Translations under genes and position numbers: made by a program
Assembly: GCA_900314635.1 (NCBI GenBank)
Contig: OMVY01000008.1
Span: forward strand, 1 to 64,000
DNA: 64,000 nucleotides
Direction of reading: 5' to 3'
Origin: an uncultured Methanobrevibacter sp.
GTDB lineage: Archaea > Methanobacteriota > Methanobacteria > Methanobacteriales > Methanobacteriaceae
In this document: positions 1 through 64,000 of the stretch, piece after piece
How positions within the stretch are numbered: the stretch's first letter is position 1
How the letters are laid out: each line of letters opens with the position of its first letter
The notes under the pieces: generated by a model
The model's database searches: none
What the model was told of the DNA's origin: nothing
The model's input: the letters and a program-made list of their open reading frames with translations, nothing else

Positions 1-261
1 ATACATTTGTATTTTTAGAAATTAACTTATTTTTTAGGAGAATGGATTAAAATAAGGAAAATTCGAGGGAATTTTCACATCAAAAAATTCAGGCCCCTAT
101 ATTTTTTTTTAAATCTCTTTAAGGGATTAATTTTTTGTAACTGTTTTTTGTTGGAAAATTGTTATTAATAGGTTAAATTAACTTTAATTTGTTAAATTGA
201 TTTAGATTTATTAAATTAGCATTAAAAATTTATATTTTTTTAAATTAAGCCTTTAAAAAAC

Positions 262-269
262 TTTATATA
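262..269 (+). promoter_or_regulatory. TATA box for the GNAT gene
   Basis: An archaeal TATA-like octamer TTTATATA lies 23 bases before the start codon of the acetyltransferase gene. With transcription usually beginning about 25 bases downstream of such a box, the message would be nearly leaderless, and there is no clear ribosome binding site before that ATG, which agrees with this. The preceding 260 bases are AT-rich with no gene that I can see. Confidence 0.6.
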
Positions 270-291
270 TTAAAAAACTCAATATTAACAT

Positions 292-804
292 ATGAATTCT
301 ATTAATTTTAATAATTTAAAAATTATTAAAGCTGATACAGAACTCTTATCAACAATTAATTTCGACTGTGGAGATGATGACCTTAATGAATTTCTTTTAA
401 AAGATTCATTTGATAACATTAAGAATAAATTAAGCATTATTTATTTATGTTATTATCAAAAGGAACTTGTAGGTTTTTTTACTTTATCTGCAGATTCAAA
501 AAAAGTTAATAATAAATTAAAAATTAATTATCGAACATATCCTGCTGTGAAAATTGGTCGTTTTGCAGTTTCTAAGGATTTTCAAAATCAATATATTGGC
601 TCTTTAATGATTAATTGGATTATGGGATTTTGTAGGCACTTGAGTAATGATCTTGGAATAAGATTCATTTCTGTAGATGCATATAATAATGAAAAGACAA
701 TAAGATTCTATGAAAATAATTTTTTTGTTAGATTGGAATCAGTTGTCAAAAATAATAGAAAAAACATTCCAATGTATAGGGACTTATGTGAGAAATTTAT
801 TTAG
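292..804 (+). CDS. GNAT-family N-acetyltransferase, toxin-like
   Basis: This 170-residue protein has the GNAT layout. The N-terminal part reads INFDCGDDDLNEFLL, the pattern seen at the start of TacT/AtaT-type acetyltransferases. YPAVKIGRFAVSKDF follows near residue 85 and the acetyl-CoA pyrophosphate loop NQYIGSLM near residue 103. The first glycine of the usual Q-x-x-G-x-G loop is replaced. It ends with VDAYNNEKTIRFYENNFF, the usual last strand and helix. TacT-like enzymes acetylate aminoacyl-tRNA and stop translation; whether this one does is inference. A 49-residue gene follows 58 bases downstream with its own strong ribosome binding site and could be its antidote. An ordinary protein acetyltransferase is the alternative. 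Confidence 0.8.
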   Translation: MNSINFNNLKIIKADTELLSTINFDCGDDDLNEFLLKDSFDNIKNKLSIIYLCYYQKELVGFFTLSADSKKVNNKLKINYRTYPAVKIGRFAVSKDFQNQYIGSLMINWIMGFCRHLSNDLGIRFISVDAYNNEKTIRFYENNFFVRLESVVKNNRKNIPMYRDLCEKFI

Positions 805-862
805 ATTAGATAATTATTTATAATTAATTACACATAAACAAGAACAAATATGGAGAAATAAT

Positions 863-1012
863 ATGGCAACTAAAATTAATCCAACACCTACATTAAAAGG
901 TAAAGATGCAATAAGATTTCTTGAATACATAAATTCACCATCAAGCAAGGAAGAGTTGGAGTCCCTCAAAAAAGCTGATGAAATCTTTAAAAAGATTAAA
1001 TTTGAACATTAA
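863..1012 (+). CDS. small 49-residue protein, possible antitoxin
   Basis: This short gene begins MATKINPTPTLKGKDAIRFL and ends KKIKFEH. A GGAG sequence at 852-855 lies 7 bases before the ATG, so translation is well supported. The protein is charged and probably helical, with a lysine-rich C-terminus. It sits directly downstream of the GNAT gene in the same direction, with no promoter visible between them. Small partners of GNAT toxins usually carry a DNA-binding N-terminus; I see no clear one here. Antitoxin is an inference from position, size and the TacT-like look of its neighbour. Confidence 0.7.
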   Translation: MATKINPTPTLKGKDAIRFLEYINSPSSKEELESLKKADEIFKKIKFEH

Positions 1013-1247
1013 TTGAAAATTTTAATAATTATTTTTTTTAAATAGCTTCTTATTATCTTATTTTTTATTTATATTAAAATTAAATCTTTTTTCATATTAA
1101 TTTTAAATATTTTTTATTTTTTTTATTTTCCAAGCATTAAATTGCCTTATTTTTTAATTTATAGTTATTTTTTTGATTTTTTTCACTAATTTTTTTTTAA
1201 ATTTTAATTATTAGTTATTTACTTTTTAATTATAAAAAATAGAAAAC

Positions 1248-1255
1248 TTTATATA
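1248..1255 (+). promoter_or_regulatory. TATA box for the vWA gene
   Basis: TTTATATA lies 48 bases before the downstream start codon, so the predicted transcript has a leader of roughly 25-30 bases containing the ribosome binding site AGAGGT. The 290 bases between the preceding small gene and the vWA gene are otherwise T-rich and hold nothing else that I recognise. Confidence 0.65.
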
Positions 1256-1303
1256 TGTTGATTGACAATAGTATAATTACATCATAATAAAGAGGTAACA
1301 AAA

Positions 1304-1954
1304 ATGTATACAAAATCTGAAAATATTGAAAAAGAAAACATCAACTCTAACGAGAATTTCTTCGAAGATGAAAACAATATCATCTTCATTCTCGATAGAA
1401 GCGGATCAATGTACAGACAGACTGAAGACACAATAGGAGGATACAATTCCTTCATCGAAGAAGAAAAGAAAAAAGGCAGGAACACCTATGTAACCACTGT
1501 CCTTTTTGATAATGAGTATGAACTGCTTGTAGACCACCAGCACATAAGCGAGGTCAAGGAGCTCACCTCAAAGGAATACTACACCCGCGGCACAACAGCT
1601 CTTCTGGATGCTATTGGAAAGACAATCAATGTTGTAGCAGCTAAAGCTAAAGGCAAGACATTGTTTGTGATAACCACAGACGGTTATGAAAACGCTTCCA
1701 GAGAATACAAAAAATCAGATATTAAAAAGATGATTGAAAGCCACAGCGAGTTTGAATTCCTCTATATTGGAGCAAGCATCGACTCTTATGCTGAAGCATC
1801 ACAGCTTGGACTTAAAGCTAGCAATATTGCAAACAGGTCCAATGATGGAGAGGGCATGAGAAAGACGTACCAATCTGTTAGACTGGCAAGAGAAGATTAT
1901 CTTTCCAAAAATAAGATTACCGACTCATGGAAAAAAGATTTGGAGGATTTTTAA
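1304..1954 (+). CDS. von Willebrand factor A domain protein
   Basis: The 216-residue protein is essentially one vWA domain. The metal-ion-dependent adhesion site is complete: FILDRSGSM near residues 28-36, the threonine in RGTTALLDAIG near residue 97, and TTDGYENAS near residue 125. No signal peptide or membrane segment is present, so it should act in the cytoplasm, probably as a protein-binding module. Cytoplasmic vWA proteins often work with AAA ATPases or TerD-like stress proteins, but no such partner is adjacent. The start is set by AGAGGT 12 bases upstream. More G and C in third codon positions than in the neighbours suggest a well-expressed native gene. Confidence 0.85.
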   Translation: MYTKSENIEKENINSNENFFEDENNIIFILDRSGSMYRQTEDTIGGYNSFIEEEKKKGRNTYVTTVLFDNEYELLVDHQHISEVKELTSKEYYTRGTTALLDAIGKTINVVAAKAKGKTLFVITTDGYENASREYKKSDIKKMIESHSEFEFLYIGASIDSYAEASQLGLKASNIANRSNDGEGMRKTYQSVRLAREDYLSKNKITDSWKKDLEDF

Positions 1955-2180
1955 AGAGTAGTTTTATGATGTATCATATTTGAAATTGCTTGAAAACTCT
2001 TAAAATGTGGTGGGTGGGTGGGATAGTACATAGTTTAGGGGTGTATGTATTGGGTTTTTTATGTAAAGGGTTGAAGTTTGGATAGGGATATTAAATGCCA
2101 ATATCCCTATTCCCCTCCAATAATTCTCTACCATTAAATGATTAGGAAGTCACAAGCAAACCACTTTATTTAACTGCCAG

Positions 2181-2239
2181 ATAAATCACCACACCATTTT
2201 ATTTTAACCGCCAATAAATCACCACACCATTTTATTTTA
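2181..2239. repeat. 33-bp tandem repeat, two copies
   Basis: A 26-base core beginning ATAAATCACCACACCATTTT occurs at 2181-2206 and again at 2214-2239, a period of 33 bases, with similar flanks (ACTGCCA and ACCGCCA). It lies in the 307-base gap just before the next gene. No known element is recognised. Confidence 0.85.
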
Positions 2240-2261
2240 TAAAAACCAAGAGGAAAACAAT

Positions 2262-2555
2262 ATGATGAAATTATATGCAAAAATACCTCAAGAAGAAGTA
2301 ATATACAAAGGAAAAATCAGAAAGACAGGAAATGGACAGGGATATGTGTACATGAATGACCAGTATCTTGGTTATAGGGCATACATAATCTTCCCTCAAA
2401 AGTACGAATTCGATGGAGAAAACTATTGGATAACAATTGATCAGGTAGTGAACAAGGGTGTGCACCCAGACAACGACCATACCTGCAGATGTTTCTTAAG
2501 CAGGAACTTCGTAGGTAAAAAATGTTTTGTTATCTTAGACGATGACTGGGGATAA
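2262..2555 (+). CDS. hypothetical protein, DUF2080-like beta motifs
   Basis: This 97-residue protein is not clearly recognised. Its N-terminal third reads IYKGKIRKTGNGQGYVYM followed by YLGYRAYIIF, which resembles the short swapped-hairpin fold of the DUF2080/AbrB-like small proteins. A second weaker version, FVGKKCFVILDDDW, closes the protein. An HPDNDHTCRCF segment could bind a metal. The start at this ATG follows AGAGG by about 7 bases; a second ATG directly after it is possible. It stands alone between two repeat-bearing gaps. Confidence 0.6.
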   Translation: MMKLYAKIPQEEVIYKGKIRKTGNGQGYVYMNDQYLGYRAYIIFPQKYEFDGENYWITIDQVVNKGVHPDNDHTCRCFLSRNFVGKKCFVILDDDWG

Positions 2556-2684
2556 TATTTTCCAGCATCGTTTTTTATTAATTCAAGTTATTCATTTTTT
2601 ATGATGATATATGTCATGTTTTACTATTTTTATGCTATTTCTTTTACTATTTTGTATTGAATATTTTTTTACAGCTATATTTTT

Positions 2685-2793
2685 TCTATTTTTTGCTTTG
2701 ATACTATTTTTTCAGCTGATTTTCTATTTTTTGCTTTGATACTATTTTTTCAGCTGATTTTCTATTTTTTGCTTTGATACTATTTTTTACAGA
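2685..2793. repeat. 38-bp tandem repeat, nearly three copies
   Basis: A unit starting TCTATTTTTTGCTTTGATAC begins at 2685, 2723 and 2761. The first two copies are complete and the third diverges near its end. The repeats fill most of the 350-base gap between the hypothetical gene and the convergent vsr gene, and nothing else is visible there. Confidence 0.85.
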
Positions 2794-2905
2794 TATTGAA
2801 TGATTTTGCATCGAAAAATGAATTTTTCATATATGAGATAGGAATCTTTAAAAATTGATAATATTTATTAATTGGATAGAAATCTTTAAAAATAGATAAT
2901 ATTTA

Positions 2906-3325
2906 TCAATTGGATATGATCTCTTCGTATAGCTCTCCGAGAGTCTTTTCCTGCTTGTCTTTTTTTAGTTGGCACTCCCACACAGTAATGACCTTCCATC
3001 CCATGTCTTCAAGCTCTTTTTTTGTGCGTTTATCTCTTTCTTTGTTGCCATATAACTTGTTCTGCCAGTACTCCACATTGGATTTGGGAATTCTTGCATA
3101 CTTGCATCCTTCATGGAGATGCCAGAAGCAGCCGTGGACAAGCACAATAGTTTTATATTTCGGAAGCACTATGTCAGGGTGTCCAGGATATCTCTTGTCG
3201 TTTTTTCTAAAGCGCAGGCCTCTGGAGTGGAGATACTTTCTAACTAGAATCTCCGGCTTGGTGTCCTTGCCCCTTATTTTTGACATCACTTCGCTTCTCT
3301 TCTCTTTGCTGAACACATCTGCCAT
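2906..3325 (-). CDS. vsr: very short patch repair (Vsr) endonuclease
   Basis: The 139-residue protein matches the whole Vsr family. The N-terminal DVFSKEKRSEVMSKIRGKDT is the family signature. Asp51 in PGHPDIVLPKYK is the catalytic metal ligand, and His69 and His71 lie in HGCFWHLHEGC, with cysteines that can hold the structural zinc. Vsr nicks 5' to a T:G mismatch made when 5-methylcytosine deaminates, so it normally accompanies a cytosine-C5 methyltransferase. None is present in the window, so it is an orphan here. The start is supported by AGGTGAT before the ATG. The protein has normal length and intact residues, so it is probably active. Confidence 0.95.
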   Translation of the reverse strand: MADVFSKEKRSEVMSKIRGKDTKPEILVRKYLHSRGLRFRKNDKRYPGHPDIVLPKYKTIVLVHGCFWHLHEGCKYARIPKSNVEYWQNKLYGNKERDKRTKKELEDMGWKVITVWECQLKKDKQEKTLGELYEEIISN

Positions 3326-3401
3326 TAAATCACCTTTTTTTAAGTAATTTTTTGCAAAATGCTATTTATATTTTTATTCAAAAACCGGCATCAATGAGTC
3401 A

Positions 3402-3788
3402 TTACCAGTTCCATTTCGGAAACTTTCTGCCTACTGTATTGTTGACTGCAAAAAGATCGTAGGCCCCTAGAACTTTCAAGACCTTTTTATCTAAATTCAG
3501 CTCCTTTGCAATTTTGATAAGTTCAGAGTTTTCAGTTATTAAAAAATTTGCATCTTTAACATAAATGGAGTACAGCAATGAATTTTCTAGATTGCTGCTG
3601 TTGAACCTGTTCACAACTCTGCAGAATCCTTCATCTTCCTTGAAGTTCACAGTCACATCAGGTCTTGTGACTATTTCAAAGCCCATGGTTTCAAATCTCC
3701 TTGTCAACTGCTCCAGGGATCTTTTAATTAATTTATCCTTGGCAGATATTCCTTCCAATTCTGGGCCGTATAGTATTTTTCCAGTCAT
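3402..3788 (-). CDS. hypothetical protein, possibly PIN-like
   Basis: This 128-residue protein is not confidently recognised. The stretch SIYVKDANFLITENSELIKI near residues 76-95, followed by a helix, looks like the second acidic strand of a PIN-fold ribonuclease, where a buried aspartate is followed by a 'listed as forbidden to others' type ITxN motif. The reading frame stays open for 19 codons upstream of the ATG (to about 3845), so a longer protein with a non-standard start, or a gene cut at its 5' end, is possible. Only a weak GGT precedes the ATG. It sits 76 bases from vsr in the same direction. Confidence 0.5.
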   Translation of the reverse strand: MTGKILYGPELEGISAKDKLIKRSLEQLTRRFETMGFEIVTRPDVTVNFKEDEGFCRVVNRFNSSNLENSLLYSIYVKDANFLITENSELIKIAKELNLDKKVLKVLGAYDLFAVNNTVGRKFPKWNW

Positions 3789-3869
3789 TTTACCATCTGG
3801 TATACATATAATTATTGATTTTTTTTGGTATTCAAAGAAAATTTCTCAATTTTTAAAAAATAATTTAAC

Positions 3870-6217
3870 TTAAAGTCTGACATTTTTAGAAACTTTGCAT
3901 CCGAAATAAATTGCTTTGCAAAGCACTTTGCTATTTTTTGGCTTTTTCATACTTATTTTTGCAATTCCCCTGCTGTTGGTCTTTACAGTATAAGTCTTCT
4001 TGCCTACCTTGAATCTGACTTTAGCACCTTTGATATTTACAATTGTCTTTAAAGTCATCTTCTTTTTTGATTTTGTTACTTTCAAATTAGGCTTGTAGAG
4101 TTTCTTTGTGAGTGTTGAGCCAAGATGGGAGAATTTTATGCTTTTTTTGGATTTTTTAATCTTCAATGATTTCTTAAATGTTCCAATACCTTTTGAATTT
4201 GTTTTTATTTTATATGTTTTTCCCATGAATTTGGCATAAACTGTGGTTTTCATAGGCTTGTTGAGCTTGATTTTAACCTTGATGGATTTGGAACTCATTT
4301 TGTATGATAAGATTTTAATTTTTGACTTTTTAACTTCAATGTCTGCATAGTCTCCGGATATTAATTCTCCATTTCTATAGTAGTCAATGCAAATTTCATA
4401 ATCTCCTGCTTTAAGGTTCTTAAGTGAATACATTGCTTTTCCGTTTTTGACATTGACCTTGTGTTCTTTTCCATTAATGGTGAAGACTACATAGCCTCCT
4501 GAAGACTCTGGCATGTCATAGACAACATATTTGTTTTGCCCTGCTGTGAATGAGTAGGATACAGTCATTCTTCCTGCTGCATGGATAAGGGTTTCATATT
4601 CTTCGACTTCATAGTCATCACCTGAATATCCAACTTTCATGCTGTGGAATCCTGGAAGCAGTGTATCGACTCTGATTTTTGCATACCCATTCTTCAAAGT
4701 CACATTTCCAAATAGTTTGTTGTCCATATAAACTACAAGATTTCCATGAGCATCTTCAGGAAGATTCAAATAAACGAAGGATGTGTCCTTGTACTCAACG
4801 TAATCTGGTGAGATTATATTATAATTAACTGTGAAATTGATTATTTCATCCTTTGCTTCAAACCTATCATCTCCAGGATATGATATATGCATGGAGTATT
4901 TGCCTGCTTGAAGTTTTGATATGTTTATTTCTATGAAATTGTTTCCTGCATATGCAGGACGTTTGAAAGCGTATTTTGTTCCATTGATTTCGACAGTCAG
5001 TAGCTTGTTGTTCAGGGTGTCCGGCAGGATTATCTCGATTATGTTGTCCTCTCCGTATATGAAATATTCTGAAAGAAGATCGAAATCATAAACAATGCTG
5101 ATGCTCTGTGTTTTTTCCCTTTTGACTTTTCCATTTTCATATATCACTTTGACTTCATGGCTGTCCTTTTTTAGATATTGCTCAAGGCAGAGTACAAAAT
5201 ATTTATCCTCCACTTTGGATGTGTTAATCAGCATGCCGTCAATGTATGTCTTCACTGTGCCATGTTTACAATTTTTGGAATATTTATTTTCACGTTTACC
5301 GCACTGAAGTTGGCTGTTGCATTCAAGTCATTGTAATAGCTGTCATTATAGAAAAGCACCTTCCAGCTGTGGTTTCCAAGGGTCAGATTCAGTTTATTAA
5401 AGTATATTATCGGCTGGGCCTTTGTCTTGTTTAAAAGAACGTCATCTAGCCATATTTCCACTATCCCGTTTGCTGAGCGTGGAAAGACAAAGATTTGGCG
5501 ATCATTGCTTGTGAGAACCTCCTCTTGGAAATGCAGGTAGCTGTAGTCCTGCGGAAGCTTCATTATCTTTAATGTCTTGTTCAGCTTCAAGTCTTCTCCG
5601 TTTAAGAACGCGTGTACAGCATATGTTCTGCAGTCGATTCCCGGCCAGATATTTATGACGAGCTCGTAGTTTTTCTTTGGAAGCACGATTGGAACCTTGA
5701 AATGGGAATCTGTGATGGTTTCATTGTAGATTATTTCTTCATCAATCTTGATGCAGAGTTCTCCGCTTATGTCATCTCCCAGTTCAACATCGATGTCTTC
5801 AAGTTCCTTTTCATACATCTGCTCGCTGAAACTGATATTTATATCGTCGCGGCTTTCCACATCACTTACAACATTGTTATTTTCAGTTTTTAATGCGCTA
5901 ACAGTATCTTTTTCATTATTTAATGCATTATCAGTATTTTTTTCAGTATATGATGCATTATCTATATCTATTTCAGAATTTAATGCATTATTTATATCTG
6001 TTTTACAATTTAATGCATTACCTATATTTGTTTCACAATTTAATGCATTAGTCATAACTGTTTCATAATCCAATGTGGTTTGCATGGTTGATTCATATAA
6101 TGATTGCTGGCCTGTGGTGACTGTATCCGCGCTTAATGAGGTATCATCCACTGCACTAACTGCACCTATAAGCAGAAATGCCAGCAAAACAAAAACAAAA
6201 GCTTTACTTAAATTCAT
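3870..6217 (-). pseudogene. adhesin-like surface protein, frameshifted
   Basis: Two overlapping frames together make one adhesin-like protein of about 780 residues. The first (6217 to 5252) has a signal peptide, FVFVLLAFLLIGAVSA, then a stalk of 10-residue repeats and Ig-like strands. It ends IPKIVNMAQ. The second (3870-5255) carries further Ig-like repeats such as YSGDDYEVEEYETL and a lysine-rich C-terminus. Read in the second frame, the junction gives KNCKHGTVKTYIDGMLI, the usual start of such a domain. Adding one A to the run of five at 5272-5276 would give IPKNCKHGTVKTYIDG and fuse the two. The GTGA overlap could instead be a coupled start, but that product would lack a signal peptide. 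It is exported by its signal peptide; no membrane anchor is obvious. Confidence 0.8.
5870..6049 (-). repeat. 30-bp coding repeats in the adhesin stalk
   Basis: Six consecutive 10-residue units of the type NALNCETNIG, NALNCKTDIN, NALNSEIDID are encoded just after the signal peptide. The DNA repeat is about 30 bases and centres on TTTAATGCATTA on the plus strand. Such in-frame repeats can vary in number without breaking the protein. Confidence 0.85.
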
Positions 6218-6313
6218 ATTTTATATTATGTTTTTAATGTTTAAAAATATTATAGTTAAAAAAATATCAAATTAATTTTAGAGTTTAAAAAAGACTTAGA
6301 ATCACTGAATTTA

Positions 6314-6418
6314 AAAAAGAATTTTTTTTTAGTCATTTTTTAAATTTTAAAAAGAATTTTTTTTTAGTCATTTTTTAAATTTTAAAAAGAATTTTTTTAG
6401 AAATATTTTATATTCAAA
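6314..6418. repeat. 35-bp AT repeats between convergent regions
   Basis: A unit AAAAAGAATTTTTTTTTAGT begins at about 6314 and 6349, and a shortened form begins at 6384. The region lies downstream of the minus-strand GGCT-like gene and upstream of the adhesin gene, a 260-base gap with no other visible feature. Its poly-T runs could serve as transcription terminators on either strand. Confidence 0.7.
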
Positions 6419-6477
6419 AAAAGAATTTTTTAGAAATATTCCAAATTAAAAAAAAGATGGAATTGTGAATGAAGAAC

Positions 6478-7965
6478 TTATTCACAATCCTTGTCTTCTT
6501 CGTCATCATCTATTGATGAAGAGGTTGAAGCGGAGTTGGAATTTGTCCTGTCGCAGCTCTCAAGGTAGCTGTCAATCTCCTCTTCGGACATTTCGCTCCA
6601 GTTCTGTCTTATGCCTCTTTTCAAGGTGTTGAGATATTCCTCGCAAGGCTTCTCGTAAGGTCTCAGCTCATTGCTGGTGATGGTGACCATCTCGAAGCCA
6701 TCCATTTCACCAAGAGTATTGATGTCCTCGTACCAGTTGCCGTATCCGTCAGGGAAGCGGCCTCCGTTTTCTTCTGCAGCCACATGCTCGAACTGCTCTC
6801 TTGTTATGAGGTATGCAACTCCAAGTGCATGGCCCTTCCTGCTTGTATCCAGGAATGAGACTCCGCATCCGTTCCATGACCCGGAATTGTTTCCGAAGTA
6901 CATGTCGTGTGGAATCTCTATGGTCCTTCTTTCAACAGGCTCTGAGGTGTTGTTGCAAGGGAAGTTGTATGAGCCGCCATCCTCAAAGGCTCCGCCTTCT
7001 ATGTAAGTGAGGAATCTCTCGTAAAGCATGTTGCTTCCATAGGATACATACCAGATGTAGTCCCTCCAGGAGTTGATTCTTTCAAGTCCTGAGATGTCAT
7101 CCAGGTATTCGTAGAGGTATGCGATTTCATTGTCTTTGGTAATTTCGCATCTGCGCCTGTAGAGGCTTCCTTCGCCTTCAAGTGCGTCTATGGATGGCAT
7201 GTCCTCTTGAGAGACCTCATAAAGCTCTCCAAGGATTCTGCTGTCTCCTCTAACGATTGCAGGGAACCATCCGACATTGTACATGTCGTATCCCTCGACA
7301 GAGGATGCTCCAAGAAGCTTGCTGTCTTCCAGGAAGTGATGGTTTCCTTCGCCCTTCATCAGGGTTCCGTAGACGAAGACCTTCCTTGTGTTGAAGTATT
7401 TGTTGACTTCAAGGATTTCCTTGCTGTAGTCTTCGCCCCATTCTCCTTTGAAGTTCTCATCTTCCTCAAATGATTCAAATTCCTTCTTGATCTTCAAGAT
7501 CATGTCAGTGAATTTTGAGTTCATTTCTCCGTAGAGGTCTATGAATTCCCGAAGTCCTCCCTTCATGAAGATGTTCAAGGCTTCTATTTTTCCTTGAAGC
7601 GCTTCGTATCCGTGGCCGTTGAGGTTTCTTGAAGTGCTCATCTCCAGTCCGTGGAAAAGAGGGCATTCAAGTTTTTCGCGGATTTCGTCATCTCCTGCAA
7701 GATATGTCTTCATTAAAATGGAAGTGCATATGTAGGTAGGCTCGTGGCAGAAGTCCACTCTTGCATCTGATGGTATTTTATTGCTTGAAAGCAGTTTGAA
7801 GCTGCCGTCTGCGTCCTGGAATTCCAGAATCTCATCAAGCTTTTCCATCCATTTTGTGTTTTTGAAATCCGCTTCTTCGTCGAGGAAGTTCCTCATAGCT
7901 GATTTCATTTCGTATAACCTGTCAAAATCAGGTTTGTTAAGTTTAGTAAATTTAGTATCATTCAT
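6478..7965 (-). CDS. double gamma-glutamylcyclotransferase-like protein
   Basis: This 495-residue protein has three parts. Residues about 1-190 are helical and contain ILEFQDADGSFKLL, which resembles a repeat of the prenyltransferase/squalene-cyclase toroid. Residues about 195-310 form an AIG2/GGCT-like domain with VFVYGTLMKGEGNH and DALEGEGSLYRRR, whose glutamate is the usual catalytic residue. Residues about 325-460 form a second GGCT-like unit starting YVSYGSNMLYERF, including a GVAYLITREQF strand. The tail is acidic and serine-rich. GGCT enzymes release 5-oxoproline from gamma-glutamyl amines or amino acids; the substrate here is unknown. GGAGG 7 bases before the ATG fixes the start. A second GGCT-like gene is transcribed divergently from 8238. 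Confidence 0.75.
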   Translation of the reverse strand: MNDTKFTKLNKPDFDRLYEMKSAMRNFLDEEADFKNTKWMEKLDEILEFQDADGSFKLLSSNKIPSDARVDFCHEPTYICTSILMKTYLAGDDEIREKLECPLFHGLEMSTSRNLNGHGYEALQGKIEALNIFMKGGLREFIDLYGEMNSKFTDMILKIKKEFESFEEDENFKGEWGEDYSKEILEVNKYFNTRKVFVYGTLMKGEGNHHFLEDSKLLGASSVEGYDMYNVGWFPAIVRGDSRILGELYEVSQEDMPSIDALEGEGSLYRRRCEITKDNEIAYLYEYLDDISGLERINSWRDYIWYVSYGSNMLYERFLTYIEGGAFEDGGSYNFPCNNTSEPVERRTIEIPHDMYFGNNSGSWNGCGVSFLDTSRKGHALGVAYLITREQFEHVAAEENGGRFPDGYGNWYEDINTLGEMDGFEMVTITSNELRPYEKPCEEYLNTLKRGIRQNWSEMSEEEIDSYLESCDRTNSNSASTSSSIDDDEEDKDCE

Positions 7966-8237
7966 GATGATGCCTCCGTTGGTGTTTGTTTTAAAAAAAG
8001 AAGCCTGATTAATTTTCGGCTTGTTCTAGTGGTGTTGTTCTTAGAACATATTATATTGGTTTTCATCATATATAAATGTTTCGGTTTTTTCGATTGGTGA
8101 GATAAATATAATGTTGATCGGTGGGAAATATACTAAAAATAGTATAAGATTAATTACTTAATGCTAATATATAATATTAACTAATTAATAAATAATTGAT
8201 AATCAAATTAAATATAAATTATTTTAGGGGGAGACAA

Positions 8238-9128
8238 ATGAAAGAAAACAATCGTGGAAAGAACAGACTAAATAACAATGAAAAAAAGGATAATAAATTT
8301 GACAAAAAGCCTGATTCTAATTTGCCTTTCTTTGCCTATGGAATCTTCAAGCCTGGACAGATTGCATACTCAAAAATAAGAGGCCTTGACTTTTCATTGA
8401 AGGAAGCTTCCATAAATTATCTCATGAAGCAGAGGGACGGAGTTCCAATACTTTTGAAAAAGGAGAATGAGAGGTACAAGACCAAAGGATGCTTATATGA
8501 TTTCAGTGATGGTGAAAAGGCCTACAAGATAATATGCCAGACCATGTCTCCAGCATTGTATGAATGGGGTACAATAGATGTTGAAGGCGAAAAGGCAAAT
8601 GTCCTCTTTGGATTAAAACCAGATTCTGGAAGCGATTCAATTGAAGATGCATGTGATAGGGAATGCTTTGATGGAAGAAATGATCCAATCTTTAAAGAAG
8701 GCATTCAGCTTATTAGGAAAAATTTAGATGAGGAAGATTTTGATTGGGAAGAAGGCTTTTTCAAGCTGCAGATGAATTACATGCTGCTCTGGTCTGCAAT
8801 TGACAGATACTGCAAGCTGAAATATAATATGGGAAGCGAGCATGAGAATAGACTGGAGCTTGCAAAGGAAGGTAATTTTATTGATGCATTAAGAAAAATT
8901 GAAGATACAAGGGCATACCGCCCGATATTCAGCACTGATGATTTGATTAGAAGGAGCTTTGATGTTTCAAATCCGAAATACTGCATAAATTATTATTACA
9001 CACTCAGATGCAACATCGTCCACAGGGGAAAGACAAGCATTCGAGATCTCCGTCTTCTCAAAAAAGCGACAGCGGACCTGCTTAAAATATTTGAATATAT
9101 TCTTGATGAGACATTCAGCGAGAAATGA
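8238..9128 (+). CDS. GGCT-like domain fused to a HEPN domain
   Basis: The 296-residue protein starts with a lysine/asparagine-rich leader, then a GGCT-like fold at about residues 30-140 beginning PFFAYGIFKPGQ. The C-terminal half (about 170-290) is all-helical and contains RCNIVHRG at residues 257-264, an R-x4-H motif typical of HEPN ribonucleases of the ApeA-like group. HEPN domains commonly act as RNases in defence and toxin systems, so this fusion could link a metabolite-handling domain to RNA cleavage; that is inference. I chose the ATG preceded by GGGGG rather than an upstream in-frame ATG at 8196 that has no ribosome binding site. The 270-base divergent gap to the other GGCT gene holds both promoters. 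Confidence 0.7.
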   Translation: MKENNRGKNRLNNNEKKDNKFDKKPDSNLPFFAYGIFKPGQIAYSKIRGLDFSLKEASINYLMKQRDGVPILLKKENERYKTKGCLYDFSDGEKAYKIICQTMSPALYEWGTIDVEGEKANVLFGLKPDSGSDSIEDACDRECFDGRNDPIFKEGIQLIRKNLDEEDFDWEEGFFKLQMNYMLLWSAIDRYCKLKYNMGSEHENRLELAKEGNFIDALRKIEDTRAYRPIFSTDDLIRRSFDVSNPKYCINYYYTLRCNIVHRGKTSIRDLRLLKKATADLLKIFEYILDETFSEK

Positions 9129-9614
9129 TGGGAATTTTTCAAATGGAAATCTCATCTATGGATTTTTCTATTGGGATGATTCAACAATTGAAAATAAATT
9201 TTATAATTGGACATAATCATAAAAATATGGCTGTTGTGGCCTATCATCAAGAAATACAAGTTTTCAAATGAGGATTCTCTGGATGAATAAAAATGTATTG
9301 CTTTTATTTGGTATTGTTTTTTGTTTTATCTTTTTTCTTTGTATTCTTTGAATATATTGTATATTTTTTGTTCTTTTTTCTTTGTATTCTTTGATATATT
9401 GTATTGTCTTGTTCTGTTTTTTGTTTAGTAAATTTTTTAAAAAACTAAAATTTATTAATAAAATGGAATATAATTCGAATATTATAATAATAAATTTTTA
9501 AAACATTAAATAATATTCAAAAATAATCATATGATTTAAATAATTTGATGTATAAATATATTAATATCATAAGATTTTGGTAAAAACAATATTGAAATAT
9601 TATGAGGGATTATT
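9129..9614. other. gap with a 43-bp duplicated T-rich segment
   Basis: A segment CTTTTTTCTTTGTATTCTTT followed by GATATATTGTAT occurs at about 9330-9362 and 9373-9405, a period of 43 bases. The rest of this 486-base gap is AT-rich. The last 100 bases must contain the promoter of the adhesin gene, and AGGGATT before 9615 can serve as its ribosome binding site. Confidence 0.6.
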
Positions 9615-11164
9615 ATGAAATTAAAAACAAAAAGAAATATTCTAATAGCACTTCTTGTTTTTTCATTAATCCTGTGTATTGGAAGCGTTTCTGCAAGCGA
9701 TGATGCCGTGCTCGGTGATTCCTCAGACATGCTCGCACTAGAGGATTCCAATGAGGAGACCCTGGAGGATGTGGATATGGCTCCAATATCAGCACAGGAA
9801 GATGAACCTACAATAGCCGAAATACCTGATACAGAATCAGATATCGATGATGGCAAGCTGTCAACTGAAATCTCACAAGAGGATGAAACATTGTCAGCAT
9901 CACCGGATTAAATGACTATTCCGTATGGGTCTATGACACCACTTTCACATATGGATTCAGCAACAAGCTAGTCATTAATGTTGATGCCCAGCTTAAAGAT
10001 TACAACACTTATGCATATGACTTTTATGTCAGGATATTGGATTCTTCTGGAAATCAGCTATTCAATGTGAACGAGTACAATTCAACAGACTTGTATGGAA
10101 CAATAACATATACATTCAATGGAACAGCATTCGCTCCGGGAACATATACCGTGAAACTTGTTAATTATGATGATGGTGTCCTGATGGATTCCGCTACATT
10201 GCAGGTTAATAATGCAGTGGGAAGTTTAAGTGCAGGCAACTATGCGGCTCTTTACAATTCAGGAAAAACATTCAATGTCAGGCTTACCGAAAGCGGCACA
10301 AACAGGGCAATTCCTAATGCTTTAGTCAAGCTGGTCTTTAAAAAAGGCTCCAAAACCTATACAAGAACAGCATATACTGACTCAAGCGGTTATGTTAAAA
10401 TAAATCCAAACATTCCTGTTGGAACATATTCAGTTCAGATATCTGCAGGCACAGGCGTTTCAGCCAGTTCCATAACAAGAACAGCAACTGTCAAGAAAAC
10501 AGGCATAAAATTGAAGATTTCAAAAATAAAGACTTATCAGGGAATCAAGTTCAATTTAAAAGCCACAGTCAAAAGCAGTTCTGGAAAAAAAGTCAATGAA
10601 GGATACGTCTTGTTTAAGATCAAAGGCAAGAAATACAAGGTTCCTGTTAAAAACGGAGTCGCCAAAAAGAAGATCAAGATAAGCAAGGTAAGCAAGGGAA
10701 AATACACTGCTAAATATCTAGCTAATAGTAATTATAAATCCAAGAAGGCTACTAATAAATTTGCCGTTTTAAAAAGATATGCTACCAAGGTAACAACCAA
10801 AAGCTATTCTGGCTATGGAGGCACTACCAAAACATTAACAGCTATTGTCAAAACCAAGAGCGGCAAGAAAGTCAAAAGCGGATATGTGCTATTCACTTCC
10901 TCTGGCGGATTTGCTGATTATGCCAAAGTGAAAAACGGCAAAGCCAAGATCCGCTACAGCTTCTACAACTATTATTCTTACTATTACTACACATACTACT
11001 ACAGCAAGAAAACAAAATTCACTCTTAAAGCTAAATACTACCCAAGCACTTACAAGTACAAAGGTAGCAGCAGCAAGTTCAAGGTGACACACAAGTACAG
11101 ATGTATTTACTGTGGTAAGAAGAAATCCCACTATCACGGATTTTATGAAATGAAAGTAGTTTAA
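9615..11164 (+). pseudogene. adhesin-like surface protein, frameshifted
   Basis: The gene starts with a good signal peptide, ILIALLVFSLILCIGSVSAS, and an acidic linker, then stops at 9911. Reading continues one frame back from codon 9887-9889 onward as TGLNDYSVWVYDTTF and runs to 11164 through Ig-like (Big_1-type) repeats and long Lys/Tyr-rich segments. One lost base between 9887 and 9911 explains the break, giving an original protein of about 516 residues. The end is odd for an exported protein: RCIYCGKKKSHYHGF holds a C-x2-C and an H-x-H that could bind zinc. A downstream ATG at 10037 could start a product without an export signal. A palindromic terminator follows immediately. Confidence 0.8.
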
Positions 11165-11189
11165 GAGGATTTAAATCCTCTATTTTTTT
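11164..11189 (+). terminator. palindromic hairpin plus T-run
   Basis: AGAGGATTTAAATCCTCT (11164-11181) is a perfect 18-base palindrome starting at the stop codon of the adhesin gene and followed by eight T residues, then another T-run. In archaea the T-run alone can stop transcription; the palindrome makes this a bacterial-looking terminator. Confidence 0.7.
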
Positions 11190-11850
11190 TCTTTTTTTTA
11201 CTTGTTTTAAATTAAATTTTATTTGCCTTTTTTTTTATTGATAATTATTTTTTTTATTTTATTGGAAAATTGCTTTTTTTAGAAATATCCTCTTGATTGG
11301 TTTAACTATGTATTCTTTAAAAGGAAAAATTGTTTAGGGTTTTTTTAAAAAATAATAAAAATTATAAAAAAAGTATTACATAAATAGCATATAATGAAAA
11401 AACTTATTAACCTCTAATATAAAAATATGAATACTAAAAAATTAGTTTTATTAAATTGCTATTTAATAAATAATCAATTAAAATTAATAATTAAATCTCA
11501 ATGGATATTCGAGATTTAATTATGAGCTATTAATTTTAATTGGATTTTAAGAAGATTTAATCTATTAAATTAAATTTAACTAAAGTAGTATAAATTAAAT
11601 TTTTGCATATTACTGGGGAGTAATATAATGATTTGATTGTTTGATTTGATTTGGTGATTAAATCTTCTTTTTTTTCGGCTGAATTCGAGAATAAAACTTT
11701 TTAATGTTTTGTTTCTGGAATAGATAAAACAATATGGTTTTTTGATACTAGATTCTATAGAAGTATATTTCTTTTTTTAATTTTTGAAAACTTAATTAAA
11801 ATCTATTCTTTTTTTAAAAATTTAATTTCATTTATTGTTCAACAGTCTAA
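11190..11850. other. intergenic stretch with one perfect hairpin
   Basis: This 660-base stretch between convergent genes shows no reading frame of note. At 11487-11523 it contains a perfect 13-base inverted repeat (ATAATTAAATCTC and its complement) around an 11-base loop. Further down, ACTGGGGAGTAATATA at about 11610 resembles a ribosome binding site but leads only to ATG ATT TGA. The strand and role of the hairpin are unknown. Confidence 0.5.
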
Positions 11851-12252
11851 TTATTTTTTTCTTGGTCCGAGTTGACTAATGGTTTTATAAAACTCCTTCA
11901 TGGTCCTTTGGAATTTTTCTCCTTCAGATGCTGAAATCCATTCAAATCTGAATCTTTCCTTGTCAATTCCAAATTCCTCAATGATGTCCTTTGTCATCAA
12001 TGCTCTTCTGTTCCATTTGTAATTGCCTGCATCATAGTGACAATCACCAATGTGGCAGCCTCCCACGAATACTCCATCAGCACCTTCCTTATAAGCCTTG
12101 AATATCATGGAAGGATTGATTCTTCCAGAACACATGACTCTTATGATTCTTATATTTGGAGGATATTGCATACGTGAGGTACCTGCAGTATCAGCACCGC
12201 CATAACAACACCAATTACAACAAAAACCTACTATTTTAACATCTTCTGTCAT
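11851..12252 (-). CDS. mvhD: MvhD-like electron-transfer subunit
   Basis: The 133-residue protein is an MvhD-family [2Fe-2S] protein. The cysteine pattern is complete: CCNWCC at residues 11-16, Cys41 in RVMCSGR, and Cys65/Cys70 in GGCHIGDC. MvhD passes electrons from hydrogenase or formate dehydrogenase to HdrA of heterodisulfide reductase during flavin-based electron bifurcation in methanogenesis. Here it is the last gene of an operon with FdhB-like and FdhA-like genes, so it probably links that module, rather than a hydrogenase, to Hdr. GGAG lies 8 bases before the ATG and the gap to the upstream stop is 12 bases. Methanobacteriales carry similar 'formate dehydrogenase-like' (Flp) clusters. 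It is cytoplasmic. Confidence 0.92.
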
Positions 12253-12264
12253 AAAATCAGCTCC

Positions 12265-13416
12265 TTAAAAGACTTCTTTCATTGGACTGTATAATGGAGG
12301 TTTTTCATCACCAATGCCTGCAACATATCCAGTACGACTTTCGTATTTCTTCTGCAGTTTGTGGAATAGCTTGGATACTGGAATCTCCATTGGACAAACA
12401 TCATCACATTGGCCGCAATTAATGCAGCTAGGGCTCATATGGGACAATCTGACACCATGGAATCCTAATGGATCAGGAGGTGATTGAGGGTCATCACTAA
12501 AGTAAGGCTTTTCCAGTTCGCATTCATTACACCAGCAGATAGGACAAACATCACGGCAGGCGAAGCATTTGATGCATTTGTTCCATTGGGCTTCCCATTC
12601 TTCAAGTGAATAGTCGTCGTCCAATTGTTTGCCTGTGTTCCTGTTGCCCATCTTGATCATGATGTTTTCAACTTTTTCCCTCATTTCCAGTGCTTTTTCT
12701 GAAGGGGCCTTGGTTTCAATAAATCCTTCACTGACAGCGCCATCAATTATCTCCCGGCCTTTTTCACTGTTGACTTCAACAAATGTCCAGCCAGGTTCTG
12801 AACCCCAGTTACCACAAGCGATATCCGCATTGCGGGGAACCTTGAGTTCACATCTTTGACAGTTGTCACGACGTCCGTAGCCTTCCTCTTCCAAGTCATC
12901 GATCTTGATTGCGATTTCCTCACCATCATCAAGTTCGATTATGAATTTTCCTTTGTCAATTTCTTCCTTGACTACTCTGGAAGGGTCAACATTATAGAAT
13001 TTCTCTATCATTTCCTGTGCCACTTCAGGCCTTACAGTACCTCCGCAATTCAAACCGACAGTGATGATTTTATCTTCATCGATTCTGTGTCTTTTAACCA
13101 ATTCGTTTATAGCCTTTGCATCACAAGGTTTGACTGCAACAGCTATTTTTTCATCAGTTAGAAAATCGGAAATCAGATCACTTACCATTGTAGGGGCGCA
13201 ATGAAGGGAACCGCAAGTTTCAATGACTTTTTCTGCACTGGTTAAAAGTCTAGGAACACCATCATAGACATCAATGCCTTTGTTAAGAGTCAATACTCCA
13301 TCTACCAGTTCATTGGCTAAGAGATATTGGAAAATAGAACTTACTGCTCCTCCACATGCGCCACTATCAGTTATTTCATTTTCCTTGCTTTTTGCAAGAA
13401 TAAATCTTTCACTCAT
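12265..13416 (-). CDS. fdhB: F420-dependent formate dehydrogenase beta subunit-like
   Basis: The 383-residue protein matches the FdhB/FrhB family. The N-terminal FrhB domain starts MSERFILAK and includes GACGGAVSSIFQYLL; the middle holds the F420/FAD region with GNWGSEPGWTFVEV. Two ferredoxin clusters follow: CIKCFACRDVCPICWCNEC and CINCGQCDDVCPMEIP. In Fdh this subunit moves electrons between the iron-sulfur chain and coenzyme F420. I chose the ATG preceded by GGTGATAAA; the frame extends 15 codons upstream into the preceding gene. It lies 13 bases after the FdhA-like gene and 12 before mvhD, so the three form one operon. Residue length is normal for the family. Confidence 0.92.
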   Translation of the reverse strand: MSERFILAKSKENEITDSGACGGAVSSIFQYLLANELVDGVLTLNKGIDVYDGVPRLLTSAEKVIETCGSLHCAPTMVSDLISDFLTDEKIAVAVKPCDAKAINELVKRHRIDEDKIITVGLNCGGTVRPEVAQEMIEKFYNVDPSRVVKEEIDKGKFIIELDDGEEIAIKIDDLEEEGYGRRDNCQRCELKVPRNADIACGNWGSEPGWTFVEVNSEKGREIIDGAVSEGFIETKAPSEKALEMREKVENIMIKMGNRNTGKQLDDDYSLEEWEAQWNKCIKCFACRDVCPICWCNECELEKPYFSDDPQSPPDPLGFHGVRLSHMSPSCINCGQCDDVCPMEIPVSKLFHKLQKKYESRTGYVAGIGDEKPPLYSPMKEVF

Positions 13417-13429
13417 TTTATCACCGATA

Positions 13430-14506
13430 TCAAGCGAGCTTATCGAATATTTCCATTTCACTCATATTGTCATTTTCAATTTCTGCAGATATGTCAAAGC
13501 ATTGTTCCAGACCTTCACAGTTGGTGAAAGTTCCTGCCTTTTCCACCCAGGATTTTCCTGGAAGAACTACATCTGAAATTTTTGCAAATGCATTATCTTC
13601 ATTGGAAATATTCACAATAAAGCTTTTTCCTTTTATGTCATCATCGGATAAATAGTCAAGCATATTATCCTTAACAACAACAAGTACTTTAGAGTCATCA
13701 ATAATGTTCTTTACTTCTTCGTCATCCCAGGATTCCAGCCTGTTCATCGCACCTTTCATATTAGGCGCATTGAATACTGGCAATAGTTTCGCACCTGTAT
13801 CTGCAGACAAGGATTCCAGTAATGCAAAGTCATCCTTGCAGCAGACTTTGTTTGCAATGATTATTGAATTTTCATCCAGCTTGCTTTTGACAGCATCGAT
13901 TTTATCTTCTAGATGATCTTCAAATTTGATGAACTCATCTGCATTCAAAGAAGTAATGGATTTTTCCACATCATCTAAATTAATGAAAACAGCGCCGTTT
14001 TCTTTAGATAATATTATTCTTCTAGCTAGTAATGGATTTTCTCTGTAAATGTCTCCAACAGCTAATATGGTTGTTGCATCAGATATGTCGTCATAGCTTG
14101 CCACATCAGCTTTAAAATTAGGGAAATTATATCCGTAAAATCCTATTTTTTCACAACCAAAATCATCTGCAAATTCCTTGATCCTATCAAGCTCTTCATT
14201 AGTGCTGTTGCCGGAACAGATAATTGCCAATTCACTTGAATCTATGGAGTCCAGCTGGTCTTTAATAAGTTTTAAGACGGTTTCGCTGTCAGATTCCTCA
14301 AGTTGGCCATTTTTCACTATTGAAGGTTTCTCAATTTGGCTATCGAATTGCAGGATTGAATTTCGACCGTTTAAACAATTTTTTCCTTCATTTATCGGAT
14401 GCCTTTTGTAAGGATAGGTTCCAACAATTGTTCCGTCTTTAGAAACAATGTTCAAGCCACATCCAACAGAACATGAAGGGCATATTGTATGTTTTATGTC
14501 TAACAT
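13430..14506 (-). CDS. short FdhA-like molybdopterin oxidoreductase
   Basis: This 358-residue protein begins like a formate dehydrogenase alpha subunit. Cys9, Cys12, Cys16 and Cys44 (CPSCSVGC then KNCLNG) form the N-terminal [4Fe-4S] site, and a molybdopterin-oxidoreductase-type Rossmann region with AIICSGNSTNEEL and TILAVGDIYRENPLLARRI follows. It ends with VVLPGKSWVEKAGTFTNCEG, a segment normally just before the last cofactor-binding domain. A full FdhA has nearly twice this length; the catalytic Sec/Cys region and the C-terminal pterin domain are not recognisable. The frame is clean, so it looks like a shortened paralogue (Flp-type) rather than a broken gene. It is first in the operon with FdhB and MvhD. 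A role as an electron conduit without formate oxidation is inference. Confidence 0.82.
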   Translation of the reverse strand: MLDIKHTICPSCSVGCGLNIVSKDGTIVGTYPYKRHPINEGKNCLNGRNSILQFDSQIEKPSIVKNGQLEESDSETVLKLIKDQLDSIDSSELAIICSGNSTNEELDRIKEFADDFGCEKIGFYGYNFPNFKADVASYDDISDATTILAVGDIYRENPLLARRIILSKENGAVFINLDDVEKSITSLNADEFIKFEDHLEDKIDAVKSKLDENSIIIANKVCCKDDFALLESLSADTGAKLLPVFNAPNMKGAMNRLESWDDEEVKNIIDDSKVLVVVKDNMLDYLSDDDIKGKSFIVNISNEDNAFAKISDVVLPGKSWVEKAGTFTNCEGLEQCFDISAEIENDNMSEMEIFDKLA

Positions 14507-15437
14507 AAAATTCTATCTCCAAAATTTCTCTTGAAAAATCAAATCATATGATAAATCAAACAATAATAAAAAATTCCAATAAATCAAAAAGATGCATTTT
14601 TAGCTATTTTGTAATTTCTTTGAAATTTTTTTTTAGCTGTTTTTTGTAATTTCTTTGAAATTTTTTAGTAAATACTTTTGATATATCATGATTTGATTTA
14701 GGAAATTACCTAAATTCAAAAAGTATTCTCTTATGACTTATTACTAAAATATTTAATTTTGTTTCTTATAATACCCAATAAAGAAATAAAAACTGTTTTT
14801 AAAGGAATATTATATCAAAATACTTAAATTTTAATAAATAAGCCTTGTGTGATTAAAATTATAAATCACACTTTTTATATGTTTAGTAATACTTATATAA
14901 ACATTTTGAAAAAAATTGTAAAATTTAATTAACTTAAAATTCTTATTTTTTAAAAATACTAAAAAATAGTGATTTATATCTCATTAAATTTTTTAAATTT
15001 AATTTAAATATGATATGGGTAACTAATTGTGCTTGATTTTGATAAAGTAATAATTTATTATAAAAAAAGTTTCGCTAATAAAAATTTAATCAGTAAAAAA
15101 ATTATTAAAATGCTTATTATAATAAATAAATTAATTAAAATCTTAATATAAACAAACAAAAAGAAAATTAGCTTTTTATTAATTAAATAAAGCATTTTTA
15201 TTGAAATAAAAAAATTGTAATACTTTTTTCAATATTTGTATTAAATAATACTTTTTTTAATATTTGTATTATTTATATTAAAAAGTATCATCATATTTAA
15301 ACAGTTAGCAATATTTTATTTTTAATTTTAAATATTGTTAGGTATTTTTATGTTAGATCTGAAAATGTTTTATTTTTAAAAAATATTTTCTAAAAATTGA
15401 TTGAGAAATGAAATTTTAAAAAGGATTGGAAAATCAA
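14507..15437. other. long AT-rich gap with short repeats
   Basis: No reading frame of note lies in this 930-base stretch. A duplicated segment (TTTTAGCTRTTTTGTAATTT and downstream bases) occupies about 14597-14667. Near 15216-15275 the sequence AATACTTTTTTCAATATTTG is echoed by a similar version. The promoter of the FdhA-like operon should lie in the first 150 bases on the minus strand. I see no RNA structure that I trust. Confidence 0.5.
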
Positions 15438-16040
15438 TCACCAATTATAATTGTAATATGAAGCATCATCGAAGGAGTCGTCGAATGAGTCGTCATAAAC
15501 GTCTGACTCATAGTAGGCATCATCGTCAAAGTCGTATTCCCTGTCATGATGTTGACGATAGTTCTTCTGACTTATGGATGAGAGTACTTTTGAGAGTTTT
15601 ACTCCCTTGGCCTTGATATAGATTGTATCATCCTCTGATGAAAAGACAAAGCTCTTCACGCCATTCTTTTTAACATAAAATCCGCTCACCCCTGCGATGC
15701 TTGTCTTGTAATGGTCCAATCCATTCCATGTGAAGATTGAATAGATGTCCATCTGATTCTTGGTGAATGAGGAATGCCTGTCCAGGCTTATGTTTACAAA
15801 TTTGGATCCCTTTTTAAAATTCATGTAGTTTAAATGGTTTACATTGTCATATCCTGAATCGGTCTGCTTGAATGATTCAGGCACATTGAAAGTGTATCCT
15901 CTCATGTAATAGGGTTCAAAACCCTTTGGAGCATTGTCCTTTGCAAATGCGACATCTGCAACTAAAATTGTGGAAATCAGTATTGATAAAATCAGAATTA
16001 TGCTTAATGCATGTTTGAAAATCTTTTTATTCATATTCAC
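15438..16040 (-). CDS. secreted protein of unknown function
   Basis: The 200-residue protein has a signal peptide (KIFKHALSIILILSILIST then a cleavage region near VADVAFA), a compact domain, and an acidic, tyrosine-rich tail (DFDDDAYYESDVYDDSFDDS). The domain begins GYTFNVPESFKQTDSGY and contains GVSGFYVKKNGVKSFVFSS; this 'fold around a short peptide-like beta domain' resembles the exported domain in the protein at 23904. Export is well supported; function is unknown. The acidic tail may bind calcium. It is followed by no operon partner. Confidence 0.7.
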   Translation of the reverse strand: MNMNKKIFKHALSIILILSILISTILVADVAFAKDNAPKGFEPYYMRGYTFNVPESFKQTDSGYDNVNHLNYMNFKKGSKFVNISLDRHSSFTKNQMDIYSIFTWNGLDHYKTSIAGVSGFYVKKNGVKSFVFSSEDDTIYIKAKGVKLSKVLSSISQKNYRQHHDREYDFDDDAYYESDVYDDSFDDSFDDASYYNYNW

Positions 16041-16133
16041 TCCCCTTTTGAAGTCTGATTAAGAATATGTCGATTGCAGATATTTAAAACTTCTTATTGA
16101 TTTGCATATTTTCATTGCTGTGAAAATATCTTT

Positions 16134-16252
16134 TTAATCTTATGCCTATAGGAATAAAGTTTTTGTTTTTTTGTTAATCTTTATGTCTAGTGGAGTAAAG
16201 TTTCTGTTTTTTTGTTAATCTTTATGCCTGTAGGAATAAAGTTATTAATATT
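16134..16252. repeat. 40/41-bp tandem repeats, three copies
   Basis: Units beginning TTAATCTTTATGCCTGTAGG or close variants start at 16134, 16174 and 16215. The first two end with a T-rich run (TTTTTGTTTTTTTG). They occupy the 350-base gap upstream of the MNT/HEPN pair and the secreted-protein gene, between divergent promoters. Confidence 0.8.
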
Positions 16253-16389
16253 AACTATAAAATATATAAAACTAAAATAAAATCTAAAAAATTATACAAA
16301 AACCAAATCTATATATTAATTAAGTTTCATATGTATTATTAATATACTAGTTTATGTAACTTTTAATTAAGTTTGCTTGGTGATTATTT

Positions 16390-16695
16390 ATGAACAACCG
16401 TTTTGAAATCGCTCGTGAATTTGCAAATAGGATAAAATCTGATGAGATTAAAAAAATTATCCTGTTTGGTTCCGTAGCTCGCGGCAGAGACACTGAAGAT
16501 TCGGACATTGATATCTTGATAATATCTCCAGAAAGCGCAGAGTTGGAATCAAGAATTGATGACTTGATTTATGAGTTTATTATAGAAAAAGACGAGCTGA
16601 TCTACGCCCATGTCATGAGTGAATCCCATTTCAATAAACATAAGGATAATCATTTCCTGCAGAATGTTTTAAAAGAAGGTGTTATAATTGGTTGA
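16390..16695 (+). CDS. MNT-type nucleotidyltransferase (MntA-like)
   Basis: The 101-residue protein is a minimal nucleotidyltransferase. The active-site motif GS-x10-D-x-D is complete at residues 27-41 (GSVARGRDTEDSDID). In MntA-HepT systems the MNT protein is the antitoxin and adenylylates a tyrosine of the HEPN toxin. The adjacent gene, overlapping by 8 bases, is a HEPN protein, so this is a standard two-gene pair. The start follows GGTGATT. Role as antitoxin comes from family knowledge. Confidence 0.9.
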   Translation: MNNRFEIAREFANRIKSDEIKKIILFGSVARGRDTEDSDIDILIISPESAELESRIDDLIYEFIIEKDELIYAHVMSESHFNKHKDNHFLQNVLKEGVIIG

Positions 16696-17062
16696 TGAAG
16701 ATGTCATGGGGAATTTCAATTTAGCCAAGGAAGAGCTTATTTCAGCTAAAATATTGCTTGATGCTGGAAGATATCGTGATTGCGTTACTTTATCTTACTA
16801 CGCCATGTTTGATGCAGCTAAAGCATTGTTGCTTAGTGAAGGATTTTCTTCTAAGAAGCACGATACAACTTTAAAACAGTTTAGCCTTGAGTTTGTTCAT
16901 AAAAAAGGGTTTGATATAGAGACCTATAAATATTATTCCAATGCTAAAAGAAGAAGAAATAAATCCAGTTATGATTATTCTGTTGAATTCAGTGAAGAGG
17001 AGGCAGAAATAAGAGTTTCTCAAGCTGAAGAATTTATTATGGAAGCAGAAAGATTCTTATAA
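16688..17062 (+). CDS. HEPN-domain protein (HepT-like)
   Basis: The 124-residue protein is an all-alpha HEPN domain with LSYYAMFDAAKALLLSEGF at about residues 35-53. The expected catalytic R-x4-H-x-Y motif reads RNKSSYDY at residues 90-97, with tyrosine in place of histidine, so RNase activity may be reduced or lost. Tyr97 remains as a possible adenylylation target. AAGGTG upstream supports a TTG start at 16688 overlapping the MNT gene by 8 bases; ATG at 16706 is the alternative. The pair is probably a toxin-antitoxin module or a relic of one. Confidence 0.85.
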   Translation: MVDEDVMGNFNLAKEELISAKILLDAGRYRDCVTLSYYAMFDAAKALLLSEGFSSKKHDTTLKQFSLEFVHKKGFDIETYKYYSNAKRRRNKSSYDYSVEFSEEEAEIRVSQAEEFIMEAERFL

Positions 17063-17134
17063 TGAAAAGAAAGATTTAAAAAAGTTTTAGTTCTGAATTC
17101 TATATTATTCCCTGCACATAAGAAAGAAATTAAC

Positions 17135-17142
17135 TTTATATA
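17135..17142 (+). promoter_or_regulatory. TATA box for tRNA-Gln
   Basis: TTTATATA lies with its centre about 30 bases before the first base of the tRNA, the usual spacing for an archaeal promoter with a very short 5' leader. Confidence 0.75.
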
Positions 17143-17168
17143 TGATGTTTGCTAATATTATATTGTAT

Positions 17169-17240
17169 AGTCCCGTGGGGTAGTGGTAATCCTTTTGGGC
17201 CCTGGACCCGAAGACAGCGGTTCGACTCCGCTCGGGACTA
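17169..17240 (+). tRNA. tRNA-Gln (anticodon CTG)
   Basis: A complete cloverleaf can be drawn. The acceptor stem AGTCCCG pairs with CGGGACT (17233-17239) and A17240 is the discriminator. The T arm is AGCGG, loop TTCGACT, CCGCT. The anticodon stem TTGGG/CCCGA encloses the loop CCCTGGA, placing CTG at positions 34-36. The A1-U72 pair and the AGTCCCGTGGGGTAGTGGT start are typical of archaeal tRNA-Gln. Position 33 is C rather than the nearly universal T. CCA is not encoded. Confidence 0.92.
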
Positions 17241-17392
17241 TTCACATTTGTTTTAATTATTTAACAATTTCTTTTTTTTACAGAATTCTATTTTTATCAG
17301 GAGTTATTCTTTATAATCAATCGCTATTTAAAACATTTTGTTAATTATATTTACAAAACTATTTTTTATTAATCAAAATAGATATTTATACA

Positions 17393-17476
17393 GGGCTGCC
17401 CAAAGCGTTTTTTACATTTTTCTTTACATATCATCCCCTTTACATATGTTTATTGAAAAACGGGTATCCCTTTTTT
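17393..17476 (+). ncRNA. candidate structured RNA, copy 1
   Basis: GGGCTGCC (17393-17400) pairs with GGTATCCC (17463-17470) with one mismatch, and CGTTTTT (17406-17412) pairs with AAAAACG (17456-17462). Inside, CATAT (17427-17431) and ATATG (17444-17448) form a hairpin with the loop CATCCCCTTTAC. Six T residues follow the outer stem. The same inner hairpin, with loop CACCCCCTTTTAC, and a comparable outer stem occur at 33353-33425. The loop resembles the 16S rRNA 3' end. The strand is assumed from the T-run; a GATATTTATA only 3-12 bases before the stem is too close to be its promoter. It may also help terminate the facing yeiH-like gene. Confidence 0.4.
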
Positions 17477-17499
17477 CATTATAATTTTCAGTATTTAAA

Positions 17500-18570
17500 T
17501 TACCATATTCCCATCATGTTCTGCAATGCAAGGCTTACAATAGTTATTGCCACCCAGCATGCAAGACCAAGCAGTATTGGCTTTCCACCAGATTTAACAA
17601 GTTTTACAACATCAGTATTCAGTCCGATCGCTCCCATTGCCATGATGATTAGGAATTTGCTCAGGTCCTTCAATGGCATGAAGATATTGGCATCAACGCC
17701 AAAACCAGCAGAAATTGTTGTGATGATTGATGCAAGAACGAAAAGCACTACAAACAATGGCAGCGCCCTTTTCAGGCTGAATTTTTCGCCATTGGCATTA
17801 CTGCCTCTTTGAGTGATGAAAGATAATGCCAGCGTAATTGGAATAATCGCCAATGTACGTGTCAGCTTGACTGTTGCCGCCTTGTCGAGTGTCTGGCTTC
17901 CAAGATTCCACATATTGTCCCATGTCGCGGCAGCAGCTGTAACCGAGGAGGTGTCATTGATTGCAGTTCCTGCAAATATGCCGAATGGACCTCCGCTTGT
18001 TGTTGAAAATCCAAGCATCTTGCCCATGATTGGAAATATTATTGCTGCAATCACATTGAAGAAGAAAATTACTGAAATGGACTGTGCAACCTCCTCATCG
18101 TCGGCTCCTATTACAGGAGCAGTTGCAGCTATTGCAGAGCCTCCGCAGATTGATGATCCCACTCCAATCAGTATTGCGGAATTCCTCTTCATGTTCAAGA
18201 CCTTCTTCATGATAAAAGCTACAAGAAGAGCTGTTGAGATGGTGCCTACAATTATTGGCAGGGATTGTATTCCTGTTGCCAAAATCACATTCAAATTAAG
18301 GCCGAATCCTAAAAACACCACCGCAAGCTGAAGAACATATTTTGATGTGAAGCTGATTCCCTCGTCAAAACCGTCCCTTGATTTCCAGAATATTGCGATT
18401 GCCATGCCTAGGATTATTGCTATGATCGGACCTCCAATCAAAGGAAATAAATTGCCAATAATGAATGAAGGAATAGCAAGAATCAGACAAATGATAATGC
18501 CGTAAATCTTATTATTTATAATGTCGCCTCCTAAAATTTGAAAAAATAGCTGTTTGGATGTTTTTTTCAT
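17500..18570 (-). CDS. YeiH/UPF0324 family membrane transporter
   Basis: The protein of up to 356 residues has about ten hydrophobic segments and the family motifs LQLAVVFLGFGLNLNVIL, GVGSSICGGSAIAATAPVIG and GTAINDTSSVTAAAA. YeiH-type proteins are thought to export sulfite, sulfate or related anions; the substrate here is unknown. The annotated ATG at 18570 has AAAAGG touching it. An excellent GGAGG lies inside the frame about 10 codons later, with no standard start codon at the right distance, so the real start is uncertain. Two TATA-bearing repeats precede the gene. Confidence 0.9.
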   Translation of the reverse strand: MKKTSKQLFFQILGGDIINNKIYGIIICLILAIPSFIIGNLFPLIGGPIIAIILGMAIAIFWKSRDGFDEGISFTSKYVLQLAVVFLGFGLNLNVILATGIQSLPIIVGTISTALLVAFIMKKVLNMKRNSAILIGVGSSICGGSAIAATAPVIGADDEEVAQSISVIFFFNVIAAIIFPIMGKMLGFSTTSGGPFGIFAGTAINDTSSVTAAAATWDNMWNLGSQTLDKAATVKLTRTLAIIPITLALSFITQRGSNANGEKFSLKRALPLFVVLFVLASIITTISAGFGVDANIFMPLKDLSKFLIIMAMGAIGLNTDVVKLVKSGGKPILLGLACWVAITIVSLALQNMMGIW

Positions 18571-18588
18571 CCTTTTTATAAATATTTA

Positions 18589-18629
18589 TCCTATATTGTA
18601 TAAATATTTAATCCTATATTGTATAAATA
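18589..18629 (-). promoter_or_regulatory. duplicated TATA-containing promoter segment
   Basis: TCCTATATTGTATAAATA occurs at 18589-18606 and 18612-18629, a period of 23 bases, just upstream of the transporter gene. Read on the minus strand each copy contains TATTTATACAATATAGGA, so two alternative TATA boxes about two helix turns apart are offered to the transcription machinery. Their spacing to the gene places the transcript start near or beyond the first ATG. Confidence 0.5.
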
Positions 18630-18756
18630 GTTTATTAATTTAACAAAGTTCTAATGGATTCAATGCAAAAAAGTGATTTGTCAATAAAAAAATAAATAGA
18701 TAATTTAAAAGTTTTTCATCGAAATTGCTTTTAAAAAAAGAAAAAGTGTTGGGAAA

Positions 18757-19941
18757 TCAGTCCCAACGTAGTTTTTTAGAATAAGTCTTGTAGGTTACAG
18801 TAACCTTATAAGGTGTGTAGCCATAAGGAGTTGAAAAACTGATTAAATACTCATAATTCTTTTCCGGCTTGTATGTAACTACCTTCTTTGCATCGGTTGA
18901 GTCTTCCTTATAGAAAACTTTTGCCTTGATGATTTTATGATATTCTGGTTCTATTGAATCTCCATAGCAATGAATGTGCATTACTCTAAAACTTTCAGAT
19001 TGAGGGTCATAACCAGGTATCCAATATGATCCTATAACTTCTCCTTTACCAACAGATACCTCTCCGTCATAATCGTAATATTTACTGTTGTATTTAATGG
19101 TATAACTTTTGGTATGAATTGTAGGATCATAGATAGTCAGATTTGCCTTGGCACTCACTTTGACTTTCTTGTTCAAGGAAGTTACAGTAACTTTGTGCTT
19201 TCCTTTTTTAAGCTTTTTAGTGCTTATTTTCACAATTCCCTTCTTGTTGGTTTTAAGCTTGTAGGTCTTGCTTCCAATCTTAACCTTGACTTTAAGGTAT
19301 TTGACTGGCTTTTTGGATACTATGTCCTTGACTTTGATCTTATAGTATTTGTTCTTCTTGTATGCGTATTTTGAATTAGAAGCATAGATCTTGTATCTGT
19401 TTTTAACAGTCACAGTGATTGTCTTGCTTGTTGCATAATATCCGCTGTCGCCTTCAAATTTGAATTTCACTTTGTAAGTGCCTGTTTTTGGAACGTTGAT
19501 TTTTATTTTGACAACGCCATTGTTATCGGTTTTCGCACTTTTTGTCTTTCCCTTGAAAGTATAAGTTATTTTCTTGTTTGCAATATTCTCTGCATAATAT
19601 GAGCTTTTGAGTGTGACTTTCACGGTTTTAATGTTTTTTGTAGTGCTTTTTGCTGTGTATGTCTTGATGTTTTTTCCATCAAAATAAGTTTCTTCCCTGT
19701 AGTCTTCCTGGACTTCATCCTCATCGCTTGCGAGAATCGCTTCATCTGATGCGGCAGTAATATCTGAATTTGCTGCTTCATAGAGTGAATCAATTTCTGG
19801 TGCTCCATTTTCTGAAGTGACAACATCACTTGAAGCAAAATCATCTAAAACAGTAGCATCAGCTGCGCTGACGATGGATATTCCCATTAGAAAAACAGAA
19901 ATCAGCAGTATGCTTAATATAATTTTCCTGTAGTTAATCAT
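18757..19941 (-). CDS. adhesin-like surface protein with Ig-like repeats
   Basis: The protein (394 residues from the chosen start) has a signal peptide, IILSILLISVFLMGISIVSA, then an acidic linker. At least two Ig-like repeats follow at about residues 90-190 and 190-275, with the Big_1-type strands KITYTFKGKTKSAKTDNNGV and KIGSKTYKLKTNKKGIVKI. The C-terminal domain (about 275-394) is tyrosine-rich and unrecognised. I chose ATG 19941, which has GGAGG 6 bases upstream; the GTG at 19947 touches that GGAGG. Unlike the two other long adhesin-like genes it is intact. It is expected at the cell surface, but no clear anchor is seen. Confidence 0.85.
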   Translation of the reverse strand: MINYRKIILSILLISVFLMGISIVSAADATVLDDFASSDVVTSENGAPEIDSLYEAANSDITAASDEAILASDEDEVQEDYREETYFDGKNIKTYTAKSTTKNIKTVKVTLKSSYYAENIANKKITYTFKGKTKSAKTDNNGVVKIKINVPKTGTYKVKFKFEGDSGYYATSKTITVTVKNRYKIYASNSKYAYKKNKYYKIKVKDIVSKKPVKYLKVKVKIGSKTYKLKTNKKGIVKISTKKLKKGKHKVTVTSLNKKVKVSAKANLTIYDPTIHTKSYTIKYNSKYYDYDGEVSVGKGEVIGSYWIPGYDPQSESFRVMHIHCYGDSIEPEYHKIIKAKVFYKEDSTDAKKVVTYKPEKNYEYLISFSTPYGYTPYKVTVTYKTYSKKLRWD

Positions 19942-20062
19942 AAACACCCTCCTATTTTATATGTGCTTATATGTTTTTGCTAGATTATATAAATTTTGAT
20001 ATTCTGGAGGGTATTGAATTAATTTAAAAAAAGTAAATTTTAAAAATTTAAAAAAAAATAGT

Positions 20063-20383
20063 TTAGTCAAGGGCGAAAATATCCACCACGGTGCCCTGCT
20101 CATTGGTTTTGACTATTGGAGTCTCTTCTCTTCTTTTTCCATTGGCGTCTCGCCTTTTAAATCTCCAATGGTATTCCTTGAGCTCCTTTTCACTGAGGCC
20201 GTACTTGTATGCCACATATCTTATTCCGTGCTCTTCAACTTCCAGTCTTACATCATCGGGATTATTGAATTCAAGAGGCTTTATACTTTCATAGTATTCA
20301 AGAACCTCAAGGATCCTGTTGTTTGGAATATCATTCTCCCGAATCCACTCGCTTAGTTTCATGCTCATTTTTAATTCACTCAT
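20063..20383 (-). CDS. hypothetical protein with possible HTH
   Basis: This 106-residue protein is not recognised. Residues about 50-75 read RYVAYKYGLSEKELKEYHWR, which has the spacing of a helix-turn-helix recognition region, and the rest is charged. A role in DNA binding is therefore possible but unproven. The frame extends three codons upstream to a TTG. I chose ATG 20383, preceded by GGTAAGT; ATG 20368 also lies in frame. It stands alone. Confidence 0.55.
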   Translation of the reverse strand: MSELKMSMKLSEWIRENDIPNNRILEVLEYYESIKPLEFNNPDDVRLEVEEHGIRYVAYKYGLSEKELKEYHWRFKRRDANGKRREETPIVKTNEQGTVVDIFALD

Positions 20384-20496
20384 ACTTACCAATTTGTCTA
20401 TTTAATTATAAAAGTTTAAAGGTTTGTTTATTTCAAATACAGGCTTCTAAAATGAAAGGTGTTTTAATGAATAATACTTTTCAACCGCTCTAAAGA

Positions 20497-20504
20497 TTTA
20501 TATG
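20497..20504 (+). promoter_or_regulatory. TATA box with a long predicted leader
   Basis: TTTATATG precedes the 91-residue gene by about 165 bases, so the transcript would carry a leader of roughly 140 bases. The leader contains a direct echo of TAATAATTTCAAA (about 20557 and 20631) and no recognisable riboswitch. Another promoter nearer the gene cannot be excluded. Confidence 0.45.
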
Positions 20505-20667
20505 TATATTGATATAAAATAATAATTACTATTATTATGGGGCGTGATAGTAGGGTTAATAATTTCAAATTTTCATTTCTAATTTTTAAAGACTTTTTTT
20601 TAAAAACGAAACGCACTAGCATGCCGTTTATAATAATTTCAAAATTTTTTACCTAGGGGGTGAATGA

Positions 20668-20943
20668 ATGCTTGATGAGAAAAATTATCCAATGACTTAC
20701 AAGGAATATGAAAAGAGAGTAATCGAATTATTGCTTGAGGACTGCGACGAGAGATTCAGGGAGTTGATGATGGAAAAGGTAGAAGCTGAACTTGAAAAAG
20801 AGCCTAACTTCATTCAAATGAGTTATGGTTATGACTGCTTCGATTACGACCACCCTGAAATTTATGGAGAAGTCTCTAAGAAAACATTTGAAGACGAGTT
20901 TCTAAGACAGACTCCAGTCGCAAATTTAAGAAAGATATTATAA
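20668..20943 (+). CDS. hypothetical 91-residue acidic protein
   Basis: The protein is acidic and mostly helical, with YKEYEKRVIELLLEDCDERF at the N-terminus and a tyrosine/aspartate-rich middle (YGYDCFDYDHPEIYG). I recognise no family. A strong ribosome binding site, AGGGGGTG, lies 6 bases before the ATG, so it is very likely translated. An overlapping ATG four bases earlier is out of frame. The TPR gene begins 110 bases later in the same direction and may share the transcript. Confidence 0.65.
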   Translation: MLDEKNYPMTYKEYEKRVIELLLEDCDERFRELMMEKVEAELEKEPNFIQMSYGYDCFDYDHPEIYGEVSKKTFEDEFLRQTPVANLRKIL

Positions 20944-21053
20944 GGAAATTTCTCTCAGATGGGCTTAGGACTCAATTTAAGAAGATATTATGAATAGGAT
21001 TTCCTAAAACAACTCATTTATAAATTTAGAAAACTATTATAAAAAAGGAAAAA

Positions 21054-22073
21054 ATGTCAATCAAGGAAAAAATTAAATTGCAAGGCCTGAACATTGCATT
21101 GAAGGCATCACCGGACAACATCAATTTATTATACGATCGTGCGTTTTATAATTTAAGACTGAACTTAGTCGACAAGGCGCTGGAAGATGTGGATAGAATA
21201 CTGGACATAGTCACAAGCTATGATATATTATCTGCCAGAGTGTATTTGCTGATGATTCTTAAGCGCTATGAGGAGGCGTTGGAGTGCTATAATGAACTTA
21301 AAGCAATGAATCCTGAATTTGAAGACGATTTGCTTGTTCTTAATGAGATCTATATGTGGTTGGAAATGTATAAGGAGCATTTGCCTGTACTGGACAAGCT
21401 TCTCTTAATTGAAAAGGATAATTTATTCTATCTCTTCTACAGGGCAAGAGTTTTAAACGAGCTGGATAGAAAGGAGGAGTCCCTTGAAGCCTTGAACAGG
21501 TATATTCATACTGAAGGGGCCGAGTCAGACGACTTTTACATTTTTGCCCTCACTAAAAAGGCCAATGTTCTTCATGATTTGGATAGATGCGGTGAGGCAG
21601 TGGAAACATATGATGAGATATTGGAAATCGACGGCGACAACTCTAATGCTTTGATTGGAAAGGGTAATGCATTGGTTAAAATGTCCAGGTATGATGAGGC
21701 CGGAGAGATTAGAGATATTCTAAAAAACAATTCAGACAATGCCGGAGCATATATCCTAGAGGCATGTGAATATAGGAACAAGAATCAATTAAGCGAGGCT
21801 CTAGACATTCTGGAGAGAATAGATGACGCTCCATCTTATTACGATCAGGCCATTGCCATGATGAAAGTGGATATTCTAAAAAAGATGAACAGACTCGATG
21901 ACGCCCTGGAAGTCTGCGATTCATACATCGAATCCCATATTGAATTCATGGACTTCGATTACGGGGATTTCAAGGTAAGTAGAGAGTTTCCCCAGAGTGA
22001 GAAGATATTCAGCTTGAGAGAGGAGATTTTGGGTGAAATGGACAGATTGGATGCTGGAGAGAGCTCTAAATAG
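21054..22073 (+). CDS. TPR-repeat protein
   Basis: The 339-residue protein is built of tetratricopeptide repeats. Recognisable units include NINLLYDRAFYNLRLNLVDK, NLFYLFYRARVLNELDRKEE and NSNALIGKGNALVKMSRYDE, spaced about 34 residues apart from residue 18 to about 290. TPR arrays bind other proteins; no enzymatic domain is present. AAGGA before the ATG supports the start. It lies in a cluster of small proteins of unknown role. Confidence 0.85.
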   Translation: MSIKEKIKLQGLNIALKASPDNINLLYDRAFYNLRLNLVDKALEDVDRILDIVTSYDILSARVYLLMILKRYEEALECYNELKAMNPEFEDDLLVLNEIYMWLEMYKEHLPVLDKLLLIEKDNLFYLFYRARVLNELDRKEESLEALNRYIHTEGAESDDFYIFALTKKANVLHDLDRCGEAVETYDEILEIDGDNSNALIGKGNALVKMSRYDEAGEIRDILKNNSDNAGAYILEACEYRNKNQLSEALDILERIDDAPSYYDQAIAMMKVDILKKMNRLDDALEVCDSYIESHIEFMDFDYGDFKVSREFPQSEKIFSLREEILGEMDRLDAGESSK

Positions 22074-22100
22074 GCTTGATAAAAAAACTCTCTCTAGGTT

Positions 22101-22196
22101 TTTAAATAAAATAAATAAAAAATAAAAAGCAAGTAATGTGGAATTATCAAAGCTTCAACAAGTGGATTTTAAATAAAATAAATAAAAAATAAAAAG
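22101..22196. repeat. 29-bp direct repeat, two copies
   Basis: TTTAAATAAAATAAATAAAA and the following nine bases occur at 22101-22129 and again, identical, at 22168-22196. They bracket 38 unrelated bases in the gap between the TPR and zinc-ribbon genes. Confidence 0.8.
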
Positions 22197-22214
22197 AATT
22201 AAAGGGGGCATTAA

Positions 22215-22973
22215 ATGTGCAGACTATTACATTCAGATGAATTATTGCAGAAGTACCGCTTGACAGAAGGTGTTGAATGTGATGATTGTGAATTCAGTTT
22301 TACAGAGGACGTTTTAGGCTTCTATTTCAATACAGAACACGGACAAATTGAAGATCATCTCATAGGCATGATTGACAGATATTCATATTCTCCACTCAGA
22401 GGATATGTGCATAGTGCATATTGCAAAAACTGCAATAAATTCATATCCGTCTACAGCATCAAAGCCTTAAATGATGAATATGACATGGAGGCCGCCTATT
22501 ACCTGACAAGGCTTCTTCTGCCAAGGCAATTGGACTTTGTAAACAAAAGGCTGGAAACTTATAAAAACATTGCTGAAAAAATAAAAGCCAATGATTTGGA
22601 AGATCTTGAACAAGTTTTATGGCAGGATAGGGAATATTTGAAGGATTATTTTTCCAGTTTGAAGGAAGTGGATTATTCTTCCGGCTTGAAGAGAATCAAG
22701 AGTTTCAAGGAACTTCTTGAAGATGAGGAGTTCGACATAGATGAATATGTTTCAGTCTATGAAAAAGAGCAATTCAGATTGAAAAACACAATTTATTTAA
22801 TCAATACTGGTGATGAGAGCTATGATTTTTCATTGAATGGAGAAAAAGTACCTAAATGGCACTGTCCTGAATGCAATGATGCATTTGAAGAGTTTAAATA
22901 TAGTGATTATCAATCCTGTCCTGAGTGTGGTGGAAAACATATGCTTTTAAGGATAGCTGCATGTTATGATTAG
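22215..22973 (+). CDS. zinc-binding protein of unknown function
   Basis: The 252-residue protein has three cysteine pairs: CDDC near residue 22, CKNC near residue 71, and a C-terminal zinc ribbon CPECNDAF...CPECGG at about residues 216-242. A charged helical region of about 110 residues lies between them. It may bind nucleic acid or protein; I cannot name a family. GGGGG lies 6 bases before the ATG. The next gene starts 23 bases downstream and also opens with a zinc ribbon, so the two are probably co-transcribed. Confidence 0.7.
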   Translation: MCRLLHSDELLQKYRLTEGVECDDCEFSFTEDVLGFYFNTEHGQIEDHLIGMIDRYSYSPLRGYVHSAYCKNCNKFISVYSIKALNDEYDMEAAYYLTRLLLPRQLDFVNKRLETYKNIAEKIKANDLEDLEQVLWQDREYLKDYFSSLKEVDYSSGLKRIKSFKELLEDEEFDIDEYVSVYEKEQFRLKNTIYLINTGDESYDFSLNGEKVPKWHCPECNDAFEEFKYSDYQSCPECGGKHMLLRIAACYD

Positions 22974-22996
22974 CATTTATTTAAAGGAGAATGAAA

Positions 22997-23533
22997 ATGA
23001 CATACAGAATATGCCCTACATGTGATACTAAAAATGATATTTTAGAAAAATACTGCCTGCATTGCGGTCAAAAGCTTATTGAAGAGGATGAAGAAGAAAA
23101 TGTTCTTGAAAAGAAGCTGGAAATCCCAAAGGATAAGATCATTCTTTTAGACTTGAACTACACCCTCATTTCCAATTCCTGGAAAATAAAAGATGACAAA
23201 TATCCATATAAGATTCTCAATCGTCAATATGAATTGGAATTGGTGGAAAAGATAAAGGACAATCAGGTAATTTTAATTACCGCAACTCCTTATGATAAAT
23301 CTTTTGATTCCTTAAAGCATATTGAGGAAAATACTGATTTGAAAATAGAGGAATCCTATTGGAATTTTAATAAAAGTCCTCCTGAATTAAAGGAGTATTG
23401 GCTGAAAAAAGCTGTTTTTCCAAGTCATGGAGAAGATCCAAGCAAGTATCTGGCTATTGAATCAAATAAGGATACAAGAGCAATGTATGCAAAATATGGC
23501 ATAGAAGCCAGGCCTAAATGGGATTTCATTTGA
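22997..23533 (+). CDS. zinc ribbon fused to a HAD-like domain
   Basis: The 178-residue protein starts with a zinc ribbon (CPTCDTKN and CLHCGQK, residues about 6-28). A HAD-like domain follows: motif I reads LLDLNYTLIS, motif II ILITATPYDKS, and a late acidic motif LAIESNKDTRAMY matches the position where magnesium ligands sit. In motif I the second aspartate of D-x-D is asparagine, which would weaken phosphatase activity. I chose the ATG at 22997, 7 bases after GGAG, rather than the one at 22991. A nucleotide- or polynucleotide-phosphatase role is possible but unproven. Confidence 0.7.
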   Translation: MTYRICPTCDTKNDILEKYCLHCGQKLIEEDEEENVLEKKLEIPKDKIILLDLNYTLISNSWKIKDDKYPYKILNRQYELELVEKIKDNQVILITATPYDKSFDSLKHIEENTDLKIEESYWNFNKSPPELKEYWLKKAVFPSHGEDPSKYLAIESNKDTRAMYAKYGIEARPKWDFI

Positions 23534-23617
23534 ATGGTTTTTTCAAGGTCTATTTAATTACTATTTTTTAAAAAAAATTTATTAGTTAAAAGATTCATAT
23601 TATTAATTGTTCATTAA

Positions 23618-23657
23618 AGGGGTTGTGATTAAAAAAAATTAATTTTGCAAAACCCCT
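23618..23657 (+). terminator. hairpin terminator after the HAD-like gene
   Basis: AGGGGTT (23618-23624) pairs with AACCCCT (23651-23657), and ATTTTTTC follows. It lies about 85 bases after the stop codon. The remaining bases up to 23903 contain a second unexplained segment around GAACCGCAGCGCTTAAAGAG, relatively rich in G and C, but no clear RNA fold. Confidence 0.5.
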
Positions 23658-23903
23658 ATTTTTTCTTTAAAGATTTCGAACCGCAGCGCTTAAAGAGGGT
23701 GATGTAAAATTTTATTGCTTTGTCAAATTTAAAAAATTTAAAGCAATGTTTAAAGGTTAAGTCAAGCTACAAGAAAAAATTCTTGTAAATATTTCTATTT
23801 TCGTTTATTAATCTGCTTAAAAAATTTTTATTCATTCTGAATCAACTTGAGGTTAGGGCTGCAAGATTAAAATCTTAATAATTTTCAGTGAAAAAGTGAG
23901 ACA

Positions 23904-24665
23904 ATGGATAAGAAGAATATAATTATAATAGCATTAATAGTGCTCATAGTTGCAGCTGTTGGTGCATTCGCACTGTTCAGTATGAACAACTATGAGAAAA
24001 AGACTGTTGAAATATTTGAAAATGGAACCACAATGGTTGTTCCGGCAGGTCTTGAACTGACCAACAAATCAGAAATGAGTGTCAACTTCGATGATGAGGA
24101 TGATTACAACACACATATTTTAGCATTCCGATTTGATGATGAAGAAAATTTCTTAGATATTAATTCTATTGGTGAAAACATTGTCGATTCATTTATCAAA
24201 GAGATTACAGACAATGCCGAGCTTCAAGACAATGGTGTGTTCAAGCTTCCTTTTAAAGAAAGAAAAAAGCTTGCCGCACAGTTTGGAACTAATGTTAAAG
24301 GAAATAACAGCGGCGCGGATATGTACATTGGTGTTCTTAAGAATGATACATTGAACCAGACAATAATAATCATATCAGAGAACGAGCAGTACGTTGAGGA
24401 TATGATGGATAGCATTGAGTGGAAGGCTCCATCCAAGGCTGTGGTCAATGATACAGATGCTGTCAATTCAACAAAACCAGTCCAGTCTGCAGATACTGAT
24501 GACGAGGAAGATGATAATGCCTCAGCAGATACTGATGAAAGCGTTGATGATTCCACAACAGATTATGATAATGATGGAGTGGATGACACCTATGTGGAAG
24601 AGGATGATGCATATCTAGATGAAGAAAAATCAAATGAAAATGAAAAAAGCGTCGATTATTATTAA
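23904..24665 (+). CDS. membrane-anchored exported protein with acidic tail
   Basis: The 253-residue protein has one N-terminal membrane helix (IIIIALIVLIVAAVGAFALF), an outer domain at about residues 30-175 beginning EIFENGTTMVVPAGLELTNK, and a long acidic tail. The tail contains DYDNDGVDDTYV, a D-x-D-x-D-G calcium-loop pattern like those of EF-hand and thrombospondin type 3 repeats. The outer domain resembles that of the secreted protein at 15438. Function is unknown; the acidic tail may bind calcium outside the cell. It stands between unrelated genes. Confidence 0.75.
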   Translation: MDKKNIIIIALIVLIVAAVGAFALFSMNNYEKKTVEIFENGTTMVVPAGLELTNKSEMSVNFDDEDDYNTHILAFRFDDEENFLDINSIGENIVDSFIKEITDNAELQDNGVFKLPFKERKKLAAQFGTNVKGNNSGADMYIGVLKNDTLNQTIIIISENEQYVEDMMDSIEWKAPSKAVVNDTDAVNSTKPVQSADTDDEEDDNASADTDESVDDSTTDYDNDGVDDTYVEEDDAYLDEEKSNENEKSVDYY

Positions 24666-24855
24666 TTTTTAATTTGAATGGGCCTAAGAGATTTTCCTTT
24701 ATGGGGCTTATTTAAATATTCGGCTCTTTGTATTTTACAAATGAATGTATTAGAAAATCATCTAAAAACTAGTGTTGGATTATATTACATTAGTTTAGTG
24801 GGTTTTTGAATATGCAGATGATTTTTCTAAAGAAAATTTTTTTAAAGGTTAAAGA

Positions 24856-25428
24856 ATGGAAACTAAAAATTTAATTATCCTATGTGCTGCTGCGATTATT
24901 TGTGTCATTGCAGTGTGCGGAATTTATGTTTATTTAGAAAGCGCTTTGGATACCACATTCACAATTAAGGATGCTTCCATAACTGAAGGTGAAAACTTTA
25001 AAGTGGTTTTAACTGATGAAAATGGAAAAGCCCTTGCAAACAAGACAGTGTCTTTAAGCCTTTCAAACGGAAAGACCTATAACAAGACCACCAATGACAA
25101 TGGGATTGTCAAGATAAAAATGAAGAAGAAAGGCAGTTATATTGTAAACGGCAGTTTTGAAGGAGGAGATGGTTATAAATCAGCTTCATTCAATAATATC
25201 AATATAACCGTCAAGGAGAAAAAGAAAGCTCAAAAGACTACAAGCTCTTCACAATCCACAACTCCAAAAGTCTCTCTTGCAAACTCATGGGAATACGAAG
25301 AGGCTGCATACGAGCAGGGTCTTATAGATGGAAGGAACGGACACTACTCTTATCCTAGCGATCTTCCTAGCGGATATGAAGATGCTTATGCCCAAGGCTA
25401 TAGAGACGGTCCGACATCAACTCAATAA
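24856..25428 (+). CDS. membrane-anchored Ig-like domain protein
   Basis: The 190-residue protein has an N-terminal membrane anchor (IILCAAAIICVIAVCGIYVY), one Ig-like domain at about residues 35-115 with the Big_1 pattern DENGKALANKTVSLSLSNG and TTNDNGIVKIKM, and a low-complexity linker. A C-terminal segment of two related halves, AAYEQGLIDGRNG and DAYAQGYRDG, is a short repeated A-Y-x-Q-G-x-x-D-G motif. Such tails occur in other surface proteins of these methanogens, so a cell-wall binding role is possible. A hairpin terminator follows 11 bases after the stop. Confidence 0.8.
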   Translation: METKNLIILCAAAIICVIAVCGIYVYLESALDTTFTIKDASITEGENFKVVLTDENGKALANKTVSLSLSNGKTYNKTTNDNGIVKIKMKKKGSYIVNGSFEGGDGYKSASFNNINITVKEKKKAQKTTSSSQSTTPKVSLANSWEYEEAAYEQGLIDGRNGHYSYPSDLPSGYEDAYAQGYRDGPTSTQ

Positions 25429-25438
25429 TCTTTTTTTC

Positions 25439-25466
25439 AAGCAATAGTTTTTCTATTGCTTTTATT
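25439..25466 (+). terminator. 9-bp hairpin terminator
   Basis: AAGCAATAG (25439-25447) and CTATTGCTT (25453-25461) form a perfect stem around a TTTTT loop, followed by a T-rich run, directly after the Ig-like protein gene. Confidence 0.7.
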
Positions 25467-25678
25467 ATCTTTCTTAGTCTATTAAAATTAACTTTTTTTT
25501 ATTATTCTCTTATTTTAGAAGAAAAAATAAATCGGAATTTTCTAAAAACTGATTTTTAAAAGAAGAATATAATTTTAGTTATTAATTTTAAAAAATAGTA
25601 ATTTGACTTATTAGATTTTAAAAAAGAAAAAAAATAAAATGCAGAATTGCATTTTTTCAAAATCAAAAAATAAAATAA

Positions 25679-26235
25679 TTAAATTCGAACTGTTTTAGAA
25701 CCTATTAAACCTTGCCAAGACCAGACAGATAGAACCGCTTTTCCGTTACCTGGCAGACTTCCATCGACATAATGGGAATTCAATGTCATATAAACTGGAT
25801 ATTTTTTAGTCTTATATCCTTTTTTCACTTTGACTGTCTTTTTGAATTTTGCATAATTATTCTTATACATTGATCCTTTTTGACTGTCCATATATCTTCC
25901 AGTACTCCATGTTTTTACGCATGTCCATCCTTTGTCGATATATGATTGTGTCCAGAATCCATAGACATATTTTCCTTTACCGAAATTAACAGTTTTATAT
26001 TTCTTTTTCTTTTTGTAAACTGCTTTTTTAACTTTTTTATATTTTCCAGTTTTAACAGTTGCGTCTGCATAATAACCATAATATTGGCCTTCTTTCACGC
26101 TATTGATTTTACTGTTGGAAAATGTTCCCTTATATTTTCCATAAGTGAATGTCTTACTAGCAGACGCGCTTCCCATAAGCATTCCGGTAGCGAAAACTGT
26201 AGTACTAATAGTACAAAAATTTTCTTTTTATCCAT
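25679..26235 (-). pseudogene. secreted basic protein, frameshifted in its signal peptide
   Basis: An ATG at 26235, 5 bases after AAAGGTG, begins MDKKKIFVLLVL, a normal signal peptide start, but that frame then leaves the gene. The adjacent frame continues TTVFATGMLMGSASASKTFTYG and runs to 25679 as a lysine/tyrosine-rich exported domain of about 150 residues with KTGKYKKVKKAVY-type strands. One lost base near 26200 (for example CTAACAG becoming CTACAG) joins them into MDKKKIFVLLVLTVFATGML. An internal ATG at 26182 could start an intact frame, but that product would keep only the end of the signal peptide. Function is unknown. Confidence 0.75.
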
Positions 26236-26766
26236 ATCAACACCTTTACTAAGTATTTATAAACTTTATTGTTTGCAGCATATATATGATATATTATAAC
26301 AGGTATTTGACTTATTAGATGTGTGGAAACTTTGAGTTCCATCTATTCAAAAAAAAAATAGTTAGAATTGAAATCAAATTGATCCTTTCTTATTCATATC
26401 AAACCCTGTTACATAATTTAATTTAATTTTATTAGTTAATAAAGCTTATTAAAATTTCATTATTTCTTTTCTCTTAATAAATCATTATTTTTTATCAGAT
26501 TCTCAAAATTTAAAAATATAGATTATTTTTTGACTAATTTTTCATATGGCTGCATTTTATATAGGGAGGACTTGGCTAGAGTAGTTCTTTTTTTTTTTTA
26601 AAAAAAAGAATTAATGGCTGATAAAATTACTAAACTATTCTTATTTTATGAATAATTGTGGGGCTAAAAAATTTGAATGTGAAATATATGCTGAAATTGG
26701 AGTGAAAAAAGCATAAATACTGCATGCTCTAAATATAATCATAAATAATGTAAAGGAGTGATTATT
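26236..26766. other. intergenic gap, no gene seen
   Basis: About 530 AT-rich bases separate the divergent secreted-protein gene and zinc-finger gene. A TTTTATATAGGGAGGACTTG segment near 26554-26573 combines a TATA-like box with a purine run but leads to no reading frame, and a T14/A8 near-palindrome follows at 26589-26608. I see no RNA that I would name. Confidence 0.4.
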
Positions 26767-27156
26767 ATGGAAAAATGTGGAACTTGCCCTAATTGCGGCT
26801 CTGACTTGGTGAAAAAGGAAGGTAGAAACGGGGCTTTCATCAGCTGCTCTGGTTTTCCCAAATGTAAATTCTCAATGGATTACAAGGAGGAAAACATAGA
26901 TCTCGATTTTGAAAACATCGACAAGTGCCCTAACTGCGGATCTGAACTTGTAAGAAAAAGCGGTTCAAAAGGAAGCTTTTTAAGCTGCTCTAATTTTCCG
27001 AAATGCAGATTCTCCATGGACTGCAAATCAGAAGGCGATTCCTATGGCAACTGTCCTGAATGTGGTGCGCCTCTTGAAAAGAAAAATGGAAAGCGTGGAG
27101 AATTCCTAAGTTGTTCCAACTTCCCAAAATGCCGTTTCTCAAAGGATATTGATTAA
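26767..27156 (+). CDS. three topoisomerase-type zinc fingers
   Basis: The 129-residue protein is three copies of the C4 zinc finger found at the end of type IA topoisomerases. Each has CPNCGSDLVKKEGRNGAFIS-like sequence followed by C-x5-F-P-K-C-x-F-S. The copies begin at about residues 6, 50 and 94. The topoisomerase catalytic domains are absent. Such free-standing fingers probably bind single-stranded DNA. I chose ATG 26767, 8 bases after GGAG, over a GTG inside that GGAG. A related two-finger protein is encoded at 29134. Confidence 0.88.
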   Translation: MEKCGTCPNCGSDLVKKEGRNGAFISCSGFPKCKFSMDYKEENIDLDFENIDKCPNCGSELVRKSGSKGSFLSCSNFPKCRFSMDCKSEGDSYGNCPECGAPLEKKNGKRGEFLSCSNFPKCRFSKDID

Positions 27157-27351
27157 TTATTCAATTATCCAATTTTTTTTATTTATTTAATAATACTCAT
27201 TTTGATTCTCTTTTTTTGCTAATTCCTGTGTTGCTTTAGATAATGCTAGGAATCATGTTTATATTTGGATTGCCTTTGGCGTGATATTGCAAAGTTTTAA
27301 ATACCACCATTTTCTTATTATAATTACAATCTATTTTTCGGGGTGAATGTA

Positions 27352-28059
27352 ATGGAAAATGAAAAGACATATGACACACAAAAGAAGGACATTCTGATTT
27401 TTGACTGGAGAATAGGCCGCGTACTTGAATTCCTCGAAGACAATGAATTCACACACAAGCCACACAGAGCCTACAAGTATGGATGCACCAACTGGGTTTT
27501 TGTAAACCTTGGGAATATGACCTACACCAGCGGTGTAGGTGGAATACAGACTGGAAAGCCTCTAAAGAATCATGCAATAAGATTTGGAGAGTTCAAATAC
27601 ATTCTAGATGTATATAATGAATACGGCGAGGGCGAGATCCTGGACAATATAGTCAAAGATGTCTATAAGAAGTACGAGGGCAAGGAGATCTTCACATTCC
27701 ACAGCGAAAGGTTCGATCTGGAAAAGGAAGAAGTTTGCTTAGAACCAAATCCAAGAAAAAAATACATCAACATGCACAGGGATTTGATAAAAGATGAGTA
27801 CTATCCAAAACACTATGCCTTACAGATCAAGGGCATGAGCCTGGCTAAACTCATAGAAGAAAGGAACAAGCTTATGGATGAGATTAGTGAAATAGAAGAT
27901 GGAATGTGTGATGAGGACATTTTTGTTCTCGATTCTCAAACCGCATACCAGTACAACCATTTATATCTGATGGAAGTCTGCAAGAGGATTAGTGAAATGA
28001 GTTTCCAAGATGATTTTGAAGATGCATTAAAAAACGCAATTTCAGATAGCAATCATTGA
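27352..28059 (+). CDS. hypothetical 235-residue protein
   Basis: I do not recognise this family. The N-terminal half is compact (FDWRIGRVLEFLEDNEF, YGCTNWVFVNLGNMTYTSGV), with several aromatic residues conserved-looking in spacing. The C-terminal half is helical, with a likely coiled coil MSLAKLIEERNKLMDEISEI. No signal or membrane segment is present. I chose ATG 27352, 6 bases after GGGGTG, over GTG 27343. It is probably cytoplasmic. Confidence 0.6.
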   Translation: MENEKTYDTQKKDILIFDWRIGRVLEFLEDNEFTHKPHRAYKYGCTNWVFVNLGNMTYTSGVGGIQTGKPLKNHAIRFGEFKYILDVYNEYGEGEILDNIVKDVYKKYEGKEIFTFHSERFDLEKEEVCLEPNPRKKYINMHRDLIKDEYYPKHYALQIKGMSLAKLIEERNKLMDEISEIEDGMCDEDIFVLDSQTAYQYNHLYLMEVCKRISEMSFQDDFEDALKNAISDSNH

Positions 28060-28183
28060 TGATAATGGAGGATGCATTTAATAATTGCAGATTCCTTTTT
28101 ACTTATTTTCAATGCTTTATAAATCTTTAAATATTAGTGTAACAAAATTTTAATTAATAACTTTTTTTAGTTTAGGGGATAAT

Positions 28184-29116
28184 ATGGTAGATATAGACGA
28201 TGTACAACTTATTTTAGGAAAAGACAATATAAGATCAAACTCCAACATGAGTTTTGAGGAATTTTCCAGTTTAATCATTAATGACAGCTTTTTCAACCAG
28301 TATCCTGTTGATGTTGAACAGCTTTACAGCAATTTTAACAGGCGTTCATTTGACTGCACCGATATGTCTAATTTAATTAAGGCGGAAGAGCACTATGGCA
28401 ATGCAGGCCCTTTCAAGTCAAAGGAAGCTTTTGAAAATGCTTCAAAACATTATATAAAACATTATTTAATCAGTCCTGATGATTTTGAGCAAGAGCATTA
28501 TTATCATTTTGCAAGAAGCATGTATTATGCATATGTCAAGGACATCAATCGACCTAGTGTTCGCACAAATTTCAACAATGCCAAGGTGTCCTGTGAAGTC
28601 ATATCAAGAATCCAAAAGCAGAAGGATTTAAGCATCAACGACAGTCAGGATTTTGTTGCACTTTCCATTATAAAGGTTTTAAAGAGATTATATGATGACC
28701 GTGAATATGATCAGATGCTCTACTGGCTGAACAAGTTGAATCCTGATTATTTAAGTTCAAAAAATTTTGAATTCAAGGATGGCAGCGTCAGGATAAGCGA
28801 CAAGGAGAGATGGCATCTTTACATGGTCTGGACATTGTATGGGTTAAAAAGACATGATGAAGCCTTTGAAGCTGCTCAGGATGCATTAAAGAAGGTGGAC
28901 AAGTTTTTCAAAAGACAGAACAAGGAATATTTATACTGTATTATGGGCCAGGTTCTTAAGGAGGAGAGAGGTGTTGATACTGCTGTAAGAGGCATCAGCG
29001 AGATGTGTGATGACCGCGCTATTTATAGAAAAGTGAAGAAGGTTCTTGAAAACGACAGGGTAAGATGCATGAAGATCGTCCATATTGGTGATGACAGTTA
29101 TGCCGGCAGGAGATAA
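28184..29116 (+). CDS. hypothetical TPR-like helical protein
   Basis: The 310-residue protein is nearly all helical. Segments such as WHLYMVWTLYGLKRHDEAFE and YLYCIMGQVLKEERGVDTAV have the small/large residue spacing of TPR repeats, but the array is irregular. AGGGGAT precedes the ATG. The end is basic. No partner can be named; a zinc-finger gene starts 17 bases later and is probably co-transcribed. Confidence 0.6.
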   Translation: MVDIDDVQLILGKDNIRSNSNMSFEEFSSLIINDSFFNQYPVDVEQLYSNFNRRSFDCTDMSNLIKAEEHYGNAGPFKSKEAFENASKHYIKHYLISPDDFEQEHYYHFARSMYYAYVKDINRPSVRTNFNNAKVSCEVISRIQKQKDLSINDSQDFVALSIIKVLKRLYDDREYDQMLYWLNKLNPDYLSSKNFEFKDGSVRISDKERWHLYMVWTLYGLKRHDEAFEAAQDALKKVDKFFKRQNKEYLYCIMGQVLKEERGVDTAVRGISEMCDDRAIYRKVKKVLENDRVRCMKIVHIGDDSYAGRR

Positions 29117-29133
29117 TAATTTATTTTAAACAT

Positions 29134-29613
29134 ATGGAGAGTGTTAATATTAGTGAATTGACTTGGCAGGTATGTCCAATATGCGGCAGCAACTTTAAAG
29201 CAAAATCTGGAGGAATATGTAGGAAATGTACTAGAAAAGCGGAGGAATCACCTAAGGATGCTCCAAGAAAAAAGAAGAAATATCCTAAAAAAGCATTTTT
29301 AGTTTATAAATGTCCTGAATGCGGAGAACCTGTGGTTTTAAAAGATCAAGAGGACACAAGTCCGTTTTACGGGTGCAGCAATTATCCTGATTGTGATTTT
29401 ACATCTTCTGTTGAATCTATAGATGCCAAAGTGGTAAAGATGTATTATTCAAAAAATTTAAGGCATACTTGTCCTTTATGCGGTGATGAAGTAATTACGA
29501 TGAAAAGGAAAGAAGAAAACCATGAATTTTTAGGCTGTAGAAATCAGGAGTGTAAATTTGCATTTAGCTTGCAGGATAAGCAATTTATTAGCAAGCATGT
29601 TATTGAAGAGTAA
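29134..29613 (+). CDS. zinc-ribbon protein, topoisomerase-finger type
   Basis: The 159-residue protein has a short C4 site (CPICGSNFKAKSGGICRKC) at about residues 13-31, a lysine-rich linker, and two topoisomerase-type fingers at about 58-85 (CPECGEPVVL, CSNYPDCDF) and 108-140 (CPLCGDEVIT, CRNQECKF). It is likely to bind single-stranded nucleic acid. The ATG lacks a clear ribosome binding site. Its closeness to the preceding gene suggests one transcript. Confidence 0.8.
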   Translation: MESVNISELTWQVCPICGSNFKAKSGGICRKCTRKAEESPKDAPRKKKKYPKKAFLVYKCPECGEPVVLKDQEDTSPFYGCSNYPDCDFTSSVESIDAKVVKMYYSKNLRHTCPLCGDEVITMKRKEENHEFLGCRNQECKFAFSLQDKQFISKHVIEE

Positions 29614-29726
29614 TGATTTTATTTATAGTGATTACCTATTTTTGTTATGGTTAGTTATCAAATAACCATATCAAAAGTTCTTAAAACTATTAACAAAGAT
29701 CTTCAATATTTAAAGAGGTAGAAAAC

Positions 29727-30848
29727 CTATTTAAATCTTATAGTATTTGCAACGCCAAGACTCTCATCATCACTATACATTATAACATAAGCATGCCAGC
29801 CCTTAACAGCAACTATCCCATAATCATGATTTGAATTGACAATACACAACCCATCAATCCCACCTATTGTATAAGATCTCACATCACTGGCATTCCAATA
29901 TTCAATTATAAAATAATCAAACACTTCTTTTACATCAGATTCATTATAAACATATTCCCTGGAATCAAAATCAATGATTGTATTTTTTACAGCGCCTCTC
30001 TCATTTACAACATCATATCTTGTATTATTTTCTATTTCACATTCGGTAATGTTCCATCCTGCAGGCGCAGTCAAAGTGAATGTGTCTCCTTCCAATTCAA
30101 CTGAATTTATTCCACGATACCTTTTTCCTTCATCTGGTTCTGTAATATGGCTTATTGGAACATAATCAGTAAAGCTTGCATTTTTTAAAAAAGACAGGTT
30201 TCCTTCATTGAGATAATCTATCTTATATGAATATCTGCTTCCGTCAAGCATCACATATGCAGTGTTCATGCCTTTCCATATTGGACTGGTGTCTGATCCC
30301 TTGTATCCTTCAGCATCTCCAAGCTTGACCTTTTCAATGTCTTTGAATTCATAAACGCTCATGAATGACTTAATATCAGATGCATTGTTGAAATTTGTAA
30401 ATCTTTTAGGAATTCCGCTTATGTTCAAGACATTTGTGCCTTTGTCGTCATAAATAATGTAAAGGGGCACTGTGTTTGCCCCTGTTATCATGTATTCCTC
30501 TTCAATCATTGAGTATCCCTTTGGAAATGTTGCGCTGAAACCTTTTCCACTTATCTTGGACTCGCTTGCAAACCCATTAGAAAAATAGGCTGCAATTATA
30601 ATCAGCAAGACAATCCCGATAACAAGAACTGCAGTTCTTCCATTTATAATGCTGCTTAGTCTATTATTGTCATGAGGGTATTCATTATGAACTTGAACTT
30701 CAGCACCGCACTTATTGCAGAATTTTTGATTTTCAAAAAGCTTTGCTCCACACTTGTTGCAGTAGTTATGTGCTTCAAGTGGCTTTCCACACTTTATGCA
30801 GAACTTGTCATTAGGATTAGCTTCTTTCCCACAATTCGGACACTTCAA
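29727..30848 (-). CDS. double zinc-ribbon membrane protein with exported domain
   Basis: The 373-residue protein starts with two zinc ribbons facing the cytoplasm (CPNCGKEANPNDKFCIKC and CNKCGAKLFENQKFCNKC, residues 3-50). A membrane helix follows (AVLVIGIVLLIIIAAYF, about 73-90), then about 280 residues outside the cell in two similar halves, FSATFPKGYSMIEEE and FTLTAPAGWNITECE, each with a beta-rich pattern. The start codon is TTG, with GGGGG 8 bases before it. This topology suggests a sensor or envelope protein. Function is unknown. Confidence 0.8.
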   Translation of the reverse strand: MKCPNCGKEANPNDKFCIKCGKPLEAHNYCNKCGAKLFENQKFCNKCGAEVQVHNEYPHDNNRLSSIINGRTAVLVIGIVLLIIIAAYFSNGFASESKISGKGFSATFPKGYSMIEEEYMITGANTVPLYIIYDDKGTNVLNISGIPKRFTNFNNASDIKSFMSVYEFKDIEKVKLGDAEGYKGSDTSPIWKGMNTAYVMLDGSRYSYKIDYLNEGNLSFLKNASFTDYVPISHITEPDEGKRYRGINSVELEGDTFTLTAPAGWNITECEIENNTRYDVVNERGAVKNTIIDFDSREYVYNESDVKEVFDYFIIEYWNASDVRSYTIGGIDGLCIVNSNHDYGIVAVKGWHAYVIMYSDDESLGVANTIRFK

Positions 30849-31190
30849 TAATAATCCCCCTTATTAAATTAAAATCAGTTAATTATGAATTGTTTGTCAT
30901 GATTATTATATGTTTATATAGTTATAAAATTAATTTTGACAGTCAATACCAGGTGTTTTTTCTAATAAAATATTTAATTTTATGGCTATTTATTCGGCTA
31001 TTTTTTTATATTCAGTTAATTTAATGCAAGCTTATTTTAATATTTTTATAGTTATTCGATAAAAATTATTTTTAGTTTTCATTTATCTACATAACTATTT
31101 ATCTAAATTGCGATTCTTGCAATTTTTTTTAGTTCTAATTCAAAAATAGTTAAAAATAGTAAAAAATTAGAAAAAAAAATAAAATAAAAA

Positions 31191-31290
31191 AATTAAAGGA
31201 CTATTATAAATCACAATTATCAATTTAAAATAAAAATAAAAAATTAAAGCACTATATAAATCACAATTATCATTTAAAATAAAAATAAAT
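31191..31290. repeat. 51-bp direct repeat, two copies
   Basis: A unit starting AATTAAAGGACTATTATAAA recurs as AATTAAAGCACTATATAAAT from 31242, and both continue into TCACAATTATCA and an A-rich run. They lie just downstream of the minus-strand membrane gene, in a 440-base gap that is otherwise plain AT-rich sequence. Confidence 0.7.
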
Positions 31291-31820
31291 TAATATAAAT
31301 CACTATTATCCACTATAAGACTTTTTTCATTAAAATTTTCCAATATCTGACTTTTGTATTTTATATCAGCAAAGAACATATTAGTCTTAGTCTTAGGAAT
31401 AAATGAAATAGAATATCTATTAATCAAGACATACTGAATATCTGATTTTTCTAATCTGTATTCATCATCGCCAACTATAAATTCAATATGATCATTTTCA
31501 AGTATGAGTTTCTTGGAAATGTCCCTGTTTTTTAATTTGGAAATACTATTTAGAATCATAATATAATAAATGACTCCAAGTGCAAAAGTAACTGCAAAAA
31601 AGACCATCACATAGAAATAGATGCTTGACTTTTGAGTAAATGTCAAAAGAGAAAATATGGCTAGAAATACAAGAGCTATTCCTGTGAGAGTCAATGCGTA
31701 TCGTCTTGAGCCTGAAAATTTCTTTCTTGGGTTTTTTATAATCTTATTATAATTAGAAGAAATATCCAATACTTCATCATAATATTTGCTTGTTTCATTA
31801 TTATCCATCAATATTTCCAT
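31290..31820 (-). CDS. two-helix membrane protein with PH-like tail
   Basis: The 176-residue protein has two adjacent membrane helices (ALTLTGIALVFLAIFSLL and FYVMVFFAVTFALGVIYYI, about residues 43-85) and a cytoplasmic C-terminal domain with KLILENDHIEFIVGDDEYRL and DIQYVLINRYSISFI. That arrangement resembles YcxB-like or bacterial PH proteins. The start follows a strong GGGGGGAGG. Function is unknown. Confidence 0.7.
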   Translation of the reverse strand: MEILMDNNETSKYYDEVLDISSNYNKIIKNPRKKFSGSRRYALTLTGIALVFLAIFSLLTFTQKSSIYFYVMVFFAVTFALGVIYYIMILNSISKLKNRDISKKLILENDHIEFIVGDDEYRLEKSDIQYVLINRYSISFIPKTKTNMFFADIKYKSQILENFNEKSLIVDNSDLY

Positions 31821-32000
31821 TTTCCTCCCCCCGCTAAATCAATTTCATTTTAATGATTACTCTTCATAATATTTAGTTTTATTTCCAGATTCTAAAAAAA
31901 TATTAAAAAAATCAAATTTTTAAACGTGGCATTATTTAAAATAATAAAAAAAAGAAAGAATATTCAATTCTGAATTAAAAAATGGATTAAAGGTTTAAAT

Positions 32001-32477
32001 TTAAACCTTTAATATAAACAAATTAGCTCCTTCGACGATTAATGATATTCCAATTAATATTGGAGCAATAATAGGGTTGTTGATTGTTAAAGCACCAATG
32101 ACTATCATCATTATCGCCAAGATAATCATTAAAACTGAAAGGGCTTTTGCAACTTGATCTCCTGAAAACAGGCCTGCTATGCCGATTATAATCATCAAAA
32201 ATCCCATGATATAGAATTGGAAGGAGATGATAATTGGTATTGCAAAGATATTGGTTGTCAATATGAATCCCATTATAATAGCTAAGATACCTGCAATAAT
32301 GCTAAGAGCTCTCATTCCGGTATTTCCGAAAATTCCTGCGATTAATGAGAAAACACCTAATAACAGGAAGCTTAATCCAAGTGCTGTTGAAGCAAAGGCA
32401 ATACTGAAAACAGGACATATGATAAATATTAAACCTAATATTATTGAGAGTATACCCATGATTTTATTGTTTTCCAT
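32001..32477 (-). CDS. DUF308/HdeD-family membrane protein
   Basis: The 158-residue protein consists almost entirely of membrane helices, about six, with the internal repeat of the DUF308 family (GILSIILGLIFIICPVFS and GILAIIMGFILTTNIFAIP). HdeD in Escherichia coli is linked to acid resistance, but the role in archaea is unknown. AGAGGTG before the ATG supports the start. It stands alone. Confidence 0.85.
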   Translation of the reverse strand: MENNKIMGILSIILGLIFIICPVFSIAFASTALGLSFLLLGVFSLIAGIFGNTGMRALSIIAGILAIIMGFILTTNIFAIPIIISFQFYIMGFLMIIIGIAGLFSGDQVAKALSVLMIILAIMMIVIGALTINNPIIAPILIGISLIVEGANLFILKV

Positions 32478-32916
32478 TTTTTCACCTCTTTAATTTTATT
32501 TTCTAAAATTAAAATTCCATTATATAAAAAATAGAATTTCAATATTTATTATTAAGATTTAATATTATTAAAATTTTAGTATTAATTTATATTAAAAAAA
32601 GAGAACCTTTATTCGGTTTTCATGTGAAAAAATTTCCCATTAAATGATATTTTGAAAATTGAAGTTTGGTCTTTTGGATTTGAAAATTTTATTGAAACTT
32701 TCAAATTCAGTTTATAAAATCTAAACATCTTAAGCAGGTATTTTTTTTGTTTTTAAACCAATTCAAGAGGGTTTTTAAATATTTTTTAATCATTTTTTCT
32801 ATAAAAAAATATTATAACCTTAAAAATAATAATATAAAATTAATTAATTCAAAAGTAGATAAGAATGTTTTTAATAGCAAATTGCCTCATTTTTATTACT
32901 TGCAGGCGGGATGATT
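32478..32916. other. divergent intergenic gap
   Basis: These 440 bases hold the divergent promoters of the HdeD-like and MazG-like genes. No reading frame, repeat or hairpin of note is visible. Confidence 0.4.
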
Positions 32917-33231
32917 ATGGAAGAATTAATGAACACACTAATTGAATTTCAAAGGCAAAGGGACTGGAAGCAGTTCCACACACCTGAAAACCTGGCCAAG
33001 TCCATTTCAATAGAAGCAGCAGAACTCCTTGAGCACTTTCAATGGAACAAGGAATACAATAGGGAGGAGGTCCTTGACGAGCTGGCGGATGTTTTAACCT
33101 ACTGCTGCTTCATGGCAGACGCCTTGGATGCGGATGTGGAAGAGATCATTTTAAACAAGCTTGAAAAGACAGCAAAGAAATATCCAGTCAAGAAAGCAAA
33201 AGGTGTTTCCACAAAGTATGACAAGCTATGA
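32917..33231 (+). CDS. MazG-like nucleotide pyrophosphohydrolase
   Basis: The 104-residue protein matches the small MazG-like/RS21-C6 family. The metal-binding motifs are present: SIEAAELLEHFQW (E-x-x-E type) at about residues 28-40 and LDELADVLTYCCF (E-x-x-D) at about 52-64. Such enzymes hydrolyse non-canonical or excess nucleoside triphosphates, such as dCTP, to monophosphates and pyrophosphate. I chose ATG 32917; ATG 32911 touches the GCGGG and is less likely. It is a single gene. Confidence 0.9.
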   Translation: MEELMNTLIEFQRQRDWKQFHTPENLAKSISIEAAELLEHFQWNKEYNREEVLDELADVLTYCCFMADALDADVEEIILNKLEKTAKKYPVKKAKGVSTKYDKL

Positions 33232-33320
33232 TTTTTAAACAGGAAGGCCCTTTTTAAAAAAGTGATTTATTTAAAACAAGAATTTCATCCACAAAGATTT
33301 CTTCAATTTTGGGAAAGATA

Positions 33321-33328
33321 TTTATATA
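33321..33328 (+). promoter_or_regulatory. TATA box for the candidate RNA
   Basis: TTTATATA, preceded by GGGAAAGATA, is centred 28 bases before the first paired base of the hairpin element at 33353. No protein start follows at a fitting distance, which suggests a non-coding transcript. Confidence 0.5.
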
Positions 33329-33352
33329 TAATTGAATTAATCTATTATTAAT

Positions 33353-33425
33353 GGGATTGTCCTTAACCCTTTGCATATCACCCCCTTTTACATATGTATT
33401 TTTTTTGTAATTTAAGGGCGATCCC
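33353..33425 (+). ncRNA. candidate structured RNA, copy 2
   Basis: GGGATTGTCCTTAA (33353-33366) and TTAAGGGCGATCCC (33412-33425) form a 14-pair stem with two G-U pairs. Inside, CATAT (33374-33378) and ATATG (33392-33396) enclose the loop CACCCCCTTTTAC. The inner hairpin is shared with 17427-17448. A TATA box lies at the right distance upstream and a T-run (CGCTTTTTTT) ends near 33450. The loop preceded by AT reads ATCACCCCC, close to the ATCACCTCCT end of archaeal 16S rRNA, so it could pair with Shine-Dalgarno sequences; that is inference. Confidence 0.5.
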
Positions 33426-33702
33426 AGATTATGATGATAATTCGCTTTTTTTAATTAATTCATTACTTTCATGCTCTCGCTAATTCTTATTTATTATTAA
33501 AATCCATATTATTTTAGTTGAAAATTATTTCTATTGCCCATAACTCATTGTACTTTTTTCAAAAGAAGAATTTTCAACTGCTCCTTTTAAATGAAATCTA
33601 TTTTTTTCACAACAAATATTTTAATCGCTAACTGATTGTTTTTTTATTTTTATTTCTTTCACATTATGTAATGTATTTTGGATATTTTTTGCATTTACCT
33701 TT

Positions 33703-33870
33703 TTTTACATTATGTAATGGGACTTGCATTATGTAATGTGATGTGTGTGTTTTGCATTATGTGATGGAACTTGCATTATGTAATGTGATGTGTGTATTTT
33801 ACATTATATAATGGGACTTGCATTATGTAATGTGATGTGTGTGTTTTGCATTATATAATGGAACTTGCAT
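33703..33870. repeat. 47-bp tandem repeat upstream of the ATPase gene
   Basis: Units begin at 33703, 33750, 33797 and 33844 (the last partial), a strict 47-base period. Each full unit carries two near-palindromic boxes of the type CATTATGTAATG about 10 bases apart and a GTGATGTGTGTG tract. Similar boxes occur at about 33662. The array ends 60 bases before the start of an ATPase gene whose product has a DNA-binding domain, so these may be operators. The other bases from 33426 to 33702 are AT-rich with no gene. Confidence 0.9.
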
Positions 33871-33929
33871 ACATTTAAATACATTGTTGAATAAATCTTA
33901 TTTTAATTAAAGAATAGTGAGGGAATGAA

Positions 33930-35120
33930 ATGGCTGAAATACCATGGGGAAATAATAGTGATCTTGATGATTCTCAATTTTATAACCGTGAGAATGAACT
34001 CTATTTTTTACATAACATATTAAACACAACTAAAGACGGAATACCTCCCGCCATTTTATTGACTGGAGTAAGGGGTGTTGGAAAAACAGCATTAATGAAA
34101 AAGCTCAGGAATGACTTTTGCAATGATTATCTGGTAGTGTATGTTGACCTGTCCATGTCCGACAATTATCAAAGCGGAAATCTGACTCGTGAGGGGTTTA
34201 TGGAACATTATTATGATGAAATAATCAGGGCATGCAAGGATGCAGGATTAAAGACCATAGATAAAAAGTTGAAAAAATTCATTAAAACCAATGATCTGTC
34301 AATAGGGGATATTGTGGACTTTGAAGGGGTTCCCCTGCCTATTGTCAGCGCTAAGGAAAATTATAAAAAGCTTGCCGATTTTGTGATGAACCTGCCTCAA
34401 ATGATTTATGAGGAATACTGTAATGATATCAAAGGAGTTTTGGTATTCTTTGATGAATTTCAGGTAATTAAGGATTTGGATAAGGATTTAAACAGTTTCT
34501 TATGGTATGTCAGGGGCTTCGTCCAGTCACAGAAAAACACAGCTTACATGTTTACTGGAAGCATGAGCCTTAAAGACAGTCTAATTGGGGAAATTGCAGG
34601 AAAAAACGGTGCATTCGGCGGCAGGATACTCACTTATGAACTGGAGGCATTCTCATATGATACAACAAGGAATTATCTGATTGAAAAGGCAGGACATCTT
34701 CGCTTTAGCGAAAGCGGTTTTGAGAGATTTTACAAATGTACGGGAGGAATTCCGTTTTATATAAACAGCTTTGCAAGGCTCTTGTCACATGAGGAAATCC
34801 TGGATGAGAAAAAATTAAGTTCCGAATTTAAAAATGCTCTGCCCTTTTTGGCCATTCATTTAATCAGCTATTGGGACAAGCTTACTTTCCAGGAACAGAA
34901 AGTCATAACTGCTTTGGTTGACGGTCCTCAAAGAAGGGTGAGGATTGCTGAAAAGCTGAATGTTACGAGTGGAGCCATAGGAGGTTCATTAAACCGCCTG
35001 CAGGATAAGGCTCTGATTGAGATGGATGATGGAAAGTATAAGATTTCCGATTCCATCTTCAGGTCATGGCTGAAGAGCGAATTTGAAAGGAAGGGAGTAT
35101 ACCCTTACAGGAGTTTCTAG
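33930..35120 (+). CDS. archaeal AAA ATPase with winged-helix domain
   Basis: The 396-residue protein has a P-loop GVRGVGKT at residues 46-53, a Walker B VLVFFDEFQ near residue 170, and a sensor-like MFTGSMS near residue 208. The C-terminal 70 residues form a winged helix (LVDGPQRRVRIAEKLNVTSG then a wing). This is the archaeal ATPase (AAA_16/ORC-like) family common in methanogens, with functions from regulation to defence. GAGGG lies before the ATG. The 47-bp repeats just upstream may be its own binding sites. Confidence 0.88.
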   Translation: MAEIPWGNNSDLDDSQFYNRENELYFLHNILNTTKDGIPPAILLTGVRGVGKTALMKKLRNDFCNDYLVVYVDLSMSDNYQSGNLTREGFMEHYYDEIIRACKDAGLKTIDKKLKKFIKTNDLSIGDIVDFEGVPLPIVSAKENYKKLADFVMNLPQMIYEEYCNDIKGVLVFFDEFQVIKDLDKDLNSFLWYVRGFVQSQKNTAYMFTGSMSLKDSLIGEIAGKNGAFGGRILTYELEAFSYDTTRNYLIEKAGHLRFSESGFERFYKCTGGIPFYINSFARLLSHEEILDEKKLSSEFKNALPFLAIHLISYWDKLTFQEQKVITALVDGPQRRVRIAEKLNVTSGAIGGSLNRLQDKALIEMDDGKYKISDSIFRSWLKSEFERKGVYPYRSF

Positions 35121-35286
35121 CTTTGATTGTGAGATGTTTGTAGATGGGTTGCTGAAAGGTTTGATGAGTTTTTATTCAGTTGCTCTATTACTGCCAGGGA
35201 GTTTCAGAGATATCGATTCCTTGTCAGGTTCTGTTATGAAAAAATAGAAGTATAATTTAAAAAAACTAAAAACAGAGGTTATAATA

Positions 35287-35568
35287 ATGCCATTATGTCC
35301 TGGATGCGGAAATTACAGCGGAGAAGTTGGTGATACATGTCCTATGTGTGGAGCCACCATTGGAACTATAGATTATAGAAACACATGTCCGAGATGCGGA
35401 AAGCATATGGATTATGGAACAAGGGTCTGTCCTAGATGCGGACAGGAAGTAAGATGGCCTGGAGATCCAGGTTACGGAGGAGACCAAACACCATTATGGA
35501 AGATAGGATTGTATATTGTACTCATAATCATAATACTTAGAATCATAGCAGGATTGGCAGGCTATTGA
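35287..35568 (+). CDS. double zinc-ribbon protein with a C-terminal membrane helix
   Basis: The 93-residue protein has an N-terminal C4 site (CPGCGNYSGEVGDTCPMCG), a second (CPRCGKHMDYGTRVCPRCG) and one C-terminal membrane helix (IGLYIVLIIIILRIIAGLAG). It is probably tail-anchored with the ribbons in the cytoplasm. GAGG precedes the ATG. The glycosylase-like gene begins 33 bases later and may share the transcript. Confidence 0.8.
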   Translation: MPLCPGCGNYSGEVGDTCPMCGATIGTIDYRNTCPRCGKHMDYGTRVCPRCGQEVRWPGDPGYGGDQTPLWKIGLYIVLIIIILRIIAGLAGY

Positions 35569-35601
35569 AGAAGTTTATCTAAATATTGATATGGGGATAG
35601 T

Positions 35602-36141
35602 ATGGATAAAACAAGATGTCACTGGTTTGACGAGTCAAACGAGATCATAAGCAAATATCATGACGAAGAGTTTGGAATATTGAACAAGGATGATGATTAT
35701 CTTTTTGAAATATTGGTTCTGGTTAATTTCCAAACAGGATTGTCCTGGGAGATAATGCTTAAAAAAAGAGAAGATTTCAGAATTGCCTTTGACGGATTCG
35801 ATGTAAAAAAGATAGCCGGTTATGATGAGAAAAGAATAGAAGAGCTATTAAAAAATGAAAATATTATTAGAAACAAAAACAAGATCAAAGCGGTTATAAA
35901 CAATGCAAAGGTATTCATTAAAATACAAGAAGACTATGGCAGCTTCTATGACTACATTAAAACATTTACAAAAGGACAAATCTTCCACGAGAGGGGACTT
36001 ACAGAGTCAGAACTTTCAAGAACAATGGTGAAGGACTTGAAGAAGAAAGGAATGAAATACCTTGGCCCAATCACTATGTATTCTTATCTTCAGACTATAG
36101 GAGTCATAAACTCCCACGAAGAGGACTGCTTTTTGTATTGA
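35602..36141 (+). CDS. DNA-3-methyladenine glycosylase I-like, altered active site
   Basis: The 179-residue protein aligns along its whole length with Tag. The zinc ligands are kept: Cys6, His20 in YHDEEFG, and His172/Cys176 in SHEEDC. The helix-hairpin region GIIRNRxKI is represented by ENIIRNKNKIKAVINNAKVF. In Escherichia coli Tag the motif is LFEMICLEGQQAGLSW with the important Glu38; here it is LFEILVLVNFQTGLSW, placing Val41 at that position. Base excision may therefore be lost or altered. The start follows GGGGAT. Confidence 0.85.
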   Translation: MDKTRCHWFDESNEIISKYHDEEFGILNKDDDYLFEILVLVNFQTGLSWEIMLKKREDFRIAFDGFDVKKIAGYDEKRIEELLKNENIIRNKNKIKAVINNAKVFIKIQEDYGSFYDYIKTFTKGQIFHERGLTESELSRTMVKDLKKKGMKYLGPITMYSYLQTIGVINSHEEDCFLY

Positions 36142-36320
36142 TTTTTAAAAATGATATATCAATCTTAATGGGTTTGACAAACAAAAGTTTGCAATACTCT
36201 AAAAATTTATTTATTGTAGAATTATTTATAATAATAAATAAATCTGAAACCATTTAGTTTTTTTTAAGAGTAAATGATTTATATTTATTTATTATTTTTA
36301 TAATCTGTTCGTTTTTTTAT

Positions 36321-37082
36321 TCAATAACCTCTCATTCTTTTTTCATTTTTTAAATTTTTCATGTATCTATCTTGTCTTTCTGGTTTTTGTTGTTGTTTTA
36401 TTCTGCGTGTTGCTTGTTCTTTTTGTTGTTGTTTTATTCTGCGTGTTGCTTGTATTTTATTTTCATTTTTAAGTTGGTTTATGCTGGTTCCTTGTTTTTG
36501 GCAATATCGGTTCAAGTTTTCGATGGTTATGTTGTATCCTTGGGCTATTATTTCTAGTTTTGTTGTCTTAAGCCGTTGTTTTATATGTTCTGTGCCACCA
36601 AGTCTGTCGATTCTTTCATACGCTTCTTGTATTTTTCTGTCTTTTTCCCTGGGTTGTCTTTCTTTTTCTTGTTGTTGTCTTTCTTGTTTTTGTTGTTGTC
36701 TTATTCTGCGTGTTGCTTGTTCATGTTGTTGTCTTTGTTGTCTTTGGTATTCTCTTTCTTGTCTTTGTTTTTCTAGTCTTTTTTGGTGTTGTCTTTCTTC
36801 TTTTCGTATTTCCTTTTTAAGTTGGTTTATGCTGGTTCCTTGTTCTTGGCAATATCTATTTAAACTTTCTAGGGTTAAGTGGTGTTTTTCGGCTATTTTG
36901 CCTGCACTTTTTGTTTTTAGTTGTTGTTTTATGTAAGTTGTGCCACCTAGGCTGTCGATTCTTTCACATGCTTCTTGTATTTTTCTTTCTTGTTCTTGTC
37001 TTTCTTGTTCTCTTTTTAGTAGTACAAAAACAAAAATTAGTAAAAAAATAGCCATTAATAACAATATAATATATTCAATCAT
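36321..37082 (-). CDS. membrane-anchored Gln/Arg-rich repeat protein
   Basis: The 253-residue protein has one N-terminal membrane helix (IILLLMAIFLLIFVFVLL), then two copies of a 58-residue unit starting KIQEACERIDSLGGTTYIKQ and KIQEAYERIDRLGGTEHIKQ, each ending NRYCQxQGTSINQLK. Between and after them are long Gln/Arg/Glu coiled-coil tracts with repeats of QATRRIKQQQK. I chose ATG 37082 with AGGGGTG upstream over the ATG at 37100. Function is unknown; the basic cytoplasmic part could bind nucleic acid. Confidence 0.75.
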   Translation of the reverse strand: MIEYIILLLMAIFLLIFVFVLLKREQERQEQERKIQEACERIDSLGGTTYIKQQLKTKSAGKIAEKHHLTLESLNRYCQEQGTSINQLKKEIRKEERQHQKRLEKQRQEREYQRQQRQQHEQATRRIRQQQKQERQQQEKERQPREKDRKIQEAYERIDRLGGTEHIKQRLKTTKLEIIAQGYNITIENLNRYCQKQGTSINQLKNENKIQATRRIKQQQKEQATRRIKQQQKPERQDRYMKNLKNEKRMRGY

Positions 37083-37255
37083 ACAAACACCCCTAAACAT
37101 TTAATTTCAATAAAATCTTTATTTTACAATATTTAAATATATTTCGATACTTCATTGAAGTCCGTTCAGACTTTGGCCAATTTAAATAACATTTGAAAAC
37201 CATATCAGATAAATAATAAAAAATCCATACATATCACTAATAGAGGGTGTTCAAT

Positions 37256-37987
37256 ATGGAAGAAGACAAGATTGTAGCCTATGTGTATTGCAGGGAGTAT
37301 ATTGATTATTTTCAAAATGTAAAAATGGAGCTCATGCTGGGCAAGAAGACTTTAAAAACAGATATTCCCCGTGTGATTTCACAGACCTTGCAATACTACT
37401 CTGGAATTGAGGAACTCAAGGATGAGATAAATTACGATGACTGCATTAATTACATAAAGATATTTGAAGAATCCAAAGTCAAGATAAATAAAAGCATGGT
37501 CAAGCAATGGCTTGAAGACAATGACAAGACAATAAATGATTTAACAGCTATTCTTGAGAGCTATGAGGAACACATGAGGTTCTTCTATGAGTCCTACGGA
37601 TACTTAGAATCTCACCAGAAAACGATAGCATCAGATCTTGACGAAGAGTTCAGCGACTATGAAAAATATTTGTTAAAATATTATGGTGATGTTGAAAAGC
37701 AGCTGTATGATTTGGAATTTATAGATCCTTATTACAGGAAGCATATTAAAAAAATAGAAGATGTATTAGATTTGAAAAATATCAATATTCTGGGTGAAAC
37801 TAATTGGTTTAAAAAGCATATTAAGATTTTGGAATGTGGAGATATAAGTTATATTCAGGCTTCTATTACAGTTATAGCAAGAAGAAATCATCATATTGGG
37901 TCCCTTGGCTACAACTGGGGTGATGCTCTGACTTACATAAAGGCCATAGAAAGACTAAGGGAGCTTGTTGATAGTTATTTAGATTAA
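37256..37987 (+). CDS. hypothetical helical protein
   Basis: I do not recognise this 243-residue, mainly helical, acidic protein. It has no membrane segment or cysteine cluster. A C-terminal part reads SITVIARRNHHIGSLGYNWG then a helix. GAGGGTG lies 6 bases before the chosen ATG; the GTG at 37247 overlaps that site. It stands alone between unrelated genes. Confidence 0.55.
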   Translation: MEEDKIVAYVYCREYIDYFQNVKMELMLGKKTLKTDIPRVISQTLQYYSGIEELKDEINYDDCINYIKIFEESKVKINKSMVKQWLEDNDKTINDLTAILESYEEHMRFFYESYGYLESHQKTIASDLDEEFSDYEKYLLKYYGDVEKQLYDLEFIDPYYRKHIKKIEDVLDLKNINILGETNWFKKHIKILECGDISYIQASITVIARRNHHIGSLGYNWGDALTYIKAIERLRELVDSYLD

Positions 37988-38074
37988 AATTTAATATTAT
38001 TAATGAAACAATAATCTATATTTTGGCAAGAACCTCAGCTATAAAATAAAAAAATCATTTTAATATGCTCAAAA

Positions 38075-38937
38075 TCAATGCTTTGCCTTGAGATATCCTG
38101 AGTTTCTTGTATTCTCCTCTGTATCATCGCTTTCGTCATAGCCGTCGTATGGGGCTTCAGGATCCGGCGATCTTCTTGAAAATGGTGCGCATTTCTTGTC
38201 CCTGTGTTTGAAGGCCCAGTCTCGGTCCCTTGTCCATCCGGTATGTCCTGTAATGATGAGAGGTTTCAGATTTCTTTTCTTTAGCTTTTCCTCAGCTCCT
38301 CCAATGACTTCAAGGACAATTTATTATCCTCAGCCAGTGTGGAGATGAAGCTGTATCCTCCGTCTGCTCCAAACCAGATTGTATCTCCTGTAAAGAGATA
38401 CTCATCGTCAATCAGATAGACCATATGCCCCCAGGTGTGGCCTGGAACAAGGATGGCTTCTATTTTTATTCCATCTATATCAAAGACATCGCCGTCTTCA
38501 AGAAGCACCCTTTCATTATAGCTTTCAACCATTGGAAGCTTGTAGGTTCCCCAGCCTACTTTCCGTCGCTTTTCTCCTGTGAGGTACCTGTTTTCTATTT
38601 CTCCTATGTATAATGTGGCGTTTTTAAACAATCCCGGACTGTCATTTTCAACAGCTCCCACATGGTCCGTATCCTGGTGGGTTATGAGGATTTCTGAAAT
38701 CTCGTCAGGACTTATGTTCAGCCATGACATCTTCTCCTCCAGTCGGTCGTAGTTGTATCCGGCATCTATCATGATTGTCTTTCCATTTTTCCTGTAGAAG
38801 AATATGTTTGCAATGTACTCCCTTACACAGGCGACATGCTCGTCAATCCAGCCGGTGTTAAGGGGCTTGAATATTTCCTTTCCACGATACATTATTGACA
38901 TGAATTTGATTTGAAAGTTTGAAGCTTTTTTAGACAT
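38075..38937 (-). pseudogene. metallo-beta-lactamase fold hydrolase, frameshifted near the end
   Basis: The main frame (38281-38937) encodes an MBL-fold domain with the H-x-H-x-D-H motif as THQDTDHVG, then GHTWGHMVYL and LFTGDTIWFGADG. It stops after SLEELRKS. The neighbouring frame continues KLKKRNLKPLIITGHTGWTR, supplying the last histidine of the active site (TGHTG) and a 70-residue tail ending at 38075. Restoring one A in the AAAA run at 38286-38289 (TTTT on the plus strand) joins them. The truncated product lacks the final metal ligand. The start at 38937 follows GAGGG. Confidence 0.85.
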
Positions 38938-39278
38938 TTTTTCCCTCACTTATTACTTTTTATATATTTTTAGGCATACATAAATTTTTAGATATTTAAA
39001 AAGAAATCCTTGTTTAAAGTGAATCTATCTCAGAAATCTATTTTTGGAACGAAAATAGAAAATAAGATTTTTCAAATAAACAAATTTTTTGAAAGGACCA
39101 TTTCATACATATAAAAAACAGTAAATAAAATGAGAGTCATAAATATATTAAAAAAGCTTTTGGTTGGATGGAAAAACATTAAATCTTTAAGAAATATGTA
39201 TTTTATAGGTTTTAAAAGCGTTACAACAATTTTATGAAGATTAAAATTCGTGCTTTTTTTAGTTATGAGGGTGATTTT

Positions 39279-41810
39279 ATGAAAACTGAAAAACAGGAGA
39301 TTTTTGAAACATACTGTGAATACATTTTTGTAAAAGGTTGGTCTAAAGAAAAGGCCTTTAAAAAAATCAGTCGTTTTTATAATGTGTTTATATCTACTTT
39401 GGAAAAATGGTATGAAGAGGAGAACTGGGAGCAGAAAATAACCGATGAGGATTGGCAAGCAAGAGCCATTGCCAAAAATGAAGAGAGACTAAAAAGGAAA
39501 GAAAAAGTAAGGATGCGCCGTAAAAAAGAGCAACAGGCAATAAAAGAGGAAAAAGCTAAAAAAGAAGAGGTTATGAAAAAACTTTTAAATCGTGGAAAAC
39601 GGTTTAAAAGATATAGGTGTCCTAATTGTAGTCTGCCTATAGAAGAATGTACTTGCGGCTATTTCGACGATTTAACTAGACATATAAATGACAAGCCTGA
39701 AATGAATAATGATGCAGAATCCAATCTTTCATCTAAAGTTCCTAAAAATGGTAAAAAATCCAGTTCTAGTGCAGATGTTTCTGTTAGTGTTAAGAATTCT
39801 AGTTCTGATGCAGTTTCTGTTGGTGGTAAAAAATCTAGGTCTAAACCAAAAGTTTCTAAAAGTATTAAAAAATCCAAAAAAGAAAAAGATATTCTTAAAA
39901 AAACTTCAAAGACATCCATACAATTATCTGCCAATCAGGAAAAAATCTTATCTGAAATTTCAGATTCAATCAAAAAGGGATATAAATTCATTGTCTTGGA
40001 AGCAAATGAAGGAAATTCAGACATTGCTGTTAAATTAGCAAATAATTTCGATAGCTCCCTAATTTTAACCTCTAATGAAAAGTCTCAAATGAGATACAAT
40101 AAGAAGTATGAACTGGGAAAAAATTCCAAAATCCATCTATCAAATCATAAAAGTTTCTTTGATGAAGGAAATAACATTGAAGAAGGAGATTTGCTAGTTT
40201 TCGACGGCGCCCATAGGCTGGATGAAAATATTGCGGATTTGTTTTCATATCCGATCTACCTGGACGATTACAGAGATTTGATAAATAATTTCAAATGCAG
40301 ATTTAAAGATTTGCCTGAAGAAGAGTATACCACTTGGCTTGATTTTTTTAAGCATTTGCATTTGGATAATGATAAGGTAAAAAGAGTGGCAGCATGTATT
40401 AAACAAAATCCCAAGAACTGGATTTGTTCATATGTTTCTAAAAATGAGATATTATCATTTTATCCATTGAATATTGCAGATCTTGCAAAAAAGTATTGGT
40501 TTAGCAAGGGTAAAGTTTGCGTTTTAATTTCTTCGAGAATCCTTGATTCAAAAATGTTTGCAAAGGGATTAGGCCTCGACATTTCCCATACGAAATTCAT
40601 TCAATCTGATGAGACAGTTTATTCCGGAAGTAATAAGATTTATGCTAGAAAAACAGCCAGCATCAATAATCGTAAGCTGCTGATTCAGCGCATAGAGAAG
40701 ATACTGGAAAATCATAAAAACGAAAAGGGTCTTATTCTCACAGGTAAACGAAACTACAAGGGTATTTTTAGACGGTTTAATGATCAAAGGATTATTATTC
40801 TTGGCGACTATGACTACCATAAAAAAATTAAAAAATTTATCGAAGTTTCTGATTCTGTCATTGTTACCGATTCCTTGGAGGATGAATTTGAATTTCCGTA
40901 TGAACAATGTAAATTCCAGATTATCATGAATGCGCATGTGCACAAATTCGATAAACGTTTTGAAATTAAAGAAAATGAATATGGGTTGTACTCATACAAG
41001 AAAAATATGGATTTAGCGGATTCATTGAAAAAACTAGCCGTATCTGAATCCGACAGCTGTATCACCTATGTTCTGGATGATGATATCTTAACGGCAGTAG
41101 CATATGACATTACTCATAACAAGATTCTTCCAGAATATGCCATTGATTCGATAGTTGATTTGGATATGAATGACTGTGGTTTCGTTTCAAAAAATATTAA
41201 AAAACAATTCGGCGTTTATTATAAGTTTGATTATTATAAGGATAGAAAATCTGAAAATAAGGATATATGGGCATATAAAGATTATAATAAAGAAAGTCCA
41301 GACATATATTTGAAAGAATTTGATTATTTCACAACTGAATTAATGAAAGCAATTTCCGAGCTGTCAAATGATATTATTGATTCAAGCATTAATAAGCTGG
41401 CTCTTGTGGCTGTACCTTCTTCTACAATAAAACGAAATAAATCTTCAACAATGAAGGAAAGTATTAATGTGATTGAAAGTTGGCAGGAAGAAGGCAAGAC
41501 ACAATCCGATTTCAATTGCAAAAAAGAAATCATCAATTGCGGAGATTTATTGAAAAGAGTCACTGATGTTACTACAGCCCATTTATCTAAAAATTTATCC
41601 AAATCACGTCCAAGTTATGTCGAGCACACAAATTCAATTGAGTGTGAGAAAAAAGATATCCTTGAAAAGGAAGATGTGGCTTTCATCATATTGGATGACA
41701 TTTCCACAAGGGGAACAATAATGAATGCCTGTGAAGACATATTAATCAAAAATGGTGCAAAAAAAGAGAACATTTTCAAATTTGCAATATACAAAACACA
41801 GAAGGAGTAA
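39279..41810 (+). CDS. inactivated XPD/DinG-like helicase fused to phosphoribosyltransferase
   Basis: The 843-residue protein begins with an HTH-like and coiled-coil region, a zinc ribbon (CPNCSLPIEECTCG, about residue 114) and a Ser/Lys-rich linker. From about 215 to 610 it follows the XPD/DinG helicase layout, but motifs are altered. The Walker A region is LEANEGNSDIA without G-K-T, the DEAH box is FDGAHRLDE, motif V is VTDSLEDEFEF, and motif VI lacks its arginines. The last 140 residues form a phosphoribosyltransferase with an intact PRPP loop, IILDDISTRGT, at about 803-813. The helicase part is probably a scaffold. GAGGGTGAT fixes the start. A DprA gene follows after 2 bases. Confidence 0.75.
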   Translation: MKTEKQEIFETYCEYIFVKGWSKEKAFKKISRFYNVFISTLEKWYEEENWEQKITDEDWQARAIAKNEERLKRKEKVRMRRKKEQQAIKEEKAKKEEVMKKLLNRGKRFKRYRCPNCSLPIEECTCGYFDDLTRHINDKPEMNNDAESNLSSKVPKNGKKSSSSADVSVSVKNSSSDAVSVGGKKSRSKPKVSKSIKKSKKEKDILKKTSKTSIQLSANQEKILSEISDSIKKGYKFIVLEANEGNSDIAVKLANNFDSSLILTSNEKSQMRYNKKYELGKNSKIHLSNHKSFFDEGNNIEEGDLLVFDGAHRLDENIADLFSYPIYLDDYRDLINNFKCRFKDLPEEEYTTWLDFFKHLHLDNDKVKRVAACIKQNPKNWICSYVSKNEILSFYPLNIADLAKKYWFSKGKVCVLISSRILDSKMFAKGLGLDISHTKFIQSDETVYSGSNKIYARKTASINNRKLLIQRIEKILENHKNEKGLILTGKRNYKGIFRRFNDQRIIILGDYDYHKKIKKFIEVSDSVIVTDSLEDEFEFPYEQCKFQIIMNAHVHKFDKRFEIKENEYGLYSYKKNMDLADSLKKLAVSESDSCITYVLDDDILTAVAYDITHNKILPEYAIDSIVDLDMNDCGFVSKNIKKQFGVYYKFDYYKDRKSENKDIWAYKDYNKESPDIYLKEFDYFTTELMKAISELSNDIIDSSINKLALVAVPSSTIKRNKSSTMKESINVIESWQEEGKTQSDFNCKKEIINCGDLLKRVTDVTTAHLSKNLSKSRPSYVEHTNSIECEKKDILEKEDVAFIILDDISTRGTIMNACEDILIKNGAKKENIFKFAIYKTQKE

Positions 41811-41812
41811 CA

Positions 41813-42730
41813 ATGATCAAACTTAAGGAAATTTTATTTTTAAAAAATCTCTATCGGGTTGGAAAGTCCAAGATATATACAACATATTGGAAAATGCTTG
41901 AAGACTGTGATGCATTATATGATTTGGCGGATGTTGTTGAAAAGAATTTTGATTTTTCATCTGATGAAATTAAGAAGGCTATTGACAATGCAGAAAGGAT
42001 GTATGATGATATTGTTAATTTAGAAATGGAGATTATAACAGTATTTGATGAGAATTATCCTGAAAAATTGAATGTGATGGGAAATAAAAGGCCTCTGATA
42101 TTATATGCCAGAGGAAATCTGGATGCATTAACCAAGCCCAATATTGGAATCATAGGAACAAGAAAACCGTCACTATTAAGCCAAGAATTTGAACAAAACA
42201 TGGTGAGAAATATTGTCAATTCAACTGACAGAGTTGTTGTAAGTGGATTAGCATTGGGATGTGACAAGATAGCTCATCAAACAACTGTTGATGAGAACAA
42301 AATCACAGTTGCAGTTCTTCCGGGTGATGTTTTTAAAATCAAGCCTCCTTCACACAAAAAACTGGCTGAAGATATAATTAATGCTGGAGGCTGTCTTATT
42401 AGTGAATATGAACCTGGAGTGAAAGTTCAAAAAGGAAATTATATAGATAGGGACAAGGTTGTAGCAGCATTATCAGATGCCCTTTTTGTTGTTGAATGCG
42501 GTATAAACAGCGGAACAATGCATACTGTAGACTTTGCTAAAGAATACGAAAGGCCAATATATTCATACCTTCCTGATGAAAGGCCTGAAGGATCATATGA
42601 TGGAAATGAATACATTTTGAAAAACTATGAGGATGCCTTGAAAGTGGAAGACATTGAAGAATTCTTAGAATATTTAAATGCTTTGAAAATCAAGAAAAGC
42701 ACTAAATCAGTTCAACTAACATTAATCTAG
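41813..42730 (+). CDS. dprA: DprA/Smf-family protein
   Basis: The 305-residue protein has an N-terminal helical region and a Rossmann-like DprA domain with GIIGTRKPSLLS, VVSGLALGCDKIAHQ, VAVLPGDVFKI and DALFVVECGINSGTMHTV. Classical DprA binds single-stranded DNA and loads RecA in transformation. In archaeal islands such homologues appear in defence clusters. Only 2 bases separate it from the helicase/phosphoribosyltransferase gene, with GGAG in that gene's last codons, so translation is coupled. A second phosphoribosyltransferase gene lies 87 bases downstream. Confidence 0.9.
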   Translation: MIKLKEILFLKNLYRVGKSKIYTTYWKMLEDCDALYDLADVVEKNFDFSSDEIKKAIDNAERMYDDIVNLEMEIITVFDENYPEKLNVMGNKRPLILYARGNLDALTKPNIGIIGTRKPSLLSQEFEQNMVRNIVNSTDRVVVSGLALGCDKIAHQTTVDENKITVAVLPGDVFKIKPPSHKKLAEDIINAGGCLISEYEPGVKVQKGNYIDRDKVVAALSDALFVVECGINSGTMHTVDFAKEYERPIYSYLPDERPEGSYDGNEYILKNYEDALKVEDIEEFLEYLNALKIKKSTKSVQLTLI

Positions 42731-42817
42731 AAGAAAGAATTTCAGTATGTTTTATTCTCAATTTAAACGTTTATAGCATTAATTGTTTTTCAAAATGTTT
42801 TATTAATCATCATAGAT

Positions 42818-43513
42818 TTGAGTAATGATTGGTCAATCAATGAGGATATTTTTGCTGTTTTAAAAAAGAAATTTCGGAGTCAGGATATGGTAAATTTAGA
42901 GAAAACACGATGGCATGTTTATTATTTGTTTGATTATGTCAAACCAAAATTATATGATAAATACGATGATGAAAGTATCAATCGTTCTAAAGAAATATGG
43001 AAATTCAAAAATTTTGATGTCGATGCAAATGAGTATTTTAAAAATGAAATAATAAATGGAATTGATAGAATTTTAACTAATATCATAAAAGATGACGTTA
43101 AATTTTTAGGACTTTCTTATGTGCCTCCTTCTAAAGTGGGTAAACCATCTCCTATGAGAAATGTGATTTTTGAAATTATTGAATCACATCGAAAAGGAGA
43201 AATTAAAATAGGCCCTATCGATGAATTAAAAATTTATAATTACAGTAATCTGTTAAAAAGAGTATCAGATGTTCCAACATCTCATTTAGAAAAGAAAAGA
43301 GCAAGCTATCCTGAACATTTGGAGTCTATTGAATGTGAAGGAAGGTTAGTGTCATCAGCAAGAAATATGGACATTATAATTTTATTAGATGACGTTACAA
43401 GCAGTGGTGCTTCTATGAATGCTTGTAAAAATATATTGGCAGAGAACAAGATTAATAAAAGAGATATAATTAAATTTGCAATATTTCAAAGTGTGTGGGA
43501 TAGAGAAGAATAA
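42818..43513 (+). CDS. stand-alone phosphoribosyltransferase
   Basis: The 231-residue protein has a C-terminal phosphoribosyltransferase domain paralogous to that of the 843-residue protein. They share NLLKRVSDVPTSHL versus DLLKRVTDVTTAHL, SYPEHLESIEC versus SYVEHTNSIEC, and the PRPP loop ILLDDVTSSGASMNAC versus ILDDISTRGTIMNAC. Its own N-terminal 90 residues are unrecognised. The annotated start is TTG without a clear ribosome binding site; ATG 42887 is an alternative. With DprA it probably forms one functional unit, ligand or nucleotide unknown. Confidence 0.8.
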   Translation: MSNDWSINEDIFAVLKKKFRSQDMVNLEKTRWHVYYLFDYVKPKLYDKYDDESINRSKEIWKFKNFDVDANEYFKNEIINGIDRILTNIIKDDVKFLGLSYVPPSKVGKPSPMRNVIFEIIESHRKGEIKIGPIDELKIYNYSNLLKRVSDVPTSHLEKKRASYPEHLESIECEGRLVSSARNMDIIILLDDVTSSGASMNACKNILAENKINKRDIIKFAIFQSVWDREE

Positions 43514-43584
43514 TTTAAAGAATCATTGTTTTAAAAGTTAAATTTTGAATTAATCAAGACTAAAATTTATTTTTGGTGATTGTT

Positions 43585-44502
43585 ATGGCGATTTATAATA
43601 TTGAAGATGAGAATTTAACTCCAATCAGGCAAGTTAAATTTAAAAATGAAAGAGAATTGCAAAGATTAACCGAGAAAAACCTGGAAGAGCTATTTGGTTT
43701 GAAATTCGTTGCTACTGAATTTCCAGTTGACAATTTAAGAATAGACACATTGGCTTTCAACGAAGAAACCAAATCCTTTGTAATTATTGAATACAAGAAT
43801 GTCGAGAAATATAGTGTTATAGACCAGGGTTACAGTTATTTATCATTATTGCTAAATAACAAAGCCGAATTTGTTCTAAAATACAATCTTGTCTTCAACA
43901 CCACTTTATCCAAGAATGAATTTGATTTCTCTCAAACCAGCGTGATATTTATTTCTCCTAGCTTCACTACATATCAATTAAGGTCTGTTGAGTTTTCTGA
44001 TATCGCTTTCGAGTTATGGAAGGTAGTTAAATATTCCAATGGAACTGTATTATATGATAAGGTAAACAACACTAACACTACTGCTTCAATAAAACAAATC
44101 GCCGGTTCTGATAATAAAAGGAATAAAGTGAATAAGGAAATCAGGAAATATACTGAAGAAGACACATTGAATGGAAAATCAGATGATATAAAATCATTGT
44201 ATTATGAATTAAAAGATTATATCTTATCCAAATATGGTGATATTGAAGTAACCCATTGGAAATATTATTTCGTTTTCAAGGTCAATAACAAGATTGTGGT
44301 CTCAGCATCTGTCTTAGCAAAGTCTATTAAGACTTGGATTAATTTAAAGGAATCAGAAATTCACGATCCTGACAATAGAATTAGAAATGTTTCCAATGTT
44401 GGCCATCATGGTGTTGGAGATTATCAATTTGTAATAAATTCAGAAGATGATTTTTATTACTTTGAAAAATTATTCAAACAATCTTATGATGAAAAGATTT
44501 AA
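43585..44502 (+). CDS. PD-(D/E)XK-like nuclease with DUF5655
   Basis: The 305-residue protein has an N-terminal nuclease-like fold with LRIDTLAFNEETKSFVIIEY ending in E-Y-K, matching the D-(x)n-E-x-K motif of the restriction-endonuclease superfamily. The C-terminal 110 residues (from about DDIKSLYYELKDYILSKYGD) match the DUF5655 domain, with HHGVGDYQFVI near the end. Such proteins are widespread in archaea and thought to process DNA. ATG 43585 follows GGTGATT. It lies 70 bases after the phosphoribosyltransferase and may belong to that cluster. Confidence 0.82.
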   Translation: MAIYNIEDENLTPIRQVKFKNERELQRLTEKNLEELFGLKFVATEFPVDNLRIDTLAFNEETKSFVIIEYKNVEKYSVIDQGYSYLSLLLNNKAEFVLKYNLVFNTTLSKNEFDFSQTSVIFISPSFTTYQLRSVEFSDIAFELWKVVKYSNGTVLYDKVNNTNTTASIKQIAGSDNKRNKVNKEIRKYTEEDTLNGKSDDIKSLYYELKDYILSKYGDIEVTHWKYYFVFKVNNKIVVSASVLAKSIKTWINLKESEIHDPDNRIRNVSNVGHHGVGDYQFVINSEDDFYYFEKLFKQSYDEKI

Positions 44503-44610
44503 GCAAGGATGTTGAACCTTTGGTTATTATGTAAAATTATCCAACTTTAATGTTACTTTCCAATGGAAAAAATTTTGAGTGTTATTTACTATTTTATGAC
44601 AAAAAAAAGG

Positions 44611-44641
44611 ATTTATTTAAAAAGCACTCAAATTTGTGACA
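44611..44641. repeat. 31-bp direct repeat, left copy (IS-end-like)
   Basis: ATTTATTTAAAAAGCACTCA followed by AATTTGTGACA matches 48498-48528 at 29 of 31 positions in the same orientation. A GACA also precedes each copy. The pair brackets the TIR and ImmA/DUF4411 genes. Read on the minus strand it starts TGTCACAAATTTGAGTG, the look of an insertion-sequence end; that is inference. Confidence 0.75.
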
Positions 44642-44723
44642 TCCCTATTTTAGATAAACTTTTAAATTTTATATTTCATACAATTATAAAAAGAAAAATT
44701 TTTTTTTAAAAGGATGAAAAATT

Positions 44724-45728
44724 ATGAATGATAATTTACAATTAAATGCTTTAACTATTGGAACATATATTTTTCAAAATGAAAATAATCAAATTAGCTG
44801 GAGAGTAATACTCGAGGCTTTTGGTTTTGAACACTTACTAGAAACTAATGTAAGATTAATTCGAAGCCAGAATTTTGGTGATGATGATTATTTAGATAAC
44901 ATAGTTAAAATTATTTATGATGCTATGAAAGAAAATTATGAGAATTCATTAAAAATGGTAAAATATATATTAATCAATTACACCGATTCCTCTGAAAATG
45001 AAATAGAAAAAATTATTAATAGTGATTCGGAAATTTTCAATATTGATTCTAGTGAAGAATTATTTGAAGATATTTCTAGTCCTGGCAATGAAGAAGAAAT
45101 TTTTGAAAAAGCTTTTATAAGTTATTCTACCGAGAACAAATCTATTGCCCATACAATTAAAGAAATTTTAGAAGACTTTGGAATTAATGGTTTTTTAGCT
45201 CATGAAGATATTGAAATGTCACAAGAGTGGCAAGATACATTAATGAAAGAATTAGGAGAAGTTAATTTAGTAGTTGCTATATTGAGTGAAGATTTTAACA
45301 AATCATTTTTTTGTATTCAGGAAGTCGGAATTGCCTTGTATAATAACATCACTATAATTCCTATATCTATTGATGGGACAAAACCAGAGGGGTTCTTAAA
45401 AAAAATTCAAAGCAAAAAAGTTAATTTAGATAAGGACAGTATTTCTATAAATTTAATTAAAGCATCGCCAGAATTTATGGTTAATAATGTTATTAACACT
45501 TTAGAATTTCGACCCACTTTTGATGATAGTGCAAGAGTTCTAAATTATTTAATTCCTTTTTTTAAAAATTTTAATGTTAATCAAGTTGAAAATTTTGTTA
45601 AAGCTGCAATTAAAAATGATCAAATTTATAAGGCTCGTAATTGTAAAGTTCCATTAAATAAGTTCTATAATATAAATAAGGATAAGATACCTTTAAATTT
45701 ATTAGAAGAATTTAAAAATATTCTATAA
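44724..45728 (+). CDS. TIR-domain protein
   Basis: The 334-residue protein has an N-terminal helical domain (1-120), a TIR domain at about residues 128-245 (KAFISYSTENKSIAHTIKEI, NGFLAHEDIEMSQEWQDTL, LVVAILSEDFNKSFFCIQE), and a C-terminal domain with NYLIPFFKNFNVNQVENFVK. Bacterial and archaeal TIR proteins often degrade NAD+ or make signalling nucleotides in antiphage defence. In the W-Q-D helix the position three after Trp169, often glutamate in such TIRs, is Thr172, so activity needs checking. AAAGGATG supports the start. It lies alone between 31-bp repeats. Confidence 0.85.
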   Translation: MNDNLQLNALTIGTYIFQNENNQISWRVILEAFGFEHLLETNVRLIRSQNFGDDDYLDNIVKIIYDAMKENYENSLKMVKYILINYTDSSENEIEKIINSDSEIFNIDSSEELFEDISSPGNEEEIFEKAFISYSTENKSIAHTIKEILEDFGINGFLAHEDIEMSQEWQDTLMKELGEVNLVVAILSEDFNKSFFCIQEVGIALYNNITIIPISIDGTKPEGFLKKIQSKKVNLDKDSISINLIKASPEFMVNNVINTLEFRPTFDDSARVLNYLIPFFKNFNVNQVENFVKAAIKNDQIYKARNCKVPLNKFYNINKDKIPLNLLEEFKNIL

Positions 45729-46102
45729 TAGTTATCGTTTAATTTTTTTTAAATTCATTAAATTTTCATATATGCTTCAAAAAGGGTGTTTAATTTTTTT
45801 AAGTAATTTCAATAATTATCTGACACAACCAATATTAGTTATATCTCTGTAATTGACTATTGCACTCTGTTAGACTGGTTACATGGCTAATAATTCTGCG
45901 ATTTAGTGTTGAAGAGTTGGTCATTTAATTTGAATTGTATGTTAATAATCAGTTAACTATTCATTTTTTTAATAATTTTAAATTAAACCTTATTATTTTT
46001 ATAATAGTATTACATATTAATATATAATAATAAATAAATCAAATTAATTGAATGTTTGTAAAACAATAAATGCTTTTCAAAAAAATTTAAGGAGGGAAAG
46101 AT
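45729..46102. other. intergenic gap before the ImmA gene
   Basis: These 374 bases contain a likely TATA region (AATATATAATAATAA, about 46018-46032) and the ribosome binding site AAGGAGGG for the next gene. The segment around 45830-45910 is less AT-rich than its surroundings but encodes nothing I can read. Confidence 0.4.
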
Positions 46103-47254
46103 ATGGCTCTGGCAAGAATCAATAAAGATATGATGTACTGGGCAAGAAAATATGCGGGCTATGTTAATGGTTATGAAAATGAATTGCCAAAAGACATTAA
46201 AGAGAAATATGAAGCTTGGGAGTCTGGTGAGAAATTCCCTACATGGATTCAATTAAGAAATGTCAGTAAAAAATACAAAGTTCCTACAGCATTTTTCTTT
46301 ATGAAAAACCCTCCAAAATATGAGTTGATTCCCACTTTGGTTAATTATAGGAAATTAGATAGGGACAGTATTTATGAAAATAATTCTCCATATTTAATAG
46401 ACAATATTCACTCTTCTGAAAATCGCAGGAGCATATTCATTGAGCTATCTGAAGATATGGATGAAGGTATTCCATCTTTTGAAAGATTTGAAGGCAAAAC
46501 AAGCAAGCATAATCTATCTTCATTTATCCGTGAAAAATTGGATGTGTCTTTAGATACTCAGAAAAGCTGGCTAAAAAAAGATAATAGGAAGGATAAAGGA
46601 CATTACAACTTTTTAAATAACTGGAAAGAAGTAATCACTGAAAAAATGGGAGTATTAATATTCGAAACATATGATGTGGATATTGAAGAGATGAGAGGAT
46701 TATGCATTTATCATGATGTTGTTCCCATTATTCTATTAAATGGAAAAGACAGTGTTAATGGCAGAATATTCTCCTTATTCCATGAATTGACTCATTTATT
46801 ATTAGGTGAAAGTGCGATTTGCGGAGATGATTTGGAAAGGGATATTGAAGTATTTTGCAATGCTGTTTCAGGAGAATTCCTAGTTCCAGAGAATGATTTG
46901 ATTGAAAATTTAAATAACATGCATGCTAATGATTTATTAAAAGATATATCTGATTTGTATGGTGTTAGCGAACATGTTGTTCTAAGACGTTTACTGGATT
47001 TAAATAAAATCACTAAAAAGGATTATGATTTGAAAACGGATTATGAGTTTATTCCAAGTTCCAATAAAACAAAAGGAAATAGTGGAAATTATTATCGCAA
47101 TATGATCAAATATAATGGAAGGCCATTCTATTCTCTTGTTCTTTCCGCATATGAACTGGGCATTATTAACGGGTCCGATTTTTCAAAATTCACAGGATTG
47201 AAAGTGAATCAGGCCCCAAAGATTGGAGAGATGTTATATGGAGGGCAACAATGA
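46103..47254 (+). CDS. HTH and ImmA/IrrE-type metallopeptidase
   Basis: The 383-residue protein begins with an XRE-like region (MYWARKYAGYVNGYENELPK, KYEAWESGEKFPTWIQLRNV) and then an ImmA/IrrE peptidase domain with the zinc motif HELTHLLLG at about residues 226-234 and a downstream acidic ligand region, EVFCNAVSGEFLVPE. A C-terminal part (NYYRNMIKYNGRPFYSLVLS) is also typical of this family. Such proteins cleave a repressor or act as antitoxins. The next gene overlaps it by 4 bases (ATGA), so the two form a unit. Confidence 0.92.
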   Translation: MALARINKDMMYWARKYAGYVNGYENELPKDIKEKYEAWESGEKFPTWIQLRNVSKKYKVPTAFFFMKNPPKYELIPTLVNYRKLDRDSIYENNSPYLIDNIHSSENRRSIFIELSEDMDEGIPSFERFEGKTSKHNLSSFIREKLDVSLDTQKSWLKKDNRKDKGHYNFLNNWKEVITEKMGVLIFETYDVDIEEMRGLCIYHDVVPIILLNGKDSVNGRIFSLFHELTHLLLGESAICGDDLERDIEVFCNAVSGEFLVPENDLIENLNNMHANDLLKDISDLYGVSEHVVLRRLLDLNKITKKDYDLKTDYEFIPSSNKTKGNSGNYYRNMIKYNGRPFYSLVLSAYELGIINGSDFSKFTGLKVNQAPKIGEMLYGGQQ

Positions 47255-47718
47255 GAAAATTCGTCATTGATACCTCTTCATTAATTGATTTGGAAAAATA
47301 TTATCCGTATAATGTTTTTCCTTCACTTTGGGAATTCCTATTTGAAATGTTTGATGAAGGAAAATTATTTTCAGTTAATGAAGCTTATGAAGAACTGAAA
47401 GATTCGCAGGAAGTGTGGAAAGATTATAAAAAATGTTTTAGAGATCTAACTGATGAAGAAACGGAATATTTGTCTGAAATCATGACTTTGGATAAATTTG
47501 AATCATTTAGATACAGAGGTTTTAAAAAGACAAATGGAGGGCCTTGGGCGGATCCTTACTTGGTTGCTTGCGGTATTGCGGATGATAGTATTACTGTTGT
47601 TTCTCAAGAAAGTTCTAGAAAACATCCTCATTCAATTATTCCATACGTTTGCGGAGAATACAATGTTCCTTGCATCAAGTTTTTAGATTTTTTAAAACAA
47701 AATGATTTCAAGTTGTGA
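47251..47718 (+). CDS. DUF4411 PIN-like protein, probable toxin
   Basis: The 155-residue protein starts FVIDTSSLIDLEKYYP with the first PIN acidic residue and continues through NGGPWADPYLVACGIADDS to a strand, ITVVSQESSRK, with the arrangement of DUF4411 PIN-like proteins. These usually follow an HTH-ImmA gene, as here, and are thought to be ribonuclease toxins. GGAGGG within the preceding gene and the ATGA overlap point to coupled translation. It completes a type II toxin-antitoxin-like pair. Confidence 0.88.
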   Translation: MRKFVIDTSSLIDLEKYYPYNVFPSLWEFLFEMFDEGKLFSVNEAYEELKDSQEVWKDYKKCFRDLTDEETEYLSEIMTLDKFESFRYRGFKKTNGGPWADPYLVACGIADDSITVVSQESSRKHPHSIIPYVCGEYNVPCIKFLDFLKQNDFKL

Positions 47719-47848
47719 TTTTTATCATCTTTGAAATTTTTAGAATTTTATATTTTTTGTTAATTATTTCGTGGAGATTTGTTTAAGCGTTTATATTACA
47801 CCATTCATGCTTCAGTATTTAAAAATAGAAATTATGGAGAGTGATATT

Positions 47849-47935
47849 ATGAATTATAATATGCTTTTTGAATTTTTATTATGTTTAGTTGCTGTGAGTA
47901 TGATTGGCTCTTTAGACATGGAGTATGAATTGTAA
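47849..47935 (+). CDS. 28-residue hydrophobic peptide
   Basis: A short frame encodes MNYNMLFEFLLCLVAVSMIG and eight more residues. GGAG lies 9 bases before the ATG. The peptide could span a membrane. A hairpin terminator follows about 57 bases after the stop. Reality as a gene is supported only by the ribosome binding site and terminator, so it could be a chance frame. Confidence 0.4.
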   Translation: MNYNMLFEFLLCLVAVSMIGSLDMEYEL

Positions 47936-47991
47936 TTAACGTTAAACAAGGAGCGTCTTGAAGAGTCAAATCTTCCTCCATGTAACATGAT

Positions 47992-48022
47992 GTAACTATC
48001 TGATTCAGATGGTTACTTTTTT
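47992..48022 (+). terminator. 12-bp hairpin plus T-run
   Basis: GTAACTATCTGA (47992-48003) pairs with TCAGATGGTTAC (48005-48016) with one T-G pair, followed by TTTTTT. It probably ends the transcript that includes the small peptide. A second stem, GAAGA/TCTTC, lies just upstream near 47960-47975. Confidence 0.6.
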
Positions 48023-48100
48023 ATTTTTATCACGTTTATATGTAGCTATTGTGTTTCTATATTTTATGCTATTAAAATTAGTATAATCTAAGTAAAATTT

Positions 48101-48337
48101 TTAACTGTAGCCATGTTGTATTTTTTCATAGGATTCCCCATATACTAGCAATAATAGTATTCTAATCTGATTAGCATCTAAATAACAGATCTTGTTTTTA
48201 ATCATTATCCCCATCTCCTGAAATGATACCTTCGGAATTTCTATTGAAAAATAATTACATTCACGTGTATCTGCTCCAAATAAACCTGCACTTACATTAG
48301 GTCTGATAAAAATATGAATATTATAATATAAATTTTT
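48101..48337 (-). pseudogene. open-frame remnant, possibly of an insertion sequence
   Basis: A 78-codon open frame reads FIRPNVSAGLFGADTRECNY early and ILLLLVYGESYEKIQHGYS at the end, with a codon pattern that looks once-coding, but it has no start codon at its beginning. An internal ATG at 48205 has AGGAG upstream. Further up on the same strand near 48440 another frame reads NTPSKVLMVFLIC, and the 31-bp repeat at 48498 lies beyond. Together they could be a decayed transposase gene with one surviving end; no family can be assigned. Confidence 0.35.
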
Positions 48338-48497
48338 TCATTTTATTAACATTCCTGTAGATTCTTTATCAAATAGTGCCATTCATTTCTGTAAAATTGA
48401 ATCAAAATATTTTTTCAACATATTAAGAAAACCATGAGAACTTTTGATGGAGTATTGGCACGTTGGGCTTAAATTAAAATTTCGGGACAGTAAATCT

Positions 48498-48528
48498 ATT
48501 TGTTTAAAAATCACTCAAATTTGTGACA
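48498..48528. repeat. 31-bp direct repeat, right copy (IS-end-like)
   Basis: This copy differs from 44611-44641 at two positions. It precedes the membrane-protein gene at 48598 by 70 bases. The 880-base gap in which it lies otherwise holds the 28-residue frame, a terminator and a decayed frame. Confidence 0.75.
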
Positions 48529-48597
48529 GTACATAATAACTTCATTTTACAAAGTTTAATAAATTTAGTAAACAATATTATTAATTGAGGTAAAATT

Positions 48598-49545
48598 ATG
48601 TCATGGAAAGATTATATAACTCATTTTTTAATTATCATGTGTATTATATTAATAATAATTCTTTTTTATATATCACTCCCAATTTTATATGATTGGATTT
48701 TCATCTCAGAATCTGTAAATGAAGTTTCAAGCAATATTGCCAGTGCATCAACTGCTTTAATTGTAGCATTAATTTCAATAATAACTCTTTTAATTACTTT
48801 TAATCAAACTAATAAATCATTAAAACTAACAGAGAAAACAATTTTAGATAATAAAATATTCAATACACAATCTCTTGAAAAAACAGATGCAATGATTAAA
48901 AACAATCGGGAATATAATGAAAAAACACTAAAATTAACAAATGAATCAATTAATCAAAATGAAGAGATAATGTATATTCAGTTAAGGTTTGACTCAGCTG
49001 AAAAATCATTATTCAATTTTAGTAATAAATTAACTGATGCATATATCATTTACAATGAATTAATATCAATAAATTCTGAGGATTATTTTTTTAATCCAAG
49101 AGGTTATTTGATAGCCCAGTATGCAAACTGGCTATTTGATTTAGAATTATTAGAACATCTTCCTCAAGGATTAATAAACAAATTAGATGCAGGGTTTGAA
49201 AAAATTGGAAGTAATTCTTCTGTTGTAGATTTTGAAAAATATTTATCTTCTATAAATTCTTTTAGAGAATCGGATGTTGAAAAATGTAAAAGTAAACTCA
49301 GATCCTATTATGAGTTCAATAAATTTATCAAGGAATTTAATAGGAATTGTAAGTCCGGTAGATTTATAGATAAATTTAAGGAATTATATCTGAGCAATCT
49401 CAATGAAACGGAAATTATCCGATATATAATATTTACAAGAGATGAAATTAAGATAAGGAGTGTTGAAGATTTCATTGTTGAAGAAAAGCTATTAAAATTA
49501 GATTTACGTAGAATGAAACGGGAAATAAATGAAAATGAACAGTAA
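48598..49545 (+). CDS. membrane protein with coiled coil
   Basis: The 315-residue protein has two N-terminal membrane helices (FLIIMCIILIIILFYISLPI and STALIVALISIITLLITF), then a coiled-coil stretch rich in Asn, Lys and Glu up to about residue 125, and a helical cytoplasmic domain. Similar two-helix proteins occur next to defence effectors, but I recognise no family. GAGGT precedes the ATG. The CHAT gene ends facing it 200 bases downstream. Confidence 0.65.
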   Translation: MSWKDYITHFLIIMCIILIIILFYISLPILYDWIFISESVNEVSSNIASASTALIVALISIITLLITFNQTNKSLKLTEKTILDNKIFNTQSLEKTDAMIKNNREYNEKTLKLTNESINQNEEIMYIQLRFDSAEKSLFNFSNKLTDAYIIYNELISINSEDYFFNPRGYLIAQYANWLFDLELLEHLPQGLINKLDAGFEKIGSNSSVVDFEKYLSSINSFRESDVEKCKSKLRSYYEFNKFIKEFNRNCKSGRFIDKFKELYLSNLNETEIIRYIIFTRDEIKIRSVEDFIVEEKLLKLDLRRMKREINENEQ

Positions 49546-49747
49546 TATTCAATGTAAAATAAAATGAAATTAAAGTATAAATGATGATTAAAATAGTTTT
49601 TCATTGAAAATCTAGGATGGAATTATCATAATACGAATTCAAATATCCCAAGTTTTGAAAATGAATCCATGATGTGAATTTAAATATTTCTATAATTACA
49701 AATAATATTCTAAAGGCTTTGTTTTATATTATATAATATTTTATCAA

Positions 49748-52513
49748 TCAGACCCCATAAATTTGGAATCCTCCCCATTCAAAAATATTAAATTTTTCTT
49801 TTAGTTTTAGTTCAGATATTCTTAATCGTTCTGGATAATCTACATTTTGTTGATAAAAAATTCTAAATAATTCTTTAGTTGCAGAATCACTAATAGGCCA
49901 TAAGGATGCGATAATATATTTTGTACCATTGATATGTAAATATTTAACAAACCCCTCTACTTCATCACTATTTCCAATTGAAACTTTTCCAGTTTCACAT
50001 GCAGATAAAACAATTAATTCAGTATTTAAATCAAGTTTTTCTATATCTTCAATATATAAATATTCATCGGATAGTTTTAATCCAGATAATAATGGATTTT
50101 CATTATTAAAATTAGCATGACCTGCAAAATGGATAATTTGTTTATCATCTATTAAATCTAAAATTTTATTTTTATCTGCATCACCCTTAAGAATAGGGGT
50201 TGTTTCTAAAATATTTGATATGAAAATTGCTTCTTTTTCAGATTCAATTAAATCTTCGGTAGGATTTCCAATAACTAAATAATTCTTTGTTTCTTGAGAA
50301 AAATTGTTTTGAATATATTTTATACTAGATCCACTTTGTACAATTGTAATAATATACTTATCCAAAAGATAATCTTTATCTTTTAAGCAAATGAATGGGA
50401 TATTATGTAATAGTTTATAAGGAATAATTATTAACTCTTTATTAGATATATAATCTTCAATTTGTCTAATGAGGATATTATATAAAATTTTTAATATTTT
50501 TTCAAATTCATTGATATAAAAAGATATTTTATCTTCTTGATTCTCTTCACAGGAATTATAAATTATATTCTGCAATGAAAAAGTTAATGAATTTATAAAA
50601 TTATTTTTTAAAGATATTTTTTTCATTATTATTTCTTTATTTTCAATTAAAAAAATTAGTAATACATCATCTGTGTAATAATATTCAATTACTGTTTTAT
50701 CTTTCAAGTCAAATTCTTTAAAATTAATAATTTGGTTGTAGTAATAATCATAAAACTCAGGAAATTCATTTTTAATTTTTAAAATGTAATATTCTTGTAT
50801 TTTTTTCAGTTTGATAAATTTTTCGTAATTTTTACTATATTCATAGTTATAATCATCTAAGTTTTTTAATTTAAATCTAATATCAGATATTTTATTATTG
50901 ATATTGTCTAATTCCCTTTTCATTTCTAAATTTATTGGTTTTTTTAATTCTTTTAATTGTTTTTTTGAGATCTTATCTAAAAAAATTCTATTTTTTGACA
51001 GTTCAATATATCTTAATGTTTCTTCTACTTTATTTAATTCAGAGCATGATATAATCATTAATTCATATAGCTTGTTAATTTTTTCAAAAAAATCCTTCCT
51101 AATTCTTGGATTCCTAATAGAATTTCTCATAAGTTCAACAATTAAAATACCTTTTTTTAAATAGGTATAAGATTTTTCAAAATTTTTTGAATCAAAAAAT
51201 AACTTTCCTAATTCGGAGTAATTATAGATTATCATTTCTTTATTGTTAATTTTTTCAAAATAAGTTAATGAGTGGAGGAGTATATTTTCAATTTCAGTAT
51301 AATTTTCATTAAGTGAGTTTTCTAGTAATGATAAATTTTTCTTAACTATTCCTATTAAATATAATATTTTAGGATAATGAATTTCTTTACTTTGAAATGG
51401 AATTTCTTCAAAAAATTTTTTTGATTTAATTAAAAGATCTAATGATTTTAGAAGCTCTGTTTTATTTTTATATTTTTCATCACTATTTTCGAATATTAAA
51501 AATCTTATATATGCTTCTTTGTAATATGTTTGATTTTCATAATATTTATCTTTAAAATTATTATTTTCCCTATAATTTTTTAAAAGATTTATACATTTTG
51601 TAAAATATTTTAATTTATCGTATTTATTGCTTGTTTTTGCTTTAATTCTCAATATTTCTGCTTCAAGGATAATCGATTCATGGTATGCAAACTCTTCTTC
51701 AGATGATCCATTTTTAATATTTTTTATTTGTTTTTCAATTTCCTCTAATTTGTCAGATGATATAATTCCTAATTCTATTAACTTTAATTCATTTGTTAAA
51801 TAGGATATCGAATTTGGACCTCCTATTTTATTAATTAATTTTTGAATTGTATCATAATTATCAATTTCAAAACCGTATGATTCATAGGTTTGTAATTCAG
51901 AAATTGCATATAATTGATTTTTCAAGGTTACTTCATAATATTTATCATTTTCTTTGTAATATTCTCTTGCTTTTTCAGATAATTTTATAGATTTAATACA
52001 ATTTGTTTTTGAGTTAACTTTATTTACAGCTAATTGTAATCTAACTCTTGCTTCATTCATTATAGTTAAATAGGTTAATTGTTCATCAGTTTCATTATTT
52101 TTTCTAACATATTCATACAATCCCACAGCTTCTTTAAGATGTTCTATTGGTTTGTCGAAGTGAGATAATTCACATAAAATGTTTGCCTCTTCTTGCATTG
52201 CAACTAATGGATTAATAGGGTAAGAATTATTATTGATTTTAGGGTATATCTCTTGAATTTCTTTAGCACATTTTTGGGCTTCTATCAAATGATATAATGA
52301 TTCTTGAACTTCGCAATAACCCCATTCATGAATTTTTTGTCTTGATACACATTCTAGAAAGCATAATCTAATATAATTTAAAGTATTTTTTTCATATTTT
52401 AGTTTTATAGAAATAATTTCATCTAATGTATTTTCTAATTCATAAAGATCTTTTGGATTATTTACTAGTTCTTCTAGCTCATCTATTTCATGTGGAAAAG
52501 TTATTTCATTCAT
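49748..52513 (-). CDS. TPR-CHAT caspase-like protease
   Basis: The 921-residue protein has a long helical N-terminal part with TPR-like repeats, for example IIYNYSELGKLFFDSKNFEK, and a C-terminal CHAT domain. The catalytic pair is visible: His799 in IIHFAGHANF and Cys839 in VLSACETGK; DEVEGFVKYLHINGTKYIIA and SLWPISDSATKELF are conserved CHAT segments. CHAT proteases cleave partners such as gasdermins or are controlled by CRISPR complexes; here the partner is unknown. It is followed at 52659-57683 by a set of PH-like small proteins. The start has only a weak ribosome binding site. Confidence 0.92.
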   Translation of the reverse strand: MNEITFPHEIDELEELVNNPKDLYELENTLDEIISIKLKYEKNTLNYIRLCFLECVSRQKIHEWGYCEVQESLYHLIEAQKCAKEIQEIYPKINNNSYPINPLVAMQEEANILCELSHFDKPIEHLKEAVGLYEYVRKNNETDEQLTYLTIMNEARVRLQLAVNKVNSKTNCIKSIKLSEKAREYYKENDKYYEVTLKNQLYAISELQTYESYGFEIDNYDTIQKLINKIGGPNSISYLTNELKLIELGIISSDKLEEIEKQIKNIKNGSSEEEFAYHESIILEAEILRIKAKTSNKYDKLKYFTKCINLLKNYRENNNFKDKYYENQTYYKEAYIRFLIFENSDEKYKNKTELLKSLDLLIKSKKFFEEIPFQSKEIHYPKILYLIGIVKKNLSLLENSLNENYTEIENILLHSLTYFEKINNKEMIIYNYSELGKLFFDSKNFEKSYTYLKKGILIVELMRNSIRNPRIRKDFFEKINKLYELMIISCSELNKVEETLRYIELSKNRIFLDKISKKQLKELKKPINLEMKRELDNINNKISDIRFKLKNLDDYNYEYSKNYEKFIKLKKIQEYYILKIKNEFPEFYDYYYNQIINFKEFDLKDKTVIEYYYTDDVLLIFLIENKEIIMKKISLKNNFINSLTFSLQNIIYNSCEENQEDKISFYINEFEKILKILYNILIRQIEDYISNKELIIIPYKLLHNIPFICLKDKDYLLDKYIITIVQSGSSIKYIQNNFSQETKNYLVIGNPTEDLIESEKEAIFISNILETTPILKGDADKNKILDLIDDKQIIHFAGHANFNNENPLLSGLKLSDEYLYIEDIEKLDLNTELIVLSACETGKVSIGNSDEVEGFVKYLHINGTKYIIASLWPISDSATKELFRIFYQQNVDYPERLRISELKLKEKFNIFEWGGFQIYGV

Positions 52514-52658
52514 TTTTTTACCATTTGTTTTTTAAAATTATAATGATTTTTTTATTTATTTTATTAATTATATAAAAGTAGATAATTTATTGAAAATGTT
52601 CTAATTTTCTTATTTTTCATTGAAAAAAGATTAATAGATTTTTAATGAAAATTAAATG

Positions 52659-53168
52659 TTACCATCCTTCATCTTCTGGTGAAACACCACATGCATGTTC
52701 ATTTATAATGCGTGCAACTGCTCTACTATAATGAATGTATTCACTCTGGAATAGATTGATTCTGTTAAACCAGATAGTGATAGGCTGATTTTTCAATAAT
52801 ATTATCCTCAATGAATTTTGTCCTTCATGTGTTTTAACATAAAACGCATTGACAATATTATCCCAAGGAATACGCAAGTCAGACTCATCCTTACAAGCTT
52901 GAAAAATAACAACACCCTTTTCAGCAATACGGAAATGAGTGTTTAAAACAAGATGCTCATAAGACTGATTCACACCACTTGTCACTGCCAAACCCGTAAG
53001 TCCAAATGCCCCTGTAGCAAAACCTCTAGCCCAAGGACTGGCAGACTCTATAGTTAACTCCAAACCAGGCAATGTAACTTGACATGCAACCCAATCATAA
53101 GGGTTATGCTTTTCCAATAATTTCTGTTCGTAATCTAAATCTTCATCTGGCGGACCAAATAAACCCAT
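52659..53168 (-). CDS. PH-like paralogue, long form (A1)
   Basis: The 169-residue protein begins MGLFGPPDEDLDYEQKLLEK, then NPYDWVACQV, a glycine/alanine-rich hydrophobic stretch (WARGFATGAFGLTGLAVTSG, about 48-67) and the family core FRIAEKGVVIFQACK then LRIPWDNIVNAFYV. It resembles bacterial PH-like domains. Five paralogues with this core occur in 5 kb; this long form is repeated at 56581. The hydrophobic stretch could touch a membrane. It ends 146 bases from the CHAT gene in the same direction and could share its transcript. Function is unknown. Confidence 0.75.
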   Translation of the reverse strand: MGLFGPPDEDLDYEQKLLEKHNPYDWVACQVTLPGLELTIESASPWARGFATGAFGLTGLAVTSGVNQSYEHLVLNTHFRIAEKGVVIFQACKDESDLRIPWDNIVNAFYVKTHEGQNSLRIILLKNQPITIWFNRINLFQSEYIHYSRAVARIINEHACGVSPEDEGW

Positions 53169-53349
53169 AATACCAACCTCCTCTTTACAAAAATTATATA
53201 ATTTTAGATTTATAAATTATTAGTTAAATAATTTTTTCATTTTTTTTTCATATTGTAAAGTGTTATAATGAACCAAACAAAAGTTTTATAGTATAATTAA
53301 CAAATAAATAACTGAAAAAATATTTATTTTACTAAATGGGGATCAGATA

Positions 53350-53745
53350 ATGGGACTTTTGGATCCAAATGTCAATCTTGAAAAGGAACAAAAGATGTTA
53401 AATAAGCACAGTCCTTATGAGTGGGTTAAAGCTTGGTTTAAATACACTTATGATAAAGACTTCTACTGGAGGACTTTTTTCCGCATAGCCGAAAAGGGAA
53501 TAGTATTTTATCAGGCAACGGATAGTGGTGCTGATTTAAGGATTCCCTGGAGCGACATAACAAGTGTTGGGTGGAATGATGTTTATGTATATCAGCTTCG
53601 TATTCCTGGTCTAATCATAGATCTTTCCGATGGCACTGAAATCCTTGTCCGTTTGGATAATGGTTGGACAGGTAGGCGCGATACTATTCATTGGTTAAGA
53701 GGTATCACTCGTATTATTGAGTCTAATATGAGTAATGTTGATTAA
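53350..53745 (+). CDS. PH-like paralogue, short form (B1)
   Basis: The 131-residue protein is the short version of the family, lacking the hydrophobic insert. It begins MGLLDPNVNLEKEQKMLNKH, then SPYEWVKAWFKYTYDK, and contains FFRIAEKGIVFYQATDSGAD followed by LRIPWSDITSVGWND. Near identity with the protein at 57276 over the core points to recent duplication. GGGGATC precedes the ATG. It is divergent from the long form A1, as B3 is from A2. Confidence 0.75.
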   Translation: MGLLDPNVNLEKEQKMLNKHSPYEWVKAWFKYTYDKDFYWRTFFRIAEKGIVFYQATDSGADLRIPWSDITSVGWNDVYVYQLRIPGLIIDLSDGTEILVRLDNGWTGRRDTIHWLRGITRIIESNMSNVD

Positions 53746-53764
53746 ATATTTATAGGAGATTATT

Positions 53765-54175
53765 ATGGGACTTTTTGATCCAAGTGTAAATTTTGAAAAG
53801 GAACAGAAAATGCTGGAAAAAAATAATCCTTATAATGGTTTATTTTGTTCAGTAAAATTCTCTTTTTCAAATATTCTAATTAAAAGGACTATTTTTCGCA
53901 TAGCAGAAAAAGGAGTAGTCATTGCTCAAGGCAATGATGATGATACTGATATGAGAATACCTTGGAATGAGATGGAAAATTGTGGATGGCATGATGAAGC
54001 TGTCCTTTATCCTATAGAATCTCCTTGTCTAAATATTAATCTTTTGAATGGTGGAACAATTACTGTTGATATAGATATCGGATTCACATCAAGAGGTAAA
54101 TTGATTCATTTGCTTAGAGGTATTGCTCGTATTATTGAGTCTAATATGGGTAATGAAGAGAATTTGGATGATTGA
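53765..54175 (+). CDS. PH-like paralogue, short form (B2)
   Basis: The 136-residue protein begins MGLFDPSVNFEKEQKMLEKN and has the core FRIAEKGVVIAQGNDDDTDM then RIPWNEMENCGWHD, more diverged than B1 and B3. It ends RIIESNMGNEENLDD. The gap to B1 is 19 bases with GGAG before the ATG, so the two are co-transcribed. Function unknown, shared with the family. Confidence 0.75.
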   Translation: MGLFDPSVNFEKEQKMLEKNNPYNGLFCSVKFSFSNILIKRTIFRIAEKGVVIAQGNDDDTDMRIPWNEMENCGWHDEAVLYPIESPCLNINLLNGGTITVDIDIGFTSRGKLIHLLRGIARIIESNMGNEENLDD

Positions 54176-54259
54176 ACAAGATGAAACCATTTTTAGTACT
54201 GATATAAAAAATTAATTCAAAATAATTAATAGTCAGGATTCAAAATTTGATTTTCATAA

Positions 54260-56338
54260 TCAAAATATCTTATTATATAAAAAATTGAGTAAAAATTTTA
54301 ATACATGCAATGCATAAGATATTTTTTCTTTAGATATTAATATTAAAATAATTAAAAATGCAATAATATTAATTAAAATAAGAATATTCTTCATATGCGG
54401 ATAATAAAACATTAATTGAGAACAAATAGTGAAAAATGCAATAAATATTACCAAATATTGCAAATTCTCATTTTTTCGTTTTATTTGATGATTTTTTTCA
54501 ATATCCAATAATTCATTTGACAACTTAATCAATTCTTCCCACTCTAATTCTTCATAACAATAATTCAATATATGGTTAATTTCACCAAAATTGGATAAAT
54601 ATGATGTTTTAAACAATCTTTGAAAATAAATCAAATCTTTTTGTAATCTAATAGCATCATCATAACTTTTATTATTTGAAGAGATTTCATAAAGTTTGTT
54701 AACTAATAAGTTAAAATGGTTAATTGCTTCGACTAAAATCTGTTTTTCATACACTTTGTTTTCATTATTGATATCTTCTTTAAATTTTTCTAATTCATCT
54801 TTAGAAGAGACCCATAAGAACATTCCTTGTATAATGAATAAGCAGTATAAATTTATTTCTCTCAAATCTTTTGGTAATTCCTTTGAAAAATTAACATCAA
54901 ACAAAAATGGTAATCGGTACAAAATTTGTATTAAATATTCATTAAAATTTTCAATAATATCTTCTTTATGATAAGGCTGGTTTTTATAATCCAATAAATA
55001 AATAGATTGTGAATATAACCAATAATTATTGTAATAATCAATTTTTCTAAATTTTTTAGAGATGTGAAATGATATGACACTTATTAAAAATTGATTAAGA
55101 TTCATTAAATTTTCAAAATTTTCTAGTTTTACAAAACTGTGTTCAAAAGATCCCAACTCAGCAGTTATTCTATTTTTTTCCAAATCGCCCATTTCAAAAT
55201 CTTTGAGATTTTCTAAAAGTTCATAAGGTATTTCTATATATTCAATTTTGAGATTACTTGAGTTTATTTCATTATATATAAAACTATTTAATTCATAATC
55301 AAACATGTCAGGGGACATAATTCTAAAAGTTAAATTTAAAATTCCAGTATTATATATAGTTAATTGTGGATACAAGAGTTTTTTATGTTCTGTAGTGAAA
55401 GTTACATTAATCGGTGATAAAAAACCTTTAATATATGGATAGTCAAAATGCATGTTTTTCAAAATCCTTTCTTCACGATTCCACATTATATAAAATTGGA
55501 ATATGCCTTCAGCAGCATAATCTGGTAATTTTTTTAAAAATCCTAAATTTTTTGAAGAAGAATTCCAATCAAAAATCTTGTCTTTTTTTACCTTTTCCTC
55601 ATCTTTCCAGATTACACTACCATCAGAGCTAAAAATTGAAGTTACTATATTATTTTTAACTAGAATTTCTGATAGTTTCTTTAATTCCCCAATATTAAAA
55701 GTTCTATTAGTATAAGTTGAATATGTTTTCCAAATTTCCCATTTGGTTATTTGCATTGATTTTTCCAATAATCTATCACTTAATTCCTTAATATCAATTA
55801 ATTCTGTTAAATCTTTTTGATCTAATTGAGATATGTCCTTAAAATGTTTATTTTTAATTAAATCTTCCAAAATCAATGTATTTAATATTGTCCTATAGTC
55901 ATTCTTATCTTCGGAATAATCTAATTTTTGTTTTTTAATAAAATCTTCAATTGAATATAAATCTAGAATTTTTTCAATTTCATTGAAAATTTTTTCTAAA
56001 GTAGGATATTTTGCTAAAATTTCTCTTTTTGAAGAATAATAATAAGATTTTGTAAATATCACTTCATAAATATTTTCTGCAGAAATATTGATATCTTTTT
56101 GAATTTTTTTAAAATCTTTTTTGATTATTTTTATATCTGATGCAAGCAAGTTACAATCTTTTATATTCTCTTCAGTTAAGTTATTGAAAAAATTCGCTAA
56201 AATATTTCTGTATAATTGATCTTCCAATAAACAAATATAAAAATTAGATATTATTTCTGATTCTTGAATTGGATTGAACATTTCTTTCAATTTTTCTGAA
56301 ATTGATTTAATGTCATTAAAAAGTTCATTACTTTTCAT
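54260..56338 (-). CDS. large protein with C-terminal membrane helices
   Basis: The 692-residue protein is unrecognised. The N-terminal half is helical and charged, the middle contains beta-like segments (FSSDGSVIWKDEEKVKKDK, FLSPINVTFTTEHKKLL), and the last 100 residues include two adjacent membrane helices (YLVIFIAFFTICSQLMFYYP and ILILINIIAFLIILILI). It is inserted between the two sets of PH-like paralogues, on the minus strand like CHAT. It could be a membrane effector of that cluster; this is inference. Confidence 0.65.
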   Translation of the reverse strand: MKSNELFNDIKSISEKLKEMFNPIQESEIISNFYICLLEDQLYRNILANFFNNLTEENIKDCNLLASDIKIIKKDFKKIQKDINISAENIYEVIFTKSYYYSSKREILAKYPTLEKIFNEIEKILDLYSIEDFIKKQKLDYSEDKNDYRTILNTLILEDLIKNKHFKDISQLDQKDLTELIDIKELSDRLLEKSMQITKWEIWKTYSTYTNRTFNIGELKKLSEILVKNNIVTSIFSSDGSVIWKDEEKVKKDKIFDWNSSSKNLGFLKKLPDYAAEGIFQFYIMWNREERILKNMHFDYPYIKGFLSPINVTFTTEHKKLLYPQLTIYNTGILNLTFRIMSPDMFDYELNSFIYNEINSSNLKIEYIEIPYELLENLKDFEMGDLEKNRITAELGSFEHSFVKLENFENLMNLNQFLISVISFHISKKFRKIDYYNNYWLYSQSIYLLDYKNQPYHKEDIIENFNEYLIQILYRLPFLFDVNFSKELPKDLREINLYCLFIIQGMFLWVSSKDELEKFKEDINNENKVYEKQILVEAINHFNLLVNKLYEISSNNKSYDDAIRLQKDLIYFQRLFKTSYLSNFGEINHILNYCYEELEWEELIKLSNELLDIEKNHQIKRKNENLQYLVIFIAFFTICSQLMFYYPHMKNILILINIIAFLIILILISKEKISYALHVLKFLLNFLYNKIF

Positions 56339-56580
56339 ATGTATCTTTAAAACTTATTTGATTTTTTATGAAATTTTCGTTAAATTTTTCTTTTCTTTTT
56401 AATTTATTTTTAAATTAAAAGTAGTACCATTCCATATTAATGTGAATAGTTAATCTGTTTTTTAAATAAAACTTTTATTAAAAATATGGATAATTAATAT
56501 TTTAAACTTTTGCATCAAAAACTGAAAAGAAGATGAAATGAGTCAAAAAGAAAAATAACTAATTTAAGTTAGATTTAATG

Positions 56581-57084
56581 TTACCATCCTTCATCTTCTG
56601 GAGTAATGCCACAAGCTTTTTCATTGATTAACCTAGCAACGCCACGGCAATAATGGATGGGATTATCAAAGAAACTGAGATCATTAAAATATATTTCAAT
56701 GGTTTGATTTTTCAACAATCTTATTCTTAACTTGTCATATGGATTATGCCTTATATATGTCGCACTGATTATGTTATCCCATGGAATTCTCAAATCAGCA
56801 CCATCCTTACAAGCTTGGAAGATAACAACACCTTTCTCAGCTATACGAAAATAAGTATTAAGCACATTTCTTTCATAAGACTGATTAACACCACTTGTAA
56901 CAGCCAAACCTACCAATCCAAATGCACCTGTAGCCAAACCTCTGGCCCAAGGACTCGCAGATTCAATAACCATTTCAAAGCCAGGCAACTCAACCTTACA
57001 TTTAACCCAATCATAAGGATTATTGCTTTCCAAAACTTTATTTTCCTCATCAATATCTTCATCTGGTGAACCAAATAAACCCAT
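56581..57084 (-). CDS. PH-like paralogue, long form (A2)
   Basis: This long-form paralogue of 52659-53168 has MGLFGSPDEDIDEENKVLES, the hydrophobic insert WARGLATGAFGLVGLAVTSG and the core FRIAEKGVVIFQACKDGADL. I chose the third of three nearby ATG codons, which matches the paralogue's start and lies 9 bases after GGAGG. It ends with ACGITPEDEGW, as A1 ends ACGVSPEDEGW. With B3 it repeats the divergent A/B arrangement. Confidence 0.75.
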   Translation of the reverse strand: MGLFGSPDEDIDEENKVLESNNPYDWVKCKVELPGFEMVIESASPWARGLATGAFGLVGLAVTSGVNQSYERNVLNTYFRIAEKGVVIFQACKDGADLRIPWDNIISATYIRHNPYDKLRIRLLKNQTIEIYFNDLSFFDNPIHYCRGVARLINEKACGITPEDEGW

Positions 57085-57275
57085 GAACATCATCCTCCTC
57101 TTTACAACTCATATTCTTAAATTTATACTTCATAAGTATAAATAATTTATTCCTTCTAAAACTATCGTTTTTAAGTGTTTACAAAACAATTAAACTAGAT
57201 TTATATATTATAAATTACAAATAACAAATCATCTCAAAAAAGATTTTTTTAAGTTAAAAGAAGGGGGAAGATATC

Positions 57276-57683
57276 ATGGGTATTTTTGAACCAAGTGTAA
57301 ATCTTGTAAAGGAAGAAAAATTAATAGAAAAATATAGTCCTTACGAATGGATTAAAGCATGGTTTAAATACACTTATGACAAAAGCTTCTACTGGGATAC
57401 TCATTTCCGCATAGCTGAAAAAGGAATAGTATTCTATCAGGCAACTGAAAGTGGCGCTGATTTAAGGATTCCCTGGAGCGACATAACCAGTGTTGGATGG
57501 AATGATGTTGGTGTGTATCAGGGTGTAGGTCCCGGATTGGTTATTGATCTTTCAAATGGCACTCGAATGATTGTTCGTTTAGATCCACATGGGTTTTGGA
57601 GACCTAGCATGATTCATTGGTTAAGAGGAGTTACTCGTATTATTGAGTCTAATATGGGTAATGATTTGAATTTGGATGGTTAA
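57276..57683 (+). CDS. PH-like paralogue, short form (B3)
   Basis: The 135-residue protein begins MGIFEPSVNLVKEEKLIEKY and shares with B1 the block HFRIAEKGIVFYQATESGAD then LRIPWSDITSVGWND. It ends NMGNDLNLDG. AGGGGG before the ATG supports the start. The intergenic region to A2 is about the same length (190 bases) as that between A1 and B1, as expected for duplication of the whole divergent unit. Confidence 0.75.
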   Translation: MGIFEPSVNLVKEEKLIEKYSPYEWIKAWFKYTYDKSFYWDTHFRIAEKGIVFYQATESGADLRIPWSDITSVGWNDVGVYQGVGPGLVIDLSNGTRMIVRLDPHGFWRPSMIHWLRGVTRIIESNMGNDLNLDG

Positions 57684-57758
57684 ATATTAAGAAACATATT
57701 TTATCAAAATCTAAAAGTATTTTTTTTTTAAGGTTTGAATTTATTTTCTAATTAAAAT

Positions 57759-58445
57759 TCAATGAATTAAATTGGAAAGAATATTAATAAATTCTAAATA
57801 ATTAAAATTATTAATTAAAATCAATATTAATGCAAGACTTATTAATATAATGCTATAGATTAGCATGGTAAAAGTACAATCTAGGGAGTTAGATTTTTGG
57901 AGTATAATTTTTTCATTTGCTTTAAAACTTTTTATTAAAATTATAATTTGTTCTTCATCGGTTAGTTCTTTTAGATTAATTTCCATATCATTATTTGATG
58001 AAACATCTAAACATTTATAATTAATATTATATTTTTCATAAACATATAAATCATATTGAGGCCTAATTTGAATGGTTTTTAATAATGTAACTGTTGAAAT
58101 AATTAAACATATTATTCCAATGATTAAAATTAAAATGAAAAAAGGATTGATAGAATATTCAGGATTATAAATAAAATTAATGCTTCCTAAAGTAAATGTT
58201 ATAGATAATGTAATTATAAATAAAATGGATTTTCCTTTGTTTTCGATGAAATCTTTCCTTTTAAGTTCTTTTTCTTGATGTGTGTATAAATCATATAACA
58301 ATTTCTTTTTATCAACATCATTAAAATTTATCTTAAGATTATTTTTTTCTAACGAATCCAAATCTTTCTGTAATTTTTTATTATTTTCCCATAATTGTAT
58401 AAAAGGAAAAATTTTGTATAAATTTTCTTTGTTTATAATTTTCAT
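57759..58445 (-). CDS. membrane protein of the graspetide-like operon
   Basis: The 228-residue protein has a helical N-terminus, two central membrane helices (ILFIITLSITFTLGSINFI and PFFILILIIGIICLIISTV), a 60-residue soluble loop and a C-terminal helix (FTMLIYSIILISLALILILI). Its ATG overlaps the stop of the ATP-grasp gene (ATGA), so it is the last gene of the operon. It could export or sense the modified peptide, but it has no ABC or peptidase motif. The family is not recognised. Confidence 0.7.
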   Translation of the reverse strand: MKIINKENLYKIFPFIQLWENNKKLQKDLDSLEKNNLKINFNDVDKKKLLYDLYTHQEKELKRKDFIENKGKSILFIITLSITFTLGSINFIYNPEYSINPFFILILIIGIICLIISTVTLLKTIQIRPQYDLYVYEKYNINYKCLDVSSNNDMEINLKELTDEEQIIILIKSFKANEKIILQKSNSLDCTFTMLIYSIILISLALILILINNFNYLEFINILSNLIH

Positions 58446-59392
58446 TGAATACTTCCTTTTAGTAGTTCTGATATTTTAATGTCTATGTCTAATTCTAAAT
58501 TGTACATCAACCAGTCCCATTCACCTGTGGGATTAATTTCTAAGAAATAATAATCATCTTCATGTTTAATTAAGTCAATACAACCAAATTTAAGATTTAA
58601 TTTTTTTAGAAGATTTATGCATTTATTTTCAATATCTATTGGCAAATTTATTAAATTATATTCCAGATCTTCTTTATGAATTCTCCAATCCTCGTTAATG
58701 CCCTTATTATTTTTTGTAATTGAAACAGCATAAACTGCTTTGTCAATTACAGTTACACGTACGTCAATTTTGGGTATTAATGCTTCTTGTATAATAATGG
58801 GAATGTTACTTAAGTCATATTTGTCTAAATCTTTGATTTTGTGAAGTGTTGTGTAAATAAAAGTTTGTTTATCATTTATTCTATAAATACAAGGTTCCAA
58901 TGTTTTTATAGCAATATTATTTGCAAAATCTGTCTTTGGAATATTATTTGAAATAATTGTCTGGGGTGTTTTAAAACCCAAATCTTTTGCAACTTTTAAT
59001 TGATATGGTTTATTCTCACTCAAAAATGTTGATTTAGGATTATTTATCCATAGAATGTCCTCAAATATTAGTAAGTTTCTAATAAATGATACCCATTGGT
59101 CTCGACTGATATTTTCTTCTAATTTTTGATTTTCTTTAGGATAATTTCTTAAATAAATTGGCGCTCGATAATATATTGATTTGAGAGTATCTCTATTTAT
59201 TTCAAATTCAATTCTTTTTGTTTTTCCATAAATTCTTTCATTTATGGGATCTAATGTCAGTTCATACTCTGAAAATTGATCTCTATTTAATCGTAAGTAT
59301 TTTGCATTAGATTTTTCTAATTGGTAAATTACATGGTCAGTGGAATAATCATGTAAATTTGATATAATTAGTATATTGGGTTTAAAAACCAT
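58442..59392 (-). CDS. ATP-grasp ligase, graspetide-maturase (MvdD) type
   Basis: The 316-residue protein has the ATP-grasp layout of RiPP maturases. It shows an N-terminal Rossmann-like domain, TPQTIISNNIPKT, the lysine strand NNIAIKTLEP at about 158-167, QEALIPKIDVRVTVI (202-216), FGCIDLI (269-275) and the metal site LEINPTGEWDW (284-294). MvdD-type ligases join acidic side chains to Thr/Ser or Lys side chains of a precursor peptide. A 69-residue gene ending in such residues stops 1 base upstream, and GGGGAATAAG in its last codons is the ribosome binding site. A glutathione-synthetase/RimK-like role is the alternative. Confidence 0.85.
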   Translation of the reverse strand: MVFKPNILIISNLHDYSTDHVIYQLEKSNAKYLRLNRDQFSEYELTLDPINERIYGKTKRIEFEINRDTLKSIYYRAPIYLRNYPKENQKLEENISRDQWVSFIRNLLIFEDILWINNPKSTFLSENKPYQLKVAKDLGFKTPQTIISNNIPKTDFANNIAIKTLEPCIYRINDKQTFIYTTLHKIKDLDKYDLSNIPIIIQEALIPKIDVRVTVIDKAVYAVSITKNNKGINEDWRIHKEDLEYNLINLPIDIENKCINLLKKLNLKFGCIDLIKHEDDYYFLEINPTGEWDWLMYNLELDIDIKISELLKGSIQ

Positions 59393-59393
59393 C

Positions 59394-59603
59394 TTATTCC
59401 CCTTTTAGATCTTCCCCAGTTTCTTGATCCATTTTTTTTGTTCCTCTTATCGGACAATTAGCATTTTTTGATTTAACTAATACTTCCTTTTTATCACCCC
59501 ATAACCAAAGACCTCTATCTTCATCATATTCGGAATTTTTTATTTTTTCCACTTTCTTAACATCTGATAAAATTAATTCATCAATTAATAAATGATTTGG
59601 CAT
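59394..59603 (-). CDS. candidate graspetide precursor peptide
   Basis: The 69-residue peptide starts MPNHLLIDELILSDVKKVEK, continues EYDEDRGLWLWGDKKEV, and ends with the Thr/Lys/Asp/Glu-rich tail TKKMDQETGEDLKGE. Precursors of ATP-grasp-modified peptides have such a leader, a Y-D element and a tail where Asp/Glu can be linked to Thr or Lys. It sits directly before the ATP-grasp gene. AGGTGA, its ribosome binding site, overlaps the stop of the TOPRIM gene upstream. There is no double-glycine export leader or signal peptide. Precursor status is inference. Confidence 0.65.
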   Translation of the reverse strand: MPNHLLIDELILSDVKKVEKIKNSEYDEDRGLWLWGDKKEVLVKSKNANCPIRGTKKMDQETGEDLKGE

Positions 59604-59607
59604 TGTT

Positions 59608-61515
59608 TCACCTACTATTGTTATGTTTGTTGTTAAAAATATTCTTTTTGTTAATTATTGAATCTGCAATAATATTTTTATTTATAAATTTTATTCGAGT
59701 ATTAGTTGGAGGATAATTTGTAAAAGCTATATCTAATATGTCATCAATCACATTAAAAATAGGTTTTTCAGCAATTTCTTGATTATCATTTTCCAGATAG
59801 TCTTTTTTAAGATTTTCAAATAATTTTTCATTAATTAAAAGTTTTTTATCTTTAATTTCATTATTAATACTTGATATTCCTTTTTGATCATCATTGGGAT
59901 TATACAATTTAGTTATATCTTCTATTGATATTTCTGTTTCACAAACTTCATTTATAGCAATATGTAATTCTTTAGGAGAATAGTTATCCATTTCAAAATC
60001 ATATTCCCAAATATGTATCCATTCTTCGAGAAAAGAATTATTAATATTTTTAGTTTCATCAAAATAATCAATTAAATCCTCTTTGATTTGATTTGTGGTT
60101 TCAATTTCAAATTCTTGATTAATTTTTTCGAAAAATTTAGAGTAAAACAATTCTAGAGATTTTTTATATTCGGTTATTTTCCAATTATTTCTATAAAAAA
60201 ACAATTTCTCAGAATCAAATGTAATTCCTTCTTTTAATTTATCTAAAATACCATTTTCATTATCTCCAATGAAGAAGGGGATTGTTTGAAATGTTTCTAA
60301 AAAGTAATTTATTAATTGAAAATAATTGTTTATGAAAACATTTGAATATTTTTTATTTTCATTTTTTAGATTAATTTTTGAACTCATTAATTTGCTTATT
60401 CCTTCTATATTGATTATGTCTACCATACAATTTTCTAATTTGTATCCACAGAAATCAAATAATTTGGGCATAATTATTTCTTCTGTTTTTCCTTCGACAA
60501 TTATTAATACACGAGGATGATAATCTAGATCTAATTTATTTGATAAGTAAAATAATTTATGCTTATTTAAATCAAATTCATAGTTTTTATTTAAAGGATT
60601 TAAATAATTTTTGTTTCGCATTCCTCTTGTTGTTCTACCTTTTTCATTGGCAGGTACATTTTCTAAAATATACTCTCCATCATATTGGTCACATTCATCT
60701 ATATCGAAAATATCCCTATCTAAATAATCTTCAATACATACTTTTAGCATTAAAACCCATTGTAAATATTCAATTCCTAATCTAATTGAACCTTCAAATT
60801 TATTTTTCTTTTCCCAATTGACATGTTTGAATATTTGAATCATATCCTCATTACCTAAATAGGATGAAAGTTCTCTACATAGTTTGACATAACAATTTGC
60901 TAAATTGGTTATATTAAAATCATTAATTTCAAATAATTCTTCTAACTTAAATGTTTTAAGTTGGTTATACCAAAGTTTCTTATCAGATTTTATATTGATA
61001 AATCTTTTATTAGTTCTCCCATAAGGAGAATATATTTGTATGCTTATTAAGAAATCTGTAAGCTTATCTTCTAAGTTAAAATTCAAATTTTCTTTTAAAT
61101 CTTCGTAATTCTTTTTTAAATAATTGAAATTTTCTTTAATATATTTTAGGTTATGAATTTGAAATGTTGAGTAGTAACTGCTTATTTTATATCCTTTTCC
61201 TCTTTCAGTATAGTTTTCGAAATTTTCAAAAAGTTCTTTTGAAGGAAGGTATATATTTCCATTTTTAAGAGCATCATTTAATTCGGGGTTTCCATAGATA
61301 TCAAATATATATTTATGGTATCTGTTATTATAATATTCATTTTTGGTTCGGAAAACAGGATAAAAAAATCCTTCTTTTTCATATAATTCTAATTCTCCTA
61401 TAGAAATATTTATTCCTCTTTTCTTACAGAATTTGACAAATTCTTCTATATCCATAGGAGGATTTTGTAAGTATAATTGATTTTCAATATAATATTTAAG
61501 AAATTGTTCGTTCAT
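59608..61515 (-). CDS. TOPRIM-domain protein with MerR-like N-terminus
   Basis: The 635-residue protein begins with a MerR-like helix-turn-helix (ISIGELELYEKEGFFYPVFR, residues 37-56), a long helical middle, and a TOPRIM domain. That domain has VLIIVEGKTEE at 336-346, VDIINIEGI at 365-373 and FFIGDNENG at 414-422. It resembles the nuclease half of OLD proteins but has no ABC ATPase half. The D-x-D of TOPRIM is DNE here. The gap to the upstream HEPN gene is 11 bases (with GGTGTGAC) and to the peptide gene 4 bases. It may cut DNA or RNA as the effector of the operon; inference. Confidence 0.78.
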   Translation of the reverse strand: MNEQFLKYYIENQLYLQNPPMDIEEFVKFCKKRGINISIGELELYEKEGFFYPVFRTKNEYYNNRYHKYIFDIYGNPELNDALKNGNIYLPSKELFENFENYTERGKGYKISSYYSTFQIHNLKYIKENFNYLKKNYEDLKENLNFNLEDKLTDFLISIQIYSPYGRTNKRFINIKSDKKLWYNQLKTFKLEELFEINDFNITNLANCYVKLCRELSSYLGNEDMIQIFKHVNWEKKNKFEGSIRLGIEYLQWVLMLKVCIEDYLDRDIFDIDECDQYDGEYILENVPANEKGRTTRGMRNKNYLNPLNKNYEFDLNKHKLFYLSNKLDLDYHPRVLIIVEGKTEEIIMPKLFDFCGYKLENCMVDIINIEGISKLMSSKINLKNENKKYSNVFINNYFQLINYFLETFQTIPFFIGDNENGILDKLKEGITFDSEKLFFYRNNWKITEYKKSLELFYSKFFEKINQEFEIETTNQIKEDLIDYFDETKNINNSFLEEWIHIWEYDFEMDNYSPKELHIAINEVCETEISIEDITKLYNPNDDQKGISSINNEIKDKKLLINEKLFENLKKDYLENDNQEIAEKPIFNVIDDILDIAFTNYPPTNTRIKFINKNIIADSIINKKNIFNNKHNNSR

Positions 61516-61526
61516 GTCACACCTGT

Positions 61527-63188
61527 CTAATTTAAAAATTGTTTAATATAATCTTTTGAGTTAAAATTGTTATCATCAAATTCATTTGGATTTATTAAAC
61601 AATCCGCATTTAACATTCTTAATAAAAATATTTCAATAGTATATTCCATAAATTCTTGCTGTCTAAAGATAGTATTTTTGAAATCTTTCATTGGTAAATT
61701 TTTCAAAATGAATTCATTTATTTCATCTAATAATCTTTTTCCTCTTCCATTATATTCCTTTTTAAGCTTCTTTTCATAAACATTTTCAATAATTTTTCGA
61801 GAATCAATTTCAAGAACAGTTAGATTTCCACTATGCACTATTCTGTTCCGATAAAAAACTAAGTTTTCGACTACATAAGTCTTTTTATAATTTTTAATTA
61901 TATTCCCAACTTTTTTCTTATTTTTTCCGATTGTGTCACTAGAGATAAATGTAAGAGTTATCTCATCAAAGAATTCATCAACTTCGGGTAAGAATATTTT
62001 TAATATTTTTGAAGTGTCTAAATTTAATTCATTAAATCTATTAATAAGCTCTCTTCTTAAATTTTTCTTTTGATATTTAGTATTAATTTGCATATTGGTT
62101 TGATTAAGTTTTTTATTTGTTAAACATTCGAAAAATGCAGAACATAATAGTGTTTTCACTTCAACATATTTTTCATTTTTTATCATAATGCAATAATGTA
62201 TTAATAAATTTATATCGACAAAATTTTCTTTTAAAATAATATATTGAGTATATGATGAATTAATAAAATTAAATAAATTATTTGGGAAATTTTTAATCAA
62301 TGAAATCCCATTAGTTTTTGTATTATTAAATTTATTAATAACAATTTTTTTATAGATTCCATTTCTAATAATTTTTATTCTCAGGTTATGTGTTTTTGCT
62401 TCAAATAAATTCAATAAAATTTCCAAATCTTTCATAGTTTCATCATATTCTTCTAAATCTTTTTCTTCAGTTTGAAAATAAAAAAATGAATTAACATTTT
62501 TAAACTGTTTTAAGGATTCTTCAGTAGATTCATTGTACTCTTTGATATAATCTTTATTTTTTTTATTTTTCTCACAAATTACATAACCCCTATAATCTTT
62601 AAAAAAATCACAATTATTGTATTTTTCACATAATTTTTTGTGCAATTCCTTAAATTCATATTCTTCAGTATTTTTTGATTTTAAAAATATGTTTTTCAAT
62701 TTCTCATCATCAAATTTTTGTAAAATGTTTTGTGATATTTCAACATTTTCTATTAATGTCCATACATTAAAATTTTTATTATATGCCTTTTTATTTTTAG
62801 TTTCCAAAATTATTTTTACACCAAATCCTTTAAATTTATAATCATTTTCACTAAAATTAATATAAACATTATTAATTATTATATCATAATCAGTATTCTC
62901 AAATTTCACGGTATACTCTTCAAAATTATCTATATATGTGCTATTTGTTTTACCATCTTCTAAAATTTCTTCTTTAATTTTTTTCATAAAAAAGAATTCA
63001 TCTTCAGGATTTTCAAAACTAATTATTATATTTTCATTTATTATAACATGAATATTTCTGATTATTGTTTCTTTTTGTGAAATATTAGAAATGATTGTAG
63101 CTCCTGAAGATTCTAAAATTATATCTCTATTTTCATCGTATTGAAAATTTAAATTAGGGATATTTGGGATTTTAGTTTCAATTTTCAT
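61527..63188 (-). CDS. HEPN-domain protein (ApeA-like C-terminus)
   Basis: The 553-residue protein has a beta-rich N-terminal half (FQYDENRDIILESSGATIIS, FGVKIILETKNKKAYNKNF) and a helical C-terminal half with RNRIVHSG at residues 447-454, an R-x4-H HEPN motif. ApeA-type HEPN proteins are antiviral RNases that act on tRNA. The N-terminal part is not recognised in detail. It opens the five-gene operon. A TATA-like TTTAAATATT lies about 40-45 bases before the ATG on the minus strand, and I see no strong ribosome binding site, so the leader is short. Confidence 0.75.
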   Translation of the reverse strand: MKIETKIPNIPNLNFQYDENRDIILESSGATIISNISQKETIIRNIHVIINENIIISFENPEDEFFFMKKIKEEILEDGKTNSTYIDNFEEYTVKFENTDYDIIINNVYINFSENDYKFKGFGVKIILETKNKKAYNKNFNVWTLIENVEISQNILQKFDDEKLKNIFLKSKNTEEYEFKELHKKLCEKYNNCDFFKDYRGYVICEKNKKNKDYIKEYNESTEESLKQFKNVNSFFYFQTEEKDLEEYDETMKDLEILLNLFEAKTHNLRIKIIRNGIYKKIVINKFNNTKTNGISLIKNFPNNLFNFINSSYTQYIILKENFVDINLLIHYCIMIKNEKYVEVKTLLCSAFFECLTNKKLNQTNMQINTKYQKKNLRRELINRFNELNLDTSKILKIFLPEVDEFFDEITLTFISSDTIGKNKKKVGNIIKNYKKTYVVENLVFYRNRIVHSGNLTVLEIDSRKIIENVYEKKLKKEYNGRGKRLLDEINEFILKNLPMKDFKNTIFRQQEFMEYTIEIFLLRMLNADCLINPNEFDDNNFNSKDYIKQFLN

Positions 63189-63542
63189 GATTAATTTTTT
63201 ATTATATTTAATATTTAAAATAATTTAATTTTTAAAGTAAAATCCAGATGAATTTAAAGATAATTTACGAGACCTAATTTACAAAAAATCAATTTTTCCC
63301 AAAATCAAAATTAATTTTTAACTTAATAATCAGTCATTCTCACACGATATTTGATTTGAAAGAACTCTAGGAAATTGAGTATTTAAATAATTTTTAAGGC
63401 AAACTATATTTTTTTTAATAGTGTCTGCTTGAATTATTTTAGATTAAATTTCCAATAGAAACTTTTAATATAGTTGAAGTTCATATAATATGTTAACTAA
63501 AATGATATCTTTTTAAAATATATTATTTAATGTGGGGTGCAT
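63189..63542. other. divergent promoter region
   Basis: These 354 bases separate the HEPN operon and cas6, which are transcribed away from each other. The GGGGTG ribosome binding site of cas6 is near 63534-63539. No CRISPR repeat or other structure is visible. Confidence 0.5.
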
Positions 63543-64000
63543 ATGAGATTAAAAATTACATTAAAATCTAAAAATAATAGATTGAAAATTCCTTTTAATT
63601 ACAATCACATTGTTTCAGCTATTATTTATAATAAGATTTATGATTTGGAATTGGCTCAGAAATTGCATTCTTCCCAATCTTATAAATTCTTTACTTTTTC
63701 TAGTTTGCATATCCATAAGTTCAGATTGCTTAAGGATGGATTGCTATCTCAAAATGGAGTAATCGACTTTTTAATATCTTCTCCAGATGATTATCTAATC
63801 AAAAGTCTTGTTGAAGGATTTTTAGAAGACTTGACTGTTAATTTCATTGGAGAGGAACTCTTAGTCCAAAAAGTAGAGTTGCTTGCAGCTCCTGAATTTG
63901 AAGATAAGGTTAACATAAAAACTTTATCCCCGATTATAGTCAGAACTAAAAAGGAAGTCGATGGAGAGTTAAAAACATGGGATCTTCCACCTAGCAAGGA
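63543..64000 (+). CDS. cas6: CRISPR endoribonuclease Cas6, truncated by the window
   Basis: The frame is open from ATG 63543 to the end of the window (152 codons). It begins MRLKITLKSKN, then IPFNYNHIVSAIIYNKI, FFTFSSLHI and FLISSPDDYLIKSLVEGFL. These are the N-terminal ferredoxin-like repeats of Cas6, which cuts the repeats of CRISPR transcripts. The catalytic residues and the C-terminal glycine-rich loop would lie partly beyond the window. GGGGTG 3 bases before the ATG and a clear divergent gap support the start. Further cas genes and an array are expected to the right. Confidence 0.88.
   Translation, partial: MRLKITLKSKNNRLKIPFNYNHIVSAIIYNKIYDLELAQKLHSSQSYKFFTFSSLHIHKFRLLKDGLLSQNGVIDFLISSPDDYLIKSLVEGFLEDLTVNFIGEELLVQKVELLAAPEFEDKVNIKTLSPIIVRTKKEVDGELKTWDLPPSK

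Follow-up and report, generated by a model that had tools for sequence, protein, structure and literature searches.

The alpha-r14 or "cuckoo" RNAs, among them NfeR1 of Sinorhizobium meliloti and its counterparts in other alpha-proteobacteria, are described as carrying an identical, ultraconserved and unpaired anti-Shine-Dalgarno motif on highly different stems and as using it to silence mRNAs at the translation initiation region (PMC10746234). The predicted RNA family reported here is alike in setting a constant unpaired anti-Shine-Dalgarno motif on stems of differing sequence. It differs in being archaeal and in its motif, which is (UAU)CACCCCCUUUAC instead of CCUCCUCCC; the latter was not found in the sequences of the present family that were examined. 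Whereas the alpha-r14 RNAs have three hairpin loops with CCUCCUCCC, as far as that account describes them, most types of the present family have one CAYCCCCUUU loop and type F has two CACCCCC loops. We claim no sequence relation to the alpha-r14 RNAs, and silencing, which is described for them, is here a prediction.

Among archaea, loop 2 of Methanosarcina mazei sRNA154 carries an anti-RBS sequence that masks the RBS of glnA2, and masking of RBSs has been proposed for sRNA41 of the same species (PMC5867862). The present family resembles these two RNAs, on the published description, in being archaeal, intergenic and of anti-RBS design, but unlike it they were tested in the cell and were reported in Methanosarcina. 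To our knowledge, they also differ from it in copy number and in sibling stems. The C-rich-loop sRNAs of Firmicutes (for example RsaE/RoxS and LhrC of Listeria) likewise occur as sibling copies in which short single-stranded C-rich motifs pair with Shine-Dalgarno regions, but they are bacterial and have other structures and partners. The present family is of the alpha-r14/cuckoo design and is not a member of the alpha-r14 or the sRNA154/sRNA41 families by sequence or defining motif.

We know of few archaeal trans-acting sRNAs with known targets, and a literature search turned up no trans-acting sRNA described for Methanobrevibacter, one of the main methane producers of the rumen. Because its constant loop is short, its loci are known exactly in a strain group of which one relative has been cultured, and its prediction is simple (G5 versus GGAGG sites), the family makes approachable the question of whether sibling anti-Shine-Dalgarno RNAs are in use in an archaeon.

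Two Copies in the Window

The window, by which we mean the whole 64-kb stretch of Methanobrevibacter DNA that was analysed, contains two sites beginning at 17393 (copy 1) and 33353 (copy 2), each with the inner hairpin CATAT/ATATG, as the preliminary description had reported. Both are given here on the + strand. Based on its sequence, its fold and relatives with paired changes, copy 2 is predicted to be a small RNA with a body at 33353-33425 that comprises an outer stem, an inner hairpin and a C-rich loop. The 5' arm of the outer stem, GGGATTGTCCTTAA (33353-33366), is the partner of the 3' arm TTAAGGGCGATCCC (33412-33425), a pairing supported by sequence, by the fold and by the arm-permutation test given below. 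The conserved core CATATCACCCCCTTTTACATATG (33374-33396), which was used in the core searches, consists of CATAT (33374-33378) and ATATG (33392-33396) enclosing the loop CACCCCCTTTTAC (33379-33391), in which CACCCCCT is unpaired with a mean P of 0.99. Copy 2 folds with an MFE of -20.8 kcal/mol (z -4.3), a stability equalled by 0 of 200 shuffles. The TATA box tttatatata at 33321-33330 lies 23-32 bases 5' of the stem and is well placed, as had been claimed, and a T-run at 33446-33452 may act as a terminator.

Copy 1 is the less stable of the two. Its predicted body spans 17393-17470, its stem has one mismatch and one bulge, and, folded as 17393-17476, it has an MFE of -15.3 (z -2.1) with 9 of 200 shuffles equally stable. 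Its core CATATCATCCCCTTTACATATG (17427-17448) has one C-to-T change in the loop. At the distance of the copy 2 TATA box there is only a weaker TATA-like stretch (17362-17369), a putative promoter element by its position, and a better TATA at 17384-17390 is too near the stem. A T-run (17471-17476) follows the stem immediately. The minus strands, compared with their own shuffles, fold more weakly (z -2.1 for copy 2 and -0.2 for copy 1).

The core shared by the two sites, CATATCAYCCCCTTT(T)ACATATG, is beyond chance: in 100 shuffles of the window, the copy 2 core at ≤3 mismatches has 0 expected occurrences. The window contains three occurrences of CAYCCCC: one in each copy and a third on the minus strand, at 20656, which is antisense to a gene start. 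The outer stems of copies 1 and 2 each have their own spelling, unlike that of any of the lettered types described below. Just before a tRNA-Gln (17168-17241) and copy 1, the window carries a nucleotidyltransferase and HEPN gene pair (16390-17062) that resembles a toxin-antitoxin system. Beyond copy 2, a tandem array of ACATTATATAATGGAACTTGCATTATGTAATGTGATGTGTGTG (33703-33870; period 47, 3.6 copies, 90% match) sits 60 bases before an archaeal ATPase gene (33930-35120).

Distribution of the Family

A pattern spanning both window cores has three exact matches in the 2.29-Mb genome to which the window belongs (C11:17427, C11:33374 and C35:23714) and none with the reversed control. Exact cores are present in 12 of 19 Methanobrevibacter genomes, again with reversed controls at 0. 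Allowing ≤3 mismatches to the 24-mer, 40 places were found, spread over 17 of the order's 150 genomes, with no match in the reversed control of any of the 150. The 17 divide into 16 of the 19 genomes of the genus versus 1 of the 131 others; this tally includes five decayed or odd places (C10, L105 in G002, two in G016 and G072), and not all of the places were aligned. The search for more copies with paired outer-stem changes returned many, their stems respelled yet paired. In a GTDB-based genome collection, all 19 matching stretches belong to Methanobrevibacter, including M. olleyae. A viral origin was considered and not kept; a viral contig collection yielded one exact match to the family, and a phage collection gave no match to the contig around the copy labelled B2.

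The T4 variant of the core has matches in two more genomes, which belong to another genus. The two loci, of 3,021 bases each, are identical to each other, and the flanks of the single match in G072 are nearly the same as those of the C17 locus in the window's own genome; the copies in other-genus genomes are therefore likely to reflect transfer or mis-binned contigs. The identical 3-kb stretch (L045/L046, at G076:C70 and G080:C28; L034 = L035) carries a type B copy together with a type III restriction-modification system.

A Predicted Structured RNA on the Plus Strand

The outer-stem differences between copies had been described as compensatory, and an alignment of 14 sequences (types A and B and both window copies) bears this out. 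Across the six outermost and six inner base pairs, 99.4% of cells are paired, and 19 cells are changed on both sides, compared with 6.2 ± 1.9 in shuffles (0 of 500 reach 19) and 0-5 when the partner is slid. Further pair types numbered 8 in this alignment versus 10.2 in shuffles, which is not above expectation. Type B alone (10 sequences) gives a weaker signal in the same direction, with 6 both-side cells reached in 2 of 500 shuffles. When the outermost 12-nt arms of eight RNAs are matched, 82 of 96 pairs form versus a permutation mean of 52, and the only one of the 40,320 arrangements to reach 82 is the true one.

An exact TTTATA starts -33 to -29 from the stem at 27 of 39 loci, the spacing seen in copy 2, while elsewhere in the 60 upstream bases there are 11 scattered matches; this count leaves aside eight rows that lack a recognised stem start (L051 and seven slightly altered type C rows). 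Searches of Rfam 15 at the gathering score found no family match in the window except the tRNA at 17169-17240, and none at six loci of types A, B, C, D, E and F; for the copy 2 region at E ≤ 5, the best score was 20.7 bits against a cut-off of 55. Guide RNAs of the H/ACA class have an ACA or ANA box after a pocketed hairpin and those of the C/D class have C and D boxes; no such features were apparent by eye or by Rfam.

The suggestion of a new small RNA family is thereby strengthened, since the elements have no Rfam match, paired stem changes and promoter-like signals at a fixed distance. We are confident, from these comparative data, that they represent a new family of small, structured RNAs that is limited to the genus and lies on the + strand, their status as RNAs being predicted. 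An encoded peptide was also considered, and this reading was dropped because the 14-codon frame of type A stops after two codons in the type A copy of the own genome (by eye) and because the loop varies by one base in length (T3/T4).

Types of the Family and Their Surroundings

The copies sort into about eight types that differ in the spelling of their paired outer stems. Type A (stem GAGAATAATATG/CATATTATTCTC; 12 loci) lies, where the contig extends, between argG upstream and a convergent sfsA downstream, family names that are profile-based at one locus and rest on the same protein beginnings at the others. Type B (stem GGAACTAATCC/GGATTAGTTCC and variants) has varying surroundings, its downstream genes changing between loci. 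Type C (stem GAATTATTAACTATAC/GTATAGTTTATAATTC) and type D (stem AAGGACTAA../..TTAGTCCTT) each have a second hairpin, and in three genomes type D is found ∼800 bases before a type B copy with one ORF between them (G003 L049/L167, G013 L054 and G018 L014). Type E (stem GATTACCCTA/TAGGGTAATC) is represented at C17 of the own genome, ∼310 nt upstream of the gene for ATP synthase subunit H, the AhaH score of which is 1.4 bits below cut-off. In type F, UUAUCACCCCCUUUAC follows a hairpin whose loop carries CACCCCC. Genes for zinc-ribbon proteins are recurrent beside the copies and among the genes with GGGGGTGA sites (L179, L188, L174, L058 and L060; most by eye).

Types C and E raise the question of whether the elements are cis-acting leaders (riboswitches or attenuators), in which the loop would sense a small molecule or protein and control the downstream gene, the free-standing copies being derived. 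At all 10 loci examined, type C is 156-256 nt upstream of, and in the same direction as, the gene for a manganese-dependent inorganic pyrophosphatase (NF003877), with another hairpin and a T-run between them, and type C hardly varies over a stretch of 80 nt; the position of type E before the ATP synthase gene is also consistent with a leader. However, type A, the type most often found in synteny, has argG on one side and a convergent sfsA on the other, with no gene to lead. The genes after type B copies vary by locus, and in the window 500 nt separate copy 2 from the next gene, while the gene that copy 1 faces is oriented towards it. We therefore regard a leader function as an unlikely explanation for the family, and for type C itself such a role may still hold because this type is always upstream of the pyrophosphatase gene. 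At one such locus (L096:1713-2630 and upstream), the 80-nt near-invariant element, the second hairpin and the T-run before the pyrophosphatase gene together have the appearance of a possible leader.

A Constant Unpaired Loop

The inner CATAT/ATATG hairpin, noted at the outset as the design shared by the two sites, holds for the window copies and for types A, B and E but is lost in types C, D and F, and was rejected as the defining motif. Wherever present it is invariant and so has no support from covariation. The constant feature is instead the unpaired UAUCACCCCCUUUAC, since the inner hairpin is missing from three types; CAYCCCCT is unpaired with a mean P ≥ 0.96 in all 14 folded representatives. 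A loop fixed letter for letter on stems that are freely respelled resembles a pairing seed or a protein site. In types A, B and D, a second C-rich motif, AAACCTTT, recurs in an internal loop, of which it occupies the 3' side in type A and the 5' side in type B, and AAACCUUUA is likewise complementary to Shine-Dalgarno-like letters.

UAUCACCCCCUUUAC is complementary to Shine-Dalgarno regions and prefers GGGGGUGA over GGAGGUGA. Its predicted duplex is -22.2 on a G5 site and -15.3 on a GGAGG site, whereas the 3' end of 16S rRNA, which we take to be GAUCACCUCC, is near-equal on the two (-15.4 and -16.3). The loop is predicted to disfavour the ordinary GGAGG site because it has C where the assumed 16S tail has U. 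It had been proposed that the loop could bind ribosome binding sites, and predicted pairing is indeed better at starts than inside genes. Against 156 predicted starts, which were drawn from 11 sources and chosen partly by their fit to the assumed 16S tail, the core has a mean duplex energy of -9.4 kcal/mol versus -4.3 kcal/mol at +60 to +90 of the same genes. This difference is reached by 0 of 200 shuffled cores, and the mean start energy alone is equalled by 6 of 200. When sites on both strands of the window are ranked, self-matches aside, 9 of the top 20 lie at starts of listed ORFs.

We propose that the family consists of multi-copy small RNAs of roughly 75-140 nt, mostly free-standing, in Methanobrevibacter of the ruminantium/olleyae kind. 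Each would be transcribed from the + strand by its own TATA promoter, with transcripts beginning approximately where the outer stem begins. This stem, its letters free to change, would present the constant unpaired UAUCACCCCCUUUAC, which may then pair with the Shine-Dalgarno region of G5-type messages (AAAGGGGGUGA or AUGUAAAGGGGG), often through the start codon, and so block ribosome binding and repress a putative regulon. Masking of G5-type Shine-Dalgarno sites, with a presumed block to translation initiation, is the action we favour, with modest confidence. A point against a role as a seed only is that the conservation of type C spans 80 nt, beyond the need of a seed.

Candidate Targets

Two candidate targets lie in the window, both on the + strand. 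The stronger is the GGGGGTGA site and start (20646-20670) of ORF 20668-20943, which encodes 91 aa with no Pfam family (duplex -19.3 kcal/mol), and the weaker is ATGTAAAGGAGTGATTATTATG in the start region (26748-26769) of the zinc-ribbon ORF 26758-27156 (-16.2 kcal/mol). The best single candidate overall is a gene with no Pfam family that starts with ATGTAAAGGGGG...ATATG in G015, G004 and G008, three of the four orthologues seen, where pairing is predicted to extend across the Shine-Dalgarno sequence and start codon (-25 to -28); in G015 this gene is <3 kb from a type B copy. The fourth orthologue, near a type B copy in G003, a genome with four copies, carries no more than AAGGGGGA at the start (-15.8). 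Among genes of the own genome, the one at C10:52988 is the best candidate (ATGTAAAGGGAGTGAT, -23.6); it has no Pfam or NCBIfam family, and 85 bases upstream of it lies a decayed copy in antisense orientation. The few long reading frames found with GGGGGTGA before ATG include three for zinc-ribbon proteins (protein beginnings, by eye).

Longer complementarity is rare. The 14-nt complement GTAAAGGRRGTGAT has 36 matches in the 19 genomes, of which 35 are the antisense of copies and the other is the C10 gene start in the own genome. For AAAGGGGGTGA, 7 of 43 matches fall outside copies, only some of them at gene starts, which is not above the control (11 reversed-control matches), and G009 and G010, genomes with no detected copy, have ATGTAAAGGGG starts as well. 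A perfect trans target was sought and rejected, as no conserved full-length target was found when the own genome was searched with GTAAAGGGGGTGAT, allowing ≤2 mismatches. Searches with TCACCCCCTTT, with GGGGGTGA..ATG in four genomes, and with ATGTAAAGGR..ATG in 19 genomes (among the matches listed, without G018 and part of G017) likewise gave no conserved full-length target.

A different role for the loop would be as a protein-binding mimic of the 16S rRNA 3' end that titrates a ribosome-maturation or ribosome-binding factor, presumably of the Dim2/KsgA/Nob1 type. The loop AUCACCCCCUUU is one base off the assumed tail over AUCACCUCC and is unpaired in all folded representatives, and the lack of a conserved full-length mRNA complement in the 19 genomes is consistent with such mimicry. 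Against it, the family has U (or A) in place of the G that precedes AUCA in the tail, and its invariant CCCCC differs from the tail within the anti-Shine-Dalgarno sequence. This makes titration, in our judgement, distinctly improbable. The 16S 3' end itself was not found in the own genome and three relatives, the archaeal SSU model had no match in G003, and GGATCACCTCC was not found in G000, G001, G003 and G016; rRNA genes seem to be absent from these four assemblies.

Returning to the masking of G5-type sites, one can speculate further that the RNAs form a clade-wide archaeal translation switch, in which sRNAs with exchanged stems and a one-letter-altered 16S tail would silence G5-class messages together, and siblings in the pyrophosphatase leader and before the ATP synthase genes would link it to energy status. 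We give this broader scheme little credence; if it were true, the silenced subset would include several zinc-ribbon or unknown clade-specific proteins.

DNA Elements and the Opposite Strand

Several scattered copies per genome, some of them decayed-looking (C10, L105, L161 and L052), and the copy beside a type III restriction-modification system in a stretch identical in two other-genus genomes are features expected of repeated or mobile DNA (a transposon relic, for instance, or a site of insertion or recombination) that does not function as RNA. Three observations argue against this. First, the outer stems vary by paired changes. Second, types A and C each keep a single syntenic position and are far more alike between loci than their flanks are. 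In a comparison restricted to loci flanked by 260 bases, identity among the 12 type A RNAs is 97% versus 31-59% in four neighbouring 80-base blocks, and over 10 type C loci it is 97% in the first 80 nt and 78% in the hairpin part versus 60-68% in three flanking blocks. Third, the TATA boxes are at a fixed spacing. A purely DNA-level explanation is accordingly very improbable.

It is scarcely credible that the functional strand is the minus strand, on which the loop would serve a short reading frame as its Shine-Dalgarno sequence (GGGGGTGATATG), because, although GGGGGTGAT-ATG looks like a good start site and ∼40 codons are open behind copy 2, the frame reads ATG-TAA at once in types A and B and is broken by an indel in type C (L080 and L110), and both the TATA boxes and the G.U wobbles of the stems are on the + strand. 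Read on that strand, the stem wobbles comprise eight distinct G.U cells versus two A.C cells, both of which are in one decayed copy.

Follow-up and report, generated by a model that had tools for sequence, protein, structure and literature searches.

An apparently disarmed XPD/DinG-like helicase fused to a phosphoribosyltransferase in a probable toxin–antitoxin locus of a methanogenic archaeon

What use is a helicase that appears to have lost its ATPase motifs, and why is it fused to a phosphoribosyltransferase (PRTase)? The question is raised by three adjacent genes in the window, the 64,000-nucleotide stretch of DNA of an uncultured Methanobrevibacter sp. that was analysed here. A preliminary description, made from the sequence alone, took the genes for a nucleotide-chemistry conflict system with a dead helicase as DNA sensor or scaffold. 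The three open reading frames that it listed were all found where it had placed them (Table 1). With a probability of roughly 0.6, we read the locus as a toxin–antitoxin module of the ShosTA/RqlHI class, most likely serving abortive antiviral defence, in which DprA would restrain the PRTase and the pseudohelicase would dock or sense.

Table 1. Features of the module, in window coordinates
Feature	Position	Strand	Remark
Gene 1: zinc ribbon, XPD/DinG pseudohelicase and C-terminal PRTase, 843 aa	39279..41810	+	
N-terminal extension of gene 1, residues 1-105, basic	39279..39593	+	missing in both orthologs
Zinc ribbon CPNCSLPIEECTCGY, gene 1 residues 114-128	39618..39662	+	common to resident helicases
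Pseudohelicase domain, gene 1 residues 215-630	39921..41168	+	
Walker A site of gene 1	39999..40022	+	EANEGNSD replacing EAGTGTGKSA, two-residue deletion
Motif II of gene 1	40203..40214	+	DGAH replacing DEAH
Fused ShosT-type PRTase, gene 1 residues 636-843	41184..41807	+	
PRPP loop IILDDISTRGTI, gene 1 residues 803-814	41685..41720	+	intact
Gene 2: DprA, ShosA-like, probable antitoxin	41813..42730	+	
Gene 3: ShosT-like stand-alone PRTase	42887..43513	+	frame open from TTG 42818

The start of gene 1 is preceded by a ribosome-site-like GGGTGAT. Only 2 nt separate its stop codon from the start of gene 2, and an AAGGAG lies within its final codons, so that the two genes are probably co-translated. 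For gene 3, the ATG, which has GGAG upstream and lies 156 nt behind the end of gene 2, appears a more likely start than the TTG.

Searches of Pfam with gene 1 and with its N-terminus returned no domain above the Pfam cut-offs, and searches of PDB sequences with single-sequence and three-sequence queries gave nothing useful. The homology of the pseudohelicase therefore rests on direct genome matches, a wider alignment and a fold search. Residues ~255-640 align with XPD/DinG-like helicases of the order, with E values of about 1e-28 for resident helicases of the Methanobacteriaceae. Some match to gene 1 is present in 150 of the 151 genomes of the order, mostly to XPD/DinG-like helicases at E values of 1e-30 to 1e-20, and the PADLOC typeIV_DinG profile scores 7.6e-7. 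The AF2 model of residues 215-843 (629 residues; pLDDT 88.8, pTM 0.75) finds CasDinG, DinG and XPD as its best PDB matches in Foldseek, with E values between 2.7e-14 and 1e-11. The overall XPD/DinG layout that had been proposed is thus borne out, and similarity to SF2 helicases is present in both sequence and fold. Resident helicases carry a zinc ribbon (CPNCGMLKxNCxC) similar to that of gene 1 (CPNC-x6-C-x-C-GY), which therefore probably arrived together with the helicase. Membership in a type IV CRISPR system was considered and rejected: the DinG profile match stands alone, with no convincing match to csf or Cas genes among the ten surrounding proteins scanned, a difference from the type IV-A CRISPR DinG (Csf4). 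Intact DinG/XPD-like helicase genes are present in tandem about 50 kb from the module (L029:4036-8947; G000:C11, about 92-97 kb); they encode proteins of 1059 and 555 aa, the longer one with a 370-residue N-terminal extension.

When the motifs are compared with those of active relatives, the XPD/DinG domain presents itself as a pseudoenzyme. In motif I, EAGTGTGKS has become EANEGN--S, and the Gly-Lys pair is gone. The glutamate of the DEAH motif is lost and its aspartate kept; in motif III, SATIL has turned into SSRIL, with retention of Ile-Leu; in motif VI, DSLKKLAV stands for QxYGRGMR, with loss of G-R-G-M-R. One or two of the motif VI arginines are retained in the two orthologs of the protein, according to the alignment. 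Motif V is partly retained, and motif Ia is mostly lost relative to 31 active relatives. The preliminary description had stated that every ATPase motif was altered, with no G-K-T, DGAH for DEAH and no motif VI arginines. The particulars are seen in the window protein, and motifs I, II, III and VI are indeed changed, but the general statement goes too far, since the motif II aspartate, the motif III Ile-Leu and parts of motif V remain. The region between motifs Ia and II, which houses the FeS cluster, has a median length of 116 aa in active relatives and measures 37, 37 and 36 aa in the three dead proteins; it contains 5-7 cysteines in the former and none in the latter. Other segment lengths are little changed.

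The losses fall preferentially on the motifs. Among 152 columns that are at least 90% conserved across the 31 active relatives, the window protein keeps 61; the same 45 are kept in all three dead proteins, and 72 in none of them. Loss is more frequent in motif columns than in the remaining conserved ones (odds ratio 0.29, p = 0.006, with the FeS region excluded and the motif limits set by hand). A usable Walker A elsewhere in the helicase domain would have spoken against a dead enzyme. A pattern search of gene 1 for such a substitute returned only GGK in the linker (178), GLILTGK at 484, which aligns to a strand of the helicase core and not to the P-loop, and GKT at 739, inside the PRTase; a hidden Walker A was therefore rejected. 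Judged by its motifs, the XPD-derived domain can probably no longer hydrolyse ATP or unwind DNA.

Eroded catalytic motifs would also be expected if the helicase part were simply degenerating, without a role. Full-length orthologs of gene 1 argue against this. Among the 151 genomes of the order they are found only in G105 (59% identity) and G011 (45%; Methanobrevibacter isolate RUG012, L030). A first scan of GTDB contigs for gene 1 orthologs, with short peptide patterns, found none, and a second recovered the G011 protein; as both scans relied on such patterns, there may be orthologs beyond those found. Searches of plasmids with the fused protein and its PRTase, and of viral contigs, gave no match, and phages searched with gene 1 yielded weak matches to ordinary helicases only. 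Both orthologs, which come from other genera, share the motif and FeS losses of the window protein, which excludes sequencing error and chance. The three dead helicase domains are united in a single clade (SH-aLRT 100) at the end of a long branch, so that the disarming probably happened once. A dprA gene follows in all three loci, and the three DprA proteins also form one clade (99/97), as expected for co-inheritance.

The dead domain is under purifying selection. Between window and G105, NG86 estimates are dN 0.29 and dS 1.43 for the helicase domain (dN/dS about 0.2), 0.20 and 1.15 for the fused PRTase, 0.14 and 1.03 for DprA, and 0.59 and 0.67 for the N-terminal stretch of zinc ribbon and linker; the ratios are rough because dS is high. 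On these values, the dead helicase domain is maintained nearly as strongly as the PRTase. With the frame open in three genera, the deletions common by descent and the fold predicted with confidence, pseudogene decay is extremely improbable, and we reject it.

The partners of the pseudohelicase indicate what kind of module this is. Gene 2 matches Pfam DprA (2.9e-53) and PADLOC ShosA (4.9e-63), and more weakly PsyrA (1.1e-29). PADLOC ShosT matches gene 3 at 9.6e-16, the PRTases of the two orthologs at 2e-11 and 2.9e-16, and the fused PRTase at 5.4e-13 when it is searched alone; when the whole of gene 1 is scanned, this match does not appear. The PsyrT profile matches neither gene 1 nor its PRTase. 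The PRPP loops of the attached and the separate PRTase were rightly described as intact (ILDDISTRGT and LLDDVTSSGA). Both enzymes retain the DD-x4-G loop and 19 columns that are invariant in ten archaeal relatives, themselves included. In pairwise profile comparison, bacterial ShosT is only remotely similar to the window PRTases, and their placement in the family rests on the PADLOC profile, which also recognizes two further pairings of DprA with a PRTase, in a P2-like phage and on a Segatella plasmid. The gene 3 PRTase clusters with the fused PRTases (97/96); its branch is long and the identity only 35%. Its counterpart is missing from both orthologous loci, and gene 3 is possibly a partial duplication of gene 1. 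The suspected association of DprA with PRTases is thus confirmed, and the conflict system can be specified as one of the ShosTA/PsyrTA (RqlHI) kind, in keeping with its defence-type setting.

The surroundings of the module contain several genes of defence type, recognized by PADLOC and Pfam. Directly downstream (43573-47718), genes for a PDC-S18/DUF5655 protein (PADLOC 2.4e-110) and an AbiJ_NTD5–TIR protein (Pfam TIR_2 1.9e-15) are found, and an ImmA/IrrE-type (RmrA-like) gene overlaps a DUF4411 gene, possibly as a toxin–antitoxin pair. A CHAT-domain protein of 921 aa (49748-52513; Pfam 2.6e-41) and a 635-aa protein with an OLD-like TOPRIM (1.5e-6, with a weak GajA match) may also serve defence. 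The latter gene adjoins one for a 553-aa protein that has no PADLOC match, and the two together occupy 59608-63188.

A trio of helicase-type ATPase, zinc-bearing PRT-domain protein and DprA that act jointly on ssDNA is also known from competence, as ComFA, ComFC and DprA. ComFC combines a zinc finger with a PRT domain, binds ssDNA and meets DprA (PMC9005727), and NCBIfam comF matches the present proteins weakly. It could therefore be asked whether the locus is a DNA-handling operon, for competence or repair, instead of a toxin–antitoxin module. This is very unlikely. The nearest profiles are ShosA and ShosT, not ComF; the module occurs sporadically, in a setting of defence genes, and lacks an active helicase. 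In the competence system, by contrast, the proteins are separate, the ATPase is active and the role is DNA uptake.

The gene-neighbourhood survey that the preliminary description had called for was carried out with the profile of the fused PRTase, which matches 14 of 152 genomes of the phylum. A DprA gene adjoins the PRTase in every complete locus that was read; the PRTase of G097 is truncated by a contig end. The N-terminal partner varies. It is a dead XPD in the window, G105 and G011, and UvrD in G080 (intact) and G085 (truncated by the contig end); in G091, G094, G098, G045, G036 and G067 it is short, coiled or missing. In G080, a 1407-aa fusion of UvrD, topoisomerase-type zinc finger and PRTase is followed by DprA (L024:3768-7991), and the UvrD motifs are intact (AGAGTGKT, DEYQDT, HKSKG, ALTR); it represents another architecture in which an archaeal helicase is joined to a PRTase. 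UvrD-type genes are also found near the PRTase in G091, G094, G067 and G098, the last assigned through its likeness to the G094 gene. From the fusions and these neighbours it follows that the PRTase has been linked to helicases repeatedly. Downstream of DprA, G011 encodes a TPR/cold-shock-domain protein and then an intact DinG, and G091 a protein of the same TPR type and then UvrD. These TPR proteins, with their C-terminal cold-shock/OB-like domain (L023:7565-8776, L025:3574-4755), lie between the DprA and helicase genes and may be a swappable third component that goes with differing helicases. In G045, the PRTase/DprA pair is located directly downstream of PglZ and BrxL, in or beside a BREX-type locus (L124:2083-8867).

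These loci bear on two other explanations of the dead domain. It could be a structural scaffold only, which senses nothing and serves to keep PRTase and DprA together as an inhibited oligomer or to place partner proteins, the DinG of G011 supplying helicase activity in trans. The intact DinG in G011 and the loss of motif Ia and the FeS part are compatible with this, and the helicase domain of RqlH helps to restrain its PRTase (PMC4670107). We nevertheless regard a pure scaffold as unlikely, since neither the window nor G105 has an intact helicase next to the module, and several sister PRTases manage without such a scaffold.

Alternatively, the domain could be an integrated decoy in a prokaryote: the host XPD/DinG copied, disarmed and wired to a DprA-checked PRTase. 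It would mimic a resident helicase that viruses attack or recruit, and binding of a viral protein would trigger the PRTase with no need for DNA sensing. In a broader form, viral interference with the helicase, or with the DNA structure that it recognizes, would lead to growth arrest. The domain does descend from the family of the resident helicases and apparently brought the zinc ribbon along, and only the enzymatic parts have been lost while the fold is under selection. Yet we know of no viral protein that targets a resident XPD/DinG helicase, and the sister loci with intact UvrD do not look like decoys. A decoy thus seems improbable.

The toxin–antitoxin reading builds on the ShosA and ShosT matches, the coupled gene order, the loss of motifs with a kept fold, the selection on the dead domain, the DprA clade and the repeated link of the PRTase to helicases in sister loci. 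According to this model, DprA would bind the gene 1 PRTase, the effector, and restrain it; the gene 3 PRTase would probably be controlled in the same way. The XPD-derived domain, probably a targeting or sensing module, would tether the PRTase to DNA, or to a complex of DNA and protein, and help to keep it quiet. Infection or damage would alter this substrate (ssDNA, SSB-coated DNA or recombination intermediates), and the hold of DprA would be lost. The freed PRTase would then consume PRPP in modifying nucleotides or nucleic acid, which would arrest growth; we know of no chemistry established for this PRTase family.

The mechanism is drawn by analogy from RqlHI and ShosTA, and several precedents agree with parts of the model. 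In RqlHI, toxicity maps to an aspartate of the PRTase and also needs protein parts outside it, helicase-dead mutants of RqlH retain their toxicity, and RqlI, which is DprA-like, binds through the PRTase domain, without which it does not co-purify with RqlH (PMC4670107). A pair of DprA and PRTase gives E. coli protection against T7 and lambda (PMC9122126), and ShosTA may be triggered by DNA–protein intermediates that arise when phages replicate or recombine (PMC10732053). Counted against the model are the small number of known members, three, and the remote similarity of the PRTases to tested bacterial ShosT. DNA binding by the pseudohelicase is its weakest link and is uncertain, since the domain lacks both motif Ia and the FeS part and its charge is near neutral (pI 6.5). 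The PriA of Deinococcus radiodurans, which has also lost its catalytic motifs while the protein was retained, shows that DNA binding can survive in a pseudohelicase (PMC4504706), although PriA is a replication restart protein without a toxin. The role as DNA sensor or scaffold that had been suggested for the dead helicase would fit the evidence.

Both the pairing of DprA with a PRTase and the fusion of a PRTase to a helicase have been described before (PMC9122126, PMC4670107, PMC5512222). The preliminary description knew of no account of the decayed helicase fusion, and we found no XPD/DinG pseudohelicase–PRTase protein in the open-access literature that was searched, a scope outside which most subscription papers and preprints fall; helicase–PRTase fusion as such is not new, as RqlH, with its RecQ-type helicase, demonstrates (PMC4670107). 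With ShosTA, the module shares adjacent genes for a ShosA-type DprA and a ShosT-type PRTase with PRPP loop, and the defence setting. It differs by the fusion to the XPD pseudohelicase and by the second PRTase, whereas the tested bacterial ShosTA have no helicase domain; gene 3 alone would resemble them in this respect. With RqlHI/PsyrTA, it shares a helicase with a PRTase toxin at its C-terminus, encoded beside a DprA-like antitoxin, but RqlH is an active RecQ-type helicase, and the domain here is of XPD/DinG type, without working motifs and without a PsyrT match. From XPD/DinG helicases, including type IV-A CasDinG, gene 1 has the fold and descent of residues 215-630 and, as in the resident archaeal helicase, an N-terminal zinc ribbon; it differs in lacking Walker A, DEAH, the FeS cysteines and the motif VI arginine finger, and in being fused to a PRTase. 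The UvrD–PRTase/DprA loci of sister archaea (L024, L006) use the same PRTase and DprA families with a helicase of SF1, which in L024 has all sought motifs intact.

The conflict systems of methanogenic archaea thereby gain an XPD-family pseudohelicase among their known components. In the RqlH literature, helicase activity could not be cleanly separated from a structural role in PRTase control. Evolution appears to have run this separation: three related proteins kept the helicase fold and dropped the ATPase and FeS parts, and a sister protein has an intact UvrD. Together they offer a natural comparison by which to judge whether the helicase of a ShosTA/PsyrTA-type system acts by unwinding, by sensing or only by positioning.
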